Below, in pieces: positions 1 through 38,801 of a DNA stretch of 38,801 bases (its first letter is position 1; the number at the start of each line of letters is the position of its first letter). Location of the stretch: positions 1-38,801 of the forward strand of contig CAIJMU010000085.1 in assembly GCA_903821875.1 (NCBI GenBank), in the 5' to 3' direction. Source of the stretch: an uncultured Spirochaetota bacterium. GTDB taxonomy: Bacteria > Spirochaetota > Spirochaetia > Treponematales > Rectinemataceae. The notes under the pieces were generated by a model, which was not told where the DNA came from, did no database searches, and saw only the letters and a program-made list of their open reading frames with translations. The position numbers and the translations under genes were made by a program.

Positions 1-213
1 CTCTCCTTCGCTGAACGCAGGGAACTGGATGGAATCCTCGACCTGATCGCCGTTCTCGAGACTGAAAAGGCAGGGCTTGAAGCCAGTTTTGCCAGGGCTG
101 ACCAGCGTGGGAGCGACCATGCGGTCGAATCGCGGCGCCATGCCGAGCTGGAAGTCCTTATCGCAGAAAAGATTGCCCGCTGGGAAAGCCTTGCCTCAAA
201 GGAAGAGGCATGA
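1..213 (+). CDS. ABC-F family ATPase, C-terminal fragment (Uup-like)
   Basis: Only the last 70 codons are inside the window; the frame is open from base 1 and ends in TGA at 211-213. The visible peptide begins LSFAERRELDGILDLIAVLE and ends in a charged helical stretch rich in Glu and Arg. That matches the C-terminal coiled coil of Uup-type ABC-F proteins, where an 'LS(Y/F)xERREL' segment follows the second ATPase domain. ABC-F proteins act in the cytoplasm on ribosomes or on branched DNA intermediates; which applies here cannot be told, because both nucleotide-binding domains lie outside. The stop overlaps the start of the kinase gene (ATGA at 210-213), so the two are probably cotranscribed and translationally coupled. 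Confidence 0.72.
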   Translation, partial: LSFAERRELDGILDLIAVLETEKAGLEASFARADQRGSDHAVESRRHAELEVLIAEKIARWESLASKEEA

Positions 214-1196
214 AGCCCGCAGCACGCTTTGACGCCCTTTCACCCATGCTAGCCCTTGAAGCCATCGAGGAAGCCTACGAGCTCAGGCTCGATGGCACAA
301 TTTCGACTTTCTCAAGCTATATCAACCGCGTGTACGGGCTCCGAGGGGAGGAAGGGGAGGGCTATGTCGCCAAGTTCTATCGTCCCGGCCGCTGGTCCGA
401 GGAGGCTATAGCCGAGGAGCATGGCTTTATCGCAGACTGCGCCGCCCTCGATATTCCAGCCGTAGTTCCCTTGGCCAATAGCTACGGCGAGACCATTTCT
501 GCCCTCGAGATCGACACCGATGAGGGTGAAACAGTTTTTCCCTTTGCCCTTTTTCCAAAACACGGCGGACGTCAGTTCGATGCAGAGGGTGACGAGGATT
601 GGACTCGCCTTGGGGCCATGGCGGGACGGATCCACGCCGCGGGTAGGCGAGGGGTCTTTCATGAGCGAAATCGCTTTGATTCGCAGCTTGTCCGCGGGCA
701 GGTACAGGAACTCAAACCCTTGGTTCACCCCGAGCTCTCTGGGGATTTTACTGAAACTGTGGACGCATCGCTGCAGTCCATCCTCCCCCGGCTCGACTCC
801 TTCGAAGGGATCCGCATCCATGGAGACCTCCACCGGGGAAACATCCTGGAACGACCCGATGAGGGCCTCCTCGTCATCGATTTTGACGACTGCCTGCGAG
901 GTCCGCCCATCCAGGACCTCTGGCTCCTCCTCCCCGACCGAAGCGACCGTTGCACGCGGGAATTGTCGCTGCTTATCGAGGGCTATTCGGAGTTTGCCGA
1001 ACTCGAGCAGGGCAGCGTCGCCTTCATCGAATCGCTCAGGTTTCTCCGGATGATCCACTTTCTGGCATGGCGTGCACGCCAGCGCTCCGACCTCTGGTTT
1101 GCCCGAGATTTCCCCGATTGGGGCACCAGGGCCTTCTGGATAAAGGAAGTGGAAGATCTCCGGGAACAGGCGCGGAATATTCTTGAGGTGAGCTAG
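210..1196 (+). CDS. srkA: SrkA/YihE-like stress response protein kinase
   Basis: A 328-residue cytoplasmic protein with the aminoglycoside-phosphotransferase/choline-kinase fold of SrkA (YihE/RdoA), a Ser/Thr kinase that limits stress-induced death in enteric bacteria. Visible motifs are an ATP-site lysine at about residue 55 (VAKFYRPGRW), the catalytic loop HGDLHRGN at 204-211 and the metal-binding DFDD at 224-227. The length matches E. coli SrkA (328 aa). The 'FYRPGRWS' and 'FPKHGGR' segments are typical of SrkA rather than of homoserine kinases or APH enzymes. The start is the ATG inside the ATGA overlap with the ABC-F gene. The stop TAG lies in the CTAG that borders the MITE-like element immediately downstream. 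Substrates in this organism are unknown. Confidence 0.85.
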   Translation: MKPAARFDALSPMLALEAIEEAYELRLDGTISTFSSYINRVYGLRGEEGEGYVAKFYRPGRWSEEAIAEEHGFIADCAALDIPAVVPLANSYGETISALEIDTDEGETVFPFALFPKHGGRQFDAEGDEDWTRLGAMAGRIHAAGRRGVFHERNRFDSQLVRGQVQELKPLVHPELSGDFTETVDASLQSILPRLDSFEGIRIHGDLHRGNILERPDEGLLVIDFDDCLRGPPIQDLWLLLPDRSDRCTRELSLLIEGYSEFAELEQGSVAFIESLRFLRMIHFLAWRARQRSDLWFARDFPDWGTRAFWIKEVEDLREQARNILEVS

Positions 1197-1388
1197 GAGC
1201 CTGTCGGACTGAGGATTTTGGCGGAGGGCGAGAGAGCCTCGAGTCCAAAATTGGCGAGGATTGAGGGCAATACTTCCTGTATTGCTCGATTGACGAGCTG
1301 GTTTTGGGCCGAGGATGGCCGCCCTCCGCCAAAAAGCGCGTAAATCCAGGATATTTTGGTGTCGCGCGTTGGTCAGTCCGACAGGCTC
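1197..1388. mobile_element. MITE-like palindromic element with CTAG flanks
   Basis: A 192-bp non-coding element with perfect 16-bp terminal inverted repeats (1197-1212, GAGCCTGTCGGACTGA, and 1373-1388). It is flanked on both sides by CTAG (1193-1196 and 1389-1392), which reads as a 4-bp target-site duplication. Inside, a second inverted pair of 15 bp (1216-1230 against 1320-1334) and a central hairpin GCAATAC-TTCCT-GTATTGC (1267-1285) make it largely self-complementary. It carries no transposase ORF. It sits between the convergent srkA and DUF1456 genes, and the left CTAG includes the srkA stop codon, so insertion did not change that protein. Preference for a CTAG-like target is known for parts of the IS5 superfamily; the parent family here is an inference. 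Confidence 0.8.
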
Positions 1389-1415
1389 CTAGGTTCCGGG
1401 CAGCTTCGGTGAGGG

Positions 1416-1886
1416 TCAGACAACCCGATACTTCGAAGTCAATCCGGCGAGGAAATTCCGCAGGAACTGGTCGCCACAGATCCGCCAGTTTGGATGTCCG
1501 AACTTGCGGAACAGCGCGGAGAGTTCCGGCTTTGAGACGGTGACTCCAGCCAAGCCCATGATCGCGATAAGGTCCTCATCCCTGAGTTCGAGCGCGATCC
1601 GGAGGCGTTTCAGGATATCGTTGTTCGACAAGCGATCCTTGGGGAGGACGGTGGCTTCGCTAGTTTCGCCCCGGGGACCGCGCTTCCAGATGATGAGCCC
1701 ATCGAGGAAGCAGCCAAGTACCTCGTCAGAGCATTCGACGTAGCCTTCTTCCCCCTCCTTGCTGAAGCAGGTTTCGAGCTCGGAGCGCTCCATGGTACGA
1801 CCTGCCAAGGCGAAGAGTTCTATCACCTTGAGATCGGTGATGTTGAGCGCATAGCGTATGCGGCGAAGTATGTCGTTTCGGTCCAT
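1416..1886 (-). CDS. DUF1456 (YehS-like) protein
   Basis: A 156-residue protein made of two copies of the DUF1456 repeat. The first opens NDILRRIRYAL at about residue 4 and the second NDILKRLRIAL at about residue 88. Each copy continues with a conserved 'LAG' turn and a 'CxxxLxxFLxGL' type helix. E. coli YehS (about 156 aa) has the same length and duplicated architecture; its function is not established. The ATG at 1886 is preceded by a run of eight G on the coding strand, which serves as a purine-rich but unusual ribosome binding site. The gene converges with srkA and the MITE-like element lies between them. No signal peptide or membrane segment is seen. Confidence 0.85.
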   Translation of the reverse strand: MDRNDILRRIRYALNITDLKVIELFALAGRTMERSELETCFSKEGEEGYVECSDEVLGCFLDGLIIWKRGPRGETSEATVLPKDRLSNNDILKRLRIALELRDEDLIAIMGLAGVTVSKPELSALFRKFGHPNWRICGDQFLRNFLAGLTSKYRVV

Positions 1887-1990
1887 GTCCCCCCCCTGCC
1901 TCAGTATTCAAGCGAATGGTTGGCACCGTGCTTCTTCTGAGAGGACAGGTCGCCAAGCTTCTCGCGGGGAAGGATATTCCCCCTGAAGCG

Positions 1991-2013
1991 AAAAAAAACC
2001 CGCCACGGCGGGT
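1991..2013 (-). terminator. Rho-independent terminator of tRNA-Gly
   Basis: On the minus strand, ACCCGC/GCGGGT pairs around a short CGTG loop and is followed by eight T. It begins 11 nt after the tRNA 3' end, so the tRNA is probably a single-gene transcript. Confidence 0.85.
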
Positions 2014-2024
2014 CTTTCAGGTTG

Positions 2025-2096
2025 AGCGCCGAAGGGGAGTCGAACCCCTATCTCCAGCTTGGAAGGCTGGGGTAATAGCCGCTATACGACCGGCGC
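2025..2096 (-). tRNA. tRNA-Gly (anticodon UCC)
   Basis: A 72-nt cloverleaf on the minus strand. The acceptor stem GCGCCGG pairs with TCGGCGC with one G-U pair. The D arm is TCGTATAGCGGCTATTA. The anticodon stem CCAGC/GCTGG encloses the loop CTTCCAA with anticodon UCC, reading GGA and GGG. The T arm is AGGGG-TTCGACT-CCCCT. The 3' CCA is not encoded: the discriminator T is followed by CAA. Its own promoter and terminator flank it. Confidence 0.96.
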
Positions 2097-2106
2097 GGGC
2101 AGAGGT

Positions 2107-2136
2107 ACCGTAGCTTTCGGGGGATAGAGATGTCAA
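2107..2136 (-). promoter_or_regulatory. Promoter of tRNA-Gly
   Basis: On the minus strand a perfect -35 TTGACA (2131-2136) is followed by an 18-nt spacer and a weak -10 TACGGT (2107-2112). The -10 box ends 10 nt before the tRNA 5' end. A perfect -35 with a poor -10 is plausible for a stable RNA gene. Confidence 0.65.
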
Positions 2137-2218
2137 GGTCCACCCTACCGGGCAGACTGTTTCGAAGGTCAGTGGAAAATGCGGAAAGGGAAGGTAAAAA
2201 TAGCCGATATAGTTGGAG

Positions 2219-3460
2219 ATGAATGCGAGGAACAGGCTCTCCCTGCCGACCAGGCTGCCATGCTCTCTGTGGGCGAGGTGCTTCGCCCTATTTTTTCTGG
2301 CAGCCATGCTCTCCTCCGCAAGTGGCGCTGAAGCCAGGTGGCGTGTCCTGTATGAAGACGGTCTGGACGCCTTCGAGGCGAGGGATCTCGGCAAGGCTCT
2401 GCAAGACTTCCAGGATGCCATCGTAGAGCGCAGGACAGGTTTTGAAAAAGCTGTAGCGTCTATTGCTGCAGTCTCCGAGTCCGCAGAGGCCAAACACTCG
2501 AAGGACTCCATTCACGCCTTTATCGAAACCAAGGCTAAAACCATCCTCTTTGCCCGCGAGATATCCTCAATTCATGCCTCGGCAGCAGGTTCGCTTCTTG
2601 CAGAGGCTGAAGCCTTGAAGGCCAGGAATCCTGATCGACTCCAGAGCAACTTCCTTGAAGCACTCATCTCCGTGCTGGATGCGAGAGGTGAAGAAGCCCT
2701 ACGTGGCTCGCTAGAACGCCTGGAAGAGGAAGCTCGGCTCCTTAAGGCCTTCCCGGAGGCTGAATATGGACTTGGGAAGGTTTTTCTGGCAGAGGGGGAA
2801 CTGAAGCTTGCTGCGGCCCAGTTTGAACGTGCCCTGTCCATGGCAGCTTCTCTTGAAATACCGGAGGGCCGGAGCGAGTTCCTGGATTCCCTCGCTTCCG
2901 TCCAGAAGTCCTTGGGGGACTTGATTGCCTATGAGGCAACGCTCCGGCAGGAACTCATGGATCTTTCCCCCTTTGGTGAAAAGGAAGCCTTTCTCAGGCA
3001 AGCCATGGAGCGCAGCCTTGTAAATGAGGGCTTTGATACCTTTGCGCGTTTGTATCGGATCGATGAAATCAGGGTATCCAAGCCAGCAGCCGAGCTCGGG
3101 GAGTACCTGCTTCGCAGGGGTCGATCACAGGCAGTCATCCATCTTGCCATTTCTGCCAATGCCGTGATTACGCGGGCGCTCACTGAAATTCGCCGTAAAG
3201 AGCCTTCCTATCAGTATATAGGTCTCCATGACCTGGCATCGGCTCTGCGGCGCCAGAGTGGGCTTGAGGAGTGGACCGAGAAATCAGGCCTATGGAAGTG
3301 TTTATACTACCTGGCTGAGGCTCTCGCTGCCCAACCCGTAGCCCAGGCATCGAAGGAACTTTTCCTTGAGCTGTCATCAATGGAAAACGCTGGGGCTTGG
3401 GCTGCTGCGTCCCGGCAGGCCCTGCTACGCAAGGATGGGAAGCCTTCTATTTTCCCGTAA
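2219..3460 (+). CDS. Secreted helical repeat (TPR-like) protein
   Basis: About 413 residues with an N-terminal signal peptide: Arg-rich n-region, hydrophobic FALFFLAAMLSS, and a likely cut after SGAEA. The mature part is almost entirely amphipathic helix. It has TPR-like segments such as 'YEDGLDAFEARDLGKALQDF' and 'EAEYGLGKVFLAEGELKLAAAQF' near residues 45-65 and 180-205. Its role is probably as a periplasmic scaffold or adaptor, but no partner is evident and I do not recognise a named family. The frame is open from a TTG at 2213; I prefer ATG 2219, because GGAG lies directly against it and a TATAGT box ends only five bases upstream, which suggests a leaderless message. The 3' end overlaps the convergent ArsR gene by 14 bp. 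Confidence 0.7.
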   Translation: MNARNRLSLPTRLPCSLWARCFALFFLAAMLSSASGAEARWRVLYEDGLDAFEARDLGKALQDFQDAIVERRTGFEKAVASIAAVSESAEAKHSKDSIHAFIETKAKTILFAREISSIHASAAGSLLAEAEALKARNPDRLQSNFLEALISVLDARGEEALRGSLERLEEEARLLKAFPEAEYGLGKVFLAEGELKLAAAQFERALSMAASLEIPEGRSEFLDSLASVQKSLGDLIAYEATLRQELMDLSPFGEKEAFLRQAMERSLVNEGFDTFARLYRIDEIRVSKPAAELGEYLLRRGRSQAVIHLAISANAVITRALTEIRRKEPSYQYIGLHDLASALRRQSGLEEWTEKSGLWKCLYYLAEALAAQPVAQASKELFLELSSMENAGAWAAASRQALLRKDGKPSIFP

Positions 3461-3782
3461 CCCTTTCCATTGCGGCAGCCACGTCCGGCTCAACCGCGAT
3501 CTTGGCGACAAATTCCGCGACAAAGGGATCGATGATCGAATAAACCCGGCGTGTTTTCTGCACTTCGGCGTTGACGATCCCATTTTCCTTCAGAATTGCA
3601 AGATGCTGCGAAATGACCGGCTGAGGTTGGTGCAGGCATCGCCACATGTCTGAGACACAGGGATCTTCCTCGCGAGCTATGAGCATCAAGAGCTTCAGTC
3701 GTATAGGGTGGCCCACCGCCTTCAGCTTTCGCGCGAAGTCCTCAAGAGCTTGGCAATCGCAGTGGGTTATACTCTCATCCAT
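3447..3782 (-). CDS. ArsR-family winged-helix regulator, possibly metal or thiol sensing
   Basis: A 111-residue ArsR/SmtB-type repressor. It has 'KAVGHPIRLKLLMLI' (alpha1-alpha2), 'PCVSDMWRCL' in the position of the ArsR ELCVCDL motif, the recognition helix 'QPVISQHLAILKENGIV' at about 54-71, and a wing 'EVQKTRRVYSI'. Cysteines at 8, 10, 42 and 49 resemble the N-terminal plus helix-3 ligand set (alpha3N) of CadC-type metal sensors; that it senses metal is inference. The ATG is 18 bases after the stop of the receiver-PilZ gene, so it may be the last gene of that minus-strand operon. No Shine-Dalgarno sequence is seen. No transporter or metal-resistance gene is adjacent. Confidence 0.88.
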   Translation of the reverse strand: MDESITHCDCQALEDFARKLKAVGHPIRLKLLMLIAREEDPCVSDMWRCLHQPQPVISQHLAILKENGIVNAEVQKTRRVYSIIDPFVAEFVAKIAVEPDVAAAMERVTGK

Positions 3783-3800
3783 GGTAGCATAGAGAATATC

Positions 3801-4556
3801 TTATAGTTCGGGAATTATCAATATGCCTCGTGAAGCGGCGTCGATCTCGCGTTGGATTCCAGAACCGAGGTACTCATCAAGGTGTTTCCGCGCGGAGCCA
3901 TCCATCGCCTGAATCGAAAAACCGACAGTGGGCCCACTGCGAAGCAACTCGCAATTCAAGTCTATGATGCGTTCCCCTACCCGGAGACTGCAGTCAGGCA
4001 GGATTGTCCCGATGGGCAGATCAGCGAAAGGGCTGCCTTCGCCTGGATGGATGGAAATTCCTCCAGTCGATACAGTGAGCACCTTGCCGCCCATGATCCG
4101 GCCTGTTTCGGGATTCATGCAAAGGAAGGTGAACCGGTCCCAATCCGAAGCAGGATGCCGTTCGCTCTCGCGAATATCCTCGACTGTGGAATAGCGTTGG
4201 AGAAGTTTGTAAAAGCGGGTCTGCTCGGCAGGATCGGAAAGCCGCTCAGAAACCATGCCATTGACCCCAAGATGGGTCGCCTTGTCTGCATCGCCGATAT
4301 CAAAGGCATCGCCCTTCAAGAGGACGATCACGCATTCATGACGCGATCGAGATGCACGAACCACGTTTACTATGACCTTCCAGTGGCGCGGAAAATCAGC
4401 CGCACTTGCAACGATGGCCTCGGGATTGATCTCCTCCAGGTTGTCGAGGGCCTTGAGTGCGCTCCGATAGCGGACTGACTCGTAGCCGAGGGGCTTGAGC
4501 CAGGCTCCAAGCTCTCTGGCTTTGTCATCATCCTCGATCAGGAGAAGAGCCTTCAT
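3801..4556 (-). CDS. Degenerate receiver domain plus PilZ domain protein
   Basis: A 251-residue cytoplasmic protein. Residues 1 to about 115 look like a response-regulator receiver: acidic pocket IEDDD at 7-11, and a 'VIVLLKGD' strand carrying the usual lysine. The expected phospho-acceptor position within 'PEAIVASAADFPRHWK' is Ser/Ala, so it is probably a pseudo-receiver. Residues from about 125 form a PilZ-like domain with RxxxR (RESER) followed by 'TVSTGGISI', a variant of (D/N)xSxxG in which the first acidic residue is Thr. PilZ domains bind cyclic di-GMP; whether this one still does is uncertain. The ATG overlaps the stop of the upstream secreted-protein gene (ATGA). Confidence 0.75.
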   Translation of the reverse strand: MKALLLIEDDDKARELGAWLKPLGYESVRYRSALKALDNLEEINPEAIVASAADFPRHWKVIVNVVRASRSRHECVIVLLKGDAFDIGDADKATHLGVNGMVSERLSDPAEQTRFYKLLQRYSTVEDIRESERHPASDWDRFTFLCMNPETGRIMGGKVLTVSTGGISIHPGEGSPFADLPIGTILPDCSLRVGERIIDLNCELLRSGPTVGFSIQAMDGSARKHLDEYLGSGIQREIDAASRGILIIPEL

Positions 4557-5542
4557 TCGGTGCCTTTGTTGAGCACTGTGTAGCCGACAATGTACCAGAC
4601 GTCCTCACGACGGCGGAGTTCGTACTGGTATTCCTTTATTGAGATATAGCCCTTTTCCGCAAAGCGCTCCATGACTCGCACGCTGCCATCGTTTTCGGTA
4701 TAGCGAGTCTCGACAATCTCGTACTCGGAGGGGAGAAGTGTCATGGCTGCTTCCACCCTGAAGCCTTGGAGATCGAGTTTAAAGCGCTCGATCATCTTCC
4801 TTCGTCCCTCATCGGATTCCCGGTTGAAGGATCGTGCCAGATCTGCACTGTTCCGGAGGATGGCCTCAAGATCGAGATAGAGGAAAAACTCGTTCCAGCG
4901 TGAGCGCTGACGCGCCTGGATGGTCCGTCTGATAACCTCATCAGGCGGGATGCTCTCAGGCTTGAGCAACTCCCCCGTCTCGGCCTTTATCCTCTCGGTA
5001 GCGGTGGGAGCGCCGAGACTTGCCGGTCTAACCGAAAGCATGAGCACGTTCGAGAGGAGGGGTTTCCGGGTGTCGGAAAGTTCCCGTGGTGCAAGGTCCG
5101 GCCAGAAACTTGCCTGGACGGCAAAACTTCCAGATTCCGAAATTGAGATATAGCCGGTCAAGTTCTCTACAAAGGAATATTCCTCCCCAGGTTCGACCGA
5201 GATTTCGCGATAGAAGGCCGGTCCGGAGTCCGAGCGTGCCCTTTTGAATGCCTGTGCGACCTCAATGTGCCGGTTGGCACCTGTCCTCGCGTCGAAGGCG
5301 AGGCTATACATCCTGTTCTCTGCGAGCTTGAACCTGAAGGCTGAGCTCGTTGGATTGAATACACTGACTTTGATTGCTATCTCGGAATCGGTGTAGTACA
5401 CGCGCTTGTCATGGAACCTGATGGAAACCTCAGGTTGGACGGTGAGGGCCTGGACATCGACGGAGGGTGCCTTTCCTTCGGCCTCCGCAATGGCAGAAGC
5501 CGCGATGAGGACGAGGATTGCAGCGATGGTTGCGCGGTTCAC
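4553..5542 (-). CDS. Secreted protein of unknown function
   Basis: A 329-residue protein with a signal peptide (MNRATIAAILVLIAASAIAEA). Residues about 30-170 are beta-rich and look like an immunoglobulin-like domain ('VSIRFHDKRVYYTDSEIAIKV', 'PGEEYSF', 'SGSFAVQASFWP'). The C-terminal 120 residues contain 'IRRTIQARQRSRWNEFFLYL' and end 'YELRRREDVWYIVGYTVLNKG', reminiscent of NTF2-like accessory domains. I do not recognise a named family; similar proteins may be confined to spirochaetes. The start is GTG at 5542 with GGAG about 11 bases upstream. It is the first gene of a minus-strand operon with the receiver-PilZ and ArsR genes, and is divergent from mfd. Confidence 0.65.
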   Translation of the reverse strand: MNRATIAAILVLIAASAIAEAEGKAPSVDVQALTVQPEVSIRFHDKRVYYTDSEIAIKVSVFNPTSSAFRFKLAENRMYSLAFDARTGANRHIEVAQAFKRARSDSGPAFYREISVEPGEEYSFVENLTGYISISESGSFAVQASFWPDLAPRELSDTRKPLLSNVLMLSVRPASLGAPTATERIKAETGELLKPESIPPDEVIRRTIQARQRSRWNEFFLYLDLEAILRNSADLARSFNRESDEGRRKMIERFKLDLQGFRVEAAMTLLPSEYEIVETRYTENDGSVRVMERFAEKGYISIKEYQYELRRREDVWYIVGYTVLNKGTE

Positions 5543-5591
5543 GACCGGGCCTCTCCTTGCGACGGGCGTAGGCGAGGGCCGAACCCGAGGC

Positions 5592-5597
5592 TATACT
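5592..5597 (+). promoter_or_regulatory. Candidate -10 box for mfd
   Basis: TATACT lies 64 bp before the mfd start in the 119-bp gap between divergent genes. No good -35 hexamer is seen at 16-18 bp upstream, so this is a weak call. Confidence 0.35.
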
Positions 5598-5661
5598 GGA
5601 CTCAAGTTGCGGCAGGCCCTGAGGCTTCTCCACAGCTCCATCTGATTTTCGGAACGTTGGG

Positions 5662-8600
5662 ATGAATACCTTATACCACCGCACGATTCTCGAGAAGTTG
5701 TCGCGTCTTCCGGCCCTCGAACTCATGGCTACAGCCCTTGCCAAGGGCCCCTGGCCAGTAGATGTCGGGGAATTCGAGGGAGGTTTTGCGGCAGCTTCCA
5801 TCGCCTGTCTCGCCGGTGCACCCGGGATTCGGGCACAGGTTGCGGCCTCTGCTTCCGGTCCTGTCTTCATTGTGGTCCCGACAGACCAGGAGGCAGAAAG
5901 CCTGGTCTCCGACCTGGCGACCTTCGGATTGCGGGCGGAGCTCCTGTCCTGGTGGAAGACGGCAGCCTATAGACCCAGCGCATCCCGAAACCGGATTTTC
6001 GGGGAAAGGGTTGCCACCCTTTCTCGATTGATCCGAAGGGAGTCGAGACTCGTCGTCGCAAGCCAACGGGCCTTTGTGACGCCTGTACCCCCGCGTTCGA
6101 GCCTCATCGACCATGTGCTTGCCCTGGAAAGCGGCAAAACCATCGATCCGGTCGATCTCGGGGAGAAGATAGCCGCCTTCGGATACCTTCGGGTTCCGCG
6201 CGTCTCCCTCCCTGGAGAGTTTGCGCTCCGCGGAGAAGTCCTCGACATCTTCCAGCCAGGTGACGATGAAGCCATCCGGGTCGTCTTCGAATTCGACACG
6301 ATCGAACGAATTGTTTCTTTCGATCCGCAGGCGCAGTCCGGACACGAGAAGGTCGGACGTGCTGTCATCCGGCCGCTCAAGGAAATACTGTGGACGCCCG
6401 AACGGATCGAGGTCCTGGCCGCGAAGGCTTCAAACCTGCCAGGCTGCTCCAATCGACTTGCCCCGCTCCTTGAAGCGCTTTCGGCAAGCGGCGAGGCCAA
6501 GGGCGAGGAACTCTGGTATCCGCTGGCATTCCCTGAACCCGGCTCGATCATTGACTACCTCAGACCTGAAGGCGCGGAGGGAGAACCGGGACTCCTCATC
6601 CTCCTCGACCACGAGCGGCTCCATGCCCAGGAGGAGGCGACGCGGAAGGAATACGCGGGCATGTACCGTACTGCGCTGAAAGACATTCCTGTGCCTCCGC
6701 CCGAACTTTCCATACACTCTTTTGCAGCCCTCGAGGAGGCTGCCCGCGCGGCATCGCAGGCGGCGGTAGGCAGGCCGGTCCTCAAGCTGCTCAGGAGCTT
6801 CGCGCTCAAGGACGAAGCCGCGCGGAGCCGGATCATGTGCGGGGTAGAGGCACCGCGCTCATACTTCGGAAACATCACCTACTTCAAGGAGGACCTCGCC
6901 TCCCTGCTTAATGCCGGTTACGAGGCCCTGGTTCTCGCCGAGTCGGAGCAGCAGGCAGAGCGGATCGGGACCCTGCTCCGTGATTTCAAGGTTTCTGTCG
7001 GCGTCGCAGGCATTTCCAGTGGATTCCGCGCATCGTCCATAAAGCTTGCGGTCATCCAGGAAGCGGAGATCTTCGGGCGAAGGAAACGTGTTCCGAAATC
7101 GGTCCGGAATTCCCGCTCGGCAGTCATCGATTCCTTCATCGAGCTCGCGCCCGGGGACTTTGTGGTGCACATCAACTATGGCATCGGAAAGTTCATCGCA
7201 ATTGAACGCATGCGCGTCATGGGCAACGAGCGGGACTATATCAAGATCGCCTACGCCGACCAGGAAAACGTCTTCGTCCCCATCGAGCAGGCCAACCTCG
7301 TGCAGCGCTATATCGGCAACGAAGGAGACGAACCCCGACTCGATCGCCTCGGCTCGAAGTCCTGGGAGGGCCGCAAGACCCGCGTCAAGAAGGCTGTCGA
7401 AGAACTCGCCGAACGGCTCATACGGATCTACGCGAGGCGCAAGGCGGCGAAGGGCCATGCCTTTCCCGCCGATGATGACCTGCAGCTTGCCTTCGAGGCG
7501 ACCTTTCCATACACCGAGACCGTGGACCAACTCCGCTGCATAGAAGAGGTGAAGGCGGACATGGAAAGTGAGCGGCCCATGGACCGCCTCATCTGCGGCG
7601 ATGTCGGCTACGGCAAGACCGAAATAGCGATGCGGGCCTGCTTCAAGGCTGCTGCTTCGGGCAAGCAGGTGGCCCTCCTGGCCCCGACTACGATCCTGGC
7701 GGAGCAGCATTATGAAAACATGAAGGAGCGACTCGAAGGTTTCCCGCTCAACATCGCGATGATGTCGCGCTTTGTCGATCGCAGGGAGCAGCGGCGCGTG
7801 CTCGCCGGCCTGAAGGAGGGGAAGGTTGACATAGTCATCGGTACCCACCGCATCATCCAGAAGGATATGGAGTGGAAGGATCTCGGCCTCCTCGTCATCG
7901 ACGAGGAGCAGCGCTTCGGCGTAAAGGACAAGGAACGCCTGAAGGAGATCAAGGCCACCGTCGATTCACTCACGCTTACCGCAACGCCTATCCCGCGTAC
8001 CCTCCACATGTCCCTCCTGAAGATCCGCGACATGTCGGTGCTTCAGACCCCTCCGATAAACCGCCATCCCATCGAAACCGTCGTCGAGGAGTTCGATCCC
8101 GGAATCGTCGCCCGGGCCATCCGCCAGGAAGTCGAGCGGGGGGGGCAGGTATTCTACCTCCACAACCGTATCGAGAGCCTCGACGAGATCCAGTCCTTCC
8201 TCATGGGCATCGTACCCGAGGTCCTCGTGGAGACTGCCCATGGGCAGATGGCGGGGGAGGAACTCGAGGATATCATGCATCGCTTCATCCACGGGGGCTT
8301 CCACGTTCTCGTATCGACCACAATCATCGAGAATGGCATCGACATACCCAACGTCAACACCATCATAATAGACCGGGCCGACATCTATGGAATATCACAA
8401 TTGTATCAATTACGTGGACGGGTCGGACGTTCCGATCGCCTCGCCTATGCCTATCTCTTCTATCCGGACAAGCGAGCGCTCTCCGAGATCGCCATGAAGC
8501 GCCTCCAGATCATCTCCGACTTCACGGAACTGGGCTCGGGTTTCAAGATCGCAATGAAGGACCTGGAAGTCCGCGGCGCGGGCAACCTCCTCGGGCGCGA

Positions 8601-9141
8601 GCAGTCGGGCGATATCTACGCCGTTGGTTTTGACCTCTACCTGAAGCTCCTCGACGAGGCTGTCGCACGCCTTTCTGACGAGAACTGGACCCCAGAGGAA
8701 GAGACCTATCTTGAACTCGACTACCGTGGCTTCATTCCCGACGAATACATCAGCGTTCCGACGATCAAGATGGAGGTCTACAAGAAAATCGCATCCATCT
8801 TCACTGCGCAGGATCTCGAGAGCCTCCGCGCAGAGCTCGGCGACCGCTTTGGCCCCCTGCCGGAGGAGGCCGAGAGCCTCCTCGCCCTCGCCGAGATCCG
8901 CGTGATCTGCAAGAAGCTTTCAATCGCCAGCCTGAAGGAACGCGGGGGAACAGTCACCGTGGAGTTCTCGAAGGTTGCCGGCCTTTCGGTCGAGCGCGTG
9001 CTCCGTCTCATCCGCGAATCAGGCGGCATGATCAAGCTGGACCCTCACCGTCCGAACATATTGATTATCAAGACCGGGAGCATCGGACTGCGGGAAAAGA
9101 GCGAGTTCCTCCGTGAGAGGCTGGCTTCGCTGGCGGGTTGA
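5662..9141 (+). CDS. mfd: Transcription-repair coupling factor Mfd
   Basis: A full-length Mfd of 1159 residues, similar in length to E. coli Mfd (1148). It is a DNA translocase that removes RNA polymerase stalled at lesions and recruits UvrA. Domains in order are: the UvrB-like N-terminal module (residues about 20-350, with 'RGEVLDIFQPG'); the RNA-polymerase-interacting module beginning 'LAPGDFVVHINYGIGKF' near 495; the RecG-like translocase with Walker A GDVGYGKTE near 645, 'LAPTTILAEQHY', DEEQ near 746, 'TATPIPRTLHMS', and motif VI 'QLRGRVGRSDRLAYAYLFYP'; then the C-terminal TRCF domain. The ATG at 5662 follows TTGGG with little Shine-Dalgarno character. The gene stands alone, divergent from the secreted-protein operon and convergent with the transporter gene. 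Confidence 0.97.
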   Translation: MNTLYHRTILEKLSRLPALELMATALAKGPWPVDVGEFEGGFAAASIACLAGAPGIRAQVAASASGPVFIVVPTDQEAESLVSDLATFGLRAELLSWWKTAAYRPSASRNRIFGERVATLSRLIRRESRLVVASQRAFVTPVPPRSSLIDHVLALESGKTIDPVDLGEKIAAFGYLRVPRVSLPGEFALRGEVLDIFQPGDDEAIRVVFEFDTIERIVSFDPQAQSGHEKVGRAVIRPLKEILWTPERIEVLAAKASNLPGCSNRLAPLLEALSASGEAKGEELWYPLAFPEPGSIIDYLRPEGAEGEPGLLILLDHERLHAQEEATRKEYAGMYRTALKDIPVPPPELSIHSFAALEEAARAASQAAVGRPVLKLLRSFALKDEAARSRIMCGVEAPRSYFGNITYFKEDLASLLNAGYEALVLAESEQQAERIGTLLRDFKVSVGVAGISSGFRASSIKLAVIQEAEIFGRRKRVPKSVRNSRSAVIDSFIELAPGDFVVHINYGIGKFIAIERMRVMGNERDYIKIAYADQENVFVPIEQANLVQRYIGNEGDEPRLDRLGSKSWEGRKTRVKKAVEELAERLIRIYARRKAAKGHAFPADDDLQLAFEATFPYTETVDQLRCIEEVKADMESERPMDRLICGDVGYGKTEIAMRACFKAAASGKQVALLAPTTILAEQHYENMKERLEGFPLNIAMMSRFVDRREQRRVLAGLKEGKVDIVIGTHRIIQKDMEWKDLGLLVIDEEQRFGVKDKERLKEIKATVDSLTLTATPIPRTLHMSLLKIRDMSVLQTPPINRHPIETVVEEFDPGIVARAIRQEVERGGQVFYLHNRIESLDEIQSFLMGIVPEVLVETAHGQMAGEELEDIMHRFIHGGFHVLVSTTIIENGIDIPNVNTIIIDRADIYGISQLYQLRGRVGRSDRLAYAYLFYPDKRALSEIAMKRLQIISDFTELGSGFKIAMKDLEVRGAGNLLGREQSGDIYAVGFDLYLKLLDEAVARLSDENWTPEEETYLELDYRGFIPDEYISVPTIKMEVYKKIASIFTAQDLESLRAELGDRFGPLPEEAESLLALAEIRVICKKLSIASLKERGGTVTVEFSKVAGLSVERVLRLIRESGGMIKLDPHRPNILIIKTGSIGLREKSEFLRERLASLAG

Positions 9142-9196
9142 GCGGCCAGGCTCCCTGCTTGCGCGGTCCGTCAAGACAGACTTTGCTGCCACATCC

Positions 9197-9859
9197 TCAG
9201 GTCTGCTTTTTCACGGGACAGATCGGCAACACCACCCGTCCGTACATCTCATTGAGGATGCCGGCGATGGCTCCGTAAAACGCGGTGAATCCGCAGACGA
9301 GGCCTACCCAACCTGCCACGATCCCGACAGTCTTTCCGGCCTCGATTTCTGCCGCATTGAGAAAATCACGGGCAGCAAGCATGAAAAAGAGAATGGTGAG
9401 GGTTCCAAAGACAACCTGCAGCATGACATTGAGCTTCAGGGTTCCAAAGAACATCCCAAGCGTGAAGAGTCCCCAGAGGGCCAGGAAGCATCCCATGGCG
9501 ACTTCACCGCTGGCAGCAGCGAGCATCGAGTTCGAACCACCCCCAGCCTGGCCCATGGCCACGAAGCCCATCTTCGGAATGACCCAGGTGGCTACCAGGG
9601 AGATCCAGAAAAAGCCATAAGCGGTAAAGGCCGTGGCACCGAAGGTGTTGTTCTTTTTCCACTCCTGGGTACCCGCTATCACCTGGGCAAGGCCTCCGAC
9701 AAAAAGCCCCATTCCCATGACCATGGAGTCGAGGGGATAGAATCCGACGTTGTGGAGGTTGAGGAGGATGGTGGTCATCCCAAAACCAAGGAGGCCAAGG
9801 GGGGCGGGATTGGACGTTGCGTCCGTAATCCGCACGCTGGTAGTAGTGGTGTCTTGCAT
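9197..9859 (-). CDS. satP: SatP/YaaH-type acetate transporter (GPR1/FUN34 family)
   Basis: About 220 residues with six predicted membrane helices. The family signature NPAPLGLLGF occurs near the N-terminus, followed by 'NVGFYPLDSMVMGMGLFVGGLAQVIAG'. The family moves acetate or succinate with protons across the inner membrane, which would suit either export of fermentation acetate or scavenging. I chose ATG 9859 because the residues before it in a longer TTG frame (from 9922) are not membrane-like and family members start close to this point. GGAAG lies about 20 bases upstream, which is far for a Shine-Dalgarno. The gene is single and convergent with mfd; the 55-bp gap between them shows no convincing terminator. 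Confidence 0.9.
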   Translation of the reverse strand: MQDTTTTSVRITDATSNPAPLGLLGFGMTTILLNLHNVGFYPLDSMVMGMGLFVGGLAQVIAGTQEWKKNNTFGATAFTAYGFFWISLVATWVIPKMGFVAMGQAGGGSNSMLAAASGEVAMGCFLALWGLFTLGMFFGTLKLNVMLQVVFGTLTILFFMLAARDFLNAAEIEAGKTVGIVAGWVGLVCGFTAFYGAIAGILNEMYGRVVLPICPVKKQT

Positions 9860-10022
9860 GTGCCGCACTGTAGCAAAAGCTTCCTTTCGCTGCAATAAGG
9901 GATATGGTCCCCTGTTTTCCAAAGTACCGCTTGGTCTATACTCCGCGCCAGTCTTCGAGCGCCTTTCTCCCTTTCGAGCCGGGGCGGTGGCATCGCGGGC
10001 ATGCGCTCGCGTGGCACGGCAG

Positions 10023-10102
10023 GCCGCCCTACCGCAACCGGCGGCGGGGTAAAATCAGGGTTTTCGCGAGCTTCGCTCGCGTGCGGGATCCGGCTGAGCC
10101 GG
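10023..10102 (+). repeat. Paired structured element, copy A
   Basis: A 36-bp conserved block (10023-10058) agrees with copy B at 30 of 36 positions. It is followed by a 7-bp hairpin CGCGAGC-TTC-GCTCGCG (10065-10081) and a second hairpin CCGGC-TGA-GCCGG (10090-10102). The first stem is identical to that of copy B. The second has a different sequence but still pairs. It lies about 80 bp after a TATACT box. Confidence 0.7.
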
Positions 10103-10331
10103 TTTCTGCAGGAAATGGGTTTCGACTGGTGCTTTGCCCAAGGCTGCATTATCGTTCTCGCCACTATTGACAGGCCCTTCGACAAGATCAGCGGATCCTT
10201 TTCGGCTGGCCTTACAGCGCCCCTCTGCGGCGCCTGCTTCGGAATGCTCGGCCATATCCTTAAGCATCGCGTAAGCGCCGAGGATGAAGGGGCGCCCCCT
10301 CTGCCCCTATAAACTCAGCTCCCTCCCGCCA

Positions 10332-10337
10332 TATAAT
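10332..10337 (+). promoter_or_regulatory. Candidate -10 box for glyS
   Basis: A perfect TATAAT hexamer, but no recognisable -35 at the usual distance. It would give a leader of roughly 155-160 nt that contains structured element copy B. Confidence 0.45.
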
Positions 10338-10398
10338 CCTCTCCCAGCATCCGGACACGATCTTCCCCAGGGCCGGGGAGGGTTGCCATGCCCGGAAT

Positions 10399-10483
10399 GC
10401 CGCGCTGCCGCATCCGACGGTGGGGTGAAATCAGTAGGCCTTCGCGAGCGATGCTCGCGGCGTGGAATGCACAGCATTCTGCG
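10399..10483 (+). repeat. Paired structured element, copy B, in the probable glyS leader
   Basis: The conserved block lies at 10399-10434. It is followed by the hairpin CGCGAGC-GAT-GCTCGCG (10443-10459) and a second hairpin GAATGC-ACA-GCATTC (10465-10479), which extends to about 10 pairs (10461-10483) with two G-U pairs. The glyS Shine-Dalgarno sequence (GGAG, 10491-10494) begins eight bases after it, so folding could affect translation start. It may equally be a simple dispersed repeat. Confidence 0.7.
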
Positions 10484-10501
10484 GATTGAAGGAGATGTCG
10501 C

Positions 10502-11884
10502 ATGTCCGACACCGCAGCCAAACGTGAACCGAGCGCCCAGCGCGAGGTCTCCATGGAGAAAATCGTCTCCCTGGCCAAGCGCAGGGGCTTTGTTTTCCAG
10601 AGCTCCGAAATCTACGGAGGGCAGTCAGGGGCCTGGGACTACGGACCCATGGGCGTCGAGCTCAAGAACCGTATAGCCCGGGTCTGGTGGAAGGAGATGA
10701 CCCAGCTCCACGATGATATCGTCGGCCTGGACGCCGCCATCCTGATGCACCCCCGCACCTGGGAAGCCTCGGGGCACGTCGAAAACTTCACCGATCCCCT
10801 CGTGGACTGCAAGAAATGCAAACAGCGTTTCCGTGCCGACATGATCGACGAAGCCAAGCTCGCGAAAAAGGAATGCCCCGAGTGCGGGGGAGAGCTTACC
10901 GATACGCGCAAGTTCAATCTCATGTTCAAGACGAACATCGGGCCGGTGGACGACGGGGGAGGCATGATTTATCTTCGTCCAGAGACTGCCCAGGGCATCT
11001 ATGTCAACTACAAGAACATCGTGCAATCCAACCGCATGAAGATTCCCTTCGGCATCGCGCAGATCGGCAAGGCATTCAGGAATGAAATAGTTACGAAGAA
11101 CTTCATCTTCCGCACCTGCGAGTTCGAGCAGATGGACATGCAGTATTTCGTGAAGCCCGGCGATGACGACAAATTCTTCGCATATTGGCGGGAGCAGCGC
11201 TGGAACTACTTCGGCAAGCTCGGCGTCAAGATGGACAAGCTCCGCTGGCACCAGCACGGACCGGGAGAGCTCGCCCACTACGCCAAGGATGCCTACGACA
11301 TCGAGTACGAGTTCCCCATGGGCTGGAAGGAACTCGAGGGCGTGCACAACCGTTCCAATTATGACCTCAACAGGCACCAGGAATTCTCCGGGAAGGACCT
11401 CCAGTACATCGACCAGGACAACGGCAACGAGCGTTACATCCCCTTCATCATCGAAACCAGCGCTGGTCTTACCCGTCAGCTTCTCATGGTGCTCTGCGAC
11501 GCCTACGACGAGGAAAAGGTTGCCGACAAGGGCACTGAGGATGACTGGCGGACGGTGATGCGCTTCCATCCAAACGTGGCCCCGGTCACTGTCGCGGTCC
11601 TCCCCCTCATGAAGAAGGACGGGCTCGCGGAGCTGGCCCAGGGCATCAGGCAGGGCCTCAAGGAAGAGTATTCCACTGACTACGACCAGGCAGGAGCCAT
11701 CGGGCGCCGCTACCGCAGGCAGGACGAGATAGGGACACCCTTCTGCGTGACCATCGATTATCAGACCAAGGAAGACGGTACGGTGACGCTCCGTTTCCGC
11801 GACTCGATGGAGCAGGTGCGAGTGCACAAGGATGAACTGGAAGCAACGCTCAGGAAGTCGATAAAGGAATACAAAAGGGCATAA
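10502..11884 (+). CDS. glyS: Glycyl-tRNA synthetase, dimeric class II type
   Basis: A 460-residue enzyme that charges tRNA-Gly in the cytoplasm. It is the single-chain alpha2 type, unlike the alpha2beta2 GlyQ/GlyS of E. coli. Visible features are the 'RRGFVFQSSEIYGG' N-terminus with 'WDYGPMGVELK'; a zinc-ribbon-like insertion with CKKC at about 103 and CPEC at about 126; class II motif 2 'GKAFRNEI...FRTCEFEQMDMQYF'; and a C-terminal anticodon-binding domain ('VAPVTVAVLPLMKKDGLAELA', ending 'TVTLRFRDSMEQVRV'). The ATG has GGAG with a 7-base spacer. A tRNA-Gly gene lies about 8 kb upstream on the other strand. Structured element copy B occupies the likely leader. Confidence 0.97.
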   Translation: MSDTAAKREPSAQREVSMEKIVSLAKRRGFVFQSSEIYGGQSGAWDYGPMGVELKNRIARVWWKEMTQLHDDIVGLDAAILMHPRTWEASGHVENFTDPLVDCKKCKQRFRADMIDEAKLAKKECPECGGELTDTRKFNLMFKTNIGPVDDGGGMIYLRPETAQGIYVNYKNIVQSNRMKIPFGIAQIGKAFRNEIVTKNFIFRTCEFEQMDMQYFVKPGDDDKFFAYWREQRWNYFGKLGVKMDKLRWHQHGPGELAHYAKDAYDIEYEFPMGWKELEGVHNRSNYDLNRHQEFSGKDLQYIDQDNGNERYIPFIIETSAGLTRQLLMVLCDAYDEEKVADKGTEDDWRTVMRFHPNVAPVTVAVLPLMKKDGLAELAQGIRQGLKEEYSTDYDQAGAIGRRYRRQDEIGTPFCVTIDYQTKEDGTVTLRFRDSMEQVRVHKDELEATLRKSIKEYKRA

Positions 11885-11896
11885 ATGGTATAAATA

Positions 11897-11922
11897 CGGG
11901 AATGGCCGGGACGCCATTCCCG
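11897..11922 (+). other. Perfect 10-bp hairpin after glyS
   Basis: CGGGAATGGC and GCCATTCCCG pair around a 6-base loop, 12 bases after the glyS stop codon. It has no T tract, so it probably protects the 3' end or acts together with the next hairpin. Confidence 0.6.
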
Positions 11923-11929
11923 CATCGTC

Positions 11930-11960
11930 AAAGGGCATTCCTTGAGGGAGTGCCCTTTTG
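11930..11960 (+). terminator. Probable terminator of glyS
   Basis: AAAGGGCATTCC pairs with GGGAGTGCCCTTT (one bulged G) around TTGA and ends in a short run of four T. The stem is strong and the T tract weak. It falls just before the promoter of the next gene. Confidence 0.6.
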
Positions 11961-11977
11961 AACTGTTCGCGTCTGTT

Positions 11978-12006
11978 TTGACAGGGGCGCAGTCGTGTAC
12001 TAGACT
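11978..12006 (+). promoter_or_regulatory. Sigma-70-type promoter of the small membrane protein gene
   Basis: A perfect -35 TTGACA (11978-11983), exactly 17 bases of spacer, then -10 TAGACT (12001-12006). Transcription would start near 12013, about 33 bases before the start codon. Confidence 0.75.
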
Positions 12007-12045
12007 TGGGAGTAGCCATTTCGCGAACCGCCCTGGAGGTGGATC

Positions 12046-12357
12046 ATGAGCGACCAGTTAGCTTCACAGTTGTCCGCCATCCTATTTGCCATTGCCCTCG
12101 CAGGCCTCTTGTTCAGCGCCTTCCTCAATCCGGCTGTCAAGCTGCGGATCCTTTCCTGGTGGCGGAGTCTAGGACCGGTGAATCCGGGAATTCCTGTCGA
12201 TCGGGAGCTTCTGGCCAAGCCAGGAAGCAATACGATGATTCCCCTCCGTTCACGCCTGCATGAGGGCTCAGCCCATGTCGAGAAAAAAGGCCTTCCCCTG
12301 CATAGGCGTTCGCCTCATGTTGAAAAGCTGGTACAACGCAGAGGAAAACAGGGTTAG
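12046..12357 (+). CDS. Small single-pass membrane protein, unknown
   Basis: A 103-residue protein that opens MSDQLASQLSAILFAIALAG and has one membrane helix at about residues 9-28. After it come WW and a cluster of basic residues, and then a polar tail rich in Arg, His and Lys; an N-out, C-in topology is suggested by the positive charges. I recognise no family. It is called a real gene because of the near-consensus promoter at 11978-12006 and a strong GGAGGTGGATC ribosome binding site before the ATG. It ends by overlapping the convergent rluA-type gene by four bases (TTAG). The low-complexity tail leaves open that translation is real but the C-terminus is not conserved. Confidence 0.65.
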   Translation: MSDQLASQLSAILFAIALAGLLFSAFLNPAVKLRILSWWRSLGPVNPGIPVDRELLAKPGSNTMIPLRSRLHEGSAHVEKKGLPLHRRSPHVEKLVQRRGKQG

Positions 12358-13343
12358 GGTAGGGGGCCAAAGCCAGTGCTGGTCCAGGCCACTGGAGGGG
12401 GAAGCCGGAACTGACGAGATCGCCCCTGGAGGTCGATCAGGGTCAGACTCTCAGAGTGGAGGGCCTGGGAGGGCAGGACAAGCATTTGCCTATCGCTCTC
12501 ATCAAGGGACCCCTCGACAAGGCGAATGAACAATTGCTCGTCGATACCGTAGAGCTTGTCCCCGAGCAGGGGAAATCCGAGGGACGAGAGCGTAGCGCGG
12601 ATCTGATGGTTCCTGCCGGTACGGGGCATGGCGCGAAGAAGCGACAGCGGCCCCTTGCGGGGATGCACCACGCTGGACAGCAGGGTAAAATCCGTCTCAG
12701 CGTTTTCCCGCTTGGCGTCGGATTCATCCTCCATCGCGGCAATTGGGATGAAGCGACGTTTTTTGCGCACGGCACTCGCTTCGTCCCGGACGAGGAAGCC
12801 CTTCGCATTGCATGATTCGGGAAAGACTCCATGGACTATGACGAGATATTCCTTGGCCAGGGCCCCCGAATCGAGGAGGATTTGACCCTGCGTCTGCGCC
12901 GGGCCAGGCCTGGCAAGGAGGACGAGTCCCGAGGTCTCGCGGTCGAGCCTCGTGAGGGCGTGGAGGTGGCCGTAGCCGCTACGCAACAGGGCCCACAGGG
13001 TATTGTTGAAATATCGGGCGCCAGGGTGCATCGGCAGGTTGGAAGGCTTGTCAACGACGAGGAAGGCCCCATCATCATGGATGATCCTGAAATTGCCATC
13101 GACCTCCGGCTCTCCCCTGTCCACAGGGTGGAAAGTGACACGCTCACCGGCTGCTAGCTGCTGCGATGCCGAGGCGATCCTGTCGTCGATGGTGATCCTG
13201 CACGCAGTGATTTCCCTCTCCCATCCTACCTGGTCGAGATACGTGAAGCGTCTGACGAGCCAGTCGAGTAGAGGGATACCAGCTTCTTCGGACCCGACAC
13301 GGGTCTCAACCTTCCTTTCCATGGCGTGCGGATCATAGACCAT
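12354..13343 (-). CDS. RluA-family pseudouridine synthase
   Basis: About 329 residues. It has an N-terminal S4-like RNA-binding segment ('ACRITIDDRIASASQQLAAGERV', about 45-70), then the RluA catalytic domain with 'LVVDKPSNLPMHPGARYFNNTL' and the motif TRLDRETSG carrying the catalytic Asp, and later 'GRNHQIRATLSSLGFPLLGDKLYG'. The usual His of HRLDxxTSG is Thr here. Such enzymes isomerise uridines in rRNA or tRNA; the target site (RluC, RluD or TruC type) cannot be assigned. The frame is open to 13598, but that part overlaps the divergent radical SAM gene and is low-complexity, so I place the start at ATG 13343, with ATG 13322 as alternative. Neither has a clear Shine-Dalgarno sequence. Confidence 0.88.
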   Translation of the reverse strand: MVYDPHAMERKVETRVGSEEAGIPLLDWLVRRFTYLDQVGWEREITACRITIDDRIASASQQLAAGERVTFHPVDRGEPEVDGNFRIIHDDGAFLVVDKPSNLPMHPGARYFNNTLWALLRSGYGHLHALTRLDRETSGLVLLARPGPAQTQGQILLDSGALAKEYLVIVHGVFPESCNAKGFLVRDEASAVRKKRRFIPIAAMEDESDAKRENAETDFTLLSSVVHPRKGPLSLLRAMPRTGRNHQIRATLSSLGFPLLGDKLYGIDEQLFIRLVEGSLDESDRQMLVLPSQALHSESLTLIDLQGRSRQFRLPPPVAWTSTGFGPLP

Positions 13344-13374
13344 CGATGGCTGTCCCGGTAGTATCGATGCCCTG

Positions 13375-14955
13375 ATGATCCTCGTCTTCCCACCCGGAGC
13401 ACGAAGCACCGAGCCTCCTCCTGGCATCGCCCGACTGGTAGGCTTTCTCAGGCGAAACGGGCTTGAGGCCTGCCCTCTTGACCTCAACCAGGAGGCCCTT
13501 GAGTGGTTCCTCGGTCCTGCAGCAGAAGCCAGCCTTGCCCCGAAACCCCGCGATGCGAGGGCGCTTCGCAATCGCAGGAGAAACGCAGAATCACTCATGA
13601 CCTACCCCGCCTATCAATCGATCGACCGATATACAAGGTCAGTCCTTGAGCTGAGCCACTCGCTGAAGATCCTTTCCGCACCCTACGGCGCCGAGTTTGG
13701 ACTCGCGGACTATCGGGAGGAATCGAGGTCGCCGCTTCGGAAAGCGGACCTGCAGGCGGCAGCGGCCGATTGGGAACACTGCCTCTTTCGTTCCCTTTTC
13801 GAGGAACGCATAGGAGCGACGATCAAGGATGGGCGCGAACCGGCAATCCTTGGAATCTCCCTCTCGTTTCTTGGGCAGGCCCTTCCTGCCTTCGCCCTTG
13901 TCGGGCTTGTCAGAGCGCGGTGGCCTGCCACGAGGATCGTCCTCGGTGGCGGGCTTGTCACCTCATGGATTGCCCAGGGGAGTCTGGCTGCCGATGAGGG
14001 ATTCGGAGGGCTCGTGGATGCCCTCCTGCCCGGGCCTGGCGAGGTGTCGCTTTCCGCATGGCTAGGCCTCAGCACACCGATCCTTGAAGGAGCAGCGATT
14101 TTCGACGACTTCATAGGCTTGCGATATCTGGCTCCAGGGAAGATCATTCCCTACAACTTCTCGAGCGGCTGCCCCTGGAAGCGTTGCAGTTTCTGCCCCG
14201 AAAAAGCGGAGGATTCCCCCTACCGGGGCACGAGGCACGACATCGCCTCCCTTGAGCTGCACAGTCTGGTCTCTCGGTATGCTCCCGTACTCCTCCACAT
14301 TACCGATAATGAGATTTCCCCCCTTTATCTGCGCGCCCTCGCCGAAGATCCACCTGGTGTCCCCTGGTACGGATTCGCCCGCTTCACGCCCCTCCTTGGC
14401 GACAGGACCTTTGCCGAAGGCCTTGCGGCATCCGGCTGCGTCATGCTCCAGCTCGGCCTCGAGTCGGGTGACCAGGCAGTCTTGGACGCATTGGACAAGG
14501 GGATCACCCTGGACATGATAGATCGCGCCCTCGCCGCACTCGCGGATGCTGGCATCGCTGTCTATCTCTATGCGCTTTTCGGCACGCCTGCCGAGGACCG
14601 CGATGCGGCGCAGAGGACACGGGATTTCCTGGCAGCCCGCGCCGACCGTGTGACCTTCCTCAACAACGCGGTCTTCAATATGCCCATCTCAGGCCAGGAG
14701 GCCAGGATGCTATCTACCAAGCCATTCTATGAGGGCGAGCTGGCGCTGTATTGCGAGTTCGCCCATCCGCGAGGCTGGAACCGGCCCGAAGTCCGCCGCT
14801 TCCTCTCCCAGGACCTGGCCAAGACCCCTGAAATCGCGGCGATCCTGGCACGAAATCCACCAATACTCACTTCCAGCCACGCTGCCTTCTTCCTCGAAGG
14901 GATGCGCCTGCCACTGGCTGCGGTACAGTCCGGCAAGGATCAAAGCCGTGGATGA
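13375..14955 (+). CDS. B12-binding-type radical SAM protein with CX4CX2C cluster motif
   Basis: A 526-residue protein. The opening 'ILVFPPGARSTEPPPGIARLVGFLRRNG' and the later 'ILGISLSFLGQALPAFAL...TRIVLGGGLVT' look like the Rossmann-type cobalamin-binding domain found before many radical SAM cores. The cluster motif is GCPWKRCSFC with cysteines at 266, 271 and 274, which is CX4CX2C rather than the usual CX3CX2C. The core continues with 'LLHITDNEISPLYL', 'WYGFARFTPLL' and 'LQLGLESGDQAVLDALDKG', a standard SAM-domain strand. The reaction and substrate are unknown. The gene begins an array in which it overlaps the NUDIX gene by 8 bp. The ATG lacks a good Shine-Dalgarno sequence. Confidence 0.85.
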   Translation: MILVFPPGARSTEPPPGIARLVGFLRRNGLEACPLDLNQEALEWFLGPAAEASLAPKPRDARALRNRRRNAESLMTYPAYQSIDRYTRSVLELSHSLKILSAPYGAEFGLADYREESRSPLRKADLQAAAADWEHCLFRSLFEERIGATIKDGREPAILGISLSFLGQALPAFALVGLVRARWPATRIVLGGGLVTSWIAQGSLAADEGFGGLVDALLPGPGEVSLSAWLGLSTPILEGAAIFDDFIGLRYLAPGKIIPYNFSSGCPWKRCSFCPEKAEDSPYRGTRHDIASLELHSLVSRYAPVLLHITDNEISPLYLRALAEDPPGVPWYGFARFTPLLGDRTFAEGLAASGCVMLQLGLESGDQAVLDALDKGITLDMIDRALAALADAGIAVYLYALFGTPAEDRDAAQRTRDFLAARADRVTFLNNAVFNMPISGQEARMLSTKPFYEGELALYCEFAHPRGWNRPEVRRFLSQDLAKTPEIAAILARNPPILTSSHAAFFLEGMRLPLAAVQSGKDQSRG

Positions 14956-15511
14956 AACCAGCCGTTCCTGCATCGAGGATCTTGGACGCTATGCCGTCCT
15001 CCATCCGGAAGAAGGCGAGATCGCCAGGAATATCGCCACTTTTGTGAGGGAGCAGGCCAACCCCTTTTCCCGCGGATGCGTGGAGGGGCATATCACCGGT
15101 TCGGCCTTTGTCACCGATCCTGCGATGGAAAGGATCCTCCTCGTACATCACGCAAAACTCAGGAAGTGGCTCCAACCCGGCGGGCACTGCGAGACGGGCG
15201 AGACTGCCCTCGATGCATCGAGGAGGGAAACCTTCGAGGAGACAGGCATCGTTGTGGGTCAGCCGCATTCCCTCCTGCCCTTCGACATCGATATCCACAC
15301 CATCCCAGCACGGGCTGCCGTGCTTGTGCATCTCCATCTCGACATCCGCTACCTCTTTCTTGTGAAGGAGTCGGAACCACGCCTGAACGATGAGTCCACG
15401 GAACTGGCCTATCTGGATCTGGACGAGGCCCTCCACCGAAATCCGGAACCCTCGATCGTACGCGCGGTGGATAAGATCCGCAGTCTGCGAAGGGGCATGG
15501 ACCATGGCTGA
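14948..15511 (+). CDS. NUDIX hydrolase
   Basis: A 187-residue cytoplasmic protein with a complete NUDIX box, 'GGHCETGETALDASRRETFEETGI', matching GX5EX7REUXEEXGU, at about residues 78-101. The preceding 'ERILLVHHAKLRKWLQPGGH' resembles NUDIX enzymes that act on small nucleoside diphosphate derivatives; the substrate cannot be named. I chose the GTG at 14948, which overlaps the radical SAM stop by 8 bp; the frame is open further upstream inside the radical SAM gene but that part is a shadow. The 3' end overlaps the rsmH start by another 8 bp, so the three genes are probably translated in a coupled way. Confidence 0.88.
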   Translation: MDETSRSCIEDLGRYAVLHPEEGEIARNIATFVREQANPFSRGCVEGHITGSAFVTDPAMERILLVHHAKLRKWLQPGGHCETGETALDASRRETFEETGIVVGQPHSLLPFDIDIHTIPARAAVLVHLHLDIRYLFLVKESEPRLNDESTELAYLDLDEALHRNPEPSIVRAVDKIRSLRRGMDHG

Positions 15512-16556
15512 TGAGGGTAGCCCGCATGTCCGGAGAAAGCGCTACCGGGGCACCCACCCGCGCCACTTCTCGGAGAAATACAAAGAACACAATTACCAGG
15601 ACTTCCCCGAGGACCTGGCGAAGGTCCTGGCGAGGGGAGCCACTCCCGCCGGCAGCCACCGACCGATATGCATGGCCGAGATACTCGCCGTCCTCGCGCC
15701 TGTCCCAGGGGAGACCGCGGTCGATGCTACACTCGGACATGGGGGGCATGCGTCGGCGCTCCTCCGGGCCATCGCTCCCGGAGGTCGTCTCATTGGCTTC
15801 GACCAGGACGCCGTCGAGTTGGCCAGGACCAGCGCTCGGATTGTGAAGGCCCTGGCGGATGAGCCTGGGGGCTTGGGCAGCTTCATGCCGGTACACGCTG
15901 ATTTTTCCAGGATGCGGGAATGCCTCGACCTGCAGGGGATAGCGGGAGCTGACCTCATCCTCGCGGACATCGGCCTATCCTCCATGCAGATCGACGATCC
16001 CGAGCGCGGATTCTCCTTCAAGCGCAATGGCCGCCTGGACATGCGGATGGACAGGGACTCGGGGCCCTCAGCTGCCCAGTGGCTGGCCGCCGTCAGCGAA
16101 GAGTCGCTGGCTGTCGCAATTTCCACCAATGCTGACGAGGAGGCTGCAGTTGCCATTGCCCGGGCGATTTGCCAGAGGCGTGGGCTGCTCGCGACCACGA
16201 GGGACCTGGCCGAGGCCATCGTTTCCGCCTTTCCAGGTGCTACTTTCAGGGACACCGCCATGAAAAAGGTACTGATGCGTTCCTTCCAGGCCATCAGGAT
16301 CGAGGTGAACGGGGAGTTCGCGGCCCTCGATTCCCTGCTGGCGACCCTTCCTTCCTGCCTCAATCCGGGAGGGCGGGTTGCCATCCTGACCTTCCATTCG
16401 GGCGAGGAACGCCGGGTTGAGGCTTCCTTCGCGGCCGGGCTCGAAGCAGGGCTCTATGCTTCCATCGCATCCCTGGCTATCAGGCCAGGGCGGGAGGAGC
16501 GGAACGCCAACCCCCGCTCCGCCTCGGCACGGCTCCGCTGGGCGATCGCACCTTAA
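15504..16556 (+). CDS. rsmH: 16S rRNA (cytosine-1402 N4) methyltransferase, long variant
   Basis: 350 residues with the RsmH/MraW fold: SAM-binding 'AVDATLGHGGHASALLRAIAPGGRLIGFDQD', 'DLILADIGLSSMQIDDPERGFSFKRNGRLDMRMD' and 'VAILTFHSGEERRVE'. RsmH N4-methylates C1402 in the ribosomal P site. It differs from standard RsmH (about 310 aa) by a basic N-terminal extension of about 50 residues ('RKRYRGTHPRHFSEKYKEHN') before the 'HRPICMAEIL' that replaces the usual HxPV motif. It is also not in a division (dcw) cluster. It may therefore be a paralogue alongside a standard RsmH elsewhere. ATG 15504 overlaps the NUDIX stop by 8 bp and has AAGGGG about 9 bases upstream. Confidence 0.85.
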   Translation: MADEGSPHVRRKRYRGTHPRHFSEKYKEHNYQDFPEDLAKVLARGATPAGSHRPICMAEILAVLAPVPGETAVDATLGHGGHASALLRAIAPGGRLIGFDQDAVELARTSARIVKALADEPGGLGSFMPVHADFSRMRECLDLQGIAGADLILADIGLSSMQIDDPERGFSFKRNGRLDMRMDRDSGPSAAQWLAAVSEESLAVAISTNADEEAAVAIARAICQRRGLLATTRDLAEAIVSAFPGATFRDTAMKKVLMRSFQAIRIEVNGEFAALDSLLATLPSCLNPGGRVAILTFHSGEERRVEASFAAGLEAGLYASIASLAIRPGREERNANPRSASARLRWAIAP

Positions 16557-16647
16557 CCACCGCGCAGGGGCTCCGCCTTGCGTCACAGGCTTCTGTTTTC
16601 CAGCGCCTGCCCTTCTCCGTCGCCTCCAATTTGGGTACCTTCCCTCC

Positions 16648-17526
16648 ATGCCAACAATCCTTGAATGCCGCGGCCTCCGCAAGCACTACGGAGATGTCCA
16701 TGCAGTGGACGGACTGGACCTTGTCGTACAGGAAGGCTCCTGTCTCGGTATCCTCGGTCCCAATGGTGCAGGCAAGACGACGACAATCGAGATGCTGGAA
16801 GGGATCACTCCTCCGACAGAAGGAAACATACTGTTCCGGGGGCGGCCCCTGGACAGGGCCTTCAAGGAGAAGGTAGGGATCCAGTTCCAGAGCACGGCCC
16901 TCCCTGAGTTCATAACTGTAAAGGAAACGCTCAGGCTTTTCTCCTCCTTCTACCGCGAGGCCAGGGACTTCGACGAGGTTGTACGCCTTTGCTCGCTCGA
17001 CGACATCCTGGAGCGCGACAACCGTAAACTATCCGGGGGGCAGCGACAGCGCATGCTGCTGGCCCTGGCAATCGTTTCGAAGCCCGACATCCTCTTTCTG
17101 GACGAGCCCACGACCGGGCTCGACCCGCAGGCACGGCGCAATTTCTGGGAGTTGATCCGCGGGATCCGCAAGGAAAACGTGACGGTGCTGCTGACGACGC
17201 ACTATATGGACGAGGCAAGCGAGCTCTGCGATGAGATAGCCATCATGGACCGGGGCAAGATACTTGAGCGGGACAAGCCTGCGAGACTGCTGGCGCATCA
17301 TTTCAGCGGGGCTCTGGTGAGGGTGCCGAGCGCCTGTGTCGATGGGGACAGGGCTCCCGGAGGTGGAAGCCACCAGGGCGACAGTTATGAGATCCAGTCG
17401 GAAAACCTCGACCAGACGATGCGTGAACTCCTGGCTGAGGGCATCAACCTCGAGGGACTGTCGATACACAAGCCCGACCTTGAAGACCTCTTCATCAAGC
17501 TCACCGGCTCGTCGCTACGCGCATGA
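16648..17526 (+). CDS. ABC transporter ATP-binding subunit (ABC-2 exporter)
   Basis: A 292-residue ATPase of the DrrA/CcmA/NatA type. Walker A GPNGAGKTTT is at about 39-48, the signature LSGGQRQR at about 133, Walker B 'DILFLDEPTTGLDPQ' at about 152-166, and the H-loop 'LLTTHYMDEASELCDEIAIMDRGKI'. It would energise the membrane protein encoded immediately after it, with which it overlaps by four bases. The C-terminal 60 residues after 'GALVRVPS' are the usual variable tail of this subfamily. ATG 16648 is chosen because the family begins with 'ILECRGLRKHYGD'; no Shine-Dalgarno sequence is visible before it. The exported substrate (drug, lipid or other) cannot be deduced. Confidence 0.93.
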   Translation: MPTILECRGLRKHYGDVHAVDGLDLVVQEGSCLGILGPNGAGKTTTIEMLEGITPPTEGNILFRGRPLDRAFKEKVGIQFQSTALPEFITVKETLRLFSSFYREARDFDEVVRLCSLDDILERDNRKLSGGQRQRMLLALAIVSKPDILFLDEPTTGLDPQARRNFWELIRGIRKENVTVLLTTHYMDEASELCDEIAIMDRGKILERDKPARLLAHHFSGALVRVPSACVDGDRAPGGGSHQGDSYEIQSENLDQTMRELLAEGINLEGLSIHKPDLEDLFIKLTGSSLRA

Positions 17527-18548
17527 AAGGAACCGTCATGAAGCAGTTTTCAGCGATGGTCTACGCCAGGACCATGGAGTTCGTACGCGACCGTGGCACT
17601 TTTTTCTGGAACCTCCTTTTCCCGGTGGTCCTGGTCTTCGGTTTTGCCTTCGCCTTCTCGGGAAATGCCACTCTTTTCAAGATCGGGACCTATGGAATAG
17701 CTCCAACTGGTTCTGATTTCACCCGGATAGAACAATCGCAGTTCATACCCTACGACGCTGCAAAAGCCGGAGAGGAACAGGGGAAGGTCATTGACCGACT
17801 CAGGCGGCATGAACTTGACATGGTCATCGACTATGATGCCGGAGCATATTGGATCAACGAGAAGGGACGCAACGCGAGCCTTCTCAGAAGGCTCGTTCAC
17901 GTCGATCCGGCCATGGCCAGTTTCACGGAACGCAGGGTATCCGGCGACCCGATACGCTACGTGGACTGGTTTGTTCCCGGCGTCATCGGCATGAACATGC
18001 TGTTCAGCTGCCTCTCCGGTGTTGGTTTCGTCATTGTGCGGTACCGAAAGAACGGTGTCCTGAAGCGGCTCAGGGCAACCCCGGTCTCAGCGCTCTCCTT
18101 CGTGTCGGCCCAGGCACTCTCCCGATTCCTGATCGTCATGGTCACGAGCGCCTTCGTGTTTCTTGGAACGAATTTCTTTCTCCATTTCATGATGAAGGGG
18201 TCCTGGCTCGACCTCCTCCTGGTAATGAGCCTCGGCATCCTCTCGATGATCTCCCTTGGCCTTGCCTTCGCATCCCGCTTCAAGAGCGAGGAACTGGCTG
18301 GAGGGATCATGAATCTCATAACTATGCCTATGCTCGGGCTTTCCGGCGTTTTCTTTCCGCTCGAGGGGGCGCCGAAGTGGATCGGTCTGGCGGCCGATGC
18401 CCTGCCCCTGACCCACGTCACGAAGGCAGCCCGCGACATCATGCTCGAGGGCTCGAGCCTCGTGGCGGTGGCGCCCCATCTCCTCTTCCTTTTGGCCTTC
18501 AGCGCACTTTCCCTGGTGGTGGCCTCCCTGCTTTTCCGCTGGGATTGA
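17523..18548 (+). CDS. ABC-2 type exporter membrane subunit
   Basis: 341 residues with one N-terminal membrane helix ('FFWNLLFPVVLVFGFAFAF'), an extracytoplasmic domain of about 150 residues, and five further helices from 'WFVPGVIGMNMLFSCLSGVGFVIV' onward. The 'RYRKNGVLKRLRATPVSALSF' segment and the C-terminal 'MPMLGLSGVFFPLEGAPKWI' are typical of the ABC2_membrane family. It pairs with the ATPase encoded just upstream. ATG 17523 overlaps that gene's stop. An alternative ATG at 17538 is better placed behind AAAGGA (spacer about 6) and may be the true start, removing five residues. No terminator is visible before the next promoter. Confidence 0.92.
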   Translation: MKGTVMKQFSAMVYARTMEFVRDRGTFFWNLLFPVVLVFGFAFAFSGNATLFKIGTYGIAPTGSDFTRIEQSQFIPYDAAKAGEEQGKVIDRLRRHELDMVIDYDAGAYWINEKGRNASLLRRLVHVDPAMASFTERRVSGDPIRYVDWFVPGVIGMNMLFSCLSGVGFVIVRYRKNGVLKRLRATPVSALSFVSAQALSRFLIVMVTSAFVFLGTNFFLHFMMKGSWLDLLLVMSLGILSMISLGLAFASRFKSEELAGGIMNLITMPMLGLSGVFFPLEGAPKWIGLAADALPLTHVTKAARDIMLEGSSLVAVAPHLLFLLAFSALSLVVASLLFRWD

Positions 18549-18555
18549 TGCGGGT

Positions 18556-18584
18556 TTGACCCTCCCGTACCGCGGCGCTATAGT
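18556..18584 (+). promoter_or_regulatory. Sigma-70-type promoter of the YbaK-DUF3187 pair
   Basis: -35 TTGACC (18556-18561), 17-base spacer, -10 TATAGT (18579-18584). A start near 18591 would give a leader of about 14 bases that holds the AGGAGG site before the GTG. Confidence 0.8.
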
Positions 18585-18604
18585 CTGCCGGGCAGGAGGA
18601 TTGC

Positions 18605-19090
18605 GTGGGCATTGAAGCTGCGAAGGCTCATCTTGGAGGCTTTGGCAAGGGTGGGGCGATAATAGAGTTCGCAGTATCGAGTGCGACCGTCGAACTTGCT
18701 GCGGAAGCCCTCGGTGTGGAGCCCGGACGGATAGCCAAAACCCTTTCCTTCAAGGCAGAAGGGCAGGGAAGGCTGATCCTGTTTGCAGGAGATGCCCGCA
18801 TAGACAATGCGAAATACAAGGCCCGCTTCGGAGCGAAGGCCAGCATGCTCTCCCCCGATGAAGCCTTCGGATTGACGGGTCATAAGATAGGGGGGATCTG
18901 CCCCTTCGGCCTTCCTTCACCGGTCGAGGTTTGGCTGGACGAATCGCTCCGGCGCTTTGACCATGTGTATCCAGCCTGCGGCAGCTCCAATTCCGCCATT
19001 CGGGCAAGCCTCCAGGAACTTGAGACCTGGTCTGGAGCCATGGGCTGGGTCGATGTAGGGAAATTGCAGGAGACAGCAACAACGGCATGA
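18605..19090 (+). CDS. YbaK/EbsC-family aminoacyl-tRNA deacylase-like protein
   Basis: 161 residues with the YbaK fold: 'RIAKTLSFKAEGQGRLILFAGDARID' carrying the conserved lysine, 'LTGHKIGGICPFGLP' and 'DESLRRFDHVYPACGSSNSAI'. The family hydrolyses mischarged tRNAs (Cys-tRNA-Pro, Ala-tRNA-Pro and related). This version, ending in 'PACGSSNSAI', belongs to a subgroup whose preferred tRNA I cannot state. The start is GTG 18605 behind AGGAGG with a 6-base spacer, downstream of a well-formed promoter. The stop overlaps the DUF3187 gene start (ATGA), which makes a two-gene operon of unrelated functions. Confidence 0.9.
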   Translation: MGIEAAKAHLGGFGKGGAIIEFAVSSATVELAAEALGVEPGRIAKTLSFKAEGQGRLILFAGDARIDNAKYKARFGAKASMLSPDEAFGLTGHKIGGICPFGLPSPVEVWLDESLRRFDHVYPACGSSNSAIRASLQELETWSGAMGWVDVGKLQETATTA

Positions 19091-20127
19091 GCAGGCCCTT
19101 GCATCCAGGGAAAGACCTGGCTCTCAGGAATGGATTCCTTGTCGCACTGCTGGCCTTGGTCTGGCTTGAGCCACTGACATCGCAGGATGGGAATCTCACC
19201 GATCGGGGATTTACCCTGACAGCCCTTTTTCCGCTGACCCAGGGGCTTGCACCCTGGGCATCCCTGCCTGCTGTCCTTCTCGCACCCGGAGAACTCAGGA
19301 TCTCCTCAACAGCCTGGTGGAGCAATACCCTTCGCTATGATGATGGCAGCGATTATCCCAACTGCTTCCTGGTAGCCGACGGTGAGGAGCTTGTAGGTCG
19401 CTTCGCGCTGTCCATAGGCCTTGGTCAGGGTTTTGAGTTTGAGTCATGGGCGGAGGGTGCGGCTGTCGGTGGCGGAATAATGGATGGCGCCCTGTCAGGA
19501 TTCCACAAGGCCTTCGGCTTTCCCAACCAGGCGCGCGACATGATCCCGGACAACCAGCTGCGCTTTTTCATAAAGGGACCGATGGGTGTCATCATGGATG
19601 TCGAGACCCCTTTGGCAGGTTTGACTTCACTGGGGGCAGGCCTTTTGTGGCATGTACCCGTGGATCTTCCCATGACGGCTGCGATCCGGGCCACCTATCC
19701 CCTGCCGGCCGCCGATCCCTGGGTGCTCGCGAGAAGCTCCGCGATCGAGGGAGCCTTGGCCTGTCATGGGCAGGCAGGACGGTTCTCGTGGTCACTGTCT
19801 TCGGGTGTGGCCTGGCAGGATCCCTCGAAGGCTCCCACTGAGTTTCTTGCGCAGGGCCCCATCGCCCAGGCGGGATTCCGAGTGTTCTATGCGCCGTCAC
19901 GCTCCCTGGTCCTAGGTATCGAGGCTGCTGCTTCGAGCTCTCCTTTCACCCTCAGGCTCCAGTATCTCGACGGGATTGCCGGCAATTCCTGGTTCGGCGG
20001 CAAGGCAAGGCTTGGGCAGGGCTTGGTCCTGGAAGCAGCCATGATCGAGGAACTCGCCTCGTGGGCAAGCATCGAGGTGGCATTCCAGGTAGGCTTGTCC
20101 TGGGAATACGGAGCAGGCTCGCATTGA
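19087..20127 (+). CDS. DUF3187 family outer-membrane-like protein
   Basis: 346 residues with an N-terminal signal sequence ('NGFLVALLALVWLEPLTS'). The order of features matches DUF3187: 'ALFPLTQGLAPWAS', 'GELRISSTAWWSNTLRYDDGSD', 'GLGQGFEFESWAEGAAVGGGIMDGALSGFHKAFGFPNQARD' and 'IPDNQLRFFI'. The alternating hydrophobic pattern and final aromatic-rich strand ('QVGLSWEYGAG') suggest a beta-barrel in the outer membrane. The function of the family is unknown. It overlaps the YbaK-type gene by four bases and is probably expressed from the same promoter. A 60-bp gap precedes the elongasome operon. Confidence 0.82.
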   Translation: MSRPLHPGKDLALRNGFLVALLALVWLEPLTSQDGNLTDRGFTLTALFPLTQGLAPWASLPAVLLAPGELRISSTAWWSNTLRYDDGSDYPNCFLVADGEELVGRFALSIGLGQGFEFESWAEGAAVGGGIMDGALSGFHKAFGFPNQARDMIPDNQLRFFIKGPMGVIMDVETPLAGLTSLGAGLLWHVPVDLPMTAAIRATYPLPAADPWVLARSSAIEGALACHGQAGRFSWSLSSGVAWQDPSKAPTEFLAQGPIAQAGFRVFYAPSRSLVLGIEAAASSSPFTLRLQYLDGIAGNSWFGGKARLGQGLVLEAAMIEELASWASIEVAFQVGLSWEYGAGSH

Positions 20128-20187
20128 CGCTGGCTTGTCTGCCGTGATACACACTAGTAGCGTCTGGCACGCTATCCAAGCACTACA

Positions 20188-21171
20188 ATGAAACCCACGA
20201 ACCGATGGAGATCGTCCCGCTACCCGCGCGGTTTCAAGCGCGGACGAAGTGGGCGGCGCAGACGTTTCATGCTTTTTCTGGTCATGGCGGCGCTGGCAGT
20301 CGCCGGCTTGGGTGCCTGGTTCCTTTCGAGGCCTTTGCCTTGGGTTTCAAGTCCTGCACGGCCGACGCGGACCCAGGTACTCGCCCTGTGGGAGGCTTCG
20401 GACTGGCAGGCTGTCATCCAGACCTGCGACCAGGCCCTGCTTCAGGCTCCGCTCGACCCATTTTCCCTGGGAATGAAGGGTGTCGCCTCGTTCTACCGTT
20501 CCCTGGCCCTCCCGGAAGGGGAGGAGCGCACAGCCATGAATGACTCGTCCATAATATCCCTGCGCAAGGCCCTCGCTACGCAGCAGCAGCCGGACTCGAA
20601 GCGGATGCCCAAGGGCGAGCTCGAGTACATCCTCGCCAAGGCCTATTTCCAGAAAGGTGATAGTTATTATGATCTTGCCGCGCTGTCGATGACCCGTTCA
20701 GCGGCAGACGGCTATGACGCGGACGACTCGCACGAGTATCTTGCCATGTCGTACTCCAGGATGGGACAGGTCAAGCCCGCCATCGACGAGTTCGGAAAGG
20801 CAATGGCTTCGAGCCAGAATCCCATAATAAGGATAGCGGCCGCGAAGGAGTACCTCAAGCTGGAGGATTTCGACCGGGCTGAGGGCCTCCTCATCGAGGC
20901 GAGCGCATCCAAGGAAGACGCGGTCGCGAGGGAATCGGCGAGAGCCCTCCTCGCCAACCTCTATCTGACACGTTCACGGTTATCGTTATTTGAAGTCCAG
21001 GTGGGTGCGATGCTCGCCGAAAACCCGGATTCAGCGGAGGCCCACTATCTTATGGGCCTCCTTTTCCAGGCACGGGGAGATCCCGTGCATGCCCGCGCGG
21101 AATGGCGCAAGGCTGTCTCGCTTGATCCAATGCATGCTGCGGCGCGCCAGAAGCTGGCCGAGCGTTCCTGA
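20188..21171 (+). CDS. Membrane-anchored TPR protein upstream of mreB
   Basis: 327 residues with a very basic cytoplasmic N-terminus (RRRR near 24), one membrane helix ('FMLFLVMAALAVAGLGAWFL', about 27-46) and a periplasmic TPR domain. Recognisable repeats include 'HEYLAMSYSRMGQVKPAIDEFGKAM' and 'AEAHYLMGLLFQARGDPVHARAEWRKAVSLDPMHAAA'. It ends 18 bases before mreB and is probably the first gene of that operon. As I recall, treponemes also have a TPR-type gene before mreB. A role as an elongasome scaffold is inferred only from position. The ATG at 20188 has no Shine-Dalgarno sequence. A weak promoter-like pair (TTGACG 20124-20129, TACACA 20148-20153, 18-base spacer) lies upstream. Confidence 0.8.
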   Translation: MKPTNRWRSSRYPRGFKRGRSGRRRRFMLFLVMAALAVAGLGAWFLSRPLPWVSSPARPTRTQVLALWEASDWQAVIQTCDQALLQAPLDPFSLGMKGVASFYRSLALPEGEERTAMNDSSIISLRKALATQQQPDSKRMPKGELEYILAKAYFQKGDSYYDLAALSMTRSAADGYDADDSHEYLAMSYSRMGQVKPAIDEFGKAMASSQNPIIRIAAAKEYLKLEDFDRAEGLLIEASASKEDAVARESARALLANLYLTRSRLSLFEVQVGAMLAENPDSAEAHYLMGLLFQARGDPVHARAEWRKAVSLDPMHAAARQKLAERS

Positions 21172-21189
21172 TCCATCGGAGGTAATTCT

Positions 21190-22233
21190 ATGGGCCTTAG
21201 ATCTTTTTTCGACTCGTTTTCGCTCGATATCGGAATCGACCTCGGTACCTGCAATACCCTCATCTACGTGCGGGGAAAGGGCATCGTCATCAACGAGCCA
21301 TCGGTGGTCGCCGTCGAGCGTGGCACCAACCGCGTCGTCGCTGTCGGTGCCGAGGCGAAACGGATGCTGTCACGCACTCCCGGTGACATCATAGCCAAGC
21401 GCCCGCTCCGAGACGGCGTCATAGCCGATCCCGACATGACCGAGAAGATGATCAAGTATTTCGTGCAGAAGGTCATCCCTCGCCGCTTCTTCGTGAAGCC
21501 GCGCATGGTAATAGGCGTCCCCTCCTGCATCACGAAGGTCGAGGAGAACGCGGTCATGGATTCCGGCTACAAGGCAGGTGCGCGCTTTGTCAAGGTCATC
21601 ACCGAATCCCTCGCAGCCGCCATCGGCGCTGACATCCCCATTTCCGAGCCCGCAGGCCACATGATCTGCGACATCGGCGGCGGCACCTCGGAAATCTCCG
21701 TGATCTCACTGAAGGGAATGGTCGTCACGAATGCCATCCGTGTCGGCGGCGACGAGTTCGACGAGGCGATCATCCGGCATATCAGGAATGTCCACAATCT
21801 CATCATAGGTGAGCAGACAGCGGAACGCCTCAAGATCGAGATCGGCAACGCTTCGCCGGACAAGGTGATCGAGAAGGTTGAGATAAAGGGTACCGACGCC
21901 ATCACAGGGCTCCCCCGCCGTCTCGAGATCGACTCTGTGGAAGTGCGTGAAGCCCTCCTCGAGCCCGTCACCCAGATTGTGGAAGTGATCAAGAAGACCC
22001 TAGGCCAGACCCCGCCCGAACTCGCTGCGGACATCGTCGAGCGTGGCATCGTCATGGCTGGCGGAGGGTCGCTGCTCAAAGGATTCCCCAAGCTCGTCGC
22101 AAAGGAAACCGGTGTGCCCGTGTTCCTTGCTGAACGGCCGCTCGAATGCGTCGCCATCGGAGCAGGCAAGTACTTCGAGACCATGAGGAGCCAGGACGGA
22201 TCGCAAAGCGTCTACGACAGCCTCAATTTCTGA
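21190..22233 (+). CDS. mreB: Rod-shape-determining actin homologue MreB
   Basis: 347 residues, the usual MreB length. It has the actin-fold phosphate-1 motif '[29 protein letters not shown]', '[27 protein letters not shown]', the phosphate-2 region '[16 protein letters not shown]', and the adenosine motif '[18 protein letters not shown]'. MreB polymerises at the inner membrane and directs lateral wall synthesis by RodA and PBP2, both encoded downstream. The ATG has GGAGG with a 6-base spacer. In a spirochaete it would work together with periplasmic flagella in setting cell shape; that is general knowledge, not seen here. Confidence 0.97.
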
Positions 22234-22235
22234 CA

Positions 22236-23120
22236 ATGGCCGTGAACAAGGGGAGGGGACCTGACCGGGTCCAGCGATTCATTCCTGCCTTGCTCGTGCT
22301 GGCGAGCCTTCTTTCCCTCATAGTCTCGACCCGCAGCCTGATGGGCGTGCCGGAACGCATCGGATTGAGCGTTTTCGGTTTTTTCCAGCGTGGCATGGCG
22401 ACAGTAGGCACCTTCATCGGTGACACAGCCACTTCAATAGCCGAACTCAGACAGCTTCGGTCTGATTATGACGCACTCCTTGAAAAAACCCGCAATCTGG
22501 ACCGAATGGAGAGGGAATACGCGGATGTTCGCCTCGAAAATGAAAGGCTTCTGGCCCAGCTCGGTTTCTCGACCCGGGTCAACCTGCCGAAGGTGGCGGC
22601 CAGGATCATAGCGAAGGATCCTGGGAACCTGTATGCAACCATTACGATCGACAAGGGCATCGGGGATGGGCTACGGAAGAACATGCCTGTCATTGCCTGG
22701 CAGGATGGGGTCCAAGGCCTGGTAGGCCGCGTGATCGAGGCAAGCCAGTCCGTCAGCCAGATAGTCCCCGTGTACGACAACTCCTCGTATGTGGCTTCCC
22801 GGTTTGCCAAATCACGTTTTGAGGGCCTCGTCATTGGCCAGGGGAGCGATGTAGCACCGCTCCTGGTAAAATATGTCAGGAAACGGGCCAAGGATGAACT
22901 CCAACCCGGTGACCTCATCGTAACCTCGGGCCTTGAGTCACTGTACCCTGCGGAGCTTGCGCTGGCTCGGGTGACAAGAATCCGGGAACTTGCCTATCAG
23001 ACCTCGCTTGAGATCGATGCTGAGCCCGTTCTGGACTTCACCAGACTGGAATATGTCTTTGTCCTCATCCAGGCAGAAGCGAATAACCCGGTCCTCGGCA
23101 TCGAAGGAGGCAAGGAATGA
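22236..23120 (+). CDS. mreC: Rod-shape-determining protein MreC
   Basis: 294 residues: a membrane helix at about 15-33 ('FIPALLVLASLLSLIVSTRS'), a coiled coil at about 70-110 rich in Arg, Glu and Leu ('LRQLRSDYDALLEKTRNLDR'), then the beta-barrel periplasmic part with 'RIIAKDPGNLYATITIDKGIGDGLRKNMPVI' and 'GLVGRVIEASQSVSQIVPVYD', which are typical for MreC. It links cytoplasmic MreB to PBP2. The ATG lies two bases after the mreB stop with no Shine-Dalgarno sequence, so translation is probably coupled to mreB. The frame is open upstream within mreB but that part is a shadow. Confidence 0.95.
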   Translation: MAVNKGRGPDRVQRFIPALLVLASLLSLIVSTRSLMGVPERIGLSVFGFFQRGMATVGTFIGDTATSIAELRQLRSDYDALLEKTRNLDRMEREYADVRLENERLLAQLGFSTRVNLPKVAARIIAKDPGNLYATITIDKGIGDGLRKNMPVIAWQDGVQGLVGRVIEASQSVSQIVPVYDNSSYVASRFAKSRFEGLVIGQGSDVAPLLVKYVRKRAKDELQPGDLIVTSGLESLYPAELALARVTRIRELAYQTSLEIDAEPVLDFTRLEYVFVLIQAEANNPVLGIEGGKE

Positions 23121-23623
23121 TCGGGAAGATCGTCTTCTCCTCCTTGTTCCTGGTGGCCCTGTCCTTGGTCCAGACGACCTGGATCCAGCCAATCGCCATA
23201 GCGGGAATCATCCCCGATCTTGCCCTCCTGGCTGTAATAGCCGTGGCCTACAGGAATGGACCGATCCTGGGAACGACTTCTTCTTTCATCGCAGGGCTCA
23301 TAGAAGACATACTCTCGGCGGCTCCGCTTGGATTCAATGCCTTCATCTCGAGCCTCGCAGCATGGATGTCGTCATTTCTGCATGGTTCGATACATCTTGA
23401 CAGGATATTGATGCCAGCTCTCCTCGGAATTGGAGCAACGGTCTACAAGGCCCTTGCGGTCCAGCTTCTTGGATCCATGTTCGGAAGCAGCCTGCCTAAC
23501 TATGATCTTGGCGGGTCGCAGTTCTGGATTGAATTGGGCTACAACGCAGTAGCTGCGCCTATTGTCTTCGCAGTGGCCAGCCTTTTGCACAGGCTGACAG
23601 ATACGCGCAAGGGCAGGTCGTGA
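23117..23623 (+). CDS. mreD: Rod-shape-determining protein MreD
   Basis: 168 residues, hydrophobic, with about five membrane helices ('VFSSLFLVALSLVQTTWI', 'IIPDLALLAVIAVAYRNG' and others). 'GIIPDLALLAVIAVAYRNGPILGTTSSFIAGLIEDILS' fits the MreD pattern in which an acidic residue ends the glycine-rich helix. MreD is an inner-membrane partner of MreC. The ATG overlaps the mreC stop (ATGA) and has GGAGG with a good spacer. The stop overlaps the start of mrdA. The assignment rests on position as much as on sequence, since MreD is poorly conserved. Confidence 0.88.
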   Translation: MIGKIVFSSLFLVALSLVQTTWIQPIAIAGIIPDLALLAVIAVAYRNGPILGTTSSFIAGLIEDILSAAPLGFNAFISSLAAWMSSFLHGSIHLDRILMPALLGIGATVYKALAVQLLGSMFGSSLPNYDLGGSQFWIELGYNAVAAPIVFAVASLLHRLTDTRKGRS

Positions 23624-25497
23624 TGAGTTCCAGGGGCCCATCCTACGGTTCGAACTCCTCCATCGACCGCAGGATCAGGACCCTGGGTTCTGTCTCCTTG
23701 GGCCTATTCATTGTGTATTGCTGCTATCTTTTTTCCCTCCAGGTGGTCCGTGGGGGAGAGTACCGAAGCAAGGCTTCCAACATCGCGCGCCAATCGAGCC
23801 AGATACCAGCGCAGCGGGGCGAGATCTATGCCCGTGATTTCGGGCAACCCCTTGTGCTCAATACCGACTCCTTTGCCATCTCTGTGATCCCGGCCAACCT
23901 CCCCGCGCAGAGGCGGGAGGAGGTCTTTTCGAAACTCGCGAACCTGCTCCAGATCAAGAGCGAGGAAATCAAGCGGAAAGTGGTTCCCGCCTATTACCAT
24001 CTGTACCAGGCTATCGAGATCCGCGCCTCGGTTCCCTACGCGATTGTCACCAAGCTCGCCGAGCGTCTCGATGAATTCCCAGGCGTTACCTGGCAGAGCA
24101 AGCCGGTCAGGAATTATGTTGAAACCGGTTCCCTGACCCATGTGGTCGGCTATGTCGGCGACATCACCCGAGACGAGCTCAAGATCCTCTACAACAAGGG
24201 CTACCAATCCAGTGACATCATAGGAAAGGCGGGAATCGAGAAGCAGTACGACCTCAACCTCCGTGGGACAGATGGACGTGAATACCGGATGGTCGACGTC
24301 AAGGGAAAGAGCATAACCTCGGAAAAGACAGTAATAGATCCTCCAACCATGGGCGCGAACCTCGTACTCACCATTGACGAGCGGATGCAGAAGATAGCGG
24401 AATCGGCTCTCGGACAGCGGATGGGATCGGTTGTAATCCTCAAGCCCACGACGGGCGAGGTCCTGGCGATGGTTTCCTATCCCTGGTATGACCCAAACCA
24501 GTTTTCAGGACCCTCTGCGGGGGACGAGTACGCCCGGCTCCTGCAGGATACCAAGAACCCACTCATGGACCGTGCGATCCAGTCGAGCTATCCTCCGGCT
24601 TCGACCTTCAAGACAGTCCTTACCACAGGGGTCATTGAGGAAAAAGCCTTTCCAATCGACAAAAAAGTCCTCTGCCTGGGAGAAATCAGCTACGGCGACC
24701 GGGTCTTCAAATGCCATATCAAAAAACCAGGGCACGGATGGATGGATCTGGCCGGTGGCCTCATGCAGTCCTGCGACATCTATTTCTGGACCGTCGGTCG
24801 CGACTACCTCGGCGTGGAGAGGATCGTCGAATACGCGAAGGAATTCGGCTACGGCAAGCTGGCGGGAATCGACATCCCAGGCGAGATCGAGGGCTTTGTT
24901 CCCACTCCCCAATGGAAGGACCGCCGCTTTCATGAGAAGTGGCTGGGCGGGGACACAATGAACCTGTCGATCGGCCAGGGCTACCTGCTTGTAACGCCCC
25001 TCCAGGTCGCCGACATGATGGCGATGGTTGTGAACGATGGCGTCGTCTACCGGCCGCATCTCCTCAAGGAGCTGCGCGATCCGGGGTCCGGGGCCATCCT
25101 TCGACGTGTCGATCCGGAGATCATCATGAAATCGCGGGTTTCCCACGAGACCTTCGCACAGGTACGGGCCGATCTCCGTCTCGTGGTTACCGACGGCACG
25201 GTGAAGTTCCCCATCAGCACGAAGGCAGTGACTGTCGCAGGAAAGACCGGCACCGCCGAGGTTGGCCTTCTCGACCGCTGGCATTCCTGGTTTGTCTCCT
25301 ACGGGCCGTGGGACGCGGCCCCCGAGGAGGCGATAGTCGTAGTCGTGATGGTCGAGGCTACCAATCCCTGGGAATGGTGGGCACCCTACGCGTCGAACAT
25401 AATCTACCAGGCAATTTTCGCCAACCAGGGCTATGAGGACGCGGTCGATACACTTGGACTCCGCTACCTCATCCCGAGGCCAGGGCGCGCGGAATGA
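23620..25497 (+). CDS. mrdA: Penicillin-binding protein 2, elongation transpeptidase
   Basis: 625 residues: one N-terminal membrane helix ('SLGLFIVYCCYLFSLQVV', about 28-45), a dimerisation/pedestal region with 'IPAQRGEIYARDFGQPLVLN', then the transpeptidase domain. Active-site motifs are STFK (Ser328), SCD at 384-386 in place of the common SxN (also SxD in E. coli PBP2), and KTGTAE at 542-547. It cross-links lateral-wall peptidoglycan together with RodA. The start may be GTG 23620 or the ATG directly after it at 23623; the GTG overlaps the mreD stop. rodA follows with a 4-base overlap. Confidence 0.96.
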   Translation: MMSSRGPSYGSNSSIDRRIRTLGSVSLGLFIVYCCYLFSLQVVRGGEYRSKASNIARQSSQIPAQRGEIYARDFGQPLVLNTDSFAISVIPANLPAQRREEVFSKLANLLQIKSEEIKRKVVPAYYHLYQAIEIRASVPYAIVTKLAERLDEFPGVTWQSKPVRNYVETGSLTHVVGYVGDITRDELKILYNKGYQSSDIIGKAGIEKQYDLNLRGTDGREYRMVDVKGKSITSEKTVIDPPTMGANLVLTIDERMQKIAESALGQRMGSVVILKPTTGEVLAMVSYPWYDPNQFSGPSAGDEYARLLQDTKNPLMDRAIQSSYPPASTFKTVLTTGVIEEKAFPIDKKVLCLGEISYGDRVFKCHIKKPGHGWMDLAGGLMQSCDIYFWTVGRDYLGVERIVEYAKEFGYGKLAGIDIPGEIEGFVPTPQWKDRRFHEKWLGGDTMNLSIGQGYLLVTPLQVADMMAMVVNDGVVYRPHLLKELRDPGSGAILRRVDPEIIMKSRVSHETFAQVRADLRLVVTDGTVKFPISTKAVTVAGKTGTAEVGLLDRWHSWFVSYGPWDAAPEEAIVVVVMVEATNPWEWWAPYASNIIYQAIFANQGYEDAVDTLGLRYLIPRPGRAE

Positions 25498-26807
25498 GGA
25501 ATCCCCGGAATCCACTGTTCTGGAACATTGATTTCGCCGCGTTCGGCGCGGCGATACTCCTGGCAGTCATAGGAATACTGTCGATTTTTTCCTCAGGCGT
25601 CACCGCGGACGGCAACATCATCTCCAACGACTACATGAAGCAGGTCATGTGGGCCGCGGTCGGGCTTGCCCTGATGATCACCCTCGTATTCATCGACTAC
25701 CGCCAGATCAAGGACTACTCGCTCGGCCTCTACATCCTGTTCATCGTCATCCTCATTTACACGAGGCTTTTCGGCCGCGTAGTGAACGGGGCCAGGGCCT
25801 GGATCGGTGTCGGGGAGCTCGGGATACAGCCCTCGGAATTCACGAAGGTCATCGTCATCCTCTTCCTTGCCAGATATCTTGACAATTCGGAACATGAACC
25901 GGCCCTGCGCCGGATCATCATCGCCTTCTCGATCGTCGCCCTGCCGATGGTCCTTGTACTCTCGCAGCCGGATTTCGGAACCGCCCTCGTCTTCCTGCCG
26001 ATACTGTTCTTCATGCTCGTCGTAGCAGGCATCGAGACCCGCTACCTCCTGTTCCTCGCCGTCGCCGGCAGTTTCACCATGGGCTTCACGATCCTGCCGC
26101 TCTGGGAAAAATACATTCTTGCCAAGCCAAGCTCCTTTCTCTTCGTCTTTTACCGCGAACCCTATGACCTCCTGGTCCTCCTCGTGATCGCCGTCATCGC
26201 AGCCATCGCTTCCTGGGGTTTCATTTCTTTCAAGAAGCGGTACTATTACTGGATTTCCTGGATATCCATCGCCCTGTCCGTCGGCATGGGGTTCTCCCTC
26301 CTGGCACACAAGGTCCTCAAGGAATACCAGGTAATGCGGCTCATCGTCTTCCTCGACCCGAGCATCGATCCCCGGGGTTCAGGATGGAACATCCTCCAGT
26401 CGATCACCGCGATAGGTTCCGGGGGTTTCTCCGGCCGCGGATTCCTCCTCGGTCCCCAGAGTCATAACAAGTACATCCCCCAGCAGAGCACCGACTTCAT
26501 CTTCTCGATCGTGGCCGAGGAGTGGGGCTTCCTCGGAGGAGTGCTCGTCTTCGGCCTGTTCTGGCTCCTTCTCTCTCGCTGTGTCGCCATCATGAGGACC
26601 GCCCGCGACAGCTTCTCCCGCTACGCTACCGGCGGCATAATGGGAATGATTTTCTTCCACTTCATGATCAATGCGGGCATGGCGATGGGCATAATGCCGA
26701 TAACCGGAATTCCCCTGTTTTTCCTCTCCTACGGGGGTTCTTCCCTCCTCACCGTCATGATGGCAGTCGGCATACTGCTGGGCATTTCCGCAAGAAGGTA
26801 CCAATGA
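25494..26807 (+). CDS. rodA: RodA, SEDS-family peptidoglycan glycosyltransferase
   Basis: 437 residues with about ten membrane helices. SEDS hallmarks are 'NGARAWIGVGELGIQPSEFTKVIVILFLARYL', 'LVLSQPDFGTALVFLPILFF', 'RLIVFLDPSIDPRGSGWNILQSITAIGSGGFSGRGF' and 'TDFIFSIVAEEWGFLGG'. RodA polymerises glycan strands from lipid II with PBP2. It is about 60 residues longer than typical RodA because of extra membrane sequence between the Asp of the 'QPDFG' segment and the 'FLDPS' loop ('REPYDLLVLLVIAVIAAIASW' and the following helix); I believe spirochaetal RodA is long in general. The start overlaps the mrdA stop (ATGA). Confidence 0.96.
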   Translation: MRNPRNPLFWNIDFAAFGAAILLAVIGILSIFSSGVTADGNIISNDYMKQVMWAAVGLALMITLVFIDYRQIKDYSLGLYILFIVILIYTRLFGRVVNGARAWIGVGELGIQPSEFTKVIVILFLARYLDNSEHEPALRRIIIAFSIVALPMVLVLSQPDFGTALVFLPILFFMLVVAGIETRYLLFLAVAGSFTMGFTILPLWEKYILAKPSSFLFVFYREPYDLLVLLVIAVIAAIASWGFISFKKRYYYWISWISIALSVGMGFSLLAHKVLKEYQVMRLIVFLDPSIDPRGSGWNILQSITAIGSGGFSGRGFLLGPQSHNKYIPQQSTDFIFSIVAEEWGFLGGVLVFGLFWLLLSRCVAIMRTARDSFSRYATGGIMGMIFFHFMINAGMAMGIMPITGIPLFFLSYGGSSLLTVMMAVGILLGISARRYQ

Positions 26808-29293
26808 TAAAGGTCGTCCGCAGGGTGGATCCCCTGTCTGCCCTTGGAGCAGACCTCCTCAGGGTCGAGAAGCCGGCCCGCTATGTCGGGGGGGAGGTCG
26901 GTGCGATCGACGGCCTGGGTGAAGCCAGCCCCTGTGATGAGCTTCTCATCGGACTCTCCTTCCCCGATCTCTACGAGATCGGCATGTCGAACAGCGCCAT
27001 CAAGCTCCTGTACGGTGGACTCAATGGCCTGCCAGGCCTGCGCTGCGAAAGGGTTTTCGCGCCCGCGCCGGACTACGAAAGGCTCCTTCGGGAGCGGGAC
27101 CTCCTTCTCGGAACACTCGAATCCGGCATCGTGCTCTCTGATCTCGACATCCTCGGATTTTCAGTGGGATATGAACTGGCAGCGACCTCCATCCTTACCA
27201 TGCTCGAGGCAGGTGGCATCCCCCTGCGGTCATCCGAACGTGGCCCGGACATGCCGATCGTGATTGCGGGAGGACCTGCCGTCAGCAATCCTCATTTCAT
27301 CGCAACCTTTGTCGAGGCAGTATTCATCGGCGAGGCCGAAGGTGCCTTCTTCAGCCTCTGCAGCACACTTGCGACATGCAAACGCGAAGGCGGTCGGCGC
27401 GGCGACCTTCTGGCCATCCTGTCGGGTTCCCCCTACATCTGGATGCCAGGAAAAAAGGCAGTCCGAGCCATCTACAGCGATTTCCCCACCAGTGGCTTCC
27501 ACATGATGCATCCGATCGCCGTCATGAAACCCGTCCAGGGCCACGGGACAGTCGAGATCATGCGTGGCTGTCCCCATGGCTGCAGATTCTGTCACGCGGG
27601 ATTCCACTATCGCCCCCAGCGGATGAAGAGCGCAGCCCTGATCCAGGATGAAGTTGCCCAGCTTGTCACCAAAGGCGGCTACCGCCAGATCACGCTGTCT
27701 TCGCTGTCTTCGGGCGACTACTGTGGCATAGGCGAGCTAATGTCGGCCCTCAACGAGGAGTGGAAGGACTCTGGAGTATCCTTCCAGCTGCCTTCGCTCA
27801 AGGTAAATACCTTCACGCTGCCGCTGATCGAAGCGCTCGCCGAGGTCAGGAAATCCGGCCTGACCTTCGCCGTGGAGTCTCCGGAGGATTTCCGGCAGCT
27901 CGTCATCAACAAGGATGTAAGCTTCGACAGGATCGTGGAGATCCTCGGGGTCGCCCGGAGCCACGGCTTCAGGATGGCGAAGTTCTATTTCATGATCGGC
28001 CTTCCCGTGCCGGGGCGCGGCCTCGGGGAAGCCGAAGCAATTGTGTCTTTTTTCGAGAGGCTGATGAAGCTTGCCCCGCTTTCCTATCATGTCAACGTTG
28101 GCATCTTCGTGCCCAAGCCCCATACACCCTTCCAGTACTCTGGCCACTTGCCCGAGGACCAGGCGATGGAAGCCATCCAGGTCCTCAGGGCCGGGCTCAG
28201 GCGCTTCCCCTCTGTCAAGCTCTCCTGGCATTCACCCTTCGTCTCCCTCCTTGAATCGGTGATGGCGCGGGGAGACGAGAGGGTAGGGGAGCTCATCCTC
28301 GAAGCCTGGAAGCGAGGCGCGCGCCTGGACGCATGGGAGGAGCATTTCGACCGGGAGCTGTGGCGCAGCGTGCTCTTGGAAGCCGACTGGAACCCGATTG
28401 CGGACGCCAGCGCGGAACGGGATGTAGATGCACATTTCCCCTGGGATGATGTTTCCATCCGCGTTTCGCGCCAAGTCCTTCTCCGCGAATGGCAACGCAG
28501 CCAGAACCCGTCCTTCACTACAGCCTGCGAGGAAGATTGCCAATCCCCCTGCGGATCTTGCAGCGATTCGGCTCCCGTGATCCGTAACACCCAATCGCCT
28601 CGTCCTGTGGCCGTCGCGAGGCGCAACCGCTCGTCCAACGAAGGCAGGCTTTGCATCAGGCTTTCAATCAAGGGCCGTGCCGTCCTCTATCCCCACCTCG
28701 GGGTAATAGAAGCCCTCGAGCGGGCCTTCACGGTCAGTGGCATCCGCCTTTCCTACAGCGAGGGTTTCAATCCCGCTCCTCGCATGGAGATGACGCCGCC
28801 CCTGCCGCTTGGACTGCTGTCCTCCTGCGAGATCGTTGCCATCCTGCTTTCGGAGGCCCCCGATCAGTCCGATTCCGCCTGGAAACCTTCGCTCGCATCC
28901 AGGCTCTCCGCTGCGCTGCCTGCTGACATTGGCGTGATGGATCTTTTATTCGCGCCGCCCATCGCTGATGGCAGGCGTTATCCGACCATGGGCTCCCGGA
29001 TGTGGGGGAACCGGTATCAGGTCGTAGCAAGAACGGGACAGAGTACCGGAAACCTCCATGAGGCTCTGGCAAAACTCCTTGAAGCTCGAAGCATCGCCGG
29101 GACCCTCGTTGCGACACGCGATGCCTGCACAATAGACCTTCCCAATCCCAGTTCCCGGGAGAATGGCATCATGCGCTTGCTCGCCACTGCTACCGGGGTC
29201 GAGCATGGCCTTGAGCGTTGCACAGTCGAGAAAACCGAAGTGCTAGCCTCGATGGGAGAATCCACACCGCAGCCGCTCTGGAATGAGCTCTAG
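26804..29293 (+). CDS. TIGR03960-type radical SAM protein fused to DUF2344 domain
   Basis: 829 residues. The N-terminal part is a TIGR03960-like B12-binding radical SAM protein: 'RYVGGEVGAI', 'IGLSFPDLYEIGMSNSAIKLLYG', 'DILGFSVGYELAATSILTMLE', and the standard CX3CX2C cluster motif GCPHGCRFC with cysteines at 256, 260 and 263. The last 200 residues are the TIGR03936/DUF2344 domain ('RLSIKGRAVLYPHLGVIEALERAF', 'LSYSEGFNPAPRMEMTPPLPLG'). In many bacteria these are two adjacent genes, often near rng and rplU; here they are one chain at the end of the elongasome operon. The reaction is not known. ATG 26804 overlaps the rodA stop; the open frame upstream lies within rodA. No terminator is evident after it. 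Confidence 0.9.
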   Translation: MIKVVRRVDPLSALGADLLRVEKPARYVGGEVGAIDGLGEASPCDELLIGLSFPDLYEIGMSNSAIKLLYGGLNGLPGLRCERVFAPAPDYERLLRERDLLLGTLESGIVLSDLDILGFSVGYELAATSILTMLEAGGIPLRSSERGPDMPIVIAGGPAVSNPHFIATFVEAVFIGEAEGAFFSLCSTLATCKREGGRRGDLLAILSGSPYIWMPGKKAVRAIYSDFPTSGFHMMHPIAVMKPVQGHGTVEIMRGCPHGCRFCHAGFHYRPQRMKSAALIQDEVAQLVTKGGYRQITLSSLSSGDYCGIGELMSALNEEWKDSGVSFQLPSLKVNTFTLPLIEALAEVRKSGLTFAVESPEDFRQLVINKDVSFDRIVEILGVARSHGFRMAKFYFMIGLPVPGRGLGEAEAIVSFFERLMKLAPLSYHVNVGIFVPKPHTPFQYSGHLPEDQAMEAIQVLRAGLRRFPSVKLSWHSPFVSLLESVMARGDERVGELILEAWKRGARLDAWEEHFDRELWRSVLLEADWNPIADASAERDVDAHFPWDDVSIRVSRQVLLREWQRSQNPSFTTACEEDCQSPCGSCSDSAPVIRNTQSPRPVAVARRNRSSNEGRLCIRLSIKGRAVLYPHLGVIEALERAFTVSGIRLSYSEGFNPAPRMEMTPPLPLGLLSSCEIVAILLSEAPDQSDSAWKPSLASRLSAALPADIGVMDLLFAPPIADGRRYPTMGSRMWGNRYQVVARTGQSTGNLHEALAKLLEARSIAGTLVATRDACTIDLPNPSSRENGIMRLLATATGVEHGLERCTVEKTEVLASMGESTPQPLWNEL

Positions 29294-29394
29294 ACAGTAT
29301 CGCTTCAGGTTTCTCCAGATCCCTGAGTCGAACTCTGAGAAGCCGCGGGGAAAAAGCCCTGACTATGGTAGACAGAATATACATTATGCGCAGT

Positions 29395-29424
29395 AAGGTG
29401 TTAAACAAAAAGGTGTTAAACAAA
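29395..29424. repeat. Perfect 15-bp tandem duplication
   Basis: AAGGTGTTAAACAAA occurs twice in direct succession (29395-29409, 29410-29424) in the gap between the convergent radical SAM and lipoprotein genes. The surrounding 170 bp are AT-richer than the genes and hold no clear terminator. Confidence 0.85.
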
Positions 29425-29466
29425 ACTGTGCTGCTCTTTGTTCGGCTTGTTCTGCCCCTCGTTCCA

Positions 29467-30168
29467 CTAGTCGCCGAGGATGACCAGGTACGACTCGCTG
29501 GTGCCTGATAGCAAGGTCGGCATCGAGTAGTATTCGCTGATACCATCGGAAGTGGCGACCGAAAGGATGCAAAAGACGGCGTAGACGGAGGAAGGATTGT
29601 CAATTGTTCCCGTGTAATCCTCATCGCCCTGCAGCACTGTAGAGGCTGTGAAATCCTTGTAGTTCCCGCTTCCAATGTCCTTCGCGCTTCGCTGAACCGC
29701 CGAACTCAGGGTGGTCGCACCTCCATTTTTGGTGATTGTCCAGGGTAATACGCTGGTGCTGATGGTAAAGGTCGCAGCGGCCGCCGCCTTGTCGGCAGCA
29801 GATATGGGAAGCATGGTCTGACTCACGCTGTCTGTGAACTGGACTTCCTTCATGCCCTTTGGGCCAATGAGGATCGGTTTTATGACATCGGGGGACTGGG
29901 TTTCGCTGTTGGCGAGGGTATAGATCTCTCTATAGAGGGTCGAGGCGGCACTGTCCTTATCGAAAAGCCTGTAATAGAGCCTGTATCCGATGAAATCAGT
30001 ATCCGATGCGCTCGCTCCGCCAAGGCTGATTCCACCGGATAGGTAGACAAAGGTAGAGGGGGCTGAAATGGCCTTGGTGTCCTCAAGCCCGCAGGAAAGA
30101 GCGAAGATGGCGGCAAGGCCCAGGGATGCCAGTGCTCCCTTGCCCCTGCCCCATCCCCGCCTTGTCAC
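29467..30168 (-). CDS. Lipoprotein of unknown function
   Basis: 233 residues. A basic n-region (MTRRGWGRGKG) and hydrophobic stretch lead to the lipobox FALSC with Cys26. Ser before Cys is the relaxed form common in spirochaetal lipoproteins. The mature part is rich in Ser, Thr, Ala and Asp and beta-prone, with 'DTDFIGYRLYYRLFDKDSA' near the start; no catalytic motif is seen and I recognise no family. The ATG overlaps the stop of the upstream cyclase gene by four bases, so the two are one minus-strand operon. A periplasmic or surface partner for the CHASE2 sensor domain is a possibility suggested only by this coupling. Confidence 0.78.
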   Translation of the reverse strand: MTRRGWGRGKGALASLGLAAIFALSCGLEDTKAISAPSTFVYLSGGISLGGASASDTDFIGYRLYYRLFDKDSAASTLYREIYTLANSETQSPDVIKPILIGPKGMKEVQFTDSVSQTMLPISAADKAAAAATFTISTSVLPWTITKNGGATTLSSAVQRSAKDIGSGNYKDFTASTVLQGDEDYTGTIDNPSSVYAVFCILSVATSDGISEYYSMPTLLSGTSESYLVILGD

Positions 30169-32573
30169 TTCTTGACCTTCTTGGCCGCCGCCGGAGGCAC
30201 CAGCTCTTCAAGGCAATCTACGAGCTCGAACATCAGGACCGGCTTGTTCTTGCCCTTCACTCGGATGTTGTCGAGCTCGCGGACGATGAATTTGTCCTTG
30301 ACCAGCGAATAGGTGTTCTCGCTGATGATGACTCGTGTGCCGTATTCCTTGTTCGTGCCCTCGAGTCGTGCTCCTAGGTTCACGTTGTCGCCCATCAGGG
30401 TGATGTTTTTCCGCTTGGTAGAACCCATGTTGGCCCAGGTCATTATTCCTGAATTAAGACCGATGCCTATGTTGATCTGGCGGTTCGCAGGCCACTGGGC
30501 GTTGAGCTCACCGAGGCGTTTCATCTGGGCCAGGGCGCACTTGCAGGCGAGTTCCGCGTGGTCTGCCTGCTCTACCGGCGCACCCCAGTAACACATGACC
30601 TCGTCACCGACATATTTATCGAGGGTACCTCGGTACTCCATGATGATGTTGGTCATTTCTTCCAGGTAATTGTTGAGATGGTTTACAAGTTCCTGCGGCG
30701 TCATGGTCTCTGACAGCGATGTAAAGCCACGGATATCGGAGAAAAATACCGTGATCATCTTGTCGACGCCGCCGAGACTTGGCATGCCGCCTTGCACAAG
30801 AACATCAGCCACGTCGGGACTCACGTACTGGCCGAAGGTTGCCTGGATGCGCTGCTTGTCCTTCTCCTCGGTCATGGCCTTATAGACGATGATGGCGACA
30901 AAGGTGAGGATCACAGCGATGGCTGGCCCCGGGTAGGCCAAGAGGAGCCCCGAGGAATCGAAGACAGTAGAAATAGCCAGGAAATAGGCTGCATCGAGGA
31001 CAAGCACGGCAACAAGGGAAGCGAAAAGCGGGACCTTCGGGCGCGAGCTCAGCAGGGCTATCCCAAGAACCAGGAGAAAAAGGGCCAGGGTATCGAGCCA
31101 GGCTGGGGCCTCATGGACAAAATTGTCCATCATGATGGTATTGAGCGCGTTGGCGTGCACTTCGATGCCGAACATGATGCCCATCGGGGTCTGCTTGTCG
31201 TCGGAGGCCATGCCGTGGGCGAAGGCCCCCACGAGGATTACCTTGTTCTCGAGGCCCCTGGAGTTTCTTTTCCACGTCGTTGAATCGGGGCTGGGGGCGG
31301 TTTCGGAGTAAGCCGAATAGGAACGGATGGGGAAGGTCTGGATGCTCTGGTCCCCCTCCCCTGACGGCGGTCCCATGAAATTGATGTACATCTGGCAATT
31401 GCTATCGACCGGTATCTCAATGAAGGGAACGGGTTTCATTGTGCCAGGGGTGATGAGGTTGCCCGCCTCGTCAAAGATCGGGGCCTTGATCTGGATCTCG
31501 TAGGGGATCCGAGATCCTGTGGCGGCATCGAAGCGGGTTGGCGAGTCAATCCTGATCCGGTCCCCAATCTTGACCTCTACATCCGACAGGGTCTTGCCAA
31601 AGTAGTTCAGTGCAAGGGAGAGGGTCAGCGAGGGAACAAAAACATCCTGGAAATGGCTTACCGAGAAGCTTGATCCACCGCCCTCGGTTTCGACCTTCGG
31701 AGCCCTGGCTTCCATGTCTTTCTTCAGGCTTTCCAGGGCTGCCGCAGTCAGAGGATTGGGAACTGTGTGCCAGGTGAGGTCGGAATCCTGCCATGCGAGC
31801 CGCTCATGGTTGGCTGCATCGACCGGAAAGTCAGGGGTCAAGGATTCCAGGGGAAGCTCTGCCTTGGCCCTGCTCAGCTTGCCGATGAGGGGCACCTTAC
31901 GGAATACCTTGTCAGGCGCAGGCCAGAAGGTGGCATGACCGTAGCCCTTGGCGGCGTTGGAAAAGGGCTCGATCGGCGATTCCTGTGCAAAAAATGGAAC
32001 CATGTCGATCCAGTTCCCCGAGATCCTGGTCACCGTGCCGAGGCGCTCCATCAAAACTTCGCCCCGGGAGGCCATGGCCTCGGCTGTGCTGTTTTCATCG
32101 GGAGCGAAACTCAGGGAAGTCTCCACGAAGACCCGCCCCGAATCCTTCATGGCAGTCGCAAGTGCCTCATCCTGGTCTGGACGCCCTGTCTCCGAGGAAA
32201 AAATGATATCGAGAAGCACGGCATTCTCACGATTGTCCGCATTCTTGATCCGGCTAAAGGAATTGAGGAGGTCGCCATGTTTGCCCCTGGGGAAGGGCCA
32301 CGATCCGAGCGAGGAGAGCGTCTCGGTATCCACGCCGACAATCTGGATATCCTGCGAAATCTGCGGATTTGAAGCTTTGACGACCGTTCCCTTTTGCAGG
32401 CTGGTACCACGGCTTGCCGTCTTTAGGTTGAAGAGCGCATCGAGCGTCTTGTATTCGAGTGTCGTAAGCAGTCCTGTCCAGGAACTCACGGCAAGCATGA
32501 TCAAGGCTACGAGAAGCCCCAATACCAATCCAAAGTAGCGGGTTTCCAGAAACTTCGCACGCTTACCGGCCAT
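30165..32573 (-). CDS. CHASE2-domain class III adenylate cyclase
   Basis: 802 residues. Membrane helix at about 13-33; a periplasmic CHASE2 sensor domain (about 40-500: 'TLDALFNLK', 'IVGVDTETLSSLGSWPFPRGKHGDLL', 'ENKVILVGAFAHGMASD'); three more helices; then the catalytic domain at about 590-780. Metal-binding Asp residues are in 'FFSDIRGFTSLSE' and 'DKYVGDEVMCYWG', the adenine-selecting Lys is in DKYVGD, and the transition-state Asn and Arg are in 'GDNVNLGARLE'. At the second purine-selecting position there is Thr ('NITLMGD') rather than Asp, as in CyaC-type adenylate cyclases. It probably makes cAMP in response to a periplasmic signal. AGGGGG precedes the ATG by 7 bases; a terminator separates it from the genes upstream. 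Confidence 0.92.
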   Translation of the reverse strand: MAGKRAKFLETRYFGLVLGLLVALIMLAVSSWTGLLTTLEYKTLDALFNLKTASRGTSLQKGTVVKASNPQISQDIQIVGVDTETLSSLGSWPFPRGKHGDLLNSFSRIKNADNRENAVLLDIIFSSETGRPDQDEALATAMKDSGRVFVETSLSFAPDENSTAEAMASRGEVLMERLGTVTRISGNWIDMVPFFAQESPIEPFSNAAKGYGHATFWPAPDKVFRKVPLIGKLSRAKAELPLESLTPDFPVDAANHERLAWQDSDLTWHTVPNPLTAAALESLKKDMEARAPKVETEGGGSSFSVSHFQDVFVPSLTLSLALNYFGKTLSDVEVKIGDRIRIDSPTRFDAATGSRIPYEIQIKAPIFDEAGNLITPGTMKPVPFIEIPVDSNCQMYINFMGPPSGEGDQSIQTFPIRSYSAYSETAPSPDSTTWKRNSRGLENKVILVGAFAHGMASDDKQTPMGIMFGIEVHANALNTIMMDNFVHEAPAWLDTLALFLLVLGIALLSSRPKVPLFASLVAVLVLDAAYFLAISTVFDSSGLLLAYPGPAIAVILTFVAIIVYKAMTEEKDKQRIQATFGQYVSPDVADVLVQGGMPSLGGVDKMITVFFSDIRGFTSLSETMTPQELVNHLNNYLEEMTNIIMEYRGTLDKYVGDEVMCYWGAPVEQADHAELACKCALAQMKRLGELNAQWPANRQINIGIGLNSGIMTWANMGSTKRKNITLMGDNVNLGARLEGTNKEYGTRVIISENTYSLVKDKFIVRELDNIRVKGKNKPVLMFELVDCLEELVPPAAAKKVKK

Positions 32574-32611
32574 CGTAGCCCCCTTGCACTTACCATTATG
32601 GCAATTCGCGG

Positions 32612-32647
32612 AAAAAAAGAAAGCAGCCCGAAAAAAGGGCCGCTTTC
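32612..32647 (-). terminator. Rho-independent terminator after the TPR-like membrane protein gene
   Basis: On the minus strand, GAAAGCGGCCC pairs with GGGCTGCTTTC (one G-U pair) around TTTTTTC and is followed by seven T. It separates the sigma-54-activator operon from the cyclase operon. Confidence 0.88.
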
Positions 32648-32667
32648 AATATCCGGCAGGACCGAGT

Positions 32668-33390
32668 CTACTTGGCGAGACCACTGGCCTTGATGAAAAT
32701 CACGCGGTCACGTGCGAGCTTGGCCCAATCACTCTGCGGCCACTGGGCGGAAATCTTCTCGTAGTTGCCAACCGCTCCCACGAAATCCTTGGCTTCCTCG
32801 GCGAGGCGCCCCAAGGCAAACCACGCATGCGCCGCACCTGCAGCCGTCTTGGAATAACGGTCAAGGAAGGATTTGTAGTACTCCTTGGCCTTGTCATTGG
32901 CACCTCGTTCTTCGGCTGCCATTGCTGCATTCTGCAGGGCTACTGGAGCGAAGAAGGCCTTGGGCATGATTGACGAGGCTTGGATCCAGGCTTTCTCTGC
33001 CTGCTCCCACTCTTTCTTGTCGCCTGCAACTGCTGCCTTGACGCTGAGCGCCTGCTGGGCCTGGAGGCTTTTCGGATATTTGGCGATGATGGAATCTGCA
33101 GAACTCAGCATCGACTTCTCGAGCTCTGCCTTTTTAGTGGCATCGGTCTCGGAACCCCAGGCACTTGAGTCGGTGGAAAGCTTGTCCATGACCAAGGCTG
33201 CTTTCCTGGCCGCGGAATCGTTGGCCGTAGTCACGATCGCTATTACCGCTATTGCTGCGACGAGGACACCGGCGAAGGCGAGGATGGCTACCCTCGCCCT
33301 CCGCAGAAAGGCAGAAACCCTGTGCGAAAGGCTCTTGGGGGCTTCTTTGCGGACGCCTTCCTTTGGCGCGCCGTGCAGGACAGTATCCAT
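32668..33390 (-). CDS. Membrane-anchored TPR-like protein
   Basis: 240 residues: a basic cytoplasmic N-terminus of about 35 residues, a membrane helix ('AILAFAGVLVAAIAVIAIV', about 35-53) and a periplasmic helical domain with TPR-like repeats ('AEKAWIQASSIMPKAFFAPVAL', 'AWFALGRLAEEAKDFVGAVGNYEKI', then 'QWPQSDWAKLARDRVIFI'). The layout recalls YfgM/BamD-like helper proteins, without enough similarity to name it. The ATG is three bases after the stop of the sigma-54 activator gene, with AAGGAG and a 7-base spacer, so it is translated from the same message. A strong terminator follows. Why a transcription factor should be coupled to this protein is unclear. Confidence 0.8.
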   Translation of the reverse strand: MDTVLHGAPKEGVRKEAPKSLSHRVSAFLRRARVAILAFAGVLVAAIAVIAIVTTANDSAARKAALVMDKLSTDSSAWGSETDATKKAELEKSMLSSADSIIAKYPKSLQAQQALSVKAAVAGDKKEWEQAEKAWIQASSIMPKAFFAPVALQNAAMAAEERGANDKAKEYYKSFLDRYSKTAAGAAHAWFALGRLAEEAKDFVGAVGNYEKISAQWPQSDWAKLARDRVIFIKASGLAK

Positions 33391-33393
33391 GAA

Positions 33394-34905
33394 TCACTCC
33401 TTGGTGTTGGTTATCGCGAGTTCCTTGATGAGGCGGGAAAGATAGGTTCTTTGGATATCGAGGACCCGTGCGGCTTCGGTCTGGTTCCACCGGGATTCCT
33501 CAAGGGCTTTCTTAATGAAGTGGCGCTTGAAATTCGTAAGGCCTTCCTTGAGGCTCTTTCCTACGAATTCATCCGTCTGGCCTGCCCCTGGACCTAGCAG
33601 GAGATCCGAGATGCCAATCCGCTGTTCACGAGAGATTACGACAGCCCGTTCTATCGCGTTTTCCAACTCCCGTATGTTTCCCGGCCACGAGTAGGAGAGC
33701 ATCATTCCCATGGCAGAATCGGTAAATCCAAGAAGTTTCTTGTTCATTTCACGGCACGATCGCCTGAAAAAGAACTCAGCCAGCGCGGAAATGTCTTCCT
33801 TGCGCTGCCGGAGCGGGGGAACATAGATCGGGAGCACGTTGAGGCGATAGTACAGGTCTGAGCGGAACTCGCCCTTTTCGACCTGTGTTTCAATATCCTT
33901 GTTGGTCGCCGCGACAATGCGGACATCGGCGTGGACACTCTCGCTTGCCCCGACCCGCTCGAAGGATTTTTCCTGGAGCACACGGAGGAGCTTGGCCTGG
34001 AGGCGAAGAGAAACATCGCCGATCTCGTCGAGAAAGATGGTTCCTCCGTCAGCGAGTTCGAATCGTCCCCTCCGGTTGGCGATGGCATCTGTAAAAGCGC
34101 CCTTAACATGGCCAAAGAGTTCGCTTTCAAGCAGACCTTCGGGCAGGGCAGCGCAGTTCACCCTGACAAAGGGCGCGTTCTTGCGGTCCGAGCGGAGATG
34201 GATCTGCTCTGCGAAAAGTTCCTTGCCAACACCGCTTTCGCCCAGGATAAGGACCGACGACTCTGTCCTCGCAATACGGTCAAGAAGATCGATCTTTTCC
34301 TTCATGAGCGGGCTTTCGACTACCATGGTGTGCCAGCCCTGCCCCGCCTGAACCTGGTCGCGGAGTAGACGGATCTCATTATGGGCAAACTCAAGATAAC
34401 GGGCGTTCTGTATGGCCAGCGCGGATTGTATGGAAAAGGCCTGAAGCCAATCCAGGTCGTCCTGAGTGAAGTACTTATTGCTCTTCTTGTTGATTATCTC
34501 GATGACCCCGATGGTCTCGTCTCGGAGTCGCATCGGAACAGCGAGGATCGAGTAGGTGGGAAAGCCGATGCTTTTTGAAATCTCGGGGAAAAACCGGGAG
34601 TCCTTCTCAACATCGTTCACGATGAGGGCCTGGCCATGGAGGGCGACCCAACCTGCGATCCCCTCACCGGGATTGAGCGTAAAGTTCGCTACCTCGGGAC
34701 CCTTCGGGCCGAGGGCAATCTCGAAGCGAAGCTTTCCCGAACCTGGATCGTGGAGGACCAGTGAAGAAGCCTCGCCTTCCACAAGGCGAGTTGCTGATTC
34801 GAGGATGTAGGTCAGGAGCTTGCGTGGATCCCCATAATTGGAATTTATTACCGCGCTGACTTCGACGAGAGTCTCGAATTTCTTGGGGTCAATATAACCG
34901 AGCAC
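33394..34905 (-). CDS. GAF-domain sigma-54-dependent transcriptional activator
   Basis: 503 residues. A GAF sensor domain (about 10-170) is followed by the AAA+ domain with Walker A GESGVGKE at 222-229, the sigma-54 contact loop at 269-274 reading GAFTDA instead of GAFTGA, Walker B FLDEIG at 291-296, and 'LYYRLNVLPIYVPPLRQRKEDI'. A Fis-type helix-turn-helix closes the protein ('NQTEAARVLDIQRTYLSRLIKEL'). It activates RNA polymerase carrying sigma-54 in response to a small ligand or redox state bound by GAF, in the manner of NifA or NorR. The start is GTG 34905 with AGGGGA about 6 bases upstream. The membrane TPR-like gene follows three bases after its stop. No -24/-12 promoter was found in the window. 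Confidence 0.93.
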   Translation of the reverse strand: MLGYIDPKKFETLVEVSAVINSNYGDPRKLLTYILESATRLVEGEASSLVLHDPGSGKLRFEIALGPKGPEVANFTLNPGEGIAGWVALHGQALIVNDVEKDSRFFPEISKSIGFPTYSILAVPMRLRDETIGVIEIINKKSNKYFTQDDLDWLQAFSIQSALAIQNARYLEFAHNEIRLLRDQVQAGQGWHTMVVESPLMKEKIDLLDRIARTESSVLILGESGVGKELFAEQIHLRSDRKNAPFVRVNCAALPEGLLESELFGHVKGAFTDAIANRRGRFELADGGTIFLDEIGDVSLRLQAKLLRVLQEKSFERVGASESVHADVRIVAATNKDIETQVEKGEFRSDLYYRLNVLPIYVPPLRQRKEDISALAEFFFRRSCREMNKKLLGFTDSAMGMMLSYSWPGNIRELENAIERAVVISREQRIGISDLLLGPGAGQTDEFVGKSLKEGLTNFKRHFIKKALEESRWNQTEAARVLDIQRTYLSRLIKELAITNTKE

Positions 34906-34959
34906 CGTCGTCCCCTAGTGCCTCCCCCGTGCCAATGCCCGAGGGTGTGAGAGGAATGC

Positions 34960-34988
34960 GTCGCCCCGCCATTGGCAGGCGGGACGAC
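34960..34988 (-). terminator. Hairpin after cmk/rpsA, possible weak terminator
   Basis: On the minus strand, GTCGTCCCGCC pairs with GGCGGGGCGAC (one G-U pair) around a 7-base loop, four bases after the S1 stop codon. No T tract follows, so it may act as a 3' end barrier or attenuator before the sigma-54 activator gene rather than a full terminator. Confidence 0.5.
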
Positions 34989-34992
34989 ATGA

Positions 34993-37353
34993 TTAGCCGT
35001 TCTGCCGGGATTTGATGAGATCGCCGAGCGTATAGCCGTCTGAACCGTCATCCTGTTGCATGAAGCGGGACATTTCCTCGCTCTGCTGGCGCCGCATGAG
35101 ATCCCGGATCGAAAGCCCGAGTTTCTGACGATCAAGGCTGAGTTCGACAACCAAGGCCTTTACGGGCATCCCGACAGTGAAACGCTTGAGCGCGTCATCG
35201 TAGGGTTCGTTCTTGTCCTCGGAGAGATCCTGCTTCTTGATGAGGCCCTCGATATCTCCCTGCACCTTGATAAATACACCGAAATCAGTAACCGAGGAGA
35301 CAACTCCCTCGACAGGTGAACCCACCCGGAAAGCCTTCGCAAAGCTCTTCCACGGATCCTCGGAAAGCTGCTTCATGCCAAGCCTGATGTTTCGGTCCTC
35401 GGCATCGCTTTCGATGACCATGACCTCGACCTGCTGCCCAACCTCAAGTTCGGAACCGGGATTCTTGACATGCTTTGTCCAGGAGATATCGTCAGCATGG
35501 AGGAATCCATCGATGCCCTCTTCGAGCTCGACAAAGGCACCGGCGGCGGTGAGCTTGACGACTGGCCGCGTGACGCGCATTCCGACAGGGTACTTCACAG
35601 AGACCTGATCCCAGGGATTGTCCTGGACCTGTTTGAGACCGAGGGAAACCTTGCCCGCCTGCAGGTCGTAGTTGAGGACCATGCAATCGACCTTGTCGCC
35701 GATCTGGATCATTTCCTCCGGCTTGCGGATCTTACGAACCCAGGAGAACTCGGAAATATGGGCCAGACCCTCGATACCTTCCTCGAGTTCAATGAAGGCG
35801 CCATAGTCGGCGAGCTTGGTTACGGTGCCATGGACCACGTCGCTGACATGGTAACGCTCTTCGAAGGTCGACCATGGGTCTGCCTGGAAGTGCTTGAGGG
35901 AAAGGTTGATCCGCTTTTCCTCGGGCTCCATCCTGATGACCTTGAGTTCGATCTCCTGGCCTTTCTTGACAAAGTCCTTGGGACGCGTTACGTGGCCCCA
36001 GCTCATGTCGTTGATGTGGAGGAGGCCGTCAAAACCACCGAGATCGATGAAGGCACCGAAGCTCGTAAAGCTCTTTACAACGCCCATGATCGTGTCGCCG
36101 ATCTGGGTGTTCTGGAAGAAGGTTTCGCGCCGAGCCTCGATATCCTCCTCAAGCCACTTGCGGCGATTGAGGACGATATTGACCTTTCGGTCTGAATATA
36201 GCCTTTCAAGATAGAACAGGGCCTTGAGGCCGATGAGTTTTTCGGGTTTTTCGATCCGCTGGATATCCGCCTTGGAAGCAGGAAGGAACCCTCGGAGCTG
36301 GTGACCAAGGTTGACATCGTAGCCACCCTTGATCTCTTTCTCGATGAGGCCCTCGAGGGGGAGATGATCCTTGAAGGCATTGGAAACCTGCCTCCAATAC
36401 ACCTTCTCGTCGGCCTTTTTTTTCGAGACGACGATCTCACCGTTCCGCGCTTCCTTTTTGACGAGGATGACGCTGACGATGTCACCGATGACCGGAGGCT
36501 GCTCGCCGAACTCGATGATCGGGATCTTGCCTTCGGACTTGTAGCCGACATCGATGAAAATAAAATCGCGCGTAACCTGGACTACGTGTCCCTCGACCAG
36601 GTCGCCCTCCTCAAGACCCTCGAGGCTCTTGAGGTACTGCTCCTGCAATTGTGTCTGGAAGTCATCCTTAGAGGGATTAGTAACTTCCTTCGCCACTTCC
36701 TTCACGCCCATTGTGCACCCTTTGCGCAGAATTTGTCCGTATACTTTCTCATAAACTTCCTGCAAGGTCAAGCCCGAAGAATCAATGATGACTGCGCCAG
36801 GAGCCACCCTGAGCGCCCCGACTGGCTTGTTGCGGTCGATTTCATCGCGCATCGCGATGTTGGCAGCGACAGCCTCAAGATCATCACCACAGGTTCCCTC
36901 GGCCAGCCGACGGAGTGCCCGGGCTTCCGGGCTTGCGTCGAGGAAGAACTTCACCTCCGCATCGGGGAAGACCACGGTGGTCATGTCGCGTCCTTCAACC
37001 ACCGAGTCACCGGCACCAGCAATCTCATGCACGAGGGCATTGACGATGGTCCTGATGCCGGGTATGGCCGAGACCTGTGCAACCAGGGCATCCACCGTGG
37101 GGCTATGGAGGAGATCTTCCACATCCTCTCCGTCAATGCAGAGACGCCCCTTGTGGTAGCTGATAGTGGCGGCGCAGGCCAGCGAGATCAGGACTTCCGG
37201 ATCCTCGGGACCCAGACCGGCACGCTGGCCGATCACGGTGATAGCTCTGTAGAGATTGCCCGAGTTTACGTAGGCAAAGCCGAGGCCGGTGGCGAGCATG
37301 CGGGCTATGGTGCTCTTTCCCGAGCCAGCCGGGCCATCGATTGCTACTACCAT
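34993..37353 (-). CDS. cmk-rpsA: Cytidylate kinase fused to ribosomal protein S1
   Basis: 786 residues. Residues 1 to about 212 are CMP kinase: P-loop GPAGSGKS at 7-14, 'YVNSGNLYRAI', 'VVEGRDMTTVVFPDAEVKFFLDAS' and 'RDEIDRNK'. Residues about 215-786 are S1 with six OB-fold repeats; the last four are clear ('GDTIMGVVKSFTSFGAFIDLGGFDGLLHI', 'VVHGTVTKLADYGAFIELEEGIEGLAHI' and two more). Cmk phosphorylates CMP and dCMP; S1 unwinds and docks mRNA on the 30S subunit. The genes are neighbours in many bacteria and, as I recall, fused in treponemes. At the junction, ATG 36711 (Met215) has AAAGGG with a 6-base spacer, so free S1 of about 572 residues may also be made. ATG 37353 has AAGGA three bases upstream. 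Confidence 0.93.
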   Translation of the reverse strand: MVVAIDGPAGSGKSTIARMLATGLGFAYVNSGNLYRAITVIGQRAGLGPEDPEVLISLACAATISYHKGRLCIDGEDVEDLLHSPTVDALVAQVSAIPGIRTIVNALVHEIAGAGDSVVEGRDMTTVVFPDAEVKFFLDASPEARALRRLAEGTCGDDLEAVAANIAMRDEIDRNKPVGALRVAPGAVIIDSSGLTLQEVYEKVYGQILRKGCTMGVKEVAKEVTNPSKDDFQTQLQEQYLKSLEGLEEGDLVEGHVVQVTRDFIFIDVGYKSEGKIPIIEFGEQPPVIGDIVSVILVKKEARNGEIVVSKKKADEKVYWRQVSNAFKDHLPLEGLIEKEIKGGYDVNLGHQLRGFLPASKADIQRIEKPEKLIGLKALFYLERLYSDRKVNIVLNRRKWLEEDIEARRETFFQNTQIGDTIMGVVKSFTSFGAFIDLGGFDGLLHINDMSWGHVTRPKDFVKKGQEIELKVIRMEPEEKRINLSLKHFQADPWSTFEERYHVSDVVHGTVTKLADYGAFIELEEGIEGLAHISEFSWVRKIRKPEEMIQIGDKVDCMVLNYDLQAGKVSLGLKQVQDNPWDQVSVKYPVGMRVTRPVVKLTAAGAFVELEEGIDGFLHADDISWTKHVKNPGSELEVGQQVEVMVIESDAEDRNIRLGMKQLSEDPWKSFAKAFRVGSPVEGVVSSVTDFGVFIKVQGDIEGLIKKQDLSEDKNEPYDDALKRFTVGMPVKALVVELSLDRQKLGLSIRDLMRRQQSEEMSRFMQQDDGSDGYTLGDLIKSRQNG

Positions 37354-37359
37354 GATCCT

Positions 37360-38112
37360 TTAGTCCTTGGCTGGGGGACAGAGCCCGGAAATTTCATCGG
37401 GCGTCAGCTCCCGGAAAGCGCCTTCTTCCATGTCCCCCATGAGGACTGGACCGATCCTGACACGGGTGAGGCTTTCGACGTGAACCATCCTGGACTCGAA
37501 AACCCGGCGTATTTCCCTGTTCTTGCCCTCAACGAGGACAATCCGGGCAACACGGGGAGCGATGAGCCTTGCCTTTTCAGCCTGATACCGGACTCCCTCC
37601 GCGACAAGACCACGCTCGAACTCGGCAAGAAGCTGTCGCGGGATGTCCTGGCCTGAGCGGACTTCGTATTCCTTTTCTATGCCACTTGAGGGATGGCCGA
37701 CCTTTGCGGCGAAATCGCCGTCGTTGGTGAACAGCAGGAGCCCCTGCGACCACTGGTCGAGGCGACCGATGTTGTAGAGGCGCTCCGGGTACCGGGCCTG
37801 GATGAGGGCTGCCGCCAGAGGTCTGCCCTCAGGGTCAGACATCGATGCAACATAGCCGCGCGGCTTGTTCAGGACCACATAGCGCGTAACCGACTCCGCC
37901 TCGATTCGCTTTCCATCGAGGGTTACTTCATCCTTGGGCCCAACCCTGGTTGCAAGATCTACAACTGTTTGGCCATTGATGGCGATCCTTCCATCAAGGA
38001 TCATTCGTTCGGCAGCTCGGCGCGAGGCCACGCCGGTACGGGCAATCCAGGCATTGATCCGCGTCGCAGCGGGTTCCACAGCCCTCGGGGCATCAGCTTC
38101 CGGGATCGGCAT
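37360..38112 (-). CDS. rluB: RsuA/RluB-family pseudouridine synthase
   Basis: About 250 residues. An N-terminal S4 domain ('RINAWIARTGVASRRAAERMILDGRIAINGQTV') is followed by the RsuA-type catalytic domain with 'YVVLNKPRGYVASMSDPEGRPLAAALI', the motif GRLDQWSQGLLLFTNDGD carrying the catalytic Asp, and 'EGKNREIRRVFE'. RluB modifies U2605 of 23S rRNA and RluE or RsuA act at other sites; the RluB label follows from the S4 domain and the scpB neighbourhood. I place the start at ATG 38112, which has GAGGAG with a 7-base spacer and lies inside the 3' end of scpB (20-bp overlap). The open frame to 38274 is Ser-rich shadow. It ends six bases before cmk/rpsA. Confidence 0.9.
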   Translation of the reverse strand: MPIPEADAPRAVEPAATRINAWIARTGVASRRAAERMILDGRIAINGQTVVDLATRVGPKDEVTLDGKRIEAESVTRYVVLNKPRGYVASMSDPEGRPLAAALIQARYPERLYNIGRLDQWSQGLLLFTNDGDFAAKVGHPSSGIEKEYEVRSGQDIPRQLLAEFERGLVAEGVRYQAEKARLIAPRVARIVLVEGKNREIRRVFESRMVHVESLTRVRIGPVLMGDMEEGAFRELTPDEISGLCPPAKD

Positions 38113-38656
38113 CGCCTGGCTCCTCAAAACGGTCGCGCTCGAGCTCGTCGAGGCGTGGAAGGTCGGCGATGGATCCGAGCCTGAAGTACTTGAGGAACTC
38201 CCTGGTGGTTCCATACTGGACTGGCTTGCCCGGAACGTCCTTCTTGCCAACTTCCTTGACGAATTCCTTCTCAAGGAGAAAACGGATCATGCCATCAGCA
38301 GAAACACCCCTGATCGCCTCCACCTCGGCCCGTGTTACAGGCTGGGAATAGGCTACGATTGAGAGGGTTTCGAGGGCGGCCCGGGATAGACGTGAGTCTG
38401 CCTTCTTGCCGTAACGGTCCTTGAGACTGGCCCAGAGATCTGCCTTGGGAGCCATGATCCACCCGCCGCCCGACTTCACGAGCTCCAGTCCCTGGGCTGG
38501 AGAGGAAAGCTCCTCGGCAAGGACCTCGATCGCACTCTCTATGACTTCCCGGGCAAGCCCTGTGGCACGGGACAGTGCTGCCTCATCCATTGGTTCCGAT
38601 TCGAGGAACAGCACGGTCTGGACGAGGGCTGCCTCTTTTTCAAGCCTGGCTTCCAT
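38093..38656 (-). CDS. scpB: Segregation and condensation protein B
   Basis: 187 residues with the two winged-helix domains of ScpB. Recognisable parts are 'VQTVLFLESEPMDEAALSRATG', 'GLELVKSGGGWIMAPKADLWASLKDRYGKK', the core 'LSRAALETLSIVAYSQPVTRAEVEAIRGVSADGMIRFLLEKEFVKEVGKKDVPGKPVQYGTT' and 'FLKYFRLGSIADLPRL'. ScpB dimers bind ScpA and SMC to form bacterial condensin on the nucleoid. The start overlaps the end of scpA by 17 bases, and the 3' end overlaps rluB by 20 bases. This scpA-scpB-rluB order is common in bacteria. Confidence 0.95.
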   Translation of the reverse strand: MEARLEKEAALVQTVLFLESEPMDEAALSRATGLAREVIESAIEVLAEELSSPAQGLELVKSGGGWIMAPKADLWASLKDRYGKKADSRLSRAALETLSIVAYSQPVTRAEVEAIRGVSADGMIRFLLEKEFVKEVGKKDVPGKPVQYGTTREFLKYFRLGSIADLPRLDELERDRFEEPGDADPGS

Positions 38657-38801
38657 CGTGGGTCTCCGTCCTTCGTTTGATGCGGATGTCGCCGAACAGG
38701 CGGTGTTGGAGGATTGTGATCATCCGGAACTTCACTGCCTCCAGCATTGCGAGAAAGGCGCAGGCGACATCCATGGTGGAATGCGGCCGTGTAATAAGGT
38801 C
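38640..38801 (-). CDS. scpA: Segregation and condensation protein A, C-terminal fragment
   Basis: Only the last 53 residues lie inside the window; the frame is open to the right edge. The visible peptide contains 'MDVACAFLAMLEAVKFRMIT' followed by 'LFGDIRIKRR', which matches the C-terminal winged helix of the ScpA kleisin that contacts the SMC head. The stop TGA (38640-38642) lies inside scpB. It belongs at the head of the scpA-scpB-rluB-cmk/rpsA operon as far as can be seen. Confidence 0.82.
   Translation of the reverse strand, partial: DLITRPHSTMDVACAFLAMLEAVKFRMITILQHRLFGDIRIKRRTETHDGSQA

What the first reader, a model, noticed from the sequence alone, without database searches (positions are those of the whole stretch)
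9937..10483. Two related hairpin elements upstream of glyS with a covarying second stem
The gene-free 640 bp before glyS holds two copies of an element in the same orientation. Both have a 36-bp block identical at 30 positions (10023-10058 and 10399-10434) and then a hairpin with an identical 7-bp stem but different 3-base loops (TTC, GAT). A second hairpin follows whose stem sequence is entirely different in the two copies yet pairs in both (CCGGC/GCCGG versus GAATGC/GCATTC). Each copy is preceded by a -10-like box. Change of stem sequence with pairing kept is what selection for RNA structure looks like. Copy B ends eight bases before the glyS Shine-Dalgarno site, so a leader control or a small RNA pair is possible. 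A dispersed repeat family is the simpler alternative. I recognise no known riboswitch or T-box.
Basis: partly seen in the sequence, partly recalled or inferred. Interest (0 to 1): 0.62.

Follow-up and report, generated by a model that had tools for sequence, protein, structure and literature searches.

The report
Synthetase mRNA leader mimicking tRNA-Gly anticodon
The stretch before the gene for the enzyme that loads glycine onto tRNA folds into a conserved knotted RNA whose exposed loop looks like the glycine tRNA's anticodon, which suggests that the enzyme senses its own surplus by grabbing its own message.

Summary
The two copies are real. Copy B belongs to a conserved leader of glyS (dimeric glycyl-tRNA synthetase): a covariance model finds it in 13 genomes of two spirochaete families, once per genome and always directly upstream of glyS. 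Copy A is the only extra copy found and is degenerate. Rfam has no match. It lies upstream of them: a long bulged hairpin whose loop forms a covarying pseudoknot with the segment after GAAAUCA, enclosing a hairpin P1. P1 has a 7-8 nt loop reading N-C-C at anticodon positions 34-36 in 13 of 13 clear copies. C35 and C36 are the anticodon identity nucleotides for GlyRS. Other spirochaete glyS leaders that lack this scaffold carry unrelated hairpins whose 7-nt loops again have CC at exactly positions 35-36: 11 of 65 leaders in 7 of 42 sequence clusters, about 1 expected. In the second family all 8 such hairpins near the start codon read NCCA. Best explanation: GlyRS represses its own translation by binding an anticodon-arm mimic, the E. 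coli thrS principle, here on new scaffolds. Binding and repression are inferred, not shown.

The parts
10332..10337 (+). -10-like box TATAAT of the glyS transcript; the leader would start about 7 nt further on
   Evidence: sequence; TATAAT/TATACT also precedes the element in relatives; the strict sigma-70 scan found no promoter, so this is inference
10347..10400 (+). copy B, long bulged hairpin PA (outer stem GCATCCGG/CCGG-AATGC, apical stem CTTCCCC/GGGGAGG)
   Evidence: folding; stems with different sequence pair in relatives
10370..10374 (+). copy B, pseudoknot 5' strand GGGCC in the PA loop
   Evidence: covariation with 10437-10441 across 14 copies: 69 of 70 pairs standard
10405..10423 (+). 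copy B, hairpin P1: CTGCCG [CATCCGA] CGGTGG; loop 10411-10417 with UCC (10413-10415) at anticodon positions 34-36
   Evidence: NCC in all 13 clear copies; CC of the loop invariant in 14 of 14 aligned copies
10427..10434 (+). copy B, conserved linker GAAATCAG
   Evidence: alignment
10437..10441 (+). copy B, pseudoknot 3' strand GGCCU
10443..10483 (+). copy B, variable spacer hairpins P2 (10443-10459) and P3 (10461-10483)
   Evidence: present here; absent from the shortest leaders L047 and L124
10489..10494 (+). Shine-Dalgarno AAGGAG of glyS
   Evidence: sequence
10502..11884 (+). glyS, dimeric-type glycyl-tRNA synthetase with C-terminal anticodon-binding domain
   Evidence: NCBIfam NF003211 E 6e-193 and TIGR00389; PF03129 at residues 364-452
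9937..9942 (+). -10-like box TATACT of copy A
   Evidence: sequence
9976..9980 (+). copy A, pseudoknot 5' strand GAGCC (pairs 10059-10063 GGTTT, two of the five pairs as G-U)
   Evidence: sequence; counted
10029..10047 (+). copy A, hairpin P1: CTACCG [CAACCGG] CGGCGG; ACC at positions 34-36
10051..10063 (+). copy A, linker AAAATCAG and pseudoknot 3' strand GGTTT
10065..10110 (+). copy A, spacer hairpins P2 (10065-10081) and P3 (10082-10110)
10115..10312 (+). remnant-like ORF downstream of copy A (65 aa), similar to the C-terminus of a 147-aa membrane protein on G000:C58

Best explanation
The glyS leader is an operator for its own enzyme. Shown by comparison: a conserved structured RNA (bulged hairpin PA, pseudoknot between the PA loop and the segment after GAAAUCA, enclosed hairpin P1) sits at glyS in 13 genomes of two families. 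P1 displays an anticodon-like loop, NCC at positions 34-36. Leaders on other scaffolds in related spirochaetes display the same NCC in 7-nt loops, mostly within about 50 nt of the start codon. Inferred: when GlyRS is in excess over tRNA-Gly, its anticodon-binding domain binds this loop through C35 and C36, the bound complex hinders 30S binding at the glyS Shine-Dalgarno site, and free tRNA-Gly competes it off and restores synthesis, as in E. coli thrS. The pseudoknot would lock P1 into a presentable shape. Copy A is a diverged duplicate of the whole leader with its own promoter-like box, in front of a gene remnant; it is probably decaying or an auxiliary binding site.
For: R1 hits only glyS leaders at strong scores, including four not used in the model (L124, L127, L128, L129). 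Pseudoknot: 69 of 70 pairs standard, three of five positions with G-C/A-U exchange, permutation P 2e-4. P1 loop: UCC 7, ACC 4, GCC 2 of 13, while positions 32-34 and 38 vary. 65 leaders without the R1 element: 11 have a 7-nt-loop hairpin with CC at loop positions 4-5, against 1.1 in dinucleotide shuffles (maximum 4 in 60 rounds) and 1.4 from other windows of the same loci; 7 clusters against 0.5 expected. CC is the commonest dinucleotide at that place, and 4-5 is the commonest register. Second family: all 8 such hairpins in the last 60 nt are NCC, none other, shuffles mean 0.15, maximum 2; stems differ (CCCCC, CTCCCGC, CCCCTC, CCCCCC, GCCTCC) but pair. C35 and C36 are the conserved anticodon identity elements of tRNA-Gly in all three domains (PMC9976931). 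Own tRNA-Gly loops are CUUCCAA and UUGCCAA. thrS precedent: operator hairpins resemble the anticodon loop and changing the anticodon-like bases switches the regulating enzyme (PMC11088916).
Against: No binding or expression data. U33, nearly universal in tRNAs, is mostly A or C in the mimics. P1 has one more base pair than a tRNA anticodon stem, and three loops have 8 nt. In L042 the CC is kept but not in a clean 7-nt loop. In several genomes, this one included, P1 lies 65 nt or more before the Shine-Dalgarno site, so direct blocking is less obvious. Many other spirochaete glyS leaders show nothing of the kind. After removing identical combinations the pseudoknot permutation P is only 0.014, and relatedness is not corrected for.
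Confidence: 0.72

Rival explanations
1. A riboswitch-like leader that binds a small molecule (glycine or another) in the pseudoknot core and controls glyS; the NCC loop is part of the ligand pocket or of a tertiary contact.
For: Compact pseudoknotted core with conserved unpaired GAAAUCA and a conserved bulge, as in riboswitches.
Against: Only at glyS, never at any other gene such as glycine transport or breakdown. Does not explain why leaders of other scaffolds keep NCC in 7-nt loops. The glycine riboswitch family is not matched.
Confidence: 0.13
2. A tRNA-sensing leader of the T-box kind, reading tRNA-Gly directly.
For: Aminoacyl-tRNA synthetase leader; T-boxes commonly control such genes.
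Against: A T-box shows the codon (GGN); here it is the anticodon (NCC), which cannot pair with tRNA-Gly's anticodon. No T-box match in Rfam even at E 10.
Confidence: 0.03
3. The CC of the loops is an anti-Shine-Dalgarno element: the loop or hairpin masks GGAG and the leader is a simple translation damper or thermosensor.
For: In L046 and L204 the loop GCUCC is complementary to the GGAGC at the Shine-Dalgarno site, and in L046/L200 the stem reaches into it.
Against: Position 34 is G or A in most of the other leaders, which breaks the match to GGAG; the CC stays at loop positions 4-5 of 7; in most R1 leaders P1 is far from the site.
Confidence: 0.07
4. A dispersed repeat or relic of a mobile element without function.
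For: Two copies lie close together in this genome; copy A is degenerate next to a gene remnant.
Against: No other copy in the 4.68-Mb own genome, one copy per genome in 12 others, always at glyS, with covarying pairs.
Confidence: 0.01

Closest known systems
E. coli thrS operator (threonyl-tRNA synthetase autoregulation; PMC11088916, PMC3858243)
   Same: Leader of a class IIa synthetase gene; hairpin(s) with an anticodon-like loop carrying the cognate identity bases; placed upstream of the Shine-Dalgarno site; predicted to block 30S binding.
   Different: Other enzyme (GlyRS), other bases (CC), other scaffold: here a pseudoknot plus bulged hairpin, or a single hairpin just before the Shine-Dalgarno site. 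Binding not tested.
Yeast HisRS mRNA anticodon mimic (PMC6542539)
   Same: A synthetase that binds an anticodon-like hairpin in its own mRNA and represses its translation, relieved by uncharged tRNA.
   Different: Eukaryote, different enzyme; shown by experiment there, only inferred here.
Glycine anticodon stem-loop mimic in type I picornavirus IRES domain V, bound by human GlyRS (review PMC9778869)
   Same: A GlyRS-binding anticodon-loop mimic; point mutation of the 'anticodon' abolishes binding.
   Different: Viral, activates translation, eukaryotic enzyme; no relation by descent is suggested.
T-box leaders (for example glyQS)
   Same: Leader control of a glycyl-tRNA synthetase gene.
   Different: T-boxes pair with tRNA through a codon-like specifier; here an anticodon-like loop and no T-box match.

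Membership tests
thrS-type synthetase operator (anticodon mimicry) | Lies in the leader of the gene of the cognate synthetase | tested here: met
   13 genomes, strong hits all directly upstream of glyS
thrS-type synthetase operator (anticodon mimicry) | Hairpin loop carries the anticodon identity bases of the cognate tRNA at the right loop positions | tested here: met
   NCC at positions 34-36 in 13 of 13 clear P1 loops; 7 further leader clusters, 0.5 expected; 8 of 8 hairpins in the second family
thrS-type synthetase operator (anticodon mimicry) | Second hairpin also recognised by the dimeric enzyme | tested here: inconclusive
   No second conserved NCC hairpin seen in the core; copies A and B could offer two sites only in this genome
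thrS-type synthetase operator (anticodon mimicry) | The synthetase binds the leader and competes with the 30S subunit | not testable with these tools
   needs binding and toeprint experiments
T-box riboswitch | Matches the T-box covariance model | tested here: not met
   no T-box hit at gathering threshold or at E up to 10 in the window region, or up to 5 in L053 and L041
T-box riboswitch | Specifier loop shows a codon for the cognate amino acid (GGN) | tested here: not met
   the conserved loop shows NCC, the anticodon sense
Glycine riboswitch | Matches the glycine riboswitch model | tested here: not met
Dispersed repeat family | Many copies per genome without relation to genes | tested here: not met
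   two copies in the own genome, one in each of 12 others, at glyS

The most novel reading that the evidence does not exclude
Spirochaete glyS leaders form an undescribed, widespread class of synthetase-sensing RNAs in which the same tRNA-Gly anticodon loop (NCC, often NCCA) has been placed repeatedly on unrelated scaffolds: a pseudoknotted domain in two families and simple hairpins before the Shine-Dalgarno site in others. This would show that anticodon mimicry is a recurrent route to synthetase autoregulation, not an oddity of thrS.
Probability: 0.55. Interest if true: 0.8.

Novelty: new variant of a known kind. Interest (0 to 1): 0.7.

Why it matters
Autoregulation of a bacterial synthetase by a tRNA-mimicking operator is known in detail essentially for thrS of E. 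coli (from memory; the reviews read here cite only that bacterial case). A second enzyme, in another phylum, with several scaffolds carrying one and the same anticodon loop, would make the long-standing question of how general such tRNA mimicry is directly testable by comparing leaders. It also gives a new structured RNA family with a pseudoknot, absent from Rfam 15, and a clear mutation (the two Cs) to test it.

Tried and rejected
Single-sequence folding does not separate the copies from shuffles. Rfam gave only chance matches. Blast within the genome found no third copy. A leader peptide in the conserved stretch was considered: the ATG in PA and the following frame are kept in some leaders, but the reading frame differs between leaders because P1 loops differ in length by one (inspection) and one leader has ACG for ATG, so conservation is at RNA level. 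A pairing of the GCC after the bulge with the GGGC after GAAAUCA was tried first and replaced by the PA loop/GGCUC pseudoknot, which fits nearly all pairs. A protein family for the ORF after copy A: none in Pfam, but similarity to the end of a membrane protein on another contig. Weak R1 hits outside glyS (L131, L139, L140, L154-L156) lie in coding-like sequence or lack most of the core, and were taken as chance. The count of structure pairs was not used because MAFFT shifted the pseudoknot strand by one column in three rows; the count was made by script. Paper searches for a described glyS leader motif found none in the held library.

Full report
Setting. The window is contig C85 of a 4.68-Mb draft genome whose nearest GlyRS relatives are uncultured Spirochaetota. 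The element lies between a divergent acetate uptake transporter gene (9197 to about 9860, minus strand; NCBIfam NF038013) and glyS (10502-11884), a dimeric-type glycyl-tRNA synthetase with an anticodon-binding domain.

Observation. Blast finds no further copy in the genome.

It is a glyS leader. Among 80 glyS loci of relatives, eight carry the element directly upstream of glyS, shortly after a TATAAT-like box. A covariance model R1 built from these and copy B finds further copies in G029, G012, G024 and G007, also at glyS. In total 13 genomes have it, ten in the own family and three in one genus of a second family, one strong hit per genome. Sampling 294 genomes of the order and 393 of the phylum adds no copy outside these two families. 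Copy A, not used in the model, is found at 34.7 bits and is the only copy not directly before glyS.

Anatomy. RNA folding of single leaders gives the same picture for L041, L042, L053 and copy B, extended by eye to the others. A long hairpin PA has an outer stem (CCGG/CCGG or replaced), GGGC/GCCC, then GCC/GGC with a three-base bulge (CAU, AAU, CAC or AAC) and an apical stem. Its stems change sequence between leaders while pairing is kept, for example GGGC/GCCC, GAGC/GCTC and CGAC/GTCG. The PA loop (GAGCC, AGGCC, AGGUC, GGGCC) pairs with the segment after GAAAUCA (GGCUC, GGCCU, GACCU, GGCCC): 69 of 70 pairs are standard over 14 copies and three of five positions show G-C to A-U exchange. Permuting the 3' strands reaches this with P 2e-4 (0.014 after removing duplicate combinations; relatedness is not corrected). 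Between the two strands stands P1, a 6-bp stem with a 7-nt loop (8 nt in three leaders).

The loop. The P1 loops read UAUCCGU, CAGCCGG, UUGCCUU, UAACCGG, UUUCCGU, CAUCCGA and the like. Numbered as an anticodon loop, positions 35-36 are CC in all 13 clear copies and position 34 is U, A or G. The CC is also kept in L042, the fourteenth. C35 and C36 are the anticodon identity bases of tRNA-Gly in Bacteria, Eukarya and Archaea (PMC9976931). Own tRNA-Gly loops are CUUCCAA (window 2024-2096, minus) and UUGCCAA.

Test on other leaders. If the loop matters as an anticodon mimic, other glyS leaders might show it on other scaffolds. In 65 glyS leaders without R1, hairpins with at least 5 bp and a 7-nt loop have CC at loop positions 4-5 in 11 leaders. 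Dinucleotide shuffles give 1.1 (maximum 4 in 60 rounds), and other windows of the same loci predict 1.4. CC is the commonest of the dinucleotides at that place and 4-5 the commonest register. After clustering, 7 of 42 clusters against 0.5 expected; one of the seven (L051) rests on a hairpin further upstream and is doubtful. Within the cluster L059/L060/L063 both stem and loop have changed (ACACCAA and GUUCCAU) and only CCA of the loop is kept. A family-wide collection gave 15 leaders of the second family without R1: 8 have such a hairpin in the last 60 nt and all 8 are NCCA, with loops GCUCCAU, GCGCCAU, GCGCCAC and ACGCCAC and differing stems, whose loops end 18-25 nt before the start codon. 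These partly overlap the first set (the same genomes under other handles). The idea came from P1 and from four leaders seen by eye, so the first test is partly circular; leaders L204, L210 and L211 were not known beforehand and fit.

Mechanism. In thrS the operator hairpins resemble the anticodon loop, the enzyme blocks 30S binding, and changing the anticodon-like bases switches the regulating enzyme (PMC11088916; PMC3858243). By analogy I infer that GlyRS binds the NCC loop and represses glyS translation, relieved when tRNA-Gly is in excess. Yeast HisRS (PMC6542539) and human GlyRS on a viral glycine-anticodon mimic (PMC9778869) show that such recognition occurs. Not shown here: binding, repression, transcript ends. 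Weak points: A or C at position 33, an extra pair in P1, 8-nt loops in three leaders, and the distance of P1 to the Shine-Dalgarno site in this genome.

Copy A. It has its own -10-like box, an intact P1 (CAACCGG) and a linker with one change, but its pseudoknot has two G-U pairs among five, PA carries an insertion of about 20 nt, and behind it lies an ORF (10115-10312) that resembles the C-terminal part of a 147-aa membrane protein of the same genome. A duplicate leader beside a gene remnant is the plainest reading. Whether it still offers GlyRS a second site is open.

Verdict. A real, conserved, structured glyS leader not in Rfam; most likely a GlyRS-binding anticodon mimic. New variant of a known kind.

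Noticed in passing
window 2024-2096 (-): A tRNA-Gly(UCC) gene lies about 8 kb from glyS in the same window.
   Followed up: partly
window 10115-10312 (+): ORF after copy A resembles the C-terminal end of a 147-aa membrane protein (only weakly MotA/ExbB-like, below cut-off) on G000:C58; probably a gene remnant.
   Followed up: partly
L059, L060, L063 glyS leaders: A second hairpin follows the NCC hairpin (GCCGTCG [GCAGGAC] CGGCGGC and GCGGTCG [ACAGGAT] CGGCCGC); its loop keeps CAGGA, which is Shine-Dalgarno-like.
   Followed up: no
L205, L208, L209 glyS leaders: Conserved leader AGCACCCCGCAGCCTCCGATCCGGGGGGCCAGCGG with UCC in a 6-nt loop (GAUCCG), possibly a shortened version of the mimic.
   Followed up: no
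L128, L053, window 10065-10081 and 10443-10459: Perfect hairpins with short loops (GCTTCGC type) fill the spacer between the conserved core and the Shine-Dalgarno site, differing in number and sequence between genomes.
   Followed up: no
L157 315-405: The genome carries a tRNA-SeC gene (ARAGORN), so selenocysteine is probably used.
   Followed up: no
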